Assembly (NCBI GenBank): GCA_030737835.1
Contig: CM060847.1
Coordinates: forward strand, 5,608,484 to 5,672,483
DNA: 64,000 nucleotides
Direction of reading: 5' to 3'
Source of the DNA: Acorus gramineus
Taxonomy: Eukaryota > Streptophyta > Magnoliopsida > Acorales > Acoraceae
Shown here: positions 1-64,000 of the stretch, in pieces
Layout of the letters: each line of letters starts with the position of its first letter
Numbering within the stretch: the first letter of the stretch is position 1
Position numbers and translations under genes: made by a program
The notes under the pieces: model-generated
The model's input: the letters and a program-made list of their open reading frames with translations, nothing else
Told to the model about the DNA's origin: nothing
Database searches by the model: none

Positions 1-763
1 CAATTTCCAAATATCCTCTCCATAGCCTTCCATTTGGCACGGTTTGCCTTTGAATATGAAATTGTGTAGTGATGATCAGCACGTATCCTGTCCATTATCT
101 CAGTAGCACTGATTCTCAAATTATGACGAATCGTTGGCATAATCAGCTGTGAGATATAATCAGAACTAAATTGTCTGTGATTTGAACTGAGAAGAGGATC
201 CAAGCATGTATGAGGAACTCTCAGAGTGGAAATCTTGAACATTTCTGAACCACCGACCCTCCTCGCATATAATCTCCAATTACATTCATCATTTATGCAC
301 TTAACGGCGTATTTTTCTGCATTTGATTTCACCACATGACATTGTGCGCATTTCTTTATGCTCCAGGTTCGGACAGCATTAATGAGTGACTTCTTATTCG
401 CGAAAAGCTGACCAACCTCAAGTTCATTACACGAAGAAGATCCGATTTCATAAATGCATGGATGGACATTTTCAGCCACCGCCTGCTCCATAAGCTCACG
501 TGTAGGAAACATTTGAGGAACACCATATTCACTGATGGCAGTTCTCCTCACATCATGGTCCTCCTCACTATCAGGTTCCTCTGCTTCTTCTTCTTCTTCG
601 GATCTTCTTCATAATCATCCTCTTCTTCTTCTTCCCCTTCTTGATCTCTTCTTCTCCCCAATCTTGATCTTCTTCTTCTCCCCCTTCTTGATCTTCTTCT
701 CCTTCATTGTTCACTTCAATTCCTTCACAAATATCGTCCCAACCCATGTCATGAAATGGGGAC
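1..763 (-). CDS. MuDR-type transposase (MULE), middle exon, partial
   Basis: Reading the minus strand from about 600 down to base 1 gives an open frame with the MuDR DNA-binding layout: a CxxxxCxW motif (CINDECNW), then an HTC, then the stretch ISATEIMDRIRADH and a conserved KAKR/KANRAKW block. This is the N-terminal DNA-binding region of Mutator-like transposases; the DDE core and zinc knuckle lie beyond the window edge. A splice acceptor (TTTATAG) near 764 on the minus strand would join it to the upstream exon. Between about 560 and 700 is a GAA/GAG-rich acidic tract in which the frame changes and stops appear, so either an intron was missed there or the transposase is frameshifted and inactive. 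I infer decay. Confidence 0.75.
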
Positions 764-835
764 CTATAAATGCAAACACAATATACTTACATATATGAAT
801 ACACCCACCAAAAACATCCTATAAATTCACAATAC

Positions 836-1333
836 TTACAAATGTGGTATATTCACACTCCCATAGGCATTGGTCGGTGTTGCATCAATCATATTCTCTT
901 GGGTGCACGGAACAAACGACGACGATGAAGGTTGATATGGTTCACGAACAATGGAAGGATATGAATCTTCTGCATCATAATTCATCGCGCCACGGCCTCT
1001 TTGTATGATCTCTTCCTTCTCTAACCATATTTGAATGATATGCGCGTGCTTTGGGTACATCATTATCATAACTTTCACCCCCATATCATCTTCGAGAGGG
1101 GCACCCAAACACTTTCCGTCGTGAGTTGGATGCACAGCAGACATGGACAATTTGTAAAGACTTGGATCGGTCCCCGTCAAATGGTACATCATTTGGAGTA
1201 AATCGACATAAGAGATCTTCTTATTTATGATGGTGGTTTTCATGGTACCACCTTCATAAAATGAACTATCTTCGCGTCGAACAATCCTCCCGTTAAAAGA
1301 GTACATTAACGGGACATCGGATTTCTTTACCAT
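836..1333 (-). CDS. MuDR-type transposase (MULE), N-terminal PB1-like exon
   Basis: This 165-residue minus-strand frame starts at an ATG at 1333 (MVKKSDVPLMYSFNG) and has the ubiquitin-fold/PB1-like look found at the N terminus of plant MULE transposases: a beta-rich start with GRIVRRED, then SYVDLLQMMYHLTG, and a serine- and proline-rich tail. A splice donor (GTAAGTAT) lies just inside the printed stop, so the exon probably ends near 844 and joins the exon starting near 763. The base run just before the ATG (TTATGGTTTAG) could be an acceptor, which would put an untranslated first exon upstream. Its place between the element terminus and the DNA-binding exon supports the call. Confidence 0.7.
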   Translation of the reverse strand: MVKKSDVPLMYSFNGRIVRREDSSFYEGGTMKTTIINKKISYVDLLQMMYHLTGTDPSLYKLSMSAVHPTHDGKCLGAPLEDDMGVKVMIMMYPKHAHIIQIWLEKEEIIQRGRGAMNYDAEDSYPSIVREPYQPSSSSFVPCTQENMIDATPTNAYGSVNIPHL

Positions 1334-1887
1334 CTAAACCATAAATTATTCAACTTAGTAAATATATTTCTAAATTCATAATAATAAAATCCATCCAACA
1401 CATACACATTAAACACAAAAAACATTCATGCAACACATACAAAGCATATTTCCTAAAAATAGCCTTTAATTTTTTAAAAATGTTTACTAAGAGGCCATTG
1501 AATTTTTCCAAAGGCCATACAATTTTTAAAAAAAATTTCAAATTTTTTTAAGATTTAAAAGTTTATTTTGACAAATAAAACATTTTAAAATAACCAAAAC
1601 CCTAAAAAAATTCGCATTTCACTTAACAAAACATCATAAAATCAACATTCCAATAATAAATAAATTCAACATTCAACATTTAGGATTTTTTTTAAAAACC
1701 CTAATTTATTCAAAAAAATCAAAACAATTGACAAATAAATAATAAAATTCAAGAACATTTAGGGTTTTGATGTTTACCTTCGGATTCAAACTTGTTTTTG
1801 ATGATTTTTCGGGGTTGGCAACGGGTGGGTGGGTGAAAGAGGGAGAAAAGAGGTGAAAAAAAGGGTTTTTTAGGGCTTGGCTGCGGG

Positions 1888-1995
1888 GACGGCATATATA
1901 TATGCCGTCTCCAGTTGTTTTTTTTGGATGATTGCCTTAGTTTTTTTTTGGATTGCAACACTGGAGACGGATTATATATAATCCGTCTCCAGTGT
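1888..1995. repeat. Two perfect palindromes in the MULE subterminal region
   Basis: 1888-1909 is a perfect 22-bp palindrome (GACGG arms around an AT core). 1958-1995 is a perfect 38-bp palindrome with ACACTGGAGACGG arms and a TATATA centre. Both share GACGG, and GTCTCCAGT lies beside each. They may be transposase binding sites or hairpins. Confidence 0.8.
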
Positions 1996-2089
1996 AAAAT
2001 GCCATCGGGGCTAGTTTTTGCAAATATTCGGGTGGGGGGGCTATTTTTGTAAATATTTATTTTTCCGGGGCTAAAAATGCTAATTTCCC

Positions 2090-2350
2090 GCGTTTCGTAT
2101 TGGGAAAGGGGTCTTGAAATATCTCTTATCCTTATTCTCGCGCCTGATGAAGTCCTTCGTTCTCTGGGGACAGGAGCTGGTTGGTTTCTTCCTGTCCTTT
2201 TGTGACATTGCGGAGGACTGCTTCTTCGGGTGATGGTTCTCTTTGCGAGGGGGACCGACCGTAATGATAGTAGTGGCCTTGCGGGTGGAGAAAGAGACAT
2301 CGTCCTCAAGGCGAATGGATCCCTCAACGCGAGAGAGCACGTCCGCCATG
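2090..2350 (-). mobile_element. Ty3/Gypsy gag-like relic (fossil)
   Basis: A minus-strand frame begins MADVLSRVEGSIRLEDD, which resembles the end of the plant Ty3/Gypsy gag core that precedes a basic, lysine-rich segment. A lysine- and arginine-rich tail follows here. It is a short, broken fossil fragment cut off by the neighbouring MULE terminus. No LTR or pol was recognised next to it. Short length keeps confidence low. Confidence 0.4.
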
Positions 2351-2419
2351 TTTGTTATGCCTGTGTCATTTGGAGTCTTATTTTTTTTCCTTCGGAGTTG
2401 CTAAAATTTTAGCTTTTAG

Positions 2420-4160
2420 CTACCTGCGGGAGTTGAGGTGCTCTGGTTAAAAATCTGACAGCATAATTGTTCTCCTGGTACTGGCATTGGCCTACTTGTA
2501 AATTTTCGTTGCATTCTGATGTTGTTTTAGAAGTTATGCATTCCGATTGGTATTCAGATTTAATTTTGTTAATGCCCAAGATGGAATAGTTTAAATATGA
2601 TTTTATCATGAGAAGTTTAGTTTTGAGTTAGCTTTCATACAAAGGTGGAATTAGATCAACTGGATTCATGTAGCAAAAGTTATGGGTATTTTTTCAATTA
2701 TACCCGGGGATGAGAAAATCCTGGCAGCAGCCATGTTCGATGTTTAGCTCCCATTTCGGAATACCTGGAGGGTTTATTTGATCTGATCATAAACATAAAA
2801 GTTGTAGCTAATCTTCTTGGATTTGCAAAGGATTTCGAATTGTGAAATTCAGAGCTGTATTGTGAAAGTTATGACTGTTCTAGTGAAGCCTTTCCAGAAT
2901 TTATGGTCAGGGACGATTTGGTCTTTTGAACCCCACTTTTGACTATTTAAAGCCCCCAAGTGAGAATGTCTCTCTCTCTCTCTCTCCCAAAACCCATCCC
3001 ACCAGCACTTTTTCCATCCCTTTTTGTGTGTGTTTGATGGAGAAGGAGTGGATGAAGGAATAGAAGAAGAGGAAGTGCAAGTGCAAGTCTAGGTGAGTTT
3101 GTGTGTATGCTTGTGTTGTTGCCCCTCTTTCCCTTCCTCCTCTAGCTCCCCCTCATGGATCCTCTGTTTTCCCCACCCATTTTAATTCAGCCATGAAGAA
3201 GAGAAGCAAAGGAGATGGTGGTGAAGTGGTGGTTGTGTGTGTGTGGTGTCATTGTGAGCCCCCACACCTTCCCTTCTCCTCCCCCTCTCTTGGTAATCTT
3301 ATTCCCCCTCTTTTATGCTTACTAGAATGTTGTAGAGGGCATGCATGTGGGTGCTGTTTGGGGAGTAGTATTATTATGTGTAATTGCTGCACATGAGGTG
3401 TTTATGTTTATGCATGAATGGTGGTGGCCTTGTATTGTAGTAAGGCAGATTTCTGTCTTGTGAAGATCTTTGTGGAACTAGTATTTAGAGATCCTTCATG
3501 TGTCTAGATGTTATATATGAAATTTGGTATCATTTTATGCTTTGGGTTGTAAGTTATAGCCTGATTTGCATGGCCTGTCCAGATTCGAGTAAGATTTGAT
3601 CAATTTCTGGAAACATTTTATTTCAGGAATGTAGAGGCTAAACTAGGTTATGATGTCTTCAAGGATTATGATCCCCACATGTCATAGAATGTGTGTGATT
3701 TATTTCATAATTTTTGGATGTGTATTTGATATTGTGGAACTCAAAGAGTAAGGTTGTTCGTTGCAGATGCATCAATTTTACATGGCTGTGTCAATGAGTT
3801 ATTTATGCATGTTATAGGCAATATTAAGAGTTGGTTTCTCCATGAAGTAAGCTTACATATGTGTCAGGAAGCTTCATATTAGATATGAGCATGTGGTTTA
3901 TCTATATTGTGTTGTGTCTTGCAGATCTCGTAAACCGGATGAGCGGCGATTCGAATATTTGTGAGTGGTTCGATCCAACCCTTTGGGAAGCGTTCGATAC
4001 ACGTAGTCGTGTATCGCGTGTCCATGGTGCATCTTGACACCCATATTATGTTAGATATTGTATGCTAGGACTGTATAGCTCGTATATTTTGTAGAACCCC
4101 CTATTCTACCATGTATTTACCTATGTATGGTATTCATTTAAGAATGATCGTGTTACATGT
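2420..4160 (+). repeat. Probable retroelement non-coding relic (LTR/leader-like), no gene
   Basis: There is no credible coding frame. The stretch has features seen in large plant LTRs or leaders: text about 2790-2940 of the 'AAAGTTGTAGCTAATC' kind, a TATTTAAAGCCCC box at about 2944, a CT repeat at about 2968-2990, and a GC-richer tail at 3925-4035. No paired repeat or target duplication was found, so family and ends are uncertain. It is a fossil at best. Confidence 0.3.
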
Positions 4161-4252
4161 ATCCCTCTGATTTTGGGCTTGCTTTATACAAGATGAAGCA
4201 AGCGTTTCTTGTAGAGCTCAGCTTCAACTCTCTCCCTCTCTCTACTCACACA

Positions 4253-4253
4253 C

Positions 4254-4310
<57 letters not shown>
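4253..4310. repeat. Compound (TA)n(GA)n microsatellite
   Basis: About 11 TA units run directly into about 17 GA units, with a short CA run just before. Confidence 0.95.
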
Positions 4311-4315
<5 letters not shown>

Positions 4316-4699
4316 TGGGTGTCTTTGGTAGCAGGCTATGTAATTTGTTGACCGGTCTTAAAAGAGGGAGAAGGGGACTGAACATGGTCAGATTGGAAAA
4401 TGTGGGATTTAAGGTCGGCTACAGGCATAGAAAGTGGAATCTTATAAAAAATAGAGATTGAGTTGCTTTTTTTTCTTTAATATACTGAATATAGGCTGGT
4501 AATGTGAGCATGGGTGTGTAGACAGTCGAGGAGGATGAGAGAAGAAAAACGCTTGTATGAAAATGCGTGCAAATGAATTTGATTGGATTAAAAAAGAAGT
4601 AAAGTTGGCACGAGAGATGCGAAGCTGCTCGTTCGAGACAGGGCAAAGGCTTTGTTTTGGGGAAACGGTTGCCGGCTTTGTTAGCCAACATTTGATAAC

Positions 4700-4930
4700 G
4701 GGTTTAGACAAGTTTTATGCTTTTTAATTAAAAAAAAATGTAAACATGTAATCAAATGTCTTTTAACAAATAAATTTAATTAAAAAATTACTTACAATTT
4801 TTAATACATAAAAGTTACTTTTTAAAAAACACAAAAAATGCACTTCCTCATAATTGAACTTATTTGAGTCACTTTATTCAAAACTTTATTTTCAAACGTT
4901 TTACGGTAGACATCCCTTCTTCTTTTCTTC
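4700..4930. repeat. Copy of a dispersed 'TTAATTAAAAA..TTACT' repeat
   Basis: About 200 bases (TTAATTAAAAAATTACTTAC, then TTACTTTTTAAAA, then ACTTTATTCAAAACTTTATT and TTCAAACG) match in order two adjacent copies at 60.39-60.75 kb and a shorter piece at 61.13-61.2 kb. It is non-coding, probably a MITE family; no target duplication was resolved. Confidence 0.6.
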
Positions 4931-6790
4931 TATAATACTTTTTTTTTTTCGTATAATATTCCCCTCTAGCTACTAAACACATGGTGGAGAGTTGGGTTCC
5001 TCCATGTGGTTTCGTTCCCAGTTTTGATCTAAAACCCATTCTAGGGGCAGCATATTAGATAACATAGCATGGACTAGGCATAACATGATAATATAAAGTA
5101 TAACAAAAACAATATAAACAAAATAAACTAAGTAGACTCTACACTGATATATAGGATTTAGTTATTGTCATCAGTTTTCACAAAGAAAGTGTGACATATG
5201 AACCCAACAATTGATTGTGCAGTTCGATTAATAAGTTGTGTAATTTGATACTAACCGACTTATTGAAGTCAGTCCTGACTGGATGCAGACCAACAGATGG
5301 GGACTTTGCAAAAAATACCAAACTTAATGAATGAATGGGAGATCCTAGTCTGTTCATCGTCATCATCGGTCACAAATACTACAAGAAAGGCATATGCCTC
5401 TTGAGTTAGAATGTTCCAAATTAATTCACCGGTAGAGGTCACACAATCGAGCAACCCTATAAACGGGTGTGCAATAGAATACTCATGAAACAGATGTTGC
5501 ACCAGTAGTCATGACGATGCATCAGGGGATGACATGTGTCCCATCACATGATAAACATGTGAGATTTTATGATGATTCGAGACACATATCAACTCTCAAT
5601 TTGTGATTGACATGAACTGATAATGGAACAATGACTGAAACTAGCATCATATTGCATGTATGCGTGTACATATTCAATTATATACAAACCACAATTTGTT
5701 TGAGGATGACATATACATGTGTGTATGTGTGCGTTACATAAAAGAATATACCCAAATCAATCATTTTTAAGAATTCTATAAAAAAAAATAGCTAATAATT
5801 ACTCTTTATGTGTTTTATATTTAAACTTTCACTAATCCAATTTAAAATGTTTTATAAACCACGAACAATGAATTTTTTTTTTAAAATTGAGTACGTGTTT
5901 ACATTTTCTTTTACATCTTTGTGTATGCTATTATAATCAACAATATAACAATTAGTGTCTTGTATTTTAGAAGGATTTTTACAAAATATACATATATATA
6001 TATAATTGCAAATATCTTATTAAGATATTTACAATCATATAATTACAAATATCTTATTAAGACCTTTAAAATGAGTCTCATATTAAATGGTTTTAAAATT
6101 ATTTTTAAATCAATAATTTTTTAATTAAATAAAATCATATAACTCTTTAATAATCAAATGTACGAGGTTTTATTTAAAATTAATTATAAAATAATTTAAT
6201 ATTAGTCTCATTTTAAAGGGTTGGAGGAGACATTTCTAATGTCTCATTAAGTATAAAGTGAAAAATATATGAAAAATAAATGTCTATGCTTTCATTAAAA
6301 ATAGATTAACGGAATTAAATATATATTAAGTTGAAGTAATTAGTATACAAAGTAAAAAGTGAAAAATGTGGCCTGATCAAATCCAAATCTCTAAAGACAG
6401 TGGTTGGAGCACACCACTTTTTAAATTTGAAGATATAGAATATGATTGGAATTATTGTAAAGGGACTACTACGTCATTTATTTCTACTTCTTGCAGGGGG
6501 AGGATGTCCCTGGTGCCAAAAAGTATATGTGCTGTTATATGTATTAATATTTTTAGTAATTCAAATGTACATTAAAAAAAAAAAAAAAGTTAAAGCAACA
6601 TTAATACTTGAACATGTTTGCTTCGGTTTGAATAAAATTAGTTTTAAGTCCCACGAATCATCATATTTTGTGATAGGTCCCCCCCCTCTTCCTATTTAGG
6701 ATTTAGTCCCCCGATTTAAAGGATAATTTATTAAAATTAAATCGTATGGCTGCCATTTCATTAAAAAAAAAAAAAAAACCAACATTAATA
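4931..6790. other. AT-rich intergenic DNA, no gene seen
   Basis: Frames on both strands are short and low in complexity, and none resembles a known protein. Homopolymer runs and TATA tracts are common. I see no RNA gene here. Confidence 0.6.
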
Positions 6791-6799
6791 CGGTATCAA

Positions 6800-7140
6800 T
6801 TGTGAAAATAATTAAAAAGGACAGCTAATAACAGGATCACGCAGGAGTAACACAGAATATCGATATTTCTCAACAAAATAAAAAACACAAACATCGATAA
6901 ACCCGCAGTGACGCCTCCCTCCATGCGAAGTGAAGTATTCGCATAACAACATAACCTAAACGAGTGCACCGCTAAAAAGCGAATATATGACGTCACGTTC
7001 CCAAAAATAAACGAGAAAGGGCGAATCTATATCAATCGATCTTCATATGTGATGGACGGGCGCGATGGACTGACTGATGGACGAAGCGGGGCAACTGCTC
7101 TTATTAACCTAACCCAACAATTGGGGCGATCGTCTCTCTC
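6800..7140 (+). promoter_or_regulatory. Duplicated promoter-like block, copy 1
   Basis: This block matches 16860-17215 in collinear order: GGACAGCTAATAA, then GCAGTG..CCTCCCTCC, GGCATAACAACATAA or its close variant, TGACGTCAC (here 6988-6996), TATGTGATGGACGG, and TTAACCTAACCCAA. Copy 2 lies directly upstream of the NRPE1 leader, so I infer that copy 1 is a displaced promoter and leader. It sits upstream of the CAX relic. The palindromic TGACGTCA core is a classic plant bZIP (TGA-type) site. A CT-rich leader-like run follows at 7134-7148. No intact coding region follows. Confidence 0.65.
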
Positions 7141-7319
7141 TCTCTCTCAATTTCACTCACAACGGTCTTGTTTTTTGTGTGAGTTATTAAAAATGAGGTT
7201 GCTTTTTCTTCTTCGAAATAGACCTTCAACTATTTGGGTTTGTTTCCCCTCAAAATCACGTCATACTGCTTGTGGTTCTGGCGATTGTAGGACAAAGCAC
7301 TAGTTCATAATTTAATTAT

Positions 7320-9678
7320 TTTTTGTCGATCAATATTTGAATGGTTTGTTTATTTCTTTCTTTCTTTCTTTCATCTTTTCTTGAACTTCTGTTTATTTTA
7401 TATTAAATTATGATAATAGTGGGATTGAATTTATTTCTTTATTCATTGTGTGTGTAATTTTTTTTTTTTTTTTTGTCCCTGGACTATCTCTAATGGGAGA
7501 CCAATATAGATGGCTTATTGTTGCTGCTTATATGATCATGTCTCTATTCGATTTCTCCTAATTCTATTACTATCTCCCAATTGCTTTTTGATCATGTAAA
7601 AATCATAATAGTGCATTTTAGAATTTTACTTCCCATTATAAACCCTCATAGAATTCTACTAGGATCAACAAATGAGGACCAGAGTGAATATATCGATATT
7701 TCCCAGTATGAACCCTAGAATTCTACTAGAATCAATAAGTGAGAATCAACAAATTGAAAAACGCAGTTAAGACAATGTCAGAGACATCCTCACTAGGGAT
7801 GGCAACATGCCAGGTTTGGAACAGGTTTGGCCAAACCCAAATCCGGTAACAAAACACGTCACATACCTGTCTTAAACCTGGTATAGTGGTATAGTTAGAA
7901 ATTTGGTTTGCTTATAATTATGCATTGCAAGCCTGCATTCATATCAGACAGTTGTTGTGGTGAACTCAGGATTCCTTTTGATGGCAGTCATTGATATAAA
8001 GTTTCCAGCTATGCTTCACTTCACAAATTCGGAGATTCAATATGGGTGTTTCAACTGAAGAGTTGTTTGGATGCTTAGAGTCCAATTGATGAGGTGAATT
8101 GTTTTGATAAAGTCTTACTAGTAAAGTTTCCATCTTTTCTACCAGTTCCTGTTGGGCTCTGAGAGCAGTTTATGGGATTATTTGGTCTGTGCATGACACC
8201 ACCATTGTTAATTATTTGTTGCATCTTCGAAATTGTATAGACCCCCATTGGTTGTAATTTGAAATAGTCCCGTGTGCAGAAAAGTGCATTTTCATCTTTA
8301 ATTTTTGTCTCTTGTTTACGAATATGTGTTTTCTAGTGCTCAATATTGTGCCTATAAAACTAAACTTTTGATAATCATCTTATTGAAGTGTAAATTACCT
8401 CATCATTTTGTTTGTATATGCTTTAGTGCTTTTTTAGGGTGGGGGGGGGGGGGGGGGGGTGAGGGAAGGTGGTGTATTATTTCTATTAGAAAACTGGTAA
8501 ACTATAGAAGAAAACAGAATATGAGAAGCATATAAGGGTGGGTGGACACTAGGGATGTCCCCCCACCCCTCCCCGCCAACAAAAACACAAAAAAAAACGA
8601 AGAAAAAGAAGAAGAAGAAAGAAATAGCTTCTTCCTCAACCTTTAGGATGAAGGTGATCCAATACTTTAGGAGGGAAACGATACCATGCAACGTGTTGGT
8701 CATATAGTACTCTGCATTTTTTGCAAAATCCAAGAGCCCATAAAAAATCCTATGGCGGCATGTAGATGAATTTGTTCTTCTTGCTCATCCCCCTTATTTC
8801 TCCACTTCCTGAAACTGTCCAGCATAGAACTAGAAGAGGCAATCCTGATACTTTTGCCCCATGCCAGCACTAGCATCTCACAGATAATCTTAGTGAAAGG
8901 ATACTTCATTAAGTGTATCGACAGTTTAAACCTCATAGTAAGTAGCCATAGGGTTCAAAGGTCAGAGAAGAATTACATACCATAGTACTCTGTTAACTTT
9001 GGTAAGAATTTTATTTAGATACAGGATCCATGTGAAAGCTTGAATTTTCAGTCCTGAGTTAGCTTTCTAAGTAAAAAATAACAGTATGCCAAGTTGAAGC
9101 TAACATCCACCCCCGTCAGTTAAAAAATAACAGTCTCCCAAGTTGAAGCTAGAACTTCGTAAATAGAATTAATTCCTTCTAAATAAAATTAATAGATGAC
9201 AAGATAGTAAATCATGCAAGTTTAAAGAATTTTATTAGGAAAAAATGCACCATCCTATGAGCTGTGCAAAACCCATATGTCTTCAACATTTGTTAATTCG
9301 TGAATATCTAATGATTGCAAAATATATGAAAGTTATAGAAAATGGAAATGATCTCCTCTGTTTCTGTACATAATTCGTTAAGCTACATGTATGCCACTGT
9401 ATATGACTTAGTGTCTATAAAATTCATTACGAATCTGATATTTGTTTTTTGCATGCTCTTGCTCAATGCCATGTTGATCTAAAGTGTCGGTAGTCTGTAT
9501 TATCATCAGTTCACTGTGTGTGTGTGTGTGTTTTGGGTGAAATAAAGTTGTAGATCACACTGTACATTATGCTACTGGTAGATAACTGTGTCATAATCAG
9601 AGCAATGCACATCATGCATTGCTCTGCATGTCCTAGAAGGCTGAGCCTTTTAACTATACTAAAAATCATTTGTTGCAG
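7320..9678. other. Intergenic or intronic DNA upstream of the CAX relic
   Basis: No intact gene. It contains a one-ended piece related to the TAGGGCTGCAA-type repeat (about 7790-7890), a long G run at about 8440-8460, and a possible minus-strand LINE fragment at 8600-8960. Earlier CAX exons may lie here, but I could not find them. Confidence 0.5.
8600..8960 (-). mobile_element. Possible LINE 3' fragment
   Basis: The minus strand reads CMLDSFRKWRNKG-like and LWALGFCKKCRVLYDQHVAW-like text in different frames, which loosely resembles the C-terminal part of plant L1 ORF2 (the 'LW.iWk.RN..if' region). Frames are broken and no poly-A or target duplication is clear. The call is tentative. Confidence 0.3.
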
Positions 9679-11686
9679 GAAAGGGACAAGTTGAGGACGA
9701 TTCTGATTAAAAAGAAGCTTCTGAAATAGCCTATTGAGAAGCAATATTCTGGCTCTCCATATTGACAACTTGGGTTTCAATTCTTGTGGGATACCTTGTT
9801 GATGCCATTCAGGTACTACAAGCAATGAATATATGTAACTAAAAAGATTGTGATGAATTTATTGTTCTTGGGCTGTGAGGATGGACTTTGACAGTTTCAG
9901 TAGAATCTCTGAAATTTCAGCAGATGCCAAATTTTTTGATCTTTCTGATTGATATACACAAAGATGGGGAGACAAACATATTATTAGTCCATGTATTACG
10001 TTAGATCTGGCATTTTGACAGTTGCTCTCATAATTGATTTAGAAGCTTGCTCTTGCTTAAATCAATCCTCCCTTGTGGAACTAGAATTTGGCAAGTATTG
10101 AGTCCACAGTCCAAGGTTGAACTTGCTGTTAAAGCTATGGCATTATAAATCCAGAGTCAAGTGAAAAGGAAAGTTTTAATTAGTCTGATGTCTTTGGCAT
10201 AGCGCGCATCTTTCTTGAAAGAAAAAAAAAGCCTATGATGCACACTTGTATCCTTTGAAAGTCTAATTGTGATTGTCATTATGTTTTTTGGTTTTAATCA
10301 CTGGTGGCTCCTCTATCCCCTATGTTTCCTCACAGCATCTTCTCAACTGACCAATCCTAGGAACAAGTTTCCCCATTTTTCACATCAATATCTAAATTTA
10401 GTACAACTGCTTCACTCCCTGACCTACATGGGCAAATCTGAAGCATGAAAGCATAGGATGGCCAGAATTTTAATTTCCACTATTATTTTCTGGGGTGCAT
10501 CTGAATCTATGAACATGTCCGTTGCATTTGTTAGTGTCATTTTGCTTGCCATCGCATGTTTGCCATGAGGAACAAGCTAGTGAATAATTTTGTGTACACA
10601 TATATACATCGGTCCTCTTTTTTTTTCCCTTGTTTCAATTGTCTTGTAATGTTCCTTTTTTGTAGGACATCATGTTGGGAGTTGCGATTGGATCATTCAC
10701 ACAGACATCTATGTTCGTGGTAAAGCCTTCTATGATGCCATAAGATTTATGCTTCTGCTAGAATAATAAAAATCGACTACTTTCTTTGCTATGAAAGTTC
10801 TAAAAACTATCTTATTCATGTATTGCACTGAAAGAAATTTGAAATTGCATTTTTGTCCATCTTCCCTAAAATTATCCTGTCATTACCATCTACTGTCTTG
10901 CCCAAGTCTCTATGAAAGCAAGAGAACTATTTTGGGATGATGGGAGGGGGGGGGGGTGGATTACTGGATTATGATTTTTCAAACTGAATCTGTTCTCTTC
11001 GAATTATTCATTTTGCATAGTTCATTGATGGGTTGAGTTTTCAGCTGAAGTTGGTCAAAATTAATGTCTGGGGACATATGTAAAGTCAGTATGAGTGAAT
11101 GATTGTATGATTGGTGTTTGGTCAAAGTTGGAACTGTAGGCACCAATAGATTGGGACCTATAAGATAACTCATGATGGCATTTTGAGAGGAATGGAAGTC
11201 CTGTAAAGATTTGGATGATATTGATTGGTAAATTTAATTTAGCTGCACTTGTTTCTGATTGACCTTGTGGGCTAAATGGCAAAAAAAATAAAAAAAACTG
11301 AAATACAGGATCCAACCATTCAGAACAACATGTCTTCATGATTTTTATTTTTTTATATATATATCGGAGGGACCTCTCATAGCTGGCTTTTCTGCTGAGC
11401 TGGGTATGCTACCTCCGCCTGTGTGCCCCGGTCTTTCAATTTTTGATGATGAACGATTCTTTCTTTCTTCATGATTTTGATGATGAACAATTCTTTCTTA
11501 TAATCATTGATTTTATGTGTTTTAGATATGTGATGCACCACATTTGTTTAATCCTAAGCTTAGTGGATAATTTTCTTTCCATTTATTGGCTGAAGATTCT
11601 GCTTTGTGTGGTTGTCTGGGAAGCCAATGGATTTAAAGTTTCAACTCTTCAGACTGCCACACTCTTTGTTACAGTATTGGTTGTTG
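9679..11686 (+). pseudogene. CAX-type vacuolar Ca2+/H+ exchanger pseudogene (three relic exons)
   Basis: CAX proteins load Ca2+ into the vacuole in exchange for protons. Three spliceable relic exons occur in CAX order. 9679-9812 reads EAIFWLSILTTWVSILVGY then LVDAIQ after an acidic linker. 10666-10719 reads DIMLGVAIGSFTQTSMFV, the conserved GSxTQ segment of the second repeat. About 11590-11686 reads LQTATLFVTVLVV. AG acceptors precede the first two, and GT follows all three. It is a broken host gene: in the reading frame of the first exon there is TAA at 9708-9710 and TGA at 9735-9737. The expected exon between the first and second (ASxxWxxPVxF to NAAEHAGA) was not found, nor was the N-terminal repeat. 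What remains is about one third of the family's usual 400-460 residues. The CAX assignment is firm; loss of function is inferred from the stops and missing exons. Confidence 0.7.
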
Positions 11687-11749
11687 GTAATTATGCTGCA
11701 GATTTGGGTCCAAACATTGTCCATGCACATGGACATGGATGCTAAACTG

Positions 11750-14700
11750 GATGTTTGTCTCTTCTCTACGTCTACATTTCAATAGGTTGTTAGAATCCAC
11801 ACACTATGAAATTCGGTGATTCATTAGTTTCATAGTTGCTTGGTATATTTATGATTCACGTGGTAAGGTATTTGTCTTATTAAAATTGTAATCAGAATGA
11901 TGTACACTATTTTTAAATGTTGCTTTTTAACATTCATTCATGATATCAGTTTCAATTTCTTTTTTCTTTTTTGAAGTTCTAGATTTTAATGAGGATTGTG
12001 AGAAATAATTATTGAAAGATTAATGTGTCTGATAGCGAAGTAGATGTGTTGCTAGAGAAACCTAAAAGGCTTAATTAGGACCTTTTTGACTTCCAATTTA
12101 TGCGAGAAAAACAACTGATAACGGTTTGGATGTAACTATTTTCCTTTATTTTCAAATTTCAATAGCGGGCTTAAGCACCCCCACATGACGTGGGCCTACC
12201 CTGATGACACCATACATCTGTCCAAGTTCATATACACAGCGACGATGGTATTTTATATAAAATAATATAAAACATGAGAATTGTTTTTTAATTTTGAAAA
12301 ATGATATCCTGTTTACCATTACATTTTAATTTTTTAAAGTATATATTTACCTAATGAAATATTTTTTTTTATAAATGTTAACCGGTTGAATGTATGATAG
12401 ACAATTTTTAAAAACAAATAGCGGGGCCTGCGTAGCAATAATGATTCACATGCCCCATTTTAGAGGTCCCATGAGATGATACAAGAGTTAATACCTATTT
12501 TGTCATTACAATGGCTGATGTGTCATAATTTTTTGAATTTGTTTGGACGATCAAATCCCATGATTTTTTTTTGTAATTAATAGTGTTTTCTCTTTTGCTT
12601 TATAAGATGAAAAAAAATACATGATCTGTCTGTTTGTCTGTCCATCTACGGCTTCTTTTTCTTCTTCATCTAAAATAAAATTTGTATTTAGGTCGCATTC
12701 CTTGTTTTGCATTTGTTACAATTTTTTATTATTGAATTTGATGTTAAATATTAAATTCGATAACTCTTTTACAACAATTTTTTTAAGAACACATAGAACC
12801 GGATTAGAAGGTTGTTTTGGAGGTTTTTCAAATATTGATTTGTTTTTTTGGAGGACTGGAAGTTTTCAAGCATTAATTTGTTTTTTAGATGACTAGAGGT
12901 TTTTATTTGTTTTTTGGAGAACTTCTCAGCCTCCGATCAGATTGGAAATCACAATTGAGTGATTGGATGTCATTTCCAATGTTTGTCGATTCAGGTGTGG
13001 TCTTTTATTTTTTGTTTGTTTTGCGTTTGTTACGATTTTTTTATTGAATTTAGTGCTAGATGTTAAATATGACAGCCTTAAATCTTGGGCGTTTGATCTT
13101 TAAATTATTTAACAATTATATCTAGAAGTCAGTTACGTTGTGGAATATAACTAACTTTTAATTGTTTTATATAAACGAAGTAAGTTATATTTATAAATGT
13201 AACTGACTTTTAATGCAATTTATTGTTAAAATTAAGTTACATTTTATAAATGTAATTGAATTTTATTCTGAACTTTAATTTTATACTGTGATTTGTGTTG
13301 CATTTCTGCATTTATTGAAAAAAAATTGCATTCATCACAGATATTTTGTTTGATAATTGGAATCGAAAAATTACAAATTAACAACAGTGTTTAAAAAAAA
13401 CGTTGATTATTCCTTATCGTCATCGTTTTCTGGTTGAATGAAATGCCACAAATAAAAATTTGATTTTTTTGTGTTTTTGATGAAATGGGTTGTTTGAATG
13501 ATTCGTTTTTCTGTTTCTGTTTAAGAAATTCTAGAGGATTTGAATTTTGATTCTATTTTCATAAATGTAATTAATAGTTTTTTTTTTTTATTGGTTTTGA
13601 AAAAAATAGGTTTCTTGAAATGAATTAAATATGTTAATATGTTTTTCGATAAAGGTGGAGATGAATTTAATGAGGGAGAAAATCGTGGGTGGGTTTTAAA
13701 CAAAAGTAATATTGTATTTTGCCTTTTTAACTTTTTTTAAAAGTCGAACAAGTAAATGAGATACTAACACCTCATGGGGTTTGTGAATGGGGCCTAATTA
13801 GCGAGGCCTGTGTACCAGGACTCTTTCTTTTATCATAGAATTGATGGCGTGCCAATTTTATTTTCAAAAAGATTTGTTTAGGATTTTTTTTTTATCAATG
13901 TTTTCAAACTTAAGACATAAGAAGAATCGGAGAAAAAAAAAATCATTGCAGGGAAGTCATGATTTTGAATGAACGCCTACATTGCTGAGGGCTTAGTGAA
14001 GAATATTCGATTGAAGGAAGGGAACGGTCAATCAAACCCCTCGAAATCTGATGAAGAATTTGCGTGGGTGAAATGTGGTCGAAGAATTGCCAATGACACC
14101 GCTGTGCAGAAGTGAGATAATTTATTATTTGAAAACAAATAATTTATTATTTGAAGACAAATATGGTATTTTGATTTTGGGGCCTGTCAATATTATTAAT
14201 ATTATTTATAAACAAATTCTGACATATTTTTTATCCCAGTTCTGCTATCAAGATCTAGATTTTAAGCTTCATTAATAAACCCCATTAGGTGTTGTTTTTC
14301 GTTCTTATATAATCTCTTCCCTATTTTTGTTGGAGAATGTTTTTTTTATCCTTCTAAGTCATCCGTTATTTCAAAAATTCATTCTTGCCAGTCTGCTCAT
14401 CTTCAACAACCGGCGTCACCACCTCTGGATTCCTTTCGCTGTCCTCTATCGTATGAGAGTAGTTCGACTACCTTTCAAACCCTTCTCCGACCTCCATCTC
14501 CATTTTTTTTAAAAAAAAATTAGTTATATTTCAAATGTAATCGACTTTAAAAAAAAACAAATAATGTCATCTAGTATCCATCGGGTTGACAGATGACTAT
14601 CGAACTGGGTTCAAAAAGTGAAAATATATCTACTCAACCAGTTCCTTTGGAGATTACGTGTTGAAAATCAACTGGGATACATCAAATTAGGTTCACCTGT

Positions 14701-14950
14701 TGATATTGCTTACAAACTTCCATACATTATTAAACAATATCATATTGAAAATTCCATGTATTGCCCACAAAAATTCAAACAACATGTACTAATTCAAAAT
14801 CTTTCAAAAAGAGTGGGCCTAAATAACTTGGTCCAAAAAAATAGGTCTAAACACAAAAAAAAACACACGGGTCATCGCCATCGATCATTCCTTTGTTGCG
14901 ACCTACATTGTGTCTCAGTTGAGTCGGGAAGTGATATTCCATCTTTGAAA
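11750..14950. other. Anonymous AT-rich region, probable decayed transposon
   Basis: No convincing gene. There is an internal duplication (about 12706-12770 resembles 13013-13075, both TTGTTTTGC.TTTGTTAC) and a run of degenerate units of about 55 bp built on GTAACTGACTTTTAA-like text at 13125-13270. GGGGCC-bearing stretches near 12422 and 13795 could be the two ends of a non-autonomous element, but the match is weak. The 111-residue frame at 14618-14953 resembles nothing I know. Confidence 0.4.
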
Positions 14951-15049
14951 TAGTGGATCACATGTTGAATCCCTCGATCCGTAGTGGTACCAGCAGAGCT
15001 CATATCAGGAAACGTTTTGAGGTAGTGAATGACGTTGTTGTTACGCTAC

Positions 15050-16000
15050 ACTCAGGGAAAACCCTAACTTACAATAAAAAAATTCATTACTTATAATATA
15101 AGAGTTTAAACCAAACAAATGGAATCACATACATGGCTTTCAATCCAAAAAATAGAAAACTCAGTTCACCCTCACTCATTAAACAGAAAACTTGCCTCCA
15201 CTGCACATGATGTAATCTTTTACTTTGAACAAATGTAACTTTTCTTTAACTGTTACAAGTAAAGTTGTCCGGAGATAAAGAAAAAGTTAATAAGAAATCA
15301 TGTTAAAAGAATAATGATTTAACATATATCACATGTGATTTAAAAATGTAAACCCCCCCCCCCCCCTTCTCCTTTTTTGACTTTTCTTGACTCTATCTCT
15401 CCTAAAGTACACAAAAACTTCATCTCACTTTGTAAGTCACCCAACCAGACATCTTGTTATATTTATTCACGGGCCCAGATTTTTTTTTTTCCTATTACAG
15501 TGAGGAGGTATTCCCATGTGCGTATCCTTACGAAGGCAGAAATTGTATTTCTAAAATATTTCACATGTCAAAGGATACAAAGTTCCTTAATTGGTGATCT
15601 CCAACCCTAAAACCTTCACTTCTCTAAAAATACCTAAATTCCTATAAAAACCCTAACTTACAAAAAAAAAAAACACCCGTTTTTTGTAATGTAAGAATTT
15701 AAACCAAACAAATGGAATCACACACATGGCTTTCAATTCCAAAAAAATAAAAATAAATCAAACCATACATTGCTTTAACAATATCCTAGCTTCCTATCAA
15801 AACCCTATCTCTGAATCAAAAAAATCTCAATACTTGTAGGATAAGGGTTTTATACCAAACAAATGCAATCACAATCATAATTTGCAATCCAAACAAAAAA
15901 AAAAAACCCGAATCACTCCATTTCTCTAAAAACATCCTAAATACCTATGAAAACCCTAACTTACAATAAAAAAAACCCTCAATAATTAAAAAGTAGGAAG
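15050..16000. repeat. Degenerate direct repeats with ACCCTAACTTACAATAAAAA units
   Basis: Blocks starting near 15058, 15648, 15800 and 15953 repeat the order: ACCCTAACTTACAA, an A run, a TAAGAGTTT or TAAGGGTTT variant, then ACCAAACAAATGGAATCACA and CATGGCTTTCAAT. At least three long and one short copy are present, diverged and interrupted. Their role is unknown; they may be part of a foldback or MULE-like element. Confidence 0.55.
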
Positions 16001-16850
16001 AGATCGAATAACTCATGAATCACTAATAACAATGGAGGAAAAATAGATTTAAAGAATCATTTACCTCTCTCTTTATGCTTGGGGCGTTGTGGGGGGCGTT
16101 AGGGTGGACTGTGGAAGGGGATCCCACGGTGGCCTCACGGCGGTTCGTGGTAGCCTCATGGTGGACTCTCGGCAGATTCACGACGGAAATCGCACCGAAT
16201 GTGATGGAAAAAAGCTAAAAAAGAGAGAGAAGGGGGAGAAGAGAGGGTTGTTCATTTCAAAAGAGGTAGGTGGTGGGGTTGGGGATGCATTAGGTGTGTA
16301 TTTATTATGAGGTGGGGCTGGTAAAAGTTAAATTAGAGGTGGGGGGTTTAAAAAGGTTGTGTTGCTAGTAAATTGGTTGGTGGGAGTAACCGCACCCAAT
16401 GAATAATATGGCATGTAGGGAAAAGCCCGCACGGTTACACATAAAAAAAATCATGTTGATGATTTGCACTGTTTATGGGGCTTGTAATAAAAACTAAAAC
16501 TTAGGATTTAAAAAACATTATTTTTTCAATGGGTTTAAAAAAATTATCTTTTTGACCAGGTTATGCTATTAGCAAGTGTCGGATTGAGGTAAAATCACAT
16601 TGATGATTTTAAAACCCCCGGTTCCGTCATGAGGTATATATTCATGTGAGAGTAATTTGGATACACAAGGCATTTACCATTCATTTTCACCTTATTCAAA
16701 AAGTTAGTGAATTTTTTTTAAAAATTGTTCTATTTTATTTTACAGAGTAAATATATATATTTAATTTGAACATAGATATGTATTATTTTATATATTTCTT
16801 TTATAAAAGTACCAATAATAATTGAAGTATACATAAAAACTTCAAAAGCT
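16001..16850. other. Intergenic region; GC-richer patch resembling a transposon leader
   Basis: 16080-16320 is GC-rich (GTGGCCTCACGG and similar). Its 73-residue frame is low in complexity and unlike any known protein. In style and orientation it resembles the leader of the MULE at 1.75-1.9 kb. The rest is AT-rich and shows nothing recognisable. Confidence 0.35.
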
Positions 16851-16859
16851 GCATCAAAA

Positions 16860-17215
16860 CCGCATCAATTGTGGAAAGAAGTAAAAAAAGGGACAGCTAA
16901 TAAGAGGATCATGCGAGATACAACAATGAACGAATCAGTAAAGTCGCAGTGGTACCTCCCTCCCTCCACCTGTCGCGTATCCTCGATCCACCTGTCGCAC
17001 TCGGGTATTGGCATAACAACATAATCTAAACGATCCCATCACAAAAAAATCAATACATGACGTCACATTCCTAAAAAATGAAGGACAGAGGAGAAACTAT
17101 ACACTCTGACTCAGTTGCACATGTCGGTCTTGATATGTGATGGACGGACGCAGTGGATGGACGCGTGTAACCGCTACTTTCCTTGTTAACCTAACCCAAG
17201 ATGTACGTACGGTCG
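16860..17215 (+). promoter_or_regulatory. NRPE1 upstream region; duplicated promoter-like block, copy 2
   Basis: It matches copy 1 at 6.8-7.14 kb over about 350 bp in the same order, including TGACGTCAC (17058-17066), TATGTGATGGACGG and TTAACCTAACCCAA. It lies just upstream of a CT-rich stretch (17240-17600) typical of a plant transcription start region and about 1.5 kb before the NRPE1 ATG. The palindromic TGACGTCA is a candidate bZIP site. That this is the NRPE1 promoter is inferred from position and conservation. Confidence 0.55.
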
Positions 17216-18654
17216 TCAGGTCCGTTACCACTTACTCGCCAGGGTTTTTATCGAATGCCCTCTCCACTCCACCCCCGTCTCTCACACGCCCCCGGTCTCG
17301 GTCTTTTGTTTGTTTTGGTGAGTTAAAAATTCGAGTTTCTTCTTCTTCTTCCTCCTCTTCTTCTTTTAAACGACGAGAAGAAATAGACCTCTCTTGTCTC
17401 TCCCTCTCTTTCATTTTTTTTTTTTTTTTTTTAATACTCTCGTTGATTCGCCATTCATTGACCGTATATTTCTTCTCTCTCTCTCCCTCCGTCTCTCGCA
17501 TGCGTTTTGTTTTGTAGAGCTCGTCTTGCATTTCCACCCTCTCTCTTTATTTTTCAGGTCCGAGGGGCTTCATTTCATTTTTTTTTTATAACTTGTTTGT
17601 GGTTTTATTTTTTCTCCGGTCCTTCCGCGATGTCAAGGTTTTTTTAATGTCTGGATTTTCGTGTAGAAAACATTCGTCATGTAGTGAAGTCTCATTCTTT
17701 TTTTTTTTTCTTTTTGCTGGGCAAAAAAAAGAAAAGAAGAAGAGGTTCTTCGATCCCCCTCCTGTCTCTCTTTATTTTTACTTTTTTTTTTTTTTTTTGT
17801 TGGGGTGGGGCCATGGGGGAGGCGTTGGGATTTTTTTTTTGAATTTTTGCAAATGTAGTTCTTCTGTCTCCCGAGCATCTGTGAAATAAATTCTAGGTCT
17901 AATGAGCTGTTTCACTTGATTTGTTTTCCCCCGTCCCTTTAGGCATTAGGGTTTATTCACATGTATGCGTATACTGATGTCTATACTTCTTCTTTTTTTC
18001 TCTGTCCTGATTTTGATGGTTTGTACATGTTTTTTCTCTTTATGTAGAACACATTTGTTTGGTTGGAGTTTTTTTTTTTTAATTTTCTTTTGAAGATTGT
18101 ATGAAGATCTGTTGTTTTGCATATTTTGCCTGTTTCCCTAAAACAATTTCTACAGTTCCCACTCCATAAGAGTTACTGTTTTTCTATTATTTTATTCTCT
18201 TTTATATTAATGGAGAATTAATCTGTGTAATTTTTTTTTTTGTGTTCCTGATTTAATTAGAGCTTTTATTTGCAATGTGACTCCTGTTAGGATTACTAAT
18301 GTAGACTAAAATGCTCTCAGATGTTCATTTGTCGCCCAATATGTGCATACACCTAGGCCATGAGACTTGGAGTTTTTATTTGCAACGTGACTCCTGTTCT
18401 GACTGCATTTTTCTGTGATTACCAATTTCAAGCATTATTCTTAAAGAGCATCCATTTTTCCTCCTCCACGTAGGCCATGCGACGCGACTGGTGATTTTGT
18501 ATTATTTCGAGGTTGGTTTTGCATGTAAGGAATGAAGGGACTGATTATTGTTGCACATGGTTTTCTTCTATTGATTGCTGGATGTTGCTACATTGACGCT
18601 AGTTGCTTCATCTATGCAATGCAGCATAAATTCAAGGGGTCTTCTTAGACAAGG
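17216..18654 (+). other. NRPE1 5' leader with probable leader intron
   Basis: Pyrimidine-rich DNA (TCTCTC and T runs) from 17240 to 17600 looks like a 5' UTR. The ATG at 18655 is preceded by a possible acceptor (AATGCAG at about 18618-18624), so the leader is probably split by an intron of about 1 kb. The donor is not certain. Frames printed in this T/C-rich DNA are low-complexity artefacts. Confidence 0.45.
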
Positions 18655-21600
18655 ATGGAGGAAGACCTTTTCTGGCCGCATGTCCTAGATGGACTTATAT
18701 GCGACATCAAATTTAATCTAGCTACAACTGAGGAAATTGTAAGCTTGACTTTCTCTTTTTCTGCTGTTTATGATGCTACCTTCTCCCTCTCTTTTCTGAT
18801 CTGTATCTGCACACACGGGGACTCTGTTAGTTTCCTAGTTCCAATCAAAGAATCATAGATGTTCACCATTATTGTACTGCAAGAAAATTTATGGAATATG
18901 AAACTCTTGGTTGAATAGAAATTAGCAAATGATACTGTATATAGAAACCCCATCAGGAAAAGAAGCTCATGGTGTGATATGTGAAGCGGTCCTAATGCTG
19001 CCTCTTCTTGATTCCTAGTAATCTTTTCCATATAGAGTATGCTTGGATATCATCTTTTTTCTCAGTTTACTTCATAGATGCTCCTAAATGAAAGAAGGCA
19101 AATGCTAAAAACATCTCTTACATTGAAAACTCAAAAATAATTTTATCATCTTCTGTTATCCTATTTTCATTCTGATTTTTTAAGGTTTGTTAAACTTATC
19201 TATTCATCTACCTTGTTATCACTTCAGGACACATTGCTTATGAATTTTTCATTTTGACATGATGAAATCATAATCATTTGGACACTTCCTTTTGCAGTCC
19301 ACCTCATCTATAAGTGATTGCTCGATTACACACCCAAACCAATTGACTAATCCTTTCCTTGGTCTCCCTGTTGAGTCCGGGAAATGTGAATCTTGTGGTG
19401 CGGCAGAACTTGGAAAATGTGAAGGTGTGTATCTTGATAGAAATTTTTTTTATCTGTAATAACTTGAGGATGTTTTTTGCCTTTTCTGAATTGCAATACA
19501 TCATTTTTCTTTTGATCAAGACAGGTCACTTCGGTTATATTCAATTACCTATTCCCATTTATCATCCATGGCATATTAGTGAGCTGAGGCAGGTCCTATC
19601 TGCAGTGTGTTTGAAGTGCCTGCGAGTTAAAAAGGGCAAAGTATGTTATCCTGATCGCATATTTTTAGATTATGGATCGTGCTTTACCTTGTTTTACTGC
19701 AATTATCAATTTTTTGCACTTGCGGGTGACTGTCTCTGTGCATCTTGCTGTATCTAGCACTTAATGATTTTATTTCTTGAAGTTCTTGAAGATATTCACT
19801 GTTACTGTATTCCTGGTTTTCTGACTTTTTTGTTTTAAACGGTCATGTAACATGTTTACTTTGGTCTGTTAAGTGATGTTTCTTTGTTTGCTTTGTGCAA
19901 GTCTTTAAATATTCCATATGCTTGATCTTTTCTAGAGTAATTATTGCTTGATTTGTCTCATGTTCATGAAATGATCCATAGACTTGCTTCTATTACATTT
20001 TATTAGGACTTTACAGATTAGATGTCACCAATAGTCTCATGACTCTATTTAATTTCCTTATTTTGCTTAGATACTGTAATTGTACAAGTCAGTTTATTGA
20101 AACTGGTTTGGGTTAGCTTTCTCTCCCAGTATATGTTTTCTTACAATAATCACAATACTGACAATAATGTAAGTAAACATTAATTTGTAAAACCACTATC
20201 TTTGCTGCACAGACCTTCTGTTATATCAATGTGAAAGGGGAGAAGGGAGAACCAGAAGTGGGGGGGGGGGGGGTGCATGTTGGTATCGTGGTACGGATTT
20301 TCTTTTATGAATGAATGGTTGGACAATTATATTAATAAGATCATGTCTCCATACAAGTTATGAGGGATCCCCAAAAAAAACAGAGAACAAGAAAAGAGGT
20401 AAGAGTAGGAAGAAGACACCCAACATGAGTGTCCCAAAATCAAAACATCCCAAAGCCTACACCCCAATCCATGTATTTCCCATTATGGTGGATAGCATCT
20501 CCGCACCAAGGAGGATGATGACCCAAGATCGAAGAAGAGTAATTATCGCCCAAGTATTTTCCACGTAGATCCTTTTATGTGAAAATATACGTTTGTTCCT
20601 GTAGTCCAAATACTCCAACAAACCATTGGAAATTTGGAACTTTGCTTTATTGCTTCTGTCACTCCTATGTGTCTTTTCTTGAACCATCTCCACTTCCCTT
20701 AAAGATTTCTAAAGGTGCCTTTAATGATACCCTCTTTCTCCCAAATTTTTGAGCTAAAAAGGCAAATGAGGAAAAGGTGATCACTAGTGTCCTCTTCCCT
20801 TTCACAATGATCACAAAGGTCATTTCCATCTTGAGCCCGCTTCAACCAGTTAGCTTTAGTAAGAATCTTATCAAGAGTAAGAATTCACATGAACCACCGA
20901 ATTTTCAATGGAGAGGTAACACCTTAAATAAGTTGTCTATGGCACACGGTGTGGATGTCTTGATAAGGAACCATGCTAGGATTTTGGTAGAAAGTCCTCA
21001 CATTTGATCATTACATGTGCTTATGTCATGGTATTGCACATGGATTACACTGTTCATCTATTTTGTTATAAATGTCAGAAAGTCTTGTTCATGTGCATTA
21101 GAGGTTTATTTCATCATCTATGATTTTTCCTGACACAATTATGTCTGGAACTTTGTTTGCTGTGTTTAGGTTAAACAAAGTGCTGGAAAAGGAAAGTCTT
21201 CAACTACTACTTGTTTCCATTGCCGGGTATGAATGAACTTTCTTCGGAGTTTCCTTTTTATTAATGAGTTGCACCATGTTGTCATTGTTTTATTTTAGTT
21301 TGTATATGCTATGCATAGTTGTTATATTTGGCTGCATATCAACTACTACTTGTTTCCATTGCCCGGTATGATCTTTGTTCAGAGTTTCCTTTTTATGAAT
21401 GAGTTGCACCATGTTGTCATTGTTTTAGACTTTTGGTTTAGTTTGTATGTACTATGCATAATTGTTATATTTGTCCACATATGCTGATTAGAAGCTTTAA
21501 AAACTCATATGGAAGGCCCACAATATGTAGCCCAATTAATATGCGGCCACATGCTTGTGTGTTGTTAGTGCTGATATTATTATTATTTTTTGTTTAAAAA

Positions 21601-24600
21601 AATCTGCACACAAAGGTAATTGAATGGACATACATGCATAACAGATTGAAGGGGTGATACGTCTTAGATTGACTAAAGGCGATCTTAGATAGAAGGGTAG
21701 AATAAGGGGGATAACTACCCAAAGACAAGAGGGTTTTGGATCGAACTTGTTGTCTCTCCACTACAAAAGGTTCCCCTTCTATAGGCAAGGGAGGGACATG
21801 TTCCCAACTCATGCATACCAATGCTCAAAAAAGGAGTTCCCACACATATTTTGATTTATGGGTTACAAGATAAATGCTTAGAGATATTAAAGTTGGTTGG
21901 AGGAACCCTTCCAACTCTCTAAAGTATAGATGCTGAAGAAAACCCTTCCATCCCTTGGTAAATGCTGAAGAAAGCTCTTCGAAAGCTCCATATGAAGTGC
22001 TGAATTCGAACTCTCTTTAGTAAGTGCTCAGTCTAGGGTTTTAACCTTAACAAAGCTTCTTCTTTCAAAAAAAAAAAAAAAAACCTTAACAAAGCTTCTC
22101 CCTTTATAAAAAAAATAACAAAGTACAAGGGGACAAATTGCATATTTTTGTATGGTTTGAACAATAGAACCAATTATGCTTGTATGTAAAGTTTGCTTTG
22201 TTTGATCTTATCACCAATTGTGCATGTATTGGTGCTATGATAATGATGTAACATTCTCAGACTTCTGATATGGGTTAATGCCAATTATGTGCTATGACTA
22301 TTGCGTATGTTCATTGAAGTTCATGGAGTTCCTCGACGCACAACAATTTACTCCCACACAAATCCCTCCAAGCCAATTCTCAATGGTTTTTTTCAAGTTT
22401 GTCCGTCAAGCTTTAGTGTCTTTTTTGAAAATAAGACTGGAGCATTCATATTAAAAAACATTGCCAATTGAACAAAAAGGCGACGAGGGATCTTCTAATA
22501 AAAACATCAAACCGCAAAACAATAAAGAACACATAACAAGATTAAAGAAGAGAGAGGCCCCAACAAGCCTATAGTAAAATTAACTGTAAGCCCCAAATGA
22601 AGAAGAGCTACTGCCTTTTCCAAGATGCCCATGATTATAGAAGCTGAATCTTCTCCAAGAACCATAACCCAAGCCTGGAGATATGTTGTTATAGTAACTC
22701 AATTGTTCTCATCATATCAGGAGTAAAACTCGAACATGACTCATCAGTGAAGAGGGGTACATCTTCCAACTTGCCAAGAGGCTGTTCGGTTCGTTTTGTT
22801 TTCAATGCTGCCTCAAAGAAGCATGATTTTCTGCATGTGGTCCCAAGGAAGCATAATGTTTTTTTTTTTTGTGTGTGTGAAAAAGGTAGGAGCAATTATA
22901 TTATTAAGAATGCTTTCTCATTACAAAGAAAAAAAAAAAAACGAAAAGCAAAGAAAATAAAAGAAAAGAGGTCATCCAACCAAAACCCCCATACATTAAA
23001 ACTGTACAAATCTTACATTTTGGTCCATGTGTTCGCAATGATTTTAGAAGGCAACTCCACACCAAGGAGTATATGGATCCATGATCTAAGTAGGGATGTG
23101 ATCATTGCCTCATCGGTAAGTACTGTCCACGTAGTTCCTCGTGTTGGAAAAATCTGTTCGTTCCGTGTATCCAAATACTCCAACATATTGTGTGGGGATG
23201 AGCCACTGAAATTTAGCACCATTACATCGGTCACTTTGCATCCTTATCCATGGAACCATCTCCACATTGTCTCGAGGTCTCTGAAGAAGCACTAGACCCT
23301 AGAGACGAGCCCTCCATCTCCCAAATGCGCAAACTAAAAGAACACTTGAAAAATAGGTGCTCTCTTCATCTCTTGTCTCCTCCTCTCTCTCTCACATAGT
23401 TTTCATCGAATTCCACAAGACAAGGAAGATGTGTAAGTGGTCTTTGAATGATCTGGTCAAGTAGCATCAGAGTGGATCAAAATGAATCTTTGATAGCAAT
23501 GGCCATGGATGGGAGCCTTGCAACTCGGTCACCACTTATAATGCACCCTGGTCCTACCTGAATTGGATTCCTAGTGCATGGGATCCAACTCTGTGCTGCT
23601 CTGTGGCGATTAGAGTTGCTTTTAATTGGAAGGTTTATAGTAGATGGGTCAACATTAGGTTGTGGCATGAACCGTCTATTGGTCTATATTAAGATTGATT
23701 CAGAGGAAAAAAACAAACTCTACCTCGACTATGGTTATTTTCTTGTCAATCTCTTCCTCCATATGAGCAGGTTGTTAATTAAACATTTATCAATCCCATC
23801 CTTCATGTAAATTCCGTGCCTTATTGCAACCTTATTTGTGTGAAGCGGAAAAAGGGGAGTTCAATACTTTTCTTGCTCGTTTATGCCCTTGTTCAACATC
23901 AAACGAATATAGAACCTATGTGCTTTCAATTTATACAGACATGATTAATGTAGATTACTAAATTGAGGTGCAATTGATAGAAGTATGCCAGGAAGTTTTG
24001 ATTGCATGTTCACATAGTTAAGTTTTTGTCAAGAATCACCATAATACCTGTTCGTCAAAGTACATTTCCTTCTGAAAGTCTCTCTGTTGACAAACTACTT
24101 TTTGTATGGGAAATATAATAGAGGCCGAGAATATGCTTTGGCATCAATTTTTTTTATTTAATTGTTCTCTATTACCCTCACTGATGCACTTGTTTTCCTG
24201 CAACTGAGTATCCATCCTGCAGTTGTTGCCTAATATTGTTTGCATAACACAATATGACGATTGTTGTTGTCATCTCACAAAGTAATACTAGGTATTGCTT
24301 ACTATTATTCGGTAAATATTATTGTTGACACATATTTCAACTGATATCTTTATATTAAATTTCTTTTCTCTATTGATTTTTTTTTTTTTTTTTGAGATAA
24401 ACGGGCAAGCAACTTTATATTAAACAAAGGTGTAAGCCCAAAGCGAGAGTACAAAGAAACAAAAGAAAAACAAAGCCAAGCCAAAACAACACCAGGGGAG
24501 AGCAAACCCCCAGCAACCCACAAGCAAAACCTTTTCTTTATTGATTTTGGTTGTGTATTCGTTTTTTCAGGATGTTCCACCCATGTCTGTTAAGGAAATT

Positions 24601-27600
24601 ATGACATCCGAGGGAGCTGTATTTCTAGAATTAAAAGTTCCTTCAAGGGCAAGGCTGCGAGATGGATTTTGGAACTTCTTAGGGAAATATGGGTTCCGCC
24701 ATGGTGATGGTTCTCGTCGTCTTTTGCTTCCTTGTGAGGTGCTGTTTGAATCCTCTTTATGTGTACCATTTGGAAAACTCTTTTCAACTGCATTTTAACA
24801 TTGTCAAATTAGTTTTCATTGATTCATATGGAATTTTACCTTACTTTATGGGTTGCCATTTATTTTGATGTCTTGATTTAATGTTATGGTGATTTTTTTT
24901 TACTGTAACCAGCAGAATCCTCTGCTACTGTTTTTTTTATTTTCTTTTTTGTTCTTTGTTGTTTAAGGCTTTGTACCCCTTATTTCAATTTTAATGGAAT
25001 GTGGTGCTAGGTTCCAAAAAAAAAGCTGTTATGGTGGTTTTGGAATATATTAGTGTGCCATAGATCCCTCCCTATGCAGTTAGTTCATTCTTCATAATTG
25101 GTATCAGAATTATTTAAGGCTTTCATAATTGTTTAAGGCTTTGTTTCCTTTTAAAAAAAAATTGGTTCACTACATTTTAAAATAACCACATGTTAACTAC
25201 TTAACTAATTTGATCACTTGCCACGTTTGGAAATGCTGGTGAATTCACTTTTCAGCCTCTAACATGTGGTTTCCATTGGTTATTTCAGGCTCTTCAGATT
25301 TTGAGAGGAATTCCTGAAGACACCAAAAAAAGACTAGCTGGGAGAGGTTACTTCCCTCAAAATGGATTTATTTTGGAATGTCTTCCTGTGCCTCCAAATT
25401 GTTTATATGTTCCGGACACTTCTGATCAAATCAGCATCATGTCTTCAGTAAGATACTCATAATGTGCTTTTCTTTTCCTGATTGTGTGTTTTTAAATAAT
25501 GGCATGTCTGTAATCAGAAAAGTAACCTTTATTTTTTATGCTTTCAAGGACATATCCTTATCCATGCTTAAGAGAGTTCTTAATAAAGTTGAAGTCATTA
25601 AGCGCTCTCGCTCTGGTGCTCCAAATTTTGAGTCTCATGAAGTTGAGGCTAATGATTTGCAGCCAGCAATCGCACAATATATGCAGCTTAGAGGATCCAC
25701 AAAGGTGAAACATTGCAGTACGAAAGGACTCAGTGCTTGGGGGCCTTGCTGTTTCCATTGTTTTATTTGATTACCCTTATTCCCTATTAATATTTTTTTT
25801 TTTTTTTGGTTATTGTTAGTCTCCCAAGGATGTAATGGGAAGATATGGATTTGCAAAGGATGCGAGCAGATCTTCAACAAGAGTCTGGCTGGATAAAATA
25901 AAAACACTGTTTATCAGCAAGGGATCAGGATTCTCCTCCCGCGCAGTTATCACCGGTGATTCTTATAAAGGAATTGATGAAATTGGTTTGCCCTTGGAAA
26001 TTGCGCAAAAGATAACGTTTGAAGAGAGGGTTACTGTACATAACATGAAGCTTTTACAAGAATTGGTTGATAAGAGGTTGTGCATCACATACAGGGATGG
26101 ATTGTCGACATATGCTATTTCAGTAGGCTCCAAGGGACACACATACTTGAAAGTTGGTCAAATCGTAAACCGGCGAGTAATGGATGGTGACATTGTTTTC
26201 CTTAATAGGCCGCCGAGTACACATAAGCACTCACTTCAAGCATTTCAAGTATATATTCATGATGATCACACTGTCAAGATAAATCCACTTATTTGTTCTC
26301 CTCTAAGTGCGGATTTTGATGGTGACTGCATCCATTTATTTTATCCTCAGTCTCTTGCAGCAAGGGCAGAGGCTTTGGAGCTTTTTCATGTGGAACAACA
26401 GTTGCTATGCTCTCACAATGGAAGTCTCAACATTCAGCTTGCAAGTGATTCATTGCTTTCACTCAAATTAATGTTCAAGACACCATTCTTGAACAAAACA
26501 ACAGCGCAACAATTGGCTATGTATGTTTCACACACTCTACCTCGACCGGCTTTATTGAAAAACCGTCATTCGGGGCCATGTTGGACCATATTGCAAATCA
26601 TTCAGAGTGCTTTGCCCCAAAACCTTGACTGCTCTGGTGATCGTCATTTGATATGTGACAGTAATATACTCAGACTTGATTCTAGCAGGGACATGGTTCA
26701 GTCATCGTTTGCTGAAGTCCTTTCATCCATTTTCTTCAAAAAAGGTTCGAAGGAAGCACTTAAATTCATAAATATATTACAGCCATTGCTCATGGAGGTT
26801 TTATTTACGGATGGGTGCAGTATCAGCCTAAAGGATTTTGATGTCCCGAAGACTGCTGTGGAAGAAGTTAAGAAGAATTTTGAGGGAATTTCACCCGTCT
26901 TGGGTCACTTGAATTCGACGTACGATGAACATGTGCAAATTCAAGTGGAGAACTATCTGAAGGACATCAGATTGCCAATTGTGAGTTTCATTACGCAGCA
27001 GTCTGAATTGGGTAATCTTGTAGACTTCAAAAGTGATTCAGCTATTTTGAAGTTAGTTCAGCAGCTTGGATTCTTGGGCCTTCAACTGTTTGATAGGGGG
27101 AGGCTTTACACGAGGGTTTTGGTTGAAGATATGAGTTCTGACATCAAGAGAAAATATTTTGTCCGTGGGGTTGATCACCCGTTTGAGGCATTCGGCTTGA
27201 TTAAGAGCTCCTTTCTTCATGGGCTGAACCCATGCGAAGCTCTTGTGCATTCGATTTCTTCAAGAGAAGGCATTGTTCGGTCATCTAGAGGATTGACTGA
27301 ACCTGGAGTATTGTTTAAGAACTTAATGGCCATTCTTCGGGATGTGGTAATTTGTTATGATGGAACTGTTAGAAATATCTGCAGCAACATAATAATTCAA
27401 TTCAACTATGGGAAAGATGATGATGTGAATGCCTTGCCTGCTGGCGAACCTGTTGGGGTCTTAGCTGCCACTGCAATATCCAATCCTGCTTATAAGGCAG
27501 TTCTAGATTCTTCACCAAGCAATAGCTCGTCATGGGACTTAATGAAGGTAATAGCTATGTTGACTGTTATTTGCAGTTTCTTATATTTCTGGTATTGACA

Positions 27601-28734
27601 TATTCTGATGTTTCAAATAGTGTTTGAAATATTTGCTCATAACTTCCACACAAGTGCAGGAAATACTGCTCTGCAAAGTTATCTTTAAGAATGATCTTGT
27701 TGACCGGAGGGTGATCCTTTACTTGAATGACTGTTATTGTGGGAGAAAGTACTGCAAGGAAAATGCAGCATATTCTGTCTTGAATTGCTTGAAAAGAGTT
27801 ACTTTGAAGGACATTGCTGTTGACTTTGCAATAGAGTAAGTTATATTCATCCTCTGGAATTTAGTGGTTGTGTTGTATTTTTTTGTAGTTATATGTGATA
27901 GACCTTTTGTTACTTGTTGGGCACTCTCTATTTATATTTGCAGTTATTCTTTTCAACACTTCTTTGTCATGTATCTAGTTTCCACAGTATTACCCTTCTG
28001 ATCTTTTTTGCATAGCCTGCTGTTGGAATAAAACACTCAAGAAGAAACCTGCAATTTTGGCATAGATCTGGTAGACACAAAGTTGCTGGCAAAGTATATC
28101 TAAGACATAATTGATAAATGAGTGGCATATCTTTCTTATTTAGTTAGGGTTACTTCCATGATTCTTTTGAGTAGCTGCAAAGGTTAACTGTGTTTTGAAT
28201 TTAGGGAGGCAGCACATGCAGTTCACAGGGATTTGGGCTATTGGCTATTCCATTATTGGATCTAGTGCATGTATTTTTTTTCTAACTAAAGCTAGCTGTT
28301 GTTATTAGGGCACTCTGAGGGCTAGTTTTGCAAGTGGATGAGTTTTTTAGGATAAATTATCCTAATTTTAAAGAACAAAAAGTCTATCAAATTTTTTCTA
28401 TTCACATTTGTCAAATCCGGTGCAAAAGAGGGTATGAATGTTATTCTAGCCTTTAGGTGGAATATCCCCATTTTCATTTCAAATCATACAACTATCTGTG
28501 CTCTATTCGGAATTTTTTTTATAACAAATGGGATAAGTTGTTCTCCAACCACTTATCCCCTAGTCAAACTAGACCTCAAGTGCGTTTTCTTAGACCATTG
28601 ATGAGGGTATGCCCCGATTTGGTGGGGCCTTCGTATCTCTTTTTACTTTTCTTTCCATATATTTTCTTAGGAGATCTCTCCTCTTCTATTTTTCGGGGGC
28701 ATTTTTATAAATAAATGATCCAAATTCCTTCTCA

Positions 28735-28771
<37 letters not shown>

Positions 28772-31700
28772 TTGCAGTATCTTAGGCTCCTTAGGTTTGG
28801 CTTACAGCAGCCTGATTAATACCTAGCAACACTGAATAAATTTTCTGGTGATATGCCATCTATCTTGCTCTCAAGAATTGGTGTTATGATTACTAAATCC
28901 CTGGTAGTAAAATTCATGTCTCGGCTGAGAAGATTTTCATATCTCAGAGTGGGGAGGTTTTTTGTTGAGTGGGGCATAATGTGAGTGGCTGGATGAGGTT
29001 AGGCACACCTATAGTGTCTTCCACATCCTCCTCCTGGATTTCATTTTTCCTAGTATTCTTTGTTTATCTTTATTAATATATTTGGTGAACATCGCCCATC
29101 GTCCTCTTCAAAAAGTTCATGGAACACTGTTTTAAAGCTTTTTATGTAGACGAACTATTTCTTTAAGCTAGAAGTGGAAATGATGGCATGATTATCAATG
29201 GAACCATAAAATTTATCAATTTTATTAATATATATAAATGAAAAATCTATACGCTTCCAAAAAAACATGTTTTCCTGTAAAAACATTACCAGTATTCTGT
29301 TGAATGCTCTTATCATCTGTTCCCTTTCAATTCTGAAAGGAGACACGTTTCTCATCTATCTTATCTCAAATCTTATGTGACCCTGCTCGTGGAACCACAT
29401 CTGGCACTGTATTTCCTGTCTGATTTGAATGTGAAGCAAAGCGTATATATTGGTAATATTAATATATCTAGCAATGCTACGTTACTGAACATGAAAACTG
29501 GGAAAATTGAGTCGATTGTGAACATGTTTTTGTGTTCTGATTAATATGGAGGTGTACTGGCAAATATCATTGGGCATTGCCATCCACATATGTCCCAGCT
29601 GACATGGTATCTATCTGCCCATTCATATATAATGTATTATATATACCATGCCTCAGTTGATAACATAAATGTTGCTATGATACATATTGAAAAGAATTCT
29701 CCATGTGACTATTACTTTTGGGATATGAAATTAAAAATGTAGATCGACACTAGTGACATTTGAGGAGAAAATGCAACAATATATTACTCAAAATTTGAAA
29801 TTCCTTGTGAAGTTAAATATCCATAGCTGGTTCCAAAATGAACCTGAAGCTGATATTTTTGAAGTCAAATAAATCTTTTAATAATAAATGATACTATGAT
29901 TTAAACCCAGATAAAATCGAAAGTAGAATTTTGATATATAATCACACTTTGTAATTATAATTTAATATTTTATAATCACCCAATCTACATGATCTCTACT
30001 TGTTCATATTGTATGTCTCACAAATACTGGAGAGGACCGTGCATCAGATCTAACTCAACGACATATCTGATTATACATAATTTTATTTATATTCGTATTT
30101 AAGGTCTGAAATAATATTCTTATCACCCATCCTGTACAAGTGGCAATGTTTCTCTTGTTACATTACTAAGTGAATGTCATATGTCCTTTCTTATCTTGTT
30201 GGCTTTACAACTTGAATAACAACAAATCCTTTACCCCAACAATTCAGGGTCAGCTAAACATTTTTTATTAGTTCTTGATAATTTGGTTTCCTTGCATAAA
30301 TTTACAAACTGAGCATTTCTGTTGAAGTGAATTATATCCCCCAATACTTTCTGCTCTATGTTCACTGTTTCATATTTGGTTATGTATGATGGATATATAC
30401 CATACACAACAAATGAAAGCAGTAAACTTCTTTTCTCTGTGGAGAGAAGGGATACTCTGCTTTAATCATTTTTATTATTTACTGATTTGTTCTTTTCATC
30501 TGTGTGTTTGTGTTTTCTCTTTTTGTGCGAGGGATAAAATTGTGTGCATTTTTTTTTGCGAGAGAAAGGCCACTATGTTGAAATTCATTCTTGATATTTA
30601 CCTTTTCTTGGCAACATTAGTTTCTGTGTAAAATTAACTCATGATAGAAAGCGTCAACGATATGATGAAATTTCGAGCAATCTTAAACTAGCCTTTTTTA
30701 ATGCTTTGCTCTTGAGTTGTGTCTTCATTCCACTAAGTTGCAATTTATTTTTTCCATTTGAAATGAACGCAGCACCACTTAAAGCTGTCCCTAATGCTAG
30801 ACAGCATTTAATCATCAGTTTCTTATTTTATAAGGCATTTGTTTGTTATATTTACTCATCTCGGTCATTTTTATCCCGAAAACCTTTCCCATCATGATTA
30901 ACAGAATCTATTCATATATTTCACTTTTGCTGGCTGAAAAGCACTGTCACTAGTGGTTTTTTATGTTTAGGTACCGGAAAGAGCTCAATTTATCAGAAGG
31001 CTCAGAGTTTACTTCGGGCCTTGTTGGTCATATTCATCTTGACAAGGTTATGTTCATTTTTCATTTTAAGTTTTCTTCATTATTCTCCATCCGCCATCAC
31101 TTATTTCTGATGATGCCACTGACTCATGCTATGCTGAACAGGTTAAATTAAATGGATTAAACCGTAATATGGATGAAATTCACAAGGCTTGTCAAGCAGT
31201 TCTTGATTCATATGCAAAGAAGAAGAAAAACCAGTTTTCTCAATTCTTTAGGAGACTGTTTCTTGCTTCCAGGTTTGTTTGTATGGTCAAATTAATTGAA
31301 AATAATGTTTTCTTAAAAAAATTAGAAATAATGTTGGATTTTATATTTGTTCGACTTAGTATTTAGTGTTTTCTGCTTTAGGGAACTGATTATAAAAATA
31401 TACAAGTACTTTGATATTTTATTCCATTGGGAACATATTAGGATCTGCCCGCTGACTTTATAGAAATAGTTTCTTGGGCACATGTTTTCTGTCTTCAATC
31501 AATAAAGGTTTATAATGCAACTGGATTAAATGAAGGTTAACCATAAAAAATCATCAGGGATGTCAAATAATGGAAAATTATTTAACTCTGAGAGAAATAA
31601 CATAAAGCTAACAGATAAAGCTGGAATTGTTTATGTTTTTAGTTTAACTCATCACTCATTTTCCAAGATGTAGGCCAGTGTAAAATAAGTCAAAACTCTA

Positions 31701-34700
31701 AATATTGAAGAAGGAATTTTAGTCATTTCCTTTACTCTTTTTTTTTTCTTGGTGACGAGGAACCCAGACATCAGTTGTGAAAACCCTGGATGCACAAAAT
31801 CTCCCACAAACTCTGTGCATCAGCTAATCCCGGGGGGCTTCGAGACCTATGGGAGTGAACCCATGACTCTAGCGAAAGAGTCAGCACAGTGTGGATTATT
31901 GCTTTACCATCATAAATCATGAAATCCATACTTCCTTTGTGTTCTTATCTGTTATGTACTTATAGTATGCTTGATTGTGGGAACACCACCTGGACTCTAT
32001 TGGTTCACAGAGGAAAACTCCAAATAGGTCTAGAGATGAGGCATGTCCCGGTAAAATAGAAAGAAACGGAAAGCAAAGAAATGAGAAACTAATAGAAAAT
32101 AGCCCTAAGAACACAAAGGTTCATTGAGGCTCCCACATTGTGTTTGCAGTTAATGAGTGTGGTTTCTTATGATGCATTAATTTTGGAGAATTGCCCTATT
32201 GATTGGTATAGGTTGTCTTATTCCCCCTAGAACATATGAAAAGAACCATGCACAAAACATCCTTCCCAGTTATAGATAAGTGGGGTTGTTCACTTGGATT
32301 GTAAGATGGTCATGTTTTGGTTCTTGATCCGCTGTTAGGGGCCATTATATGCTCATGATTTTTTTATATGTGTTTTTATTGGTTGGTTTTATTTTTCCAA
32401 CTTAAAATGTTTAACACTTTGTTTTCTGCTTAGACTTTTGATAGTAATTGCCACCAAGGCTTTTTCAAAATTAGTGTTGAAAATGAAAGATTTAGATCTT
32501 TTACATGCGTGAAAGATTGGTTAGTTTTGCATTCCTTTCTCCTTTAATATTCTTATGAAATTTCTTCTCCAGTTTGTTCTACGAACTGGAGAGTGGAGGG
32601 AATCTGAGTGGTTTGTTGTCCTTGCCATTTATCAATGAGATTTCTTTTTTAGTAGGTTTATTGATATGTTTACTTTTAATTTTACAAGCTCTGTGTTTGT
32701 ATTGTTCTGTTTTCTTTCTATTAAATGTTATATATTCTTTTTTGCAGTGAGTGCTGTTGCTTTCATCATGCGTGTGGTGAAAAGTTGTCTCAGTGGCCAT
32801 GTCTGCAGTTTTACTACTATGACCCCAGTGGGGAACTGCATGGAGATTCTCTGGAGGGGATTCTAAAGATTATGGTTAATACAGTTGGCCCAATTTTATT
32901 AGATACAATTGCTAAAGGTAACTCTATAAAGCCTTCCTAATTGTGCAGTTTAATCATTGAAGCATCCTGGTTTATTATTAGATATGAGCTATTGTGTGTC
33001 CACCTGTTTTGGTACATACTCTATAAAGCCCTCCTAATTATGCAATTTATTTATTGAATCATCCTGGTTAATTATTAGATGTGAGCTATTGTGTGTCCAT
33101 GTCTTGGTACACATTTGTTAGGATGACCTGGTCTCATTGCGTGGCACTTCTGGTCAATTTCTCCAAATGTCCTCACTGCTGTGTAGGTGTGTCTATGATA
33201 CACCTGATCAAGTTTCCCTTGATCATGACATCCAGATATCTCCTCAATGGCCTGAGTGCGCCTGATCAAGTTGCCCAGGACTGCTCGGTTTTGTTGTCCG
33301 ATCCCCTTGTTTGGGCGTGTCCCTTGCCCGATTATGTTCTTGCATTCGTGTATGTCATCCTGCCCAGACGTACTCACAAATCTGCGCAAGCGCGCGCTCC
33401 TTGGTGCGCCCCACATGTTTCTTCCTGTATTAGACATGTGAGGGTGTGACAGCTACTTTGATGACTCATTCATTAGGCCATCAATTCGCAGTCAAGACAA
33501 AATATTGTTTTGGAACTGTTGATTGATTGTTTTGTTTCTGTTTATTTTCTACAGTGTTTTTTTTTCTCTGTGACATTGATGTCAAATAAATTATGCAGGT
33601 GACAGTCGAGTATATTCAGCGAATATCATCTGGATTTCTTCTGATTCTCCGACCTGGGTCAGAAACCCATCGAAGGCAGCAAAGGGTGACCTAGCTCTTG
33701 AAGTTATTATTGATAAAGATGAAGTAAAAAGGAGTGGTGATGCCTGGAGAACTGCGTTGGATTGTTGCTTACCGGTGCTGCACTTGATTGACACCAGCCG
33801 GTCGATTCCTTATGGAATCCAACAAATTCAAGATCTACTTGGCATTTCATGTAGTTTTGACGAATCAATTCAGGTAAATGCTATGTATATAGTTGTAAAT
33901 AATTCATGCTTGTAATATATATAATGGAAAGCACATTTAATCAATACTCTACTATATGTCATATGTGATGTATCAAATTTGTCATGCAATATATATTTTT
34001 ATATTACAGCTTATAAGCAATTCCAATTGCATTGTTACGTGGAATGCTTATGCTTGTGAGTTGGGAGGAACAAGGAATTCTGGGCAAGGTTCTGCTCTTC
34101 ATGTATCAAATGGCTTTTATATAGCTTTTGGCCTATAATATGCGTTCTGTAGACCAATAAAAATTATGTGGTCACTTTTCTTCTCTCATTTTTCCATTAA
34201 TCACCATAACAAGTAATAATATCTGTATCTGGCATGCTGGCATAATATGTTTGATTGCTCTCACTGGGTTTCATAGTATAACTCATGAATTTTATTCAAT
34301 GATAGTTTGTGTAGTCCTATATGTTTCTTTTGTTCCTGTATATAGAAACTAAATTGCTTTATCTCCATTCATCAGTACTTGGGTTTTTACTATCACTTTA
34401 AACAACTTTGCTAAATATGTTATTCTCATCTCCAGAACACTTTCAGACTTCAACAGGAATATCATCTTGTCAGCAGATTTTCCAGTTCTCTTCTTTAAAG
34501 CATCTTTATCTTCAATACTTAATATTTTTAACTTTCCTTTACTGTTTATGTCTATGTTTAAATTCTTTGTATTCTTCATGATTTAATAGTTTGCTAAAAT
34601 AGTTTTGGGTTTTTTGCATGTATACCATTCAAAAATATGATATTTATTTTTATACCACTCCAAATAACGTAATTACTAATATCATTGCAATATGTAGAAA

Positions 34701-37700
34701 TTATGCATATTTATCATCCTAGTTAACTTCTATCCACATTTCTATTAAACTTGTTAAAATCTTAAAGAATTGGCCAAATTACCCTTTTTTTTATTTTGCA
34801 TATAAAATTATTTTGCTAAGCCCTTGCTTGGGTAGCGACATTAGCTATTTCGATATAGATAACTATTCTATGATAGCTATACTAGTGGAATAAGCCATTT
34901 TCTGTTTGGTTGTGTTTTTAGTTATTTTCGTTGGGAAACATAATAATAAAGTTATTTTTAGGGGTTTCTTGGAATAAGATTCTCTTATATTTCTTTCAAA
35001 AAAAAAAAAAACATAATAATATAGTTTTTGTTGGTTTTCCACTACCCAAACAGGCCACAAGATAATGTAAAGAGACATTTTTTTTCGCTGTTATTGAACC
35101 CTGCACCTATTGGTCCATTGGGGGAAAATATTGGGAACCCTAATTAATGGATCAAAATAAGGTTTGAAAATCACCTTTGGAGTCTGTTCAGATTTTCACT
35201 GTTTGATCTCCAAAATCAAAACCTGATTTATTGGGTCTTTTGAAATACAAGGAATCCTCATATGTATCATAAGTTATCCAGTTGAATTCTAAACTATCGT
35301 TTAAGAAATTGGTTCATTTTGATTGATATGTGTGACACTATTCCGTATGACCAAAAATGATTTCTTTTTGACATATTGGACCATTTTGGTAATCTGGAAA
35401 TTAATTTGAGATCATCTGATTTTCTGTGACATGACCATTCTTTAACCCCCCCGTTTGGGGTGTGACATAGGGTTATTCGCCCTTGATAGCTATACTGGGA
35501 TAGATAACAATTCATGTTGAATAGGTAAATTTCTGTTTGGTTGTCTTTTCTGTTATTCTCTCATTGGGAAACGTAAAATTGATCTTTTTGTTGTTTGGTT
35601 CACCTTGGATAAAGTAAGGATAAGTGGTAGATAAGAGATGGATAAGAGTTTATGACTTTTTAAATGACAACTATACCCTTGCATAAATTATTTGTGTTTG
35701 GGAATAAGTATGAGAGATGTGTGTGATATGATAGATGTGACAGTTTTTGGAATGTGTGCAGAGAGTGTTAGGCTAGATAAAATTTTTAAAATGACAGAAA
35801 AGGATATTTTTATCCATTGGTATAGATAAGCCTTGATAAGCAATTCCATCATTTTCTTAGAATAGTTATCAGGCCTTATCCTAGCTTATACAGACATAGC
35901 TATCAAGGTTTATTCTTGTCAAACAAACAGCTGTTTGGGGGCTATTCTAATGTATTCTCCCCTATCCATTGTTTATGTTCCACCCCAAACGGGGGGTAAG
36001 AGTGGGCATTCAATATTTATCTGCATTACCCATCCATAATGTGTGATCTGATGTGCGGGCTAGAAAATCCCTCGGTGGTTGGATTTGAACTTTTTAGAAA
36101 ACATAAATTGTGGAACAATGTGGTTGAATCATATGTGCATTTTGAGCAGTGAAATGCATAACTTCTGTAAAGAGCTGGATAGAGAGCATACAGATAGGGT
36201 ATCACGGATCCTCAGCCCTAGGAATAACTTTCTGTGAAGTGCTTTTTAGTCTGATTGAGAAAAAGGTCGCCCGGATCATTTGTGCGGGTATCACGGATCC
36301 TCAGCCCTAGGAATAACTTTTCTGTAAAGTGCTTTTTAGTTTGATTGAGAAAAAGGTCGCCCGGATCATTTGTGCATGACTTCAAAATACAAAAATGTAT
36401 GGGGGACTAATGTACCTCTCAAGGTGTAGGGGTTTTGTGGTTGGTATGCCCAGAAGAGGCTTATGACAAAGGTGTGGTGAATGGGAAACGGGTTTCCATT
36501 ACTTGCATTCTTTCTGGTAATTACAATGAAACAGTTCAACACCCATTCTTCACTGCCTATTTGTTTTATACAAATGTGGTGTAAGCTGGGGGAGGCGACA
36601 TGGATGATCAGAAGCTTAACCTGGACTGTGGGAATCCAGGAAAAGAGCGAGGAAAAAGGTTATGAGCATATAGGCAAAGGTTTTTCTCTTATCCTTATTC
36701 CAGTAGGGTGCTGGGCTGTTTAATTGACAAGGAACGAGGTAACTTTAAATAACATTAACCCCCTATTTCGAAAGCATTTGGGACCGTGCAGTCAGATTTA
36801 TCAAGGACTCGGCTACTCATTGTGTGTGGGAACTAAGTATGCTCTGTAGAGAAGGAATTGGAAATTAGTGGATGGTGGCTGGTGCTGGTGGCTTGGTTTT
36901 GTTTCACCAGTAGACCTCTCATTTACTGGTTTTTCTTTTTCGTTAATTTAATTTTTCCTTTTATTTGGAGTAGTACTCCAATTTAGTTAATGAATTTGGT
37001 GGTAGGATTCCTATCAGTTCTAAAAAAATGCATAATTTCTATGAGTCTGTTGTAAAAAACATCTCTAACTGAAAAGTCATTAACAAAGTTTGCCTGTGAC
37101 AATATGGTCCTCCATTACGTATGCAACTATACTTTCCTGTCATGTTCATTAGGTGGGCATGATTTGTTCTTGAATTTTATTAATATTACGTGGATCCTTG
37201 TATGCCTTCAAAACACTTGAGCAGCTGCATTTTCTTGGAAATTTTATGTCTCCCCACCAAAAAAAATAGAAAAAAACACTCACTTCTCAGTTTGTGGTGA
37301 ATAGTATCAGCAGGCTTATTGATTCATCTGCTGCATTTCGTACGGAATTTAGCATTTTTTCCTTCTCTTCCATTTTTACGGTTGGTCTATCCAAGAGTTC
37401 ATTCAAAATGGCACATTTTTTCTCTTCTCTTCTCCCTTCTCTTCTTCCATTTTTACTTTTCCTCTACTTGTTGCCAAAATTGTTCTTTATTGCACAATTT
37501 TTTGAGGTATTTGTTAGGTAGCTGCCTGTTTCACTTTTTCAATGCTTATTGAAGGTGTTTCTATCTGCTGCTTTGTAGCGTCTCTCATCCATAAAGACGA
37601 TCATGAAAGGTGTACTTAAAGAGCATCTTATACTTGTGGCAAATAGTATGACATGCACCGGTAATCTCATTGGATTCAATGCCAGTGGCTACAGGGCACT

Positions 37701-40700
37701 ATTTCGATCTATGAAAGTTCAAGTTCCATTTACTGAGGCAACTTTGTCTGTAAGAGTTTTTTTTCCATTTTTGATTGCTATGAATTGCTGCTCTTTTACT
37801 TGTCCACTATTCTATTTTTTGTTGTAATGATATGTGCCTTTATGTGCAATTGATGCATGCAGACACCCATGAAGTGTTTTGACAGAGCAGCTGAGAAGTG
37901 TCATGTAGATTCATTATCCAGCGCAGTTGCATCATGTTCTTGGGGTAAACATGTTTCAATAGGAACAGGTGCATCTTTCCAGATCATGTGGAGCCAAAAA
38001 CAGGTAATTTTTTTTTCACAAATTGAACTTTGGATGATCATACTGAATTTCAGTTCTCATAAACATTTCTGCAGAACTTTCAGTTGTCTTTTGATATATT
38101 AGATGCGCATTCCAATTAAAGTCCTTGTTCTTCTTTTAGATGACGCCCATCCACGATGCTGGAAAAAATGTGTATGAATTCCTTCAGTTGGTAAGCACAG
38201 GTTCCAGCCAGAAAGATTTAAGAAGTTCATGTCTGGGTGTAGATGTTGATAATCTTGGAGAAATGGAAAACATGGACCCGAGTTTATCTCCTGAGCATGA
38301 CACTGATTTTGATAAGCCAACATTTGATGATAGTGCTGACTTTGGGTTACACACTAATGGTAGAACTCCAAATGGGAATGAAACAAATGGAAATTCTAAC
38401 TGGGACGATCTTGCTGGAATGCCCGATAAGTCAGATGATTGGCAAGAATGGGGTAATGGAAAGCAACACATTGAAGCCAAGTATAGTGCTCTATCCCATA
38501 CATCTCCAGGTAATCACGATGATGGTTGGACAGGATGGGGTGGTGAACCGCCGTTTGATACAGGTAGAAATGCACATCTAAAATCATCAGATAAGATAGA
38601 TGAATCAGATGGATGGAATAAGGACAAGCAACCTAATGTGGATGATGATAATATGCATAAAAAAACGTCAGTTTGGTCTAGCTGGGATGCCAAGCTGCAA
38701 GGGGGAGATTGTCGACCGACGTTTGGCAAGGTGGATGAGCCTGAACAATCACCTGTTCCAGATGCAAATTCATCGTGGAACAAATTGAAACCATCAAATG
38801 ATGCATCAGATGGATGGAACAAGGAGAAACAACCTAATGTGGATGATGATAAAGTGCATCAAAAATCGTCAGTTTGGTCTAGCTGGGATGCCAAGCTGCA
38901 AGGGGGAGATTGTCGACCGACGTTTGGCAAGGTGGATGAGCCAGAACAATCACCTGTTCCGGATGCAAATTCATCATGGAACAAATTGAAACCATCAAAT
39001 GATGCATCAGGTGGATGGAACAAGGAGAAGCAACCTAATGTGGATGATGCTGATATGCAACTCAAATCATCAGGTTGGTCTAGCTGGGATTCCAAGCTGC
39101 AAGGGCGTGATTGCCAACCGACGTTTGGCCAGGTGGACTGTGAGGTGCAAAGCAGATCGGATGCATGGGATGGACAGAGCTCAGAGAAAGACAAGAGGTC
39201 CTCAAGCAAGTGGAATTTAAACAAAGGCCAGAGTCAGCTTAAACAGCAGATGAGATCATCAGATCGTGGTTCTAATGCAGCTGACCAGGGCAACCTCAAA
39301 AATACTTCTTTGCCATTATGCTCAGATAATCAAAAGAATTGGAATACCAAAGGGATCTATACAGCAACTGGAAAACGCTTGGATTCCTTTACATGTGAAG
39401 AAGAAAATGTTCTTGATGATGTAGACAAGACCATGCATTCTATGAAAAGAATACTTCATCAATCCAGGTCTTGTTTCCATTATCCCTTTTTATTACATGT
39501 TTTATGTCTATATGTGAATTTTTTGTGATATCTTAGCAATATGATCTTCCATATTTCTTACATGCATGCATTCTGAGCAATCGGTGGACTTTTTTTTTTT
39601 TTTTGAATAATTGTCCCTTGACCTCTTTCAAGAAGGTGGGAGGTGCTTGCCGACTTAACCAAAGTTTGGTTCGCTTTGTTTGTTGCATTACTTACTGGTA
39701 GCACGTCTGTTGCATTTTATATTTTTCTTTGTCAGATTGCAATTCTTCTTTATTTATTCCTACACTGAATTAGTATTAATATAGTGATACAGTGTTAGTA
39801 TACTACATTGATTGAATATTTATCATATTGATGATATTGTAACCCCTTTTAAATTTTGAAATGACAACATTTTGGTGACTTGTGTAGGTTTTTCATTAAA
39901 CAGATGAATGAATCTTGTATGGTACTAATACAATTATAAATATTTATTGCTAGAGTGGATCTTTCCAAGTGGAATGTAATTCACCATAATATATAAACTG
40001 ATTTCATATGGAACTAATGTTGGTTTAGGTAACAAATGTTGAAGGATATGCTCACATGATATATTCTCAAGGTCTGATCTATGTTCTCTTCTGACAGAGT
40101 GAATGACTCAACAGGGAGTTGCTTTATGTCACTATGAAATGAGCACTAAAAATATCCAATTACAAGTTTACATATGTAAAATCTGAGGAATTCCTTCTAA
40201 TTGTTGGATTCCAGTGATCACTCACTGTATATATACTTCAGAATATTTCTTTCCATTACAAGCTTCCAACAATGTATAAAGCATGCCATTGTTTGGCTAG
40301 ATTTCAAGTGTTAGGTGTTTCTGTTCATACTATTCAGCTACTCCTAAGGATCAAGTAACAACAATAGGTATGCCATTTATATTGTTGGTTTTACACATAA
40401 GTTCACACTTGCACCATGAGCTGCACTGAGAAGGCAATGTTATACAAAGATGCTTGAAGGTGATCCATGATAGCATTTGTTTGAATGGCTGTGTCACCAT
40501 GTTATTGGAAAACTACAAAGGGAAAGTTGAAAAGTAAATTAGAAGTATACGTATAAGAGTGGACTGAGGACACAAGGAATGTTTTCAAATCAACCCCAAC
40601 TTGCCTTATTATAGGCTCATTCTCCAACGAATATGGATTCCCTCTGAATTTGAACTGTCAGCCTTAGGATGTGGACATATCGGTCTTGTAAGTAGCAAAC

Positions 40701-43700
40701 GATGCCTTCCCAGGTGTTCTCCAAGTAACACTTTTTGCCCCCCAAAAGTATCTCCTTTCTAGGATTCATATATCCCAGCACACTGATTGGGGAAGTAGTA
40801 ATTTGCACATTACCTCTTGTTCCCCTTCTTTCAGTTTGTTGAACCATACCAGCATATTTTTTATTGAATGAAAAGGGAGGGTTTTATCCAGTGCCATTCC
40901 CATTATGCCTTACTGAAGGAGCAAATGATGAACATGTGCTTCGTCATCATTTGAATCACAAGATAACTTGTCAGGAAACTGTCTGATAAGTAATCATCAT
41001 TGTTTGTTTGCCATTTATTTTGTTTTGTCCTCAGGATAGATGTTCCAGCTCCTTTGATTGGAGGTAAGGCTGTTATAGTGTTTACCCTCCCCCTCCCTGT
41101 AAGAGCTTTCATCTGTTAATTTTCAAATCACGGGCGGTAGGTTCTAATCTTTTGTTAAAAAATAAAAAAATATTCCTTGAGATGAAACGTAGATCTAGTG
41201 TTTAGTCTTCGATAAAAGTCAAAATATGCATTTCCCAAGTTTTTTATAAGAAGATGCAATTTCTTTCAAGTCTTAACTATTGTTTTTCTTTCTACGCAAG
41301 ATAAAATATGTATTATGTTTGTATAATAATATTTTCATTGTTCTAGCTTGTGATATTGATGAATTTTAGTTCAATCTAAACATCTGCAGTGATGGAGATC
41401 AACTTTCTCTTGAGGATCAGTCATTTATAATGGATAATGTTTTTGATTTCCATCCGGATAAGAATTCGAAAGTGAATGGCAGAATCAATTATATCATGGT
41501 ATGTGTCAACATATCTCACCTGTGCCAATTATACGCTCTTTTATGATTGTTTGCTTGATGTCCCATGTGGAATTGTGCATGATTTTCTTGATTTGGGTTT
41601 CTTATAGAAAAGTTTTGAGCAATCTGCATTTTGGTCCGTGGTTGCTTTTAAATATTTCCTTCTAGATATTAAAATGTGGAATGTTGAATAGTGTTTTTCA
41701 TTTGTTTCTTTGTATATTAGATTTAGATGACTCTTGAACAGCATTAGTTCACTTTATCTGCTTTACGCCATTGGTCCTATAACCTTGTAGTATACATGAA
41801 GCATATGGTTCGAGTGTAATTTATTCTTTAGCCTATCTGAGAATTATTCAGAGATAATTTCAGGAGAGTTCATACAATCATCAAATATGATTTATATTAG
41901 TTACTGTTTTGTCTTCCTATCATGTTACACATATCATCAAATGTGTTTTGTGTCTGACAACCCACATTTAAAGTGCTTCCATGGCTCCAATTTTTTACAT
42001 AGAAAATCCTTGTCATCTATGTTGCAGCCTTTATATTTCTTCATCATCTAATTTGTTGTTTGTTATCTGATTTTTTTCCCCATTGTCATAGTAACTATTT
42101 GTTGGAATGAACTGTAAAGCAAACAAGAAAGAGATTAAAGGGAATAAAAGGAAGAAAATAATAATACTTGAAATGGATCATATGATCATCATTGGTGTCA
42201 TAAATTAGTTTGTTTTGCTTTGTGTTCTTAGAGTACAGTATTGTTGTTGATTTAAAGAAAAAAGTAAGGATACTATTCTTACACAGAAAATAGGAGATTT
42301 TAAAAGTCATCAGACGATTTACTAGATTTGTTTTGTTCCTCTTCAACCATACATGATGGTTCTATTAGTGATGTGAATATTCCAATCCTTGCTAGGGATG
42401 AACAGAGTTATGTTAACCTGAAACTGATCCAGTACAGAACTGAAATTGGCCTGTTTCCAGGACTAGTAGTGGTAGTCTATTTGTCGTCAGATTTGGGGTC
42501 TAGGTCCTGAATTAGTTGGGTTATGGTACATAAGATCGGGATCCAGTCGTAACCAAATGGACCAAATTTAAATACTGGGTAGGAAGGTAATAAAATAAAA
42601 ACCTTGTCGACCCAGTTGGAACTTGATGCAAGCCAATTTTGGCAGCTTACTCGTGTTTTTTTTTTTTAATATATAAGGTGGGAGTAAGAGTTGAGTGAGA
42701 GTCTATCACCAAATATATATTAATCTGGGTGATCTCCAATAACAGGGATAACAGATGAGGGATCTGCTGACCCAAAATGAAATCAAGAAGAAAAAAACCA
42801 AAAGCCGCGGGGGGTCATACGAAACCTCACCCCACTAACAACATATCCTCCCTGGTAAAATACAGTCTTGGCCCCAATATGGTTAATGTCCTTATCTTTT
42901 ATAAATCTAGTAACAGACTCCTGCACATTCTCTAGGTAACGATTTCCCCTAATGAAAATCATATCATTCCTGGCCAATTAGGACTCCAACGTTCATCTGA
43001 GATGATAAGTCGGGAGACTTTAGCTGCCAGGCCAAGCCAGACCAGGCTTCTGTCATCATTTTTCCTTGTCCTCTTCACCTCCACTTTCTGGTCAGGGAGC
43101 TAAAGTTACTAATCATATTAGCAGTTTCTTAGAAGGTTTAGCAGGGCTACATGTCACCATTAAATGTTTGGTTGTCTCCTTGAAATTATGCAAGGCAATT
43201 TAACTCTGTAGGATCTGAATGAGGATCCTGTTCTGGTAGACCTTTAAAAAAAAGTGAACTTTAATTGGAGCTTTAGCACTCTTGATCTCTTTAGCCTTGT
43301 ATGCTCTACAGCTATGGGAATGGTTAGCCCCTCCAATCACATCCCCATCCCCACTAACCAAAAAAAAAACAATTTGGTTAGTGGGGAGAATAGGGGAGGG
43401 GTAGGAGAGAGAGTACGAGGAAGAGACAGGAGGGTAGAGGAGGCGGAGGAAGGTGGCCGCAGCAGAGGGGGTGTCGGCCACCCTCACATAGTTCTCCATA
43501 GTTTCATCATTCCAAGAAACTAAGATGTATGAACTCTAGTGAGAGATACTCTGAACCATGATTCCTGTATGACATATGATACAAGATTGACATAGTTGAC
43601 TGTATCCTGGATCCTGTTTTACGGTATCATCTTGATCTTTCAGAATCTGCAAGAACCAAGTTTAAAGCCTCCTTTACCGAGAAACCTAGATGTATATATT

Positions 43701-44297
43701 AGGCCTAGTGATTTTCAGTCTGTGGCAGGACACCAGTGTTGCTAAGGTTTTTATCAGATTATGGACATTGTGTGAATATAGCACATAATGACATGGGTAA
43801 GTAAGTGAAGTTAGAAGTGTAAATAGGCAAGTGACAAACTTGCCCGGGGGGGAGTGGGGGGGTTACAAACACACACACACACATCTCATGTTTATCTACC
43901 AACTTAATTAGATTGCCATCTCTCTTTAATATTGAGCCATGGTGCGGTTTGAAGCGCTTATTCGTTTATTTGTTGGAAATCGATTGGGTGGTAAGCTTTC
44001 AATGTTATATGAATTTATAGAGAGAGGCAGATGAGGCTGTCATTGACTGATGTTCTACATATCTCTGGTGGTTAAAAACAGGTTAACAAGCATAATGAAT
44101 TTCAAGATTCAAGATGTTTTTATGTTGTGTCAGAGGATGGATCCAGCGCTGATTTCTCCTACCACAAGTGTATGGAGAACTATGTGAAACAGAAATACCC
44201 GGAGGTAGCGGAGAGTTTCATTGGGAAGTATTTCAGGAAGCGTCGGATGGAGGCGGCTCTCTCTGCCTCAACTGAGGATGGGGTAGAACAGCGGTAG
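18655..44297 (+). CDS. NRPE1: DNA-directed RNA polymerase V largest subunit (NRPE1), 18 coding exons, intact
   Basis: Catalytic subunit of nuclear Pol V, which makes scaffold RNAs for AGO4-guided DNA methylation. Exons: 18655-18738, 19298-19424, 19525-19640, 21170-21226, 24571-24738, 25289-25447, 25549-25704, 25820-27547, 27660-27835, 30971-31046, 31142-31272, 32748-32917, 33599-33873, 37579-37749, 37863-38003, 38140-39467, 41390-41498, 44082-44297. All introns are GT-AG and phases match throughout, giving 1,795 residues with no internal stop; Arabidopsis NRPE1 is somewhat longer. MEEDLFWPHVLDG opens the protein. N-terminal zinc ligands are CESCGAAELGKCEGH, CLKC and CFHC. The metal-A motif DFDGD lies at residues 454-458, and GEPVGVLAATAISNPAYKA at about 831. 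Residues 1402-1590 are WG/GW-rich repeats (the AGO hook), and a DeCL domain runs from about 1662 to 1775. The AGO hook plus DeCL identifies Pol V rather than Pol IV. The tail ends ASTEDGVEQR with no long QS-rich extension, unlike Arabidopsis. Confidence 0.95.
20280..21010 (-). mobile_element. LINE 3' fragment in NRPE1 intron 3
   Basis: Minus-strand sequence here aligns block by block with the LINE piece at 22.86-23.48 kb in intron 4: shared text includes CCAAATACTCCAACA and GAACCATCTCCAC. Broken frames in both read LEYLDxRNxxIF, like the C-terminal end of plant L1 ORF2. It follows a G run at about 20262-20272. Ends are uncertain. Confidence 0.45.
21201..21480 (+). repeat. 139-bp tandem duplication covering the 3' half of NRPE1 exon 4
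   Basis: Copy 1 (21201-21339) starts inside exon 4 at CAACTACTACTTGTTTCCAT and runs through its donor into the intron. Copy 2 starts at 21340 with the same words and again carries TTCCATTGCCCGGTATGA, a copied donor. No acceptor AG sits before copy 2, so it is probably an intronic exon relic. Confidence 0.9.
22862..23480 (-). mobile_element. 5'-truncated LINE in NRPE1 intron 4
   Basis: The minus strand ends in an A run (seen as T at about 22860-22870), preceded by broken ORF2-like text (LEYLDTRNEQIF). It is related to the copy in intron 3. The 5' end is uncertain and no target duplication was resolved. Confidence 0.5.
24380..24530 (-). mobile_element. Short LINE-like 3' insertion with target duplication, NRPE1 intron 4
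   Basis: The minus strand reads GGTTTTGCTTGTGGG at its start and ends TAATATAAAGTTGCTTGCCC then ATCTC and a poly-A of about 14. It is flanked by near-identical CTTTTCTCTATTGATTTT (24363-24380) and CTTTTCTTTATTGATTTT (24531-24548), a target-site duplication with one mismatch. It ends about 20 bases before the acceptor of exon 5. Confidence 0.75.
24880..25025 (+). mobile_element. LINE-like 3' tail in NRPE1 intron 5
   Basis: The plus strand reads TTTAAGGCTTTGTACCCC, TTTAATGGAATGTGGTG and AGGTTCC, then an A run at about 25017-25024: the usual plant LINE 3' UTR form. There is no coding part. Confidence 0.4.
28317..28576. mobile_element. MITE in NRPE1 intron 9
   Basis: Ends are imperfect inverted repeats: GGCTAGTTTTGCAAGTGGAT on the left and CTTATCCCCTAGTCAAACTAG on the right (the latter about 28550-28576). 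The same end style (TTAGTTTGACAAG, ATCCC) occurs in elements at 49.7-50.54 kb. There is no coding capacity. Confidence 0.45.
28577..28765 (+). mobile_element. LINE-like 3' tail in NRPE1 intron 9
   Basis: The stretch GGTATGCCCCGATTTGGTGG, then CTTTTTACTTTTC and CATTTTTATAAATAAATGATC, ends in an A run of about 18 (28735-28752) followed by AAAAG repeats. It is a plus-strand poly-A retroelement tail. A second, weaker tail of the same kind (TTATTAATATATTTGGTGAAC) lies at about 28920-29115. Confidence 0.4.
31736..31920 (-). mobile_element. tRNA-derived SINE in NRPE1 intron 11
   Basis: On the minus strand a Pol III box A-like TGGTAAAGCAATA is followed by a box B-like GGGTTCACTCC. The element then runs through CGAAGCCCCCCGGGATTAGC and CTGGGTTCCTCGTC to a poly-A (T run at about 31738-31748 on the plus strand). 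About 185 bp fits a plant SINE. No clean target duplication was seen. Confidence 0.6.
32921..33115 (+). repeat. 97-bp tandem duplication in NRPE1 intron 12
   Basis: ACTCTATAAAGCC begins at 32921 and again at 33018, and the copies match through GAGCTATTGTGTGTCCA and TTGGTACA. The first copy starts three bases into the intron, just after the exon 12 donor GT. Confidence 0.9.
33116..33450 (-). mobile_element. Solo-LTR-like fossil in NRPE1 intron 12
   Basis: A GC-richer block in an AT-rich intron begins on the minus strand TGTCACACCCTCACATG and ends CATCCTAACA, the TG..CA form of an LTR, about 335 bp. No flanking duplication was found and no internal region is present. The long frames on both strands are chance results of its composition. 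Family unknown. Confidence 0.35.
34813..35058. mobile_element. MITE-like element in NRPE1 intron 13, related to the next one
   Basis: It shares GATAGCTATACT, TTTCTGTTTGGTTGT and GGGAAAC words, in order, with the element at 35446-35996. It ends near CCACTACCCAAACAGGCC. No coding capacity. Ends are approximate. Confidence 0.45.
35446..35996. mobile_element. MITE with CCCCCGTTTGGGGTG inverted ends, NRPE1 intron 13
   Basis: The left end CCCCCCCGTTTGGGGTG and right end CACCCCAAACGGGGGG are inverted repeats of about 15 bp. Both sides carry TAA (35443-35445 and 35997-35999), which fits a 3-bp target duplication of the PIF/Harbinger type. It is about 550 bp with no coding capacity. Confidence 0.65.
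36198..36374. repeat. 88-bp tandem duplication in NRPE1 intron 13
   Basis: GGGTATCACGGATCCTCAGC starts near 36197 and again near 36286. Both copies run through AGGAATAACTTT, GTGCTTTTTAGT, GAGAAAAAGGTCGCCCGG and ATCATTTGTGC with only a few differences. Confidence 0.9.
36375..37028 (+). mobile_element. LINE 3' portion in NRPE1 intron 13
   Basis: About 36766-36860 reads PYFESIWDRAVRFIKDSA and LSMLCREGIGN, the C-terminal end of a plant LINE ORF2. The 3' UTR follows (TAGTACTCCAATTTAG, GGTGGTAGGATTCC) with a short A run at 37021-37027. It is 5' truncated. Confidence 0.55.
38608..39180 (+). repeat. Three in-frame 201-bp repeats in NRPE1 exon 16 (AGO hook)
   Basis: Units begin at 38608, 38809 and 39010 at an exact period of 201 bp (67 residues). 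Each opens DGWNKxKQPNVDD or GGWNKEKQPNVDD, then WSSWDxKLQG, PTFGxVD, and in the first two SSWNKLKPSNDAS. Units 1 and 2 are nearly identical at both DNA and protein level, so that duplication is recent; unit 3 diverges after its first half. Further WG/GW dipeptides lie just before (DWQEWGNG, GWTGWGGE). Such tryptophan-glycine pairs bind the Argonaute PIWI pocket. Confidence 0.95.
42657..43150 (-). mobile_element. LINE 3' portion in NRPE1 intron 17
   Basis: The minus strand reads ARNDMIFIRGNRYLENVQES and VTRFIKDKD, like the end of plant LINE ORF2 ('RN.mIF.g'). It then runs to an A tail (T run at about 42657-42669 on the plus strand). The 5' end is uncertain. Confidence 0.55.
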
Positions 44298-44530
44298 CCT
44301 TTTTTGTTGTAAAGCTGATCCTTTTTTGGCACCGGACATCGATCCCCTTTTTGCCCATTCATTCGCAACATCTTTTCACCTTTTTTAATGTGTACAGTCC
44401 CTCCCTTTTCAAGTGTCGCCTGTTTCACCCCCCTCTCCTCTCCCGGTTGGGTGTTGAGAGAGGCTTGTTTACTATTATATCATTATTATTATTATTGTTA
44501 TACATCATCATGTACTAAATACTGAGGCTC
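44298..44530 (+). other. NRPE1 3' UTR and downstream
   Basis: After the TAG at 44295-44297 comes a T-rich stretch with TTGTAAAGC and (TTA)n near 44480. No standard AATAAA is present; cleavage probably lies near 44510-44530, which is inferred only. Confidence 0.4.
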
Positions 44531-44783
44531 AAGGGGATTTAACAGTGACTTGGTTGGGGTCGTTTCTGACCCAGGAGGGCCGTTCATCCCATGACACAAA
44601 CGACCACCACCGGATTCCAAATTTTCCATTTTTTAACTTCTCTTAGATCTTGTTTAACTGAATTATTATATATCATCTCAACTTTTGAGGACTAGTATCC
44701 TAATTTCATCATCACAAATGAGATAAATCGTCTTTTCATCAACTTCTATCTTTATTTCTTTATTCTTCACTTTGTGAAACTAG

Positions 44784-45020
44784 GATTTTTTCTTCTTCTT
44801 CGGTACAGAGGCCCGGACTGGGCGACACAACAGAGTCCCAACTACATAAACTAGACCAAACATAGCCACCGCTTAACAATTGTGGCCCTTACCACTATCA
44901 GACCAGCCAACTAGGCTGTACATTCTTCTTTTTTTTCCACCTTGCGACGAGCAAGGATTGAACACGGGTGAGAGGCCCCAAAGGGGCAGGCGTCCACCAC
45001 AGATAAGTCGACGAATCCCA
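44784..45020 (-). mobile_element. SINE-like pieces, possibly nested
   Basis: The minus strand shows GTGGTGGACGCCTGCCCC and CCGTGTTCAATCCTTGC (box B-like), then an A run. A second head-like GTTGGCTGGTCTGATAGTGG and AAGGG (box A-like) follows, ending in a purine tail. This suggests two SINE fragments in a row. Confidence 0.4.
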
Positions 45021-45408
45021 TCTTAGGGTAATATGCGTTTAGACCCTATGAAGTTTTCTAGATCTATGGAAACCTCTTATAATTTAAATACATGCAATTA
45101 CATTCTTTGCAATTTGATTTTCTATTAAAATGAGATAAAAGTATGATTTTACTATTTTAAGTAAATCTTTATCATGTTTTTACTTCTTTTTTTTGTGGAT
45201 TGTTTTCACTTTTTAATTAATTATTATGTGATTTAATTCTCACAAAAATGCATCCATATGTATTTGAAGAATTAATTATTGTATAAGAATTAATTATTCA
45301 TAAAGATCTCTAGAATTAATTAATTGATTTTTTCTATGGATATTTAGATAGTTAGGTGTAAAAGAGTAATTTTAAATTATTTTTGTCATGTCTTAATGAA
45401 AAAATATA

Positions 45409-46316
45409 GGGTGAATTGTCCAAATACCCCTGGACTGACTCCTTTATTTTTTCTATGCCCTTGGACTTTTTGAATTTTTTTTTTACCCCTGCAGTGTTGT
45501 TCTATTTTTTTTACCCCCAATTTTTCATAATACCTAAACTACCCCTTACAGACAGAGTTATAAATATACATAAATACAATGTAATGCATACAAAAATTAT
45601 ACACATAATTATAGATATTTAATAGTTACCTACATATAGCATTCAACGTACATAAATATGTTTAAACACATGGTGCCATCATAACTGTGGAATCTATTAC
45701 TTTTAAAATACTGTTTAAATCTTTTCTCTATGTACCCAAATCTTAAAAGTGCCAGAAAAAACCTAAAAAGAGAGTCCTCAAAAAAAAAATTAAAAGGGCT
45801 GGGCATACCAATATAAGGCTTCACAACAAGAACAACCACATCAATGCTATCACCGCCTACTCCAAACATCAAACCAAAAACCCCTCATTCACTCTTAGAT
45901 CATTTCACAAACCCAACACACATGTAGGCAAAAGTCCTCCCTTTTTTTATTGATAGATGGAAACACATAAAGAGAGGAATTGATCGATTGATTACGTGTG
46001 AGTTGGATTCCAGGACGATGACGTCGAAGGAGGTGAAGGCGTCACGGCGGTCAGAGCTTGGGTCAGCGATGCGATGTGGCAAGGATGAGGGGCAGAAGTG
46101 ATTTACGGAGAGAGGGTTTTGGGGCGGAAGTTACAAAGATTTTGAGGGGGGGGGATAAAAGTGGAGGGGGTAGTTTAGGAAACAAAATGTGATGTGAGGG
46201 ATGAGGGGCAAAAAAAAAAAGGAGAGTTCTGTAGGGGTAACAAAAAAATTTTAAAAAAGTTTAGGGGCATAGAAAAAATAAAAGAGTCGGTCCAGGGGTA
46301 TTTAGACAATTCACCC
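45409..46316. mobile_element. Pack-MULE-like non-autonomous element with 9-bp target duplication
   Basis: Terminal inverted repeats of about 100 bp (left start GGGTGAATTGTCCAAATACC, right end matching in reverse complement with few changes) enclose 908 bp. Both sides carry the same 9 bases, AAAAATATA (45400-45408 and 46317-46325), the Mutator-type duplication length. The middle is GC-richer and has two minus-strand frames (45900-46082 with HRIADPSSDRRDAFTSFD; 45630-45872 with VGGDSIDVVVLVVKPYIG) that look more like captured gene pieces than transposon. The source gene is not recognised. There is no transposase. Confidence 0.85.
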
Positions 46317-46329
46317 AAAAATATAACGG

Positions 46330-47990
46330 CAAAGGTGTAAGTATATGTTTTTAAACTTTAGAGGGTGTTTCTATAGATTTTGAAAACTTGAGGGGTTCAA
46401 GCATCTTACCTCCCCATTGCTTGCAATTCTGTAATTGATATCGTGAGGTGTGCAATCGAATATCATTAAATGGGAGCCAAAACATGACTGATTGTTAAAG
46501 AGAGAATCATAATCAGAAAGTTTAAATACATCCAGTCCCCTAACAAATGTTCGATCGACTCCTCAAATCACCTCCACCAACCATCTCGCCTCCATTTTTA
46601 TTTTATTTTTTCAAAAAAGGTGTTCCTTAGAATTTGATCATTTGATCTCTTTCACAAATGTAAAAAGTATTTGTCAATTTAACTAGAGTTTTGTTCACAT
46701 CTCGCCTCATTCGTTTGGGAAGAAGAATGTAAAAACAAACATGTTTTTTACTTTCTCGGGGTCAAATCTGGTCTTTTACAGGGTAAAAAATACAAATGGA
46801 GGATTAACTCAGGAGCTTATTTGCATAATTCTTCTAAATCACATGGGATTATATGGATATTCCAATTTTAGAGGGAAGATATATGGGGGCATTTGTTACG
46901 GGTGGTTGGATGCATTTTACCAATTTAAGAGTTCTTACCCAAATATAGCCTCCGATTTCGAACTCTGTTTGTACTTTGAAACCGGGGAGTCGTAATCCTG
47001 GAACTAGAAGAGGCGTACTTGCATGATCATGTGAATTCATGAATACTTGCAGAAATACTTTCGCATGTCATTTCATTATTACGGATTAACACAATTTTTT
47101 CATGGAAAATACTACACTCAATCATTTTTTCAGTCTAAAACATAGACCACATGTGTTTTTATTTTTTTTAACAATAAGGATTTTTAAACCCCAAATTTTA
47201 GGCACCATCAAAAGCCCCATGAGTTGATACATGTACAATACTCATTATATCCTTGTATTGTATTTTTACTATTATTGCTCCCCATATTTTGAGGAGGTGG
47301 TTATAATTTAAAATGATTGCATCAATCCCATTTGTTCTTTAAATTTTTTATTGTTTGATATTATAACCATTTCTTTGAATTCTTTAAAATCAGATTTATT
47401 TTTGTTTATATTCTATCATATTATAACCATTTTTTAAAAAACCACATGGACTTATATATAGATTAAAAAAACAGGTATATGCAATTTTTAATTTTTTATA
47501 TATAATATATTGTTCATATATTTTTTGGTTTTAAAAAAATAACATATTTGATAATCATTTGAAAAAAAATATTTTATCTATTTATAATATTATTATCTTT
47601 TAATATAAATAATTGGCACATATACAAACAATTTCACATATGTGAGACAAACAGAATATGTGTGTAAATGATAACACAACATGACAACATACAAACATAT
47701 GTAAACAATATACAAAGTTTTCATGTACGTGCAATGTAAAATTTACATGTGTAAAAAAAACACGTACAAATAATCACTACATCTAAACGTTCCTTTAATG
47801 TAAATTATTGTTCTATTTTCAAAAGAAAAGCTTATGCTTTTGATAAATATATGATAAAAATAAAAAATATTTAAAAGTTTTATAGAATTTGTTTTTTAAA
47901 TGCATCACCTGTAAAAATAAATGGAGCCGCTAATCACGGTGCTAAAAGAAAAAAAAATTAAGAAAAAAACCATAAGAGTGGGAAAAATAT
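46330..47990. other. AT-rich intergenic DNA, no gene seen
   Basis: The 84-residue frame at 46741-46995 has no recognised relative. The stretch near 47205-47260 (AAAAGCCCCATGAGTTGATA) resembles text near 12465 (AGGTCCCATGAGATGATAC), perhaps ends of one repeat family. The rest is TA-rich. Confidence 0.45.
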
Positions 47991-47991
47991 T

Positions 47992-48057
47992 GTAGCTGTT
48001 AGAATTCGAGCCCAGGTTTTTACGGGCGTGAAATTCTCACCACTACACTACAGCCAC
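47992..48057 (-). tRNA. tRNA-His-like relic lacking its anticodon loop
   Basis: The minus strand begins GTGGCTGTAGTGTAGTGGTG, the acceptor and D-arm start of plant tRNA-His. It carries AACCTGGGCTCGAATTC near the T arm and ends CAGCTAC. The acceptor stem still pairs (GTGGCTG with CAGCTAC, one G-T wobble). Between GAATTTCACG and CCCGTAAAAACC about 8 nt of the anticodon arm (TTGTGGC in the normal gene) are missing, and the T stem is mispaired. It is therefore a pseudo-tRNA, or a tRNA-His-type SINE head. Confidence 0.6.
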
Positions 48058-48164
48058 AATAGCTGTACAGAAGGTTTGCATTAATATTATTTCATCACAA
48101 AAAATATACCTTTTTCACATTACCTAGGTTGGGATCTAGTAACGTTTCCATGGCTTATCGTAGC

Positions 48165-48589
48165 TAGGGCTGCAACTCGGGTAGGTTGGGTTCAAGTTAG
48201 GGTTTGAATTCCAAACTACTCAACCCTAACCCGACCCAATCTGATTTTCAACCCGAATTGGACCAACCCGATCCAACCCGAATTTCTAACATGATGTGCA
48301 AATTAAATAAATCAACCCGACCCAACCTGTTAGATTAACTAGGTTTACCTAAAATTTGAAATACCCAGATTAGAAGTTACAGAATGAACGGCCATGATTT
48401 TTTTTTTTTAACTATTAGTTTACGGGTTGGGTCGGGTTGTGAGTAAGGTCAACCCGAACCCAACCCAATTTATGAGTCAACCCGAATTGGTCAATCTGAA
48501 CCTGAATCCGATTTGGTCAACCCAACCCATATAAAAATCAGATTCAACCAGTCGGGTTTGGATTCAATCCGACCCAAATTGCAGCCCTA
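48165..48589. mobile_element. hAT-like MITE, TAGGGCTGCAA ends
   Basis: The left end TAGGGCTGCAACTCGGGTAG mirrors the right end (AAATTGCAGCCCTA), with long inner arms rich in CAACCCGA / TCGGGTTG. It is about 425 bp. No 8-bp target duplication was found, so ends may be slightly off. Confidence 0.6.
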
Positions 48590-49099
48590 GGACTCACAAC
48601 GAATAATTGATGTGGGGTCTGGACACTACCAACACATTTTTCATGTGGATGTAGCGCAACTTCCACGTGGTCTCCTTCCATATCAATTCTGAATGAAACT
48701 CACCTCAAACTTCTAATAATGCCAACCATCACATTATTAAAGAATATATATTAAAGAATATATATTACACCAACCGAGTTTTAATCCCCTACAGAAACAA
48801 CGATTAATATAATGATCTCTTGCCCATGTTTTTAATGATCGATGTATATATATGAGAAAAATCAATATCCCGGTATCATTGTGAACCACGTTAGACTTTG
48901 AATACAAGTAAAACACCAAATAAGCAACAGAAGATCAAACAAGTCATAGAGATGTTTTTTTTTTTTTACAGTAGTTCGAATGGAACTTGAATTACGCACG
49001 GAGGGAAATATGCATGTAACTAGTTTAAGGTTACTGTGATATGTCATTTATTTAAGGTTATTGTGATGTGTGACTTCCGAATAAAAATAAAATAAAAGA

Positions 49100-49576
49100 A
49101 TGGGGTAAAGACATCTAAGTCCTCACAAGCAAGAGTAATCCCATATGAATCTTTATCAAAGTTGGGACAGACATATAAGTCCTTGAAAACTCACAAAAAC
49201 TCATATACATCCCTGGTTTCAACAAAAATTAATCATAACTCAACCTACCCTACTTAATTTTAACATATAACTAACAAATGATTAAATTATCATCAAATTT
49301 TTAACAATTTTCAATCAATACATCAATGGAAATGAAGAAACATAAAAAGTCTTATAAAGATAATATGATCTTTGTAGGGATTAATTTATTTTTATGATTA
49401 TTTATGGAGACTATAATATCTATACAATTACATGGTGATAAAATATTCTGTTAAATTTAAATGAAATTTTAACCCGATAATAATAATTAGATTTTTATGA
49501 GTTTTCAGGGACTCATGTGTCTGCCTTAACTTTTATATGGACTTATATGAGATTATCCATGTTTGTAAGGATGCAG
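49100..49576. mobile_element. Foldback-family MITE, short copy 1
   Basis: The left end GGGGTAAAGACATCTAAGTC is mirrored at the right end (GCAGATGCTCTTAAC), and the inverted match runs about 100 bp. It includes GGGACAGACATATAAGTCC on the left and ACTCATGTGTCTGCC on the right. Inside is about one 92-bp-type unit (TGATTATTTATGGAGAC, ATCTATACAATTA). Same family as 52.5 kb and 61.8-63.1 kb. Confidence 0.75.
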
Positions 49577-49733
49577 ATGCTCTTAACACTAAAATAAAAT
49601 AAAATAAAAGGGGGGAGAGAGAGAGAGAGAGAGGAGAGGAGAAGAAGAAGAAGAAGAAAGAAAAAAGAAAAGAAAAGGTAAATTATGACTAGAGCTCACA
49701 AAAAAGAATATTGAAATTAAGAATTACTGCACT

Positions 49734-50536
49734 TGTAGGCTTAGTTTGATAAATGGATAAATATTTAAGATAAGTTAACATAATTTATGATGACAAAAAT
49801 ACTATTATTTTTATCCATATTTACATTTGGTAATGCATTTTGTTATCCCTACTTTTTTGTGTTCTTATCATTAACTTTGTATTTGTATCACATGATGTAA
49901 AATGTGGGATAACTTAAAAAAAAAAAAATATTAAGTCTACCATTTCTATTAAAGGGGCATTAAATATTGTTGGTTTTGGTTATATGAAGTTTTTTGTTTT
50001 TATTTTTTTGAGAATGACAGTCACAAATGTTATTCATGTTTTACAAAATGAAGTTAAAAAATGAGATAAAGTTTATTCCACATTTTACCTAGAACAAAAT
50101 ATTTCCACTTTTTCTCTAAAAAATTTGCCTATGTTTTATCTTTTTTTTTTTTTATGTTATATGGGATAACGTGTGATTTAACCCAATTGTTTCATTATTC
50201 CAACTCCTTATCCCAATGCCAAATCACCTATAGGGTTAGTTTGACAAGATGATATGTATTGGGATAAGGAGTAATTATGAGAATAAGTGGGTGGGATGAT
50301 AGCTTATCCCCCTATGGTATAAAATATAACAGGGATAAACTGCAGACAATTGTCCCTATTTAGAAATGAAAATGGAGATATTTTGTTCCACCTAAAGGCT
50401 GAGATAACATTTATCCCCACTTTTTATTTCAATTTTAACAAATGTAAATATGAACAAAATTAATAAATTTTTTATCCACTAAAATTAGAACAATTTATCC
50501 TCAAAATCTTAACTCCTTGTCAAACTAGCATATAGC
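49734..50536. mobile_element. Two adjacent MITE-like elements with TTAGTTTGAC ends
   Basis: GGCTTAGTTTGATAAATGG (49737) opens one unit that closes near 50222 (CTTATCCCAATGCCAAATCA). GGGTTAGTTTGACAAG (50234) opens a second that closes with CTCCTTGTCAAACTAGC (about 50513-50530). GGGATAA and TTATCCC words fill both. No coding capacity. Confidence 0.5.
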
Positions 50537-50705
50537 ATTTTAACACAAATTTTGTGGTGCTGAAAGAATTACGTGTGAGGTACATATGATGAACTAATGT
50601 CCATTTTTTTTATATGAAAATTTCCTTTATAAAAATTTTAATTTATGGACCTCTGTGGTTGCTTTACTCCACAAATCGACAGATATGTCATGTGTTTATA
50701 ATCCT

Positions 50706-51100
50706 AATTAACTTTGGCCCCGTTTGAAACGGGAATATGATTTATTCTTGAATACATATTTATTCTGGTATAAGTTAGTATAAATAAAAATAAAATAATT
50801 TTGTGTTTGATTGTGTTTTGAATTATTTTCGTTAGTAAGTGTAAGAATAAATATTTTGTTGTTTGGGTAATATGTGAATAAAGTATGTATAAGAATTTAT
50901 AAAAGGTGAAAAAATAATGATAGTTGATTTGACATGTGATTTATAAAAGGTGATTACAGTTGATTTGACAGTGGATTCACATATTCTTTGGGTGGAATAA
51001 TCTATGATAACTTTAATTCCAAGGTTTGATTGGAATCCATATACCACTTTATATCAGTTTATCTTGCATAAAATATTCTATGATATATCAAACAAGCAAA
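50706..51100 (+). mobile_element. hAT-like MITE copy, GGCCCCGTTTGAAACG end
   Basis: About 270 bp from here matches the reverse complement of 59.92-60.25 kb. Shared words are GTATAAATAAA, TTTTGTGTTTG, TTGTGTTTTGAATTATT, TTTATAAAAGGT, AAAAATAATGATAGTTGATT and TACAGTTGATTTGA or its variant. It is a non-coding family present twice in opposite orientation. Confidence 0.7.
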
Positions 51101-52480
51101 CAGGTTAAAAACCTTAATTCCATTCAATATCAAGTTATTCCGGGGTTTATTTCTGTTTGGAAGGGGGGCTTTGGGTACTATATTAATGAGGACGGACGGT
51201 GTAAGACAGAACATTATTGAGCAATGTTCACAACAATGTCATTTATTCCATTTTAAATGACACAGTTTTGATTCAGTAAAAAAATAAAAAAATCTTTAAT
51301 CAAGGTGGGTTGTTTGTAGTTGGAGTATTATATTCTCGATTTCCAAGTGAAAACAAGAATGACCCTCAGAGATGAGCCTCTTTCCTTTGTCCCTCCCGCA
51401 TTAGCAAAGATTCTACCCACGTTGAAATCGTGAACGTCAATTATTGAGTATTGGCGGAGGGGTATTAAAAAAATGTCGTCCGTCCATCTTCAGTCAAATA
51501 TTGATTCAACTCTACTGTTCCCGATATATATACTTGGACAATCAGAAGCACCTATTATTATCTCTATGTATTCTTCATTTTTTTTTGTGTGTCTACCCCC
51601 CCCCTCCCCGGTCAATCATCCGGAAGAAAAAAAAAAATCCTTATTTATTCCGTATTTTTTGTGTATTCAAAAAATAAAAAAATATCTGATATTTGATTAT
51701 CTAAATTACATATTTGAATATCAATATATCCGATCTAAAATATATTCAAATTTGACATATATTATAGAATTATATGTGTCATTATTATATATTGTTCATA
51801 CTTATTATCAAGTATGATTAATCATAATTATAATATTTTATATAACTATTTATTTTATATGTATGATATATATATATGAAAGAGAGAATAATCATTAAAA
51901 TCTTGATTTTAATTTTTTAAATATCTCTAATATATCATTTAACTATTTTTCATATTTAAATATATCAATTATCCGAAAAATAATTGTTTCTCATTCAACA
52001 TAAAGAGATCCAAGTTTAAAAATAAATATTAATATTTGAATGATTATGATATGATATAGATTCGTATTTGGTTTGACAAATTTAATCTCTTGTTGTTGAA
52101 AGACTAAATAAATTGAAATGGCAAGGATGCATATGGATTTTTGTAAGTTTTGAGCGATCGACTCTACATCTTCTCGAACTTTACATATACTTATATTGGA
52201 TTATTCATACTTGTAAAGATATAAATGTCATTTACCCTTAAAATTAATTTTGTATCCCTGCATCATTTTTTTTTTTGCTCACCGTCACACGGACACATGG
52301 TACACGCATCATCAATATTGTTCCGTAGGGCCTATGGATCCACTTCCTAATTAATTACATGGGAGAGAAGGGTTAAACATATTTTGAAAAAATTATGCCT
52401 AAAATGTTCACTCGGATATGATATAATATTATATCTATATATCTTCATACCCAAAAATCTTTCATTATTTGTTATTATTT
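51100..52480. other. AT-rich intergenic DNA, no gene seen
   Basis: Long TA- and T-rich stretches and a C run at about 51597. Printed frames are low-complexity (K, I, Y, F-rich) and lack any known motif. Confidence 0.6.
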
Positions 52481-52489
52481 TGAGTTAAA

Positions 52490-52919
52490 GGCATCCAAGT
52501 CCGTGCAAAAATGGATTATCTTATATAAATCCTTATTAAAATTGGGACAGATATATAAGTCTTTGAAAACTTATAAAAACTCATATATATTTCTGGTTTT
52601 AAAAAAAATAATTAATCCTAACATAACCTACCCTACTTAACTTTAATTTATAACCATGAAATGATTAAATTATCCTTATATTTTTAACTATTTTCAAACA
52701 ATTCATCAATGGAAATGAAGAAACATTTTACAAGGATAATTTGATTTTTGCATAGACTAATTTGTTTTTATGATTGTTTATAAAGACTATAATGTCTATA
52801 CAATTATATGATGATAATTAGGTTTTTGTGAGTTTTTAGAGACTTATGTGTCTGCCCCAACTTTTATAAGAATTTATATAAGATTATCCATGTTTACTAA
52901 GATGTAGATCTCTTTAACC
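52490..52919. mobile_element. Foldback-family MITE, short copy 2
   Basis: It opens GTTAAAGGCATCCAAGTCCG and closes GTAGATCTCTTTAACCC as inverted repeats of about 100 bp (GGGACAGATATATAAGTC against ACTTATGTGTCTGCCCC). It has about one internal unit (ATGATTGTTTATAAAGAC, GTCTATACAATTA). Confidence 0.75.
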
Positions 52920-53144
52920 CTGTTATTTTTCAATGTTACCTCTTATCATTTCTAATCTTGTACTCACCCAATAAGTCCTTATCATGCACACCCACACACT
53001 GCATTGCTGGTGTTTTTTTCCTTACTTTATTTTGTATTATTTTATTCTTTTCCTTACATTATTCTGTATTATTTTATTCTTTTCCATTTGTTAATGCTGG
53101 AATATATATATTCCTCGTGCTTCACATGTAACCTTTGTTCTATC

Positions 53145-53152
53145 TATATAAA
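53145..53152 (+). promoter_or_regulatory. TATA box of the OBL1-like gene
   Basis: TATATAAA within CTATATAAAGGGC lies about 115 bases before the ATG at 53267. The predicted transcript start near 53175-53185 leaves a leader of about 85 bases containing TCTCTCTGTCTCTG. Confidence 0.6.
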
Positions 53153-53266
53153 GGGCTCCTGATCAACACGAGTTTGAGCCACCATATATTCTTTTCTCTC
53201 TGTCTCTGATATATAGAATACCCTTTAGCTTCGTTCCTACTTCAAATCCTATAGTCCTTGAATATA

Positions 53267-56263
53267 ATGGAATCACCAAATACCAATCAGTACTTCATAT
53301 CTCGCCCTGAAAACTTTGGATCATTCGACCTATGCAAATTTTTTTTCTCACGGAAGTGTCTGTCAACCTATCAGTTCGTGGACACCTCCTCCAAACCTGG
53401 GCCTCCACAATTTAGCTTGATAATTATACTCACCTTGATCCTCGAGAAGATATTATTGTTGATCTATAAACCTTTAAAGTTGTTGGGCAATGTAATCGAG
53501 TTCGTCCTGAACTTCTTTGCACTTAATGGCGGCGTCTTTGGCTTGTTATGGCGTGTTTTAACAGGTATATTATATATTGTTTTGCATGGGAAGAATATGT
53601 ATTATTAATATCTTACCCATCAAATGAAATGCTTTGCTCTCGATCGAACAAGTTATTTATTAATTCGTTCAGTGACATATATATATATATACACACACAC
53701 ACATGAACAATTAATGAAACTAACGAGACGTTTATCATTATTGGATCCTTGCGAGTAAATATAAAGTGTCGGTTGTGAGCCCTGACAAGAACTCGGCCAG
53801 CTACCGTTCGGTCTTGGCTTTCGTGGACTCACGACTTGATCTCTTCCATACGGCCTCCTCATCCAACAAGGTGGACAAAATAAACAACACCTTCAACGCT
53901 GTCGAACCCTTCGATCTCACCATGATGGCCTCCAAGATCGCCTACGAGAACCCTGCCTTTGTTCAGAACGCTGTCGAAAAGCACTGGAAGGTATTAATTT
54001 GTTAATTTTTCTCTCCCTCCGGCTTTTATATGCGAGGAAAATCTTCTTCAACTCCAGTAGATCTTCTTAAAATTACAAAAAGTCTCTCTAAAATAAAAAT
54101 TTATCTTAAGTCCTTATAAAATATATATGGCTAACGAATTTAGTTCCCTGACCAAGAGTATATTGAAATAAGTCCTCAGAAACTTACAAAAATTGGATTC
54201 AGTTCCTATAAACTTTATTAAATCAGATTTAGTTCTTTTGTAAGACAAAAATACCCCCGTCATTTTTCAACATTCTCATCTCCTAAAATGTCATCCTTAT
54301 CTGTAAAAAAAAAATATCGATCAAACCTCATTTGATCTATAAAATTGAGTCATTTTTTAACATTTTCACCTTAATCTCATTATAGAGACTGAACCAAAAA
54401 ATTACAGTTTCATCAATTCCATTACAAAATCAGTAGAGAAAACAATTTAAAAACCAAATCAAAATTCTATAATACATTCTTAACTCTAAATTAGTAGTAA
54501 TAAAAAGCATAACACCTTGATTATAAAACCATATTTTGTTTAATAAAATTTAAATAAATTAGTATATATTTTTAGATAATCACATGGATTTTTTGTGATT
54601 TTAAGAAGATTTCATAGAGTTAAGACAATTTTTAAATTTTACATGAACTTTTTTCAATTTTCAAAAGTTTTCAATGAGTTATATTGATTTTTTTCAATAA
54701 AAAATAAATTTTAAAAGGGTATAACAGTAATTTACCATGCATAGTTAGGGTTAACCACACGTCTAGTTAATTATAGGGATTAAAATAAATATTATTTAAA
54801 AAGATAGAGACATGAAAAAATTTATCAATTTTACATGAATTTTTTCTGATTTTCATATGTTTTCATAAAGCTAGATCAATTTTTCCCTTTATATATTTAT
54901 ATTATGCATTTTAATATGAATGAAATACTTACAAGATACTGCCCTTCATTATTTTTGGCGTTGCAGATGCACTTCGTCAAGTTCTTCAGCTGCTGGAATG
55001 GTAAACTTTTTTGTTTAATTTTTTTTTTAATTTGCACACGTACGTGCGGTCATGTCATGCATATCCTATATTCACCCATGCATGCAAGCACGGGTTGAAA
55101 TTTTTATTTATTTTTATATGCTTATACTATGCATGTTTAACTTTTACTGTGACGTTATCACATCATCTCTCATTGAAAATAAATACAAGTATAACAAAAA
55201 CAAACAGATAATGAATCCGCGTAGTAGTTTCATTTTAATAATTTCATCTCGTTTTCATTTCCATAAATAGGTATTTAAGTAATTAATAATAAAACGTACG
55301 TACTGGCAGAATTCTACAAGGCGAACACTACTCAGGCGTTCATATGCAGCGACAAGGCGAAGGACGCCCAGCTCATCGTGCTCGCCTTCCGAGGCACCGA
55401 GCCCTTCAACTCCCAAGACTGGGCCACCGACGTCAACCTATCGTGGATCTCAACAGGCAAGATGGGCAAGGTTCACATGGGCTTCATGAAGGCCCTGGGG
55501 CTGACTGACGAGCGTGACTTCGCGAAGGGGTTCCCTGCCGAAAGCCCATCGAAGGACCCATCGAAGGCCTTGGCATACTACAGCATCAGAGACACACTGA
55601 ACGCGCTGTTGAAGGAGAACCCAAACGCGAAAGTTCTGATAACCGGGCACAGCCTTGGAGGAGCTCTTGCAACGCTGTTCCCGGCGCTGCTACTGTACCA
55701 CAACCAGACGACCATCCTGAATAGTTTGTTGCACGTGTTCACGTTCGGGCAACCGAGGGTTGGAGATGAAGAATTTGCCAATTTCATGGCATCGGCACTC
55801 ATGCTCAGGTACCGCCATATAGTGTACAGGTACGACATCGTCCCTCGCGTTCCGTTGGACCTTCCCCCTGTCTCCCTCTTCAAGCACTTTGGGGATTGCA
55901 TCTACTACTCAAGTTGGTATGTCAGAAAGGTACGTGCGTACGGAAAGCGATTGATTGATTTGTTTTAATTTGTTCGGCCGGATCATGATTTGATTGATTG
56001 TTTGTATGTAGGCGGTGGACGAAGAGCCAAACAAGGACTACTTCTCTCTGAAATACATACCTTCGATGCACTTTCACGCCCTGGTTGACCTCATCAGGGG
56101 AGTGTTCGCTTGGCTGAAGCCAGGTGTTGAATTCAAGGAAGGACTAGTTTCGATACTGTTCAGGGCGGTAGGGCTGCTCATCCCGGGACTTGCCTCCCAC
56201 AGCCCCAGGGACTATGTCAACGGTGGAAGGCTTTCCAAATTCCATGCTGTCGACTTGATCTGA
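53267..56263 (+). CDS. OBL1: Class 3 triacylglycerol lipase, OBL1-like (oil body lipase), 5 exons, intact
   Basis: Serine hydrolase that cleaves tri- and diacylglycerols at oil bodies; in Arabidopsis and tobacco, OBL1 acts in seedlings and pollen tubes. Exons: 53267-53564, 53767-53990, 54967-55000, 55310-55929, 56012-56263. Phases agree and give 475 residues, close to the family's 460-530. The exon 2 acceptor (TATAAAG) is weak and chosen because it keeps frame. A hydrophobic hairpin at residues 49-75 (FSLIIILTLILEKILLLIY) suits oil-body anchoring. FRGTEPF marks the oxyanion region. GHSLGG carries nucleophile Ser300; Asp361 lies in RYDIVPR and His455 in SHSPRDYVN, completing the triad. Exons are GC-richer than the surroundings. 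Which of OBL1-4 it matches cannot be settled by eye. Confidence 0.92.
54040..54890. repeat. AT-rich inverted-repeat insertion in OBL1-like intron 2
   Basis: AGATCTTCTTAAAATTACAA (about 54058) is mirrored by TTGTGATTTTAAGAAGATTT (about 54595-54614), and TTTTACATGAA.TTTTTTC occurs twice (about 54637 and 54828). This suggests one or two MITEs filling the 976-bp intron. No clean ends. Confidence 0.4.
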
Positions 56264-56440
56264 TCATAGATTTGGATTTAATTTTGAACATGAGATGAAA
56301 AGAGATATATCAATATTTGATCATCCCACGTACGTCATATGCGTTGGAGGGACATCCTCGATCGATCAGACTTTCTGTTTGTCTAGGTTGTCGTGTTTCA
56401 ATAAAATATAATAAAAACATGTCGGTCGCTAGCTGCATTT
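56264..56440 (+). terminator. OBL1-like 3' UTR with poly-A signal
   Basis: AATAAA at 56400-56405, repeated just after within AATATAATAAAAAC, lies about 140 bases beyond the TGA stop at 56261-56263. Confidence 0.65.
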
Positions 56441-56449
56441 ATATGTAGA

Positions 56450-58110
56450 GCTAGCGCAGCTGATCTACATGCATGCATGTTATTATTGTTTGGTAGTACA
56501 ATAAAAGGTTTAATGAGAGTTCGTCAGTTCGATCAAATGGATGCATGAGATGCGAAATGAGAATCTACTTTTAAATTTACAGTTTTGTTAATCATTCCAG
56601 CTAGCATATTCAAATGGAAAATAATAATTAATTACAAACCATCAGTAAAAACAACCACCTTAATTAATTAACCTAGCTCAAAAGTCCTAGTCATATGCAT
56701 GCGCAGGCACGGTAGTATTTTTTATATATATATATATAGTAAATTATGGACATTTTCATTGCAAAGAAAACTTCTAAAACGGACAATGTCCGAACAAGAA
56801 GAGAATAGAGTCAGCTTATTATTAGTGAGTTTGTTGCTTTGTTGCTATCAACATGGGATTACACTTTACAGACAATCAATCACATGCATATCAAACAAAT
56901 TATTAGAGCAAAATAATTTGCATTATCTTGTGCACGGTGATAGATAGATCTGGCCAATTATTTTATAAAAAATTTCAATTGTATTTCAATGTGTGTGTAA
57001 ACAACTAAACGTATGCCAAAAAAATATTTCAAGAGTACGTAGTTGTCGTAAAATAATTTAAAAGCAGAAAAGATGATTGGAGTTTGAGGTGCGACTATCG
57101 CTGTCCTTAAATTGTTATTAGTCCTCATTCAAGTATATTGAGTTTGCAAGAGGGTTTATTAGACTAAACACTTTCTGGATACAACAAATTCAAGGAGACT
57201 ATAGATAGCAACTCTAAAGAACTCTTACAATACTTTGAAGATTGTAAACTGAAGTTTTAATATATTCAAATAATAGACTTATATAGGGTTTGAAGGATTG
57301 CATTTGCAACATTTCAGAAATTCTGTTATTGGAGTAGGGATGCCTTTATATCTTTTCATAGATTTCAATTATCAACTGAAAATGTAACTTGTGAATTTAT
57401 GAGGAGATGTAGACATTAGGGAAATGACTTTTGACTCAATAATTTGAATTTAAAAAAATATGAAACCAGCAAAAAAATAATTTCATGTTATTTATTATAT
57501 ACACATGCACACGATAAAAATAAGTTACCGTGTTAAAAATAAATGCTAAGTGAGCCTAATAATGTGCTTACGCGCGTGCTCGTGTGTATGTAGTCCCTTT
57601 TTATTTTTTTCAAAACACTCTTCATATAAATGAGTTAATATATATAGTAAAAAATATTTTTCCAATTTTCAATGTGAGACTGTTTCCAAGCACTCACACC
57701 ACATATTATAATCTTCTTTTAACACTTGCAACACGTTTTGGCTACTTGATTGTGATGATCGGTATGAAATTCTCTTTGAAATCAAACGATGTCCTCTGTC
57801 TCTCAGACGTGGCCGCTGAAATTATAGAGGGTCAAAATCACTCAGAGCTGTGACTCACATGTGATGTGTTGTTTAGCAGTACATATAATGGCAAATTCTT
57901 CTGGGAGTGTATGTATATACATGTACAGTACTCGGTTAATGAGGGTCCACTTGAAAAGGGTTTGGAACCTTTGGGTGCCTCTAAAGGCTAATTAAAGGTA
58001 AGAATAGCAAACATCTACAAATGTTTGGCGAATTTTATCCCAGCCTCTACATAAAATTATTTCACCCGCCTAATACTTAAAAACTTTTATAACTTTGTGC
58101 ATCTAATTTG
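56450..58110. other. Intergenic region, no gene seen
   Basis: Short AT-rich frames only. No lipase, transposon or RNA features recognised. Confidence 0.55.
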
Positions 58111-58125
58111 ATTGCCCTGTCTTCT

Positions 58126-59690
58126 TCAAATCCAAATCAATATTTCATCATAAAACTCTTTTTTGGATCCTCACCAGTGCTCAAGCTTGATGTTTCCAGA
58201 TTTTGAATTGATATTTATCATCAGCTTCGTCCTTGAGAGAATTTTAGTTAGTTAATTGTTAATCAATAATTCTTAATAATTTATACATACTGGGCAATGC
58301 AAACGAATTCACCTCAATTCATCATAACTCCAACAATTTGACGCGTAATGCCTAAATTTGTTACAGTTGTAGCAGTTGATATTCTTTAGGTATTTACGGA
58401 TTTACTGATTTTTGTGTCCCCGACCTCCTCGACCACGACCTCATCCACAGTAGGTGTTGCCGCGTTGTGAACTACAACCTCCACAACCACCTTTTGTATT
58501 TAGAGTCAGCTTTGCCTCCAACACCTCCTCCACCGTGACATTGTAGAACCCAAATTTCTTTGAATGCGTTGCTCATGGACATGGAGAAATCCCAAGAGCT
58601 CCTCCACCGTGATTGTCGACAAGTTCTTTGGCTGGTAGATTGCTACCACTACATGTTCAAATTTAGATGTAAGGGATTAAAGTACCTTCTTCATGATCCT
58701 ATCATCGATACTCTCACCGTTCTTCTTCATTTGGTTCACTATCACCAGCAATCATAAGAAGTAGTCGGAGACGCTTTCATCTTCCTTCATGTAAGCCTCC
58801 TTAAATTCAACCCTCAAAATTTGACGGCGAATGATCTCTTGACTCGGTTGACTCCTTTGAAGATCGCTTCATATGTGCTTAAGATATCCCTAGCTTTCTT
58901 GCTCGACGACGCTTCATATCTGCTTAAGGTATCCTTTGAAGATTGTGCTTAAAGTATCTCTGCCTTTGAAGATACTCTTGCTATACTTCAGGTTTCAAAA
59001 GGCTTTTTTGGATCTCACAAGATTCTGATACTACTTATTGGGATCCCTCTGATATCTCTTGGTGTATCTCAAACCACCACACCACTCTCATTACAAAACC
59101 TAAAAAAAAAAGAAAAGGGAACATCAATTTTTATAGGACACCTCTTTTATTTATTGAGTAAAAATTATATAACCCATTTACATCCTTTGAGGGGTTGTGA
59201 CTTAGAGAATAAGAAAGACAAAAAAATATGAAAAATACATAAAAATTCAAATCTCCTAATGAATGTCAATAACATACCATTAAAATATATCTAAATATGG
59301 CACATATGTATTCATGTAATATATATTCATATAGTCATTTATTGACTAGATAATATGTGTGTGTGTATATACACACACTTATAAATATGGATAAATCAAT
59401 GTATTTGATTTTTGTAATTATTTAATATCAAATATAGTATTAAATCAAATATTTTATCTTTATTAACTTTTTTTTTATATATATATAGTGGTGTTGAGAT
59501 GTTCTACCTTTTGATTTTTTCCAACACGTATTTTGCGATAATCCAGAGGACACCCACCAGGCTCACATTACGAGGCACCGAACCCTTCAAAGGGCAGAAT
59601 TGGGCCACAGACGTGGACTTATCGTGGATCTCCGCAGAAAAGACGGGAAAGATCCACATGGGCTTCTTGTACGAAAAGACGGGAAATACA
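58126..59690 (+). pseudogene. Second OBL1-like lipase, relic exons only
   Basis: 58126-58322 reads SNPNQYFII, then FELIFIISFVLERIL and YILGNANEF. These match exon 1 of the intact gene (TNQYFIS, FSLIIILTLILEKIL, KLLGNVIEF), with stops and frame changes between them. 59545-59690 reads LRGTEPFKGQNWATDVDLSW and ISAEKTGKIHMGF, matching the start of exon 4. The catalytic Ser, Asp and His parts and exons 2, 3 and 5 are absent. It lies same-strand and about 2 kb downstream of the intact gene, so it is a decayed tandem duplicate. A Copia fossil lies between the two pieces and a MITE-like sequence follows the second. Confidence 0.8.
58340..59040 (-). mobile_element. Ty1/Copia gag fossil
   Basis: The minus strand shows pieces of a Copia gag: LTSKFEHVVVAINQPKNLST, TVEELLGFLHVHEQRI, a GRGRGGRG-type tract and a CYNCNKF zinc-knuckle piece, in that order. 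It is broken at several places. No LTR or pol was recognised nearby. It interrupts the relic lipase, so it is younger than that duplication. Confidence 0.75.
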
Positions 59691-59912
59691 GTGGTTGCAC
59701 GATTGCAAAACTGATTTTGCAGGAATTTGCGATTGCAAAATTGATTCTGTAGGAAGCCCACTTTCTCAGCTTTCTGAAATCGCAGCTTTTAGACACTATT
59801 TGCCTGAAATCTGTGTGCAGGAAGCTGCTACAGTAAAATTGTTTGGTTGCACGATTGTAAACGCAGCTTCCTGCAATCACAATCGCAGCGCAATCGCGCA
59901 ACCAAACGCACC
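59687..59912. mobile_element. hAT-like MITE next to the relic lipase exon
   Basis: GGTTGCACGATTGCAAAAC at the left and GCGCAATCGCGCAACCAAACG (counted as two overlapping words) at the right are inverted. An internal GGTTGCACGATTGTAAACGC repeats the end motif. It begins directly after the lipase fragment. Confidence 0.5.
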
Positions 59913-59914
59913 CT

Positions 59915-60250
59915 TAGTCTATAATCAACCCCGCTTTGATTTTTTTGAACTTATTAGAAAGCTAAATTAATATTTGTATATGTAGACCTACTATCAAATC
60001 AACTGTCATCACTTTTAATAAATCACGTGTTAAAATCAACTATCATTATTTTTTTACCTTTTATAAATCTTTATGCATATTTTATTCACATTTTATCCAA
60101 ACATTCAAAAATTTATTTTTTACGTTTACCAATGAGAATAATTCAAAACACAACCAAACACAAAATCACTTTATCTTTATTTATACTCACTTGTGGCGGA
60201 ATAAATGTATACCCAATAATTTGTCCTATTCTGTATCCAAACGGGCGCTT
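59915..60250 (-). mobile_element. hAT-like MITE, second copy (inverted)
   Basis: The reverse complement matches 50706-51000 in order (see that entry); its end reads AAGCGCCCGTTTGGATAC. It lies directly beside the previous MITE. Confidence 0.7.
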
Positions 60251-60354
60251 ACTGATGTGCCGATCACAATTTTCACTGCTATAATAAGTATCGATTTGGA
60301 CTTAACTCGATGAACCTAGTGGATCTTTTTGACATAAACTTAAATTTGATCTTT

Positions 60355-60770
60355 TTATTAGACTGAGAGCCGTTTGATTGTCAAACGCATTTTAAAAAGT
60401 TGATTTAATTAAAAAGTTATTTTTAGCTTTTAGTGTAAAAAAATTAATTTTTAAAAAGCGAAAAAAATCCGTTTTCCAGGAATCAAATTTATTTAAACCA
60501 CTTTATTCAAAATCTTATTTTTCATACGTGTTTTCAAACAAATCCTTAAATAAGGTGATTCTGCTTTTAATTAAGCAGAAAATTGAAGAGTGTTGTCAAA
60601 CGCAATCTAAAAGACAGACTTAATTAAAAAGTTACTCACAACTTTTACTACAAAAATGTTACTTTTTAAAATACGTTTTTCAGGAATTAAGTCTATTTAA
60701 AAAGTCATTTTATTTAAAATCTTATTTTTCAAACGGACCCGAGTTTAGACTTGATTTGTACATCCAAAAT
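60355..60770. repeat. Two adjacent copies of the TTAATTAAAAAGTTACT repeat
   Basis: 60396-60545 and 60600-60745 both run TTAATTAAAAAGTTA, then ACTTT or AGCTTTTAGTG, TTTTCAGGAATyAA, and AAAATCTTATTTTTCA. A further piece lies at 61135-61195. Same family as 4.70-4.93 kb. Confidence 0.65.
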
Positions 60771-60789
60771 CCCGGTAAAAAAAAAATGT

Positions 60790-61830
60790 AACGTGAAAAT
60801 GGATTTGTATCAATCTAACTCGACTCAATTAAATTTTTTTTTCAATTAAAATATAAAATATATAAAAAAATGTCATCTGTGGTGATTAATTATTTTTAAA
60901 ATATTAAATTTTAAAAAATAGATTTTATATGATAAATCATGCGATGATATTAAATTAAACTTAAAAAATATTACATTTAACTTATAATTATACAACGACT
61001 TATTAAAATATTTCATATATTTTGTTCGGTTCATATAAATAGAAGAATATTGTTTTAACTTTTTATGTTTAGAACGGGTGTTTTTAAAATTGACAGAAAA
61101 TATAAATATATATATATATATATATTTTTGTTTGAAAAACTCAATTTTTTTTTAATTAGCATTTAAAACAACTTCTAATTGAAAAGTTACCTAAACCCAC
61201 GTGATCCATTCTTGGACTGCAAGATTTATTGCCCATATCAATTCAAAAATCATTAACACCCATTTAAAATTGACATCCTGGATGACCAGGTTGTCTGAAT
61301 CGGACGGACGACCGAAGGGTTTGTTACGTGGACCATCACGGGCTCCCTTTATCAACGAACTCGTTGGGGCCCACACCTAAGGGTTTTTCCCAATTATCAC
61401 CGTCACTTTCAATTTTATTATTTATTTATTATACTATATTTTTACAAAAAAGTATGAGATTGATAGTGCCACTCCTCATCTACACCTCAAATCCACTTCC
61501 ACTTCTGGTTTTCAAATGGGTGGAAGATGGATAGTTAGGAGTGATGAATATCAAGTCAATCTTTTTAACGTTAACGTGTGAGTGAACTTCCAAAACAAAA
61601 CAAAAACAGCAAAAGCGGCGTCACCGACATCAGGGTTGAAGGACAGCCTGTATTGTATGCCAACGTGGCACCCACTACAGTCCCTCCCTGTGTTACACGT
61701 AGCATTCCTTTTTTAATTTTGAATTCCACCATAAAGAAGCTCTATTATTGAATACTGCGTTCATAATTCGCAATCATGCATAAATGCCTTGTTTTTTTTT
61801 TCGGTGGTCGCGAAAGCTTGTTTATTTTTT
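60790..61830. other. Intergenic region, no gene seen
   Basis: AT-rich up to 61190. 61195-61720 is GC-richer, with a CACGTG at about 61198-61203 and ACGTGGCAC near 61664. This could be upstream regulatory DNA for a gene beyond the window, but that is only a guess. Confidence 0.35.
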
Positions 61831-61833
61831 GGG

Positions 61834-63148
61834 TTAAGAGAAATCTAAAGTCCACGCAAACATAAAAAAAAAAAAAAATTATATAAATCCATATTAAAAT
61901 TAGTACAGACGTACGAGTTTTTAAAAACTCACAAAAATTTAATTATTATTTTTAAGTTAAATTTTCATTCAAACTTAATGAAATATTTCAAGAATATTTT
62001 ATCACATATAATTATGTAGATATTAAAGTCTTTATAAACAGTCATAAAAATAAATTAATCCCTGCAAAAGATAAAATTGTCCCTAAAAGACTTTTACATT
62101 AAATTGTGTACACATTGTAATCCCTATAAACAATCATAAAGACAAATTAGCCCCTGTAAAAGATAAAATTGCCTCTGAAAGATTTTTACATTTAATTGGA
62201 TAGACATTACAGTTCCTATAAACAATCAAAAAGATAAATTGATCTCAGTAAAAGAGAAAAATGCCCTTCAATGATTTTTATATTTAATTGTGTAGGAATT
62301 GCAGTCCGTATAAACAATCATAATAACAAATAATATAATTTATTTATTTATTTTTTTATCTTCTATCCTTTCGCTCACACTCCACTTGAACAAGTAATGA
62401 ATAATGCTATTTTTTTAAGGTATTTGCTTACTTTGAAATACCTTCCTAGATACATAATTTTTCACAAAATTTGTTTATTTATATTCAGAGAGAACTTTTA
62501 TAAACCAATACCACTTTTTTTACTTCTCTACAAACAAAAGGTAAAAAGAATGCATCATACGGGTTAAAATATTTTTTTACGTCTAAATTGGGATCTTCAG
62601 ATGGAGTGTAAGTGATATGATAGAAGATGAAAAAATAAATTAAAAAATTATATTATTTGTTTTTATAATTGTTTAGAAGGACAGTAATGTTTATACAATT
62701 AAATGTAAAAATCCTTCAAGGGTATTTTTATCTTTTATAGGGACCAATTTGTTTTTACGATTGTTTATAAAGACTGTAATATCTATCCAATTAAATATAA
62801 AAGTATTTAAAAGGCAATTTCATCTTTTGCGGGGATTAATTTATCTTTATGATTGTTTATAGAGACCGCAATGTGTACACAATTTAATGTAAAAGTCTTT
62901 TAGGGGCAATTTTGTCTTTTACAGGAACTAATTTATCTTTATGACTATTTATAAGGATTTCAATGTTTACACAGTTACATTTGATAGAATATCTTGGAAG
63001 TATTATGTTAAGTTTGGATGAAAATTTAACTCAGGGATGATAATTGAGTTTTTCTGAGTTTTCAAGTACTCATACGTCTGTCACAATTTTAATAGGAACT
63101 TATATAGATTTTTTCATGTTTGCATGGACTTAAATGCCTTTAACCCTT
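61834..63148. mobile_element. 1.3-kb foldback-type element with arms of four 92-bp units
   Basis: It opens GGGTTAAGAGAAATCTAAAG and closes GGACTTAAATGCCTTTAACCC (as two overlapping words). Left arm 61834 to about 62390 and right arm about 62590-63148 are reverse complements along their length. In the left arm the marker CAATCATAAA (or variant) recurs at 62039, 62131, 62223 and 62315. In the right arm the G of TTGTTTA (or the aligned base) recurs at 62671, 62763, 62855 and 62947. All gaps are exactly 92 bp. The inner pair (ATCTTCTATC against GATAGAAGAT) closes the stem on a loop of about 200 bases. No coding capacity. Confidence 0.85.
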
Positions 63149-63799
63149 ATGTTTTTATATTTAATAATGAGAAAAAACAAGAACGTAAGAAAAAAAGCCA
63201 TTCACAACGTGGTAGGTCGTAAACCATTTCACTGAATTTTTAAATATATACATTGAACTGATCTCGTATACTTTGAAATACTGGCTAATAAAAAAGTTGC
63301 TACGAAAAATCAACAATTAGACGTCCTAGATCCTAGATCTATTCTTTAACACAAGAAACTGAATTTTTGTTTTTGTCTTTTTTTAATAAAAAAAAAAGTT
63401 TGTTTTTAACCTGTAAAAAACAAAAGAAAGCTCTGGTAAACTTTTTTTTCACACTCACTCAACCGGTGAATTGTTATTTTATTACTTTTCACAAAAAAAA
63501 AAAAAAAAAATTTTTAATTTTAAGTCACTGTAAATTATATGATTTAGTGATCAATCCCTTATTTTTTTTATATTTTGATTTAAGTCTCCAGGGTATGTTT
63601 CTTTTTAGTTTCTCTCAGGGACTAAAAAGAAAATCAAATAATTTAAAGATAAGTCCCTTCTTACTTACTGTACAGCTCTGTAGCCAAAAAGTAAAAAAAT
63701 TAAAAATGGAAAATACATTTTGCATAGAAAGTGGGTAAAAGAAAAGTTATTTTTCATGGAATGTATCAAACAGAGCATAAATGTAAATCTATGTGCATT

Positions 63800-64000
63800 C
63801 AAAGGAGAGAGAGAGAGAGAGAGAGGAAGGTGTTTTTAATATATATATTTTGATGTCCCCGTTTTTTAAAGGTATGGATTCTTCTCCCTTTTCGAGTCAG
63901 CTTTTCATCTAAAGCTCCCCACCACAACTAAAAAAGAAGAAGAAAGAAGAAGAAAAATAGATCGAAAGAGATGCTGGAGGAGATTTTTCTTGCATTAGTC
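63800..64000 (+). other. Possible 5' end of a gene running off the window
   Basis: A GA microsatellite (63806-63825), a TATATATA near 63840 and a GAAGAAGAAAGAAG leader-like tract precede an ATG at 63971 (MLEEIFLALV, open to the window end). Only ten codons are visible, so this is weak. Confidence 0.25.

Follow-up and report, generated by a model that had tools for sequence, protein, structure and literature searches.

MULE-type foldback elements with repeated arms are already known as a kind, although the reason for the internally repeated arms of foldback elements is still argued. A combination of 9-bp target duplications and long inverted ends is the signature of Mutator-like elements (MULEs). 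Foldback elements of plants include FARE (Arabidopsis), Tnr8 (rice), and SoFT (Solanaceae), and to our knowledge few have been well described. Going by the cited parts of their descriptions, the nearest kin of the element reported here are Tm1, Galileo, Tetris, and the tandem-TIR MULEs. Tm1, a Mutator/Foldback family of root-knot nematodes, is of Mutator type with 9-bp duplications (also reported in that source for Mutator-type elements), MITE-like derivatives, and composite inverted ends with internal tandem repeats (PMC3169594). Galileo of Drosophila has long, internally repetitive, foldback-like ends (PMC3573991), in whose tandem repeats further sites for the THAP domain of the transposase have been identified (PMC3688188). 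The foldback arms of Tetris, from Drosophila virilis, contain internal repeats of ~220 bp, and a stretch of 37 bp is common to these repeats and the terminal domain; tandem arrays of derivatives are described, and the autonomous partner of Tetris was not found (PMC4079207). Tandem-TIR MULEs of tomato, Arabidopsis, rice, and maize carry extra tandem TIR copies and have been amplified, some of them without a gene; in trees, their internal TIRs tend to separate from the external ones, with low support (PMC3310237).

The element analyzed here lies in a 64-kb stretch of Acorus gramineus DNA (the window) and resembles each of these systems in part. Its tandem unit measures 92 bp and is mostly fixed in number, whereas the repeats of Tm1 are given as 13–15 bp long and variable in number; its ends are symmetric, unlike the asymmetric 7-bp ends of Tm1, and no transposase-encoding group is known for it, in contrast to Tm1 (PMC3169594). 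Galileo belongs to the P-element superfamily and its repeat number varies within a subfamily (PMC3573991), whereas our family is MULE-like and its repeat number mostly fixed. For Tetris, which like our family lacks an identified autonomous partner and has given rise to tandem arrays, only three structurally complete copies are described and the arrays consist of the internal repeat, whereas here they comprise most of the element (PMC4079207). In the tandem-TIR MULEs, the internal copies are recognizable long TIRs and copy numbers reach at most 29, against short degenerate units (~53% like the head) in palindromic arms and about 1,100 copies here (PMC3310237). If MITEs are taken as non-coding, high-copy elements of 600 bp or less with TIRs (PMC12071656), the element is non-coding and high in copy number and, at 1.3 kb, too long; shorter relatives of ~440–670 bp exist. 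A literature text search with the terminal letters returned nothing related by title among the matches listed, which we do not take to mean absence from print.

The element has a foldback (FB) architecture, in that inverted, internally repeated arms form most of its length (Table 1). Two arms of 526 nt (61865–62390 and 62596–63121), separated by 205 nt, are 81% complementary, and when the arm-to-arm match is extended to the element ends it spans 560 columns at 80.4%. Tandem Repeats Finder reports a period of 92 in the left arm (62004–62331, 3.6 copies, 77% matches) as well as in the right arm (62655–62977, 3.5 copies, 76% matches), and the lag-92 self-identity of the two arms is 0.58 and 0.57, compared to means of 0.33 and 0.31 (sd 0.03) over lags 20–299. 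Each arm is composed of a terminal segment of ~165–175 bp, three 92-bp units, and a 50–52-bp part of a fourth. A self-comparison of the window thus contains both the 92-bp ladder and the arm inversion, and the palindromic arms and the loop of about 200 bases described in the initial annotation are borne out. Its statement that each arm holds four units of an exact 92-bp period stands as to the ladder in both arms and the 92-bp spacing, but not as to the unit number (~3.6) or to identity, since the unit sequences differ; its limits (61834–63148) located the element and needed correction to those of Table 1. The designation as a foldback-type element is well founded, given the long repeated inverted arms, the 9-bp duplications in many copies, and the content of open reading frames: only one of at least 40 aa was found, which measures 56 aa and lies inside the loop. 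Rfam gave no match anywhere in the 64-kb window at gathering scores.

Table 1. Features of the foldback element and its relatives in the window (positions of the window; a dot marks features without strand).
Feature	Position	Strand	Basis or remark
Complete foldback MULE-like element, 1316 bp	61831..63146	.	GGGTTAA/TTAACCC termini and family alignment
Target-site duplication, 9 bp, left copy TTATTTTTT	61822..61830	.	8 of 9 bases equal to the right copy, counted by eye
Target-site duplication, 9 bp, right copy TTATGTTTT	63147..63155	.	flanking sequence
Left terminal segment of arm (TIR head and linker)	61831..62004	+	
Left arm unit 1 (92-bp period)	62005..62095	+	profile match
Left arm unit 2	62096..62187	+	profile match
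Left arm unit 3	62188..62279	+	profile match
Left arm partial unit 4	62282..62331	+	profile match
Loop between arms, 205 nt	62391..62595	.	family consensus here without AGTCCCT motif
Right arm partial unit 4	62655..62706	-	profile match
Right arm unit 3	62707..62797	-	profile match
Right arm unit 2	62799..62890	-	profile match
Right arm unit 1	62891..62980	-	profile match
Right terminal segment of arm	62981..63146	-	
Related short element, separate subfamily, one unit on one side	49102..49589	.	limits by eye; flanks 7 of 9 alike by eye
Related short element, one unit on one side, duplication TATTATTTT/TGTTATTTT (8 of 9)	52482..52920	.	limits and duplication by eye
Family end sequence GGGTTAAAGRCATCYAAGTCC			

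The element belongs to a large family. With the whole element as query, the 398.6-Mb genome yielded 1,904 first-look candidates, and the 40 that were scored were mostly full length. A 21-base end pattern, allowing up to two mismatches, matched 2,198 times genome-wide (reversed control: 3); since these are well-kept ends, the genome holds roughly 1,100 or more elements. Patterns for the loop, the centre of a 957-bp class, and the subfamily of the relative at 49 kb matched 206, 507, and 130 times, with 0, 0, and 8 matches of the respective reversed controls. By pairing ends we extracted 54 copies, leaving out those for which no second end was found; one of them (L032) is the same place as another (L024), and L075 and L079, 3% apart, look like a duplicated locus. 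Target duplications were counted in the 36 of these 54 copies whose two ends each matched at 6 or more of 7 bases, with L032 and the L088 cluster excluded. The 9-bp flanks were identical in 21 of the 36 and alike at 8 or more of 9 bases in 28, whereas re-pairing the flanks in 2000 shuffles gave averages of 0.6 and 1.3 and maxima of 5 and 6, respectively; a 10-bp duplication fits one copy and an 8-bp duplication none. The left flanks are very rich in A+T (303 of 324 bases). The long class comprises 33 copies including that of the window, with a consensus of 1,317 bp in which the arms show 96% complementarity over 559 nt. The median distance of the copies from this consensus is 5.6%, and the window copy, at 11.9%, is among the most decayed.

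In the consensus, the units resemble weak copies of the ~90 bp with which the element itself begins. The TIR head (consensus 8–100) matches the units ungapped and collinearly at offsets 171 (53%) and 263 (52%), with z about 4; none of 1000 Markov shuffles of the head reached the higher of these two values anywhere in the array, and none of 500 shuffles reached the 52-bp ungapped local match between head and units. At 53% collinear likeness the units are too diverged to be called TIR copies in the manner of tandem-TIR MULEs, and for this reason head and units could both simply be built from the same 30-bp motif. What they have in common is an AGTCCCT-like motif with A-rich sequence after it, placed at consensus positions 17, 47, and 77 in the head and 188, 218, 280, 310, 372 and on in the array. 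Allowing one mismatch, the consensus arms contain 9 and 10 AGTCCCT sites (0.8 expected; maximum of 4 in 1000 shuffles) and the consensus loop none, while the decayed window copy has 6 and 4 left in its arms. Spacings between the sites are 30, 62, and 92, apart from a single step of 111 that leads from the head to the array, and a third, weaker site, GCCCCTGAAAG, read from the alignment, completes a 30/30/32 spacing that sums to 92. This spacing of ~30 bp, about three helical turns, would place the sites on one face of the DNA. As a separate feature, consensus 142–160 and its mirror (window ~61981–62000) hold two GAATATTC dyads (GAAnnTTC) per arm, three bases apart, which are absent from the consensus loop; both are kept in at least one arm in 19 of the 33 long copies. 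We take these dyads to resemble heat-shock elements, with the between-dyad spacing off by one.

Taken as a whole, the element is in our estimate with a probability of roughly 0.68 a decayed non-autonomous foldback MULE whose units form an array of putative extra transposase-binding sites. The best explanation of its 9-bp duplications, long inverted ends, missing coding sequence, and high copy number is a non-autonomous MULE, and it is from these features that we infer the enzyme superfamily. Transposase-binding sites are the most likely role of the units, as judged from the motif count, the motif spacing, and the analogy with Galileo and the tandem-TIR MULEs; since conservation between head and units is only slightly higher in the motif columns than elsewhere (7.0 versus 6.5 of 8; for the extended motif columns, p = 0.04), the argument rests mainly on these three. 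The order of events may have been as follows. A stretch resembling the terminal ~90 bp of a master copy would have been repeated in tandem inside its end, giving a long arm, which would then have become nearly identical on both sides of the master copy. This master and its centre-deleted derivatives would have been moved in trans by a MULE transposase, generating the 9-bp target duplications. The units would act as an array of extra putative binding sites for the transposase, with an AGTCCCT-type motif every ~30 bp, and the array could raise the affinity or selectivity for the ends. With full-armed, centre-deleted, one-armed, and short single-unit forms, the family constitutes a large natural series in one genome, which lets a role in transposase binding and a role in silencing be compared by copy number and decay; its points of interest are the fixed array, the likeness of units to ends, and the graded decay.

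A role in silencing is the most serious alternative, and one to which we give somewhat less than even odds. It holds that the arms matter mainly as a hairpin transcript that would be diced into siRNAs and silence the family, perhaps together with an autonomous relative, and it may coexist with the binding-site explanation. In agreement with it, and with the initial annotation, the RNA of the window copy is predicted to fold as one long hairpin of −551.7 kcal/mol (a value without shuffle control at such length), and the longest perfect duplex per copy measures 21–98 bp, with a median of 38. The loss of cytosines by C-to-T change points in the same direction: averaged over 32 long copies, the loss per C/G site falls from 0.154 (terminal segments) to 0.107 (inner arms) and 0.070 (loop), and the inner arms exceed the loop in 26 of the 32 copies (p = 3e-5). 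From 180 to 540 bp into the element the rate is 0.10–0.12, and beyond that it is 0.07, the drop lying near the arm/loop border, whereas transversions scatter between 0.017 and 0.045 with no matching step there. When matched by trinucleotide to the loop rates, the inner arms show 754 changes against 564 expected and the terminal segments 508 against 281. In a reduced set of 28 copies (five removed, four of them from pairs less than 4% apart and one, L086, as a suspected duplicate of L078), the site-level frequencies are 0.155 (terminal), 0.111 (inner), and 0.072 (loop), with p = 0.001 for inner arms versus loop.

Other observations speak against the hairpin. Private C-to-T changes per site in the same 28 copies run in the opposite order (terminal 0.12, inner 0.18, loop 0.23), which fits recurrent hits at the same sites; shared ancestry or subfamily history may also explain it. 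Furthermore, arm sequence is far commoner in the genome than loop sequence (2,198 ends versus 206 loop matches), so the same pattern would result, without any hairpin transcript, from small RNAs that act in trans, whatever their origin. For Mu killer of maize, a long hairpin diced into siRNAs had been proposed, but PMC3440606 found shorter antisense RNAs unable to form large hairpins and offers another model. The stronger cytosine decay of the arms is therefore compatible with small-RNA silencing and no proof of it; silencing appears plausible, and the predicted hairpin as its source is unproven. We regard as tentative, and on the doubtful side, a joint account in which a helically phased array of putative binding sites, derived from a repeated TIR head (about one putative site every 30 bp, with some 13 positions in each arm if weak ones are included), belongs to the same palindrome that feeds host silencing. 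If it were true, one structure would both have driven the spread of the family and have marked the arms, more than the loop, for methylation and decay.

Returning to the non-autonomous MULE, we consider its assignment to this superfamily against the possibility that another superfamily of DNA transposons happens to make 9-bp duplications here, which is unlikely. Both the ~9-bp target duplication and TIRs longer than ~100 bp are MULE features (the consensus arms measure 559 nt at 96%), 21 of 36 copies have a perfect 9-bp duplication while one fits 10 bp and none 8 bp, and the genome is rich in the MULE domain PF10551 (1,162 first-look candidates; all 150 scored pass the cut-off). What gives the other superfamilies some room is that no transposase partner (of the MURA type in MULEs) with the ends of this family was found in the PF10551 loci read, and that similar arms are described for Galileo of the P superfamily (PMC3573991). 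In 30 of the 150 scored loci, no outer end of the family was found within flanks of 1.5 kb, which are too short to exclude a partner; four weak matches to family sequences (22–50 columns) occur in three of the 30 loci, none of them reaching the outer end. One candidate for an autonomous element, on contig C1, was bounded by exact ends at a distance of ~8.2 kb; this pair, the only neighboring + then − pair at 2–9 kb among the 81 exact ends of that contig, looks like two separate elements.

The initial annotation further proposed that the family grows or shrinks by unit number, which we consider very unlikely as a general mode. What sets the main size classes (1317, ~1030, 957, and ~660 bp) apart are deletions in the centre or in one arm. 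The first 100 ends listed of the 2,198 are all exact matches, and 24 neighboring pairs of them gave 14 lengths of 913–962 bp (6 of exactly 957), three of 1021–1032, three of 1305–1317, three of 659–669, and one of 533 bp. Copies of the 957-bp class share the arms of the long class, cut at ~464 and 848–854, and have a new centre of ~24 bp; two copies of 659 and 669 bp (L090 and L091) have one junction in common and have lost most of one arm. When 252 units from 42 copies (32 long and 10 of the 957-bp class; L079 dropped) were compared, the nearest other unit had the same index in 252 of 252 cases, with the partner in the same element in 7 and in another in 245, so units cluster by index and not by element. 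Mean between-element identity is 0.90–0.91 for units of the same index and 0.81 for those of different index. Because every unit matches a same-index unit best, the 92-bp array was fixed before the copies read had spread, and growth by unit exchange is rejected for these copies, rare unit losses aside.

Such losses are the part of the proposal that stands. L016 (1225 bp = 1317 − 92) and L094 lack right unit 2, cleanly in register, the right arms of L022 and L033 are short of one full unit, and L021 has two full units plus a part on each side. Gains are confined to one partial extra stretch (L088_3518); no copy scanned for units has gained a full one. Free variation in repeat number between copies or between arms, a common though not universal feature of FB elements, is replaced here by rare private losses, and differing unit counts between copies need not imply unit-by-unit growth. 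The short relatives that had been noted near 49 and 52 kb are real, each with a single unit in one arm only. The relative at 49 kb falls in a separate, numerous subfamily that has an inner sequence of its own, and that at 52 kb contains the inner pattern of this subfamily at two mismatches; for this reason they are better seen as sister forms than as shrunken copies of the window element. Unit 1 gives the highest score for their single unit, though the margins are small (90 versus 81 and 93 versus 89 bits). Finally, palindromes can be misassembled, but an assembly or chance artefact is refuted by dozens of copies at different places, each with its own target duplications.

Some family members are clustered. 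Three lie side by side within 4 kb at locus L088 (G000:C8:9914700-9919900). Head-to-tail arrays of the 957-bp class occur at L098 (G000:C5:3265700-3269500), with a period of ~947 bp and copies 98–99% alike, and at L099 (G000:C2:9687700-9691700), with a period of ~1.96–1.99 kb and 97% likeness in the stretch read. In both cases a foldback element appears to have seeded a young, satellite-like array. On contig C2, five evenly spaced copies of the 957-bp class are present among the matches listed. A large cluster on contig C1 (~19.0–20.1 Mb) consists of cupin-domain matches, many of equal score, which are perhaps candidate germin-like genes. In the window itself, 25835–27598 and 38140–39528 hold domains of the largest RNA polymerase subunit (Rpb1 domains 2, 3, and 5) and, downstream of these, an open reading frame without Pfam match whose 201-bp tandem repeats contain W and G; together they look like a candidate gene for a plant Pol V (NRPE1-like). 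A class 3 lipase domain (PF01764) lies at 55378–55968, and other local tandem duplications are found at 15622–15984 (151 bp), 32921–33111 (97 bp), and 36197–36375 (90 bp).
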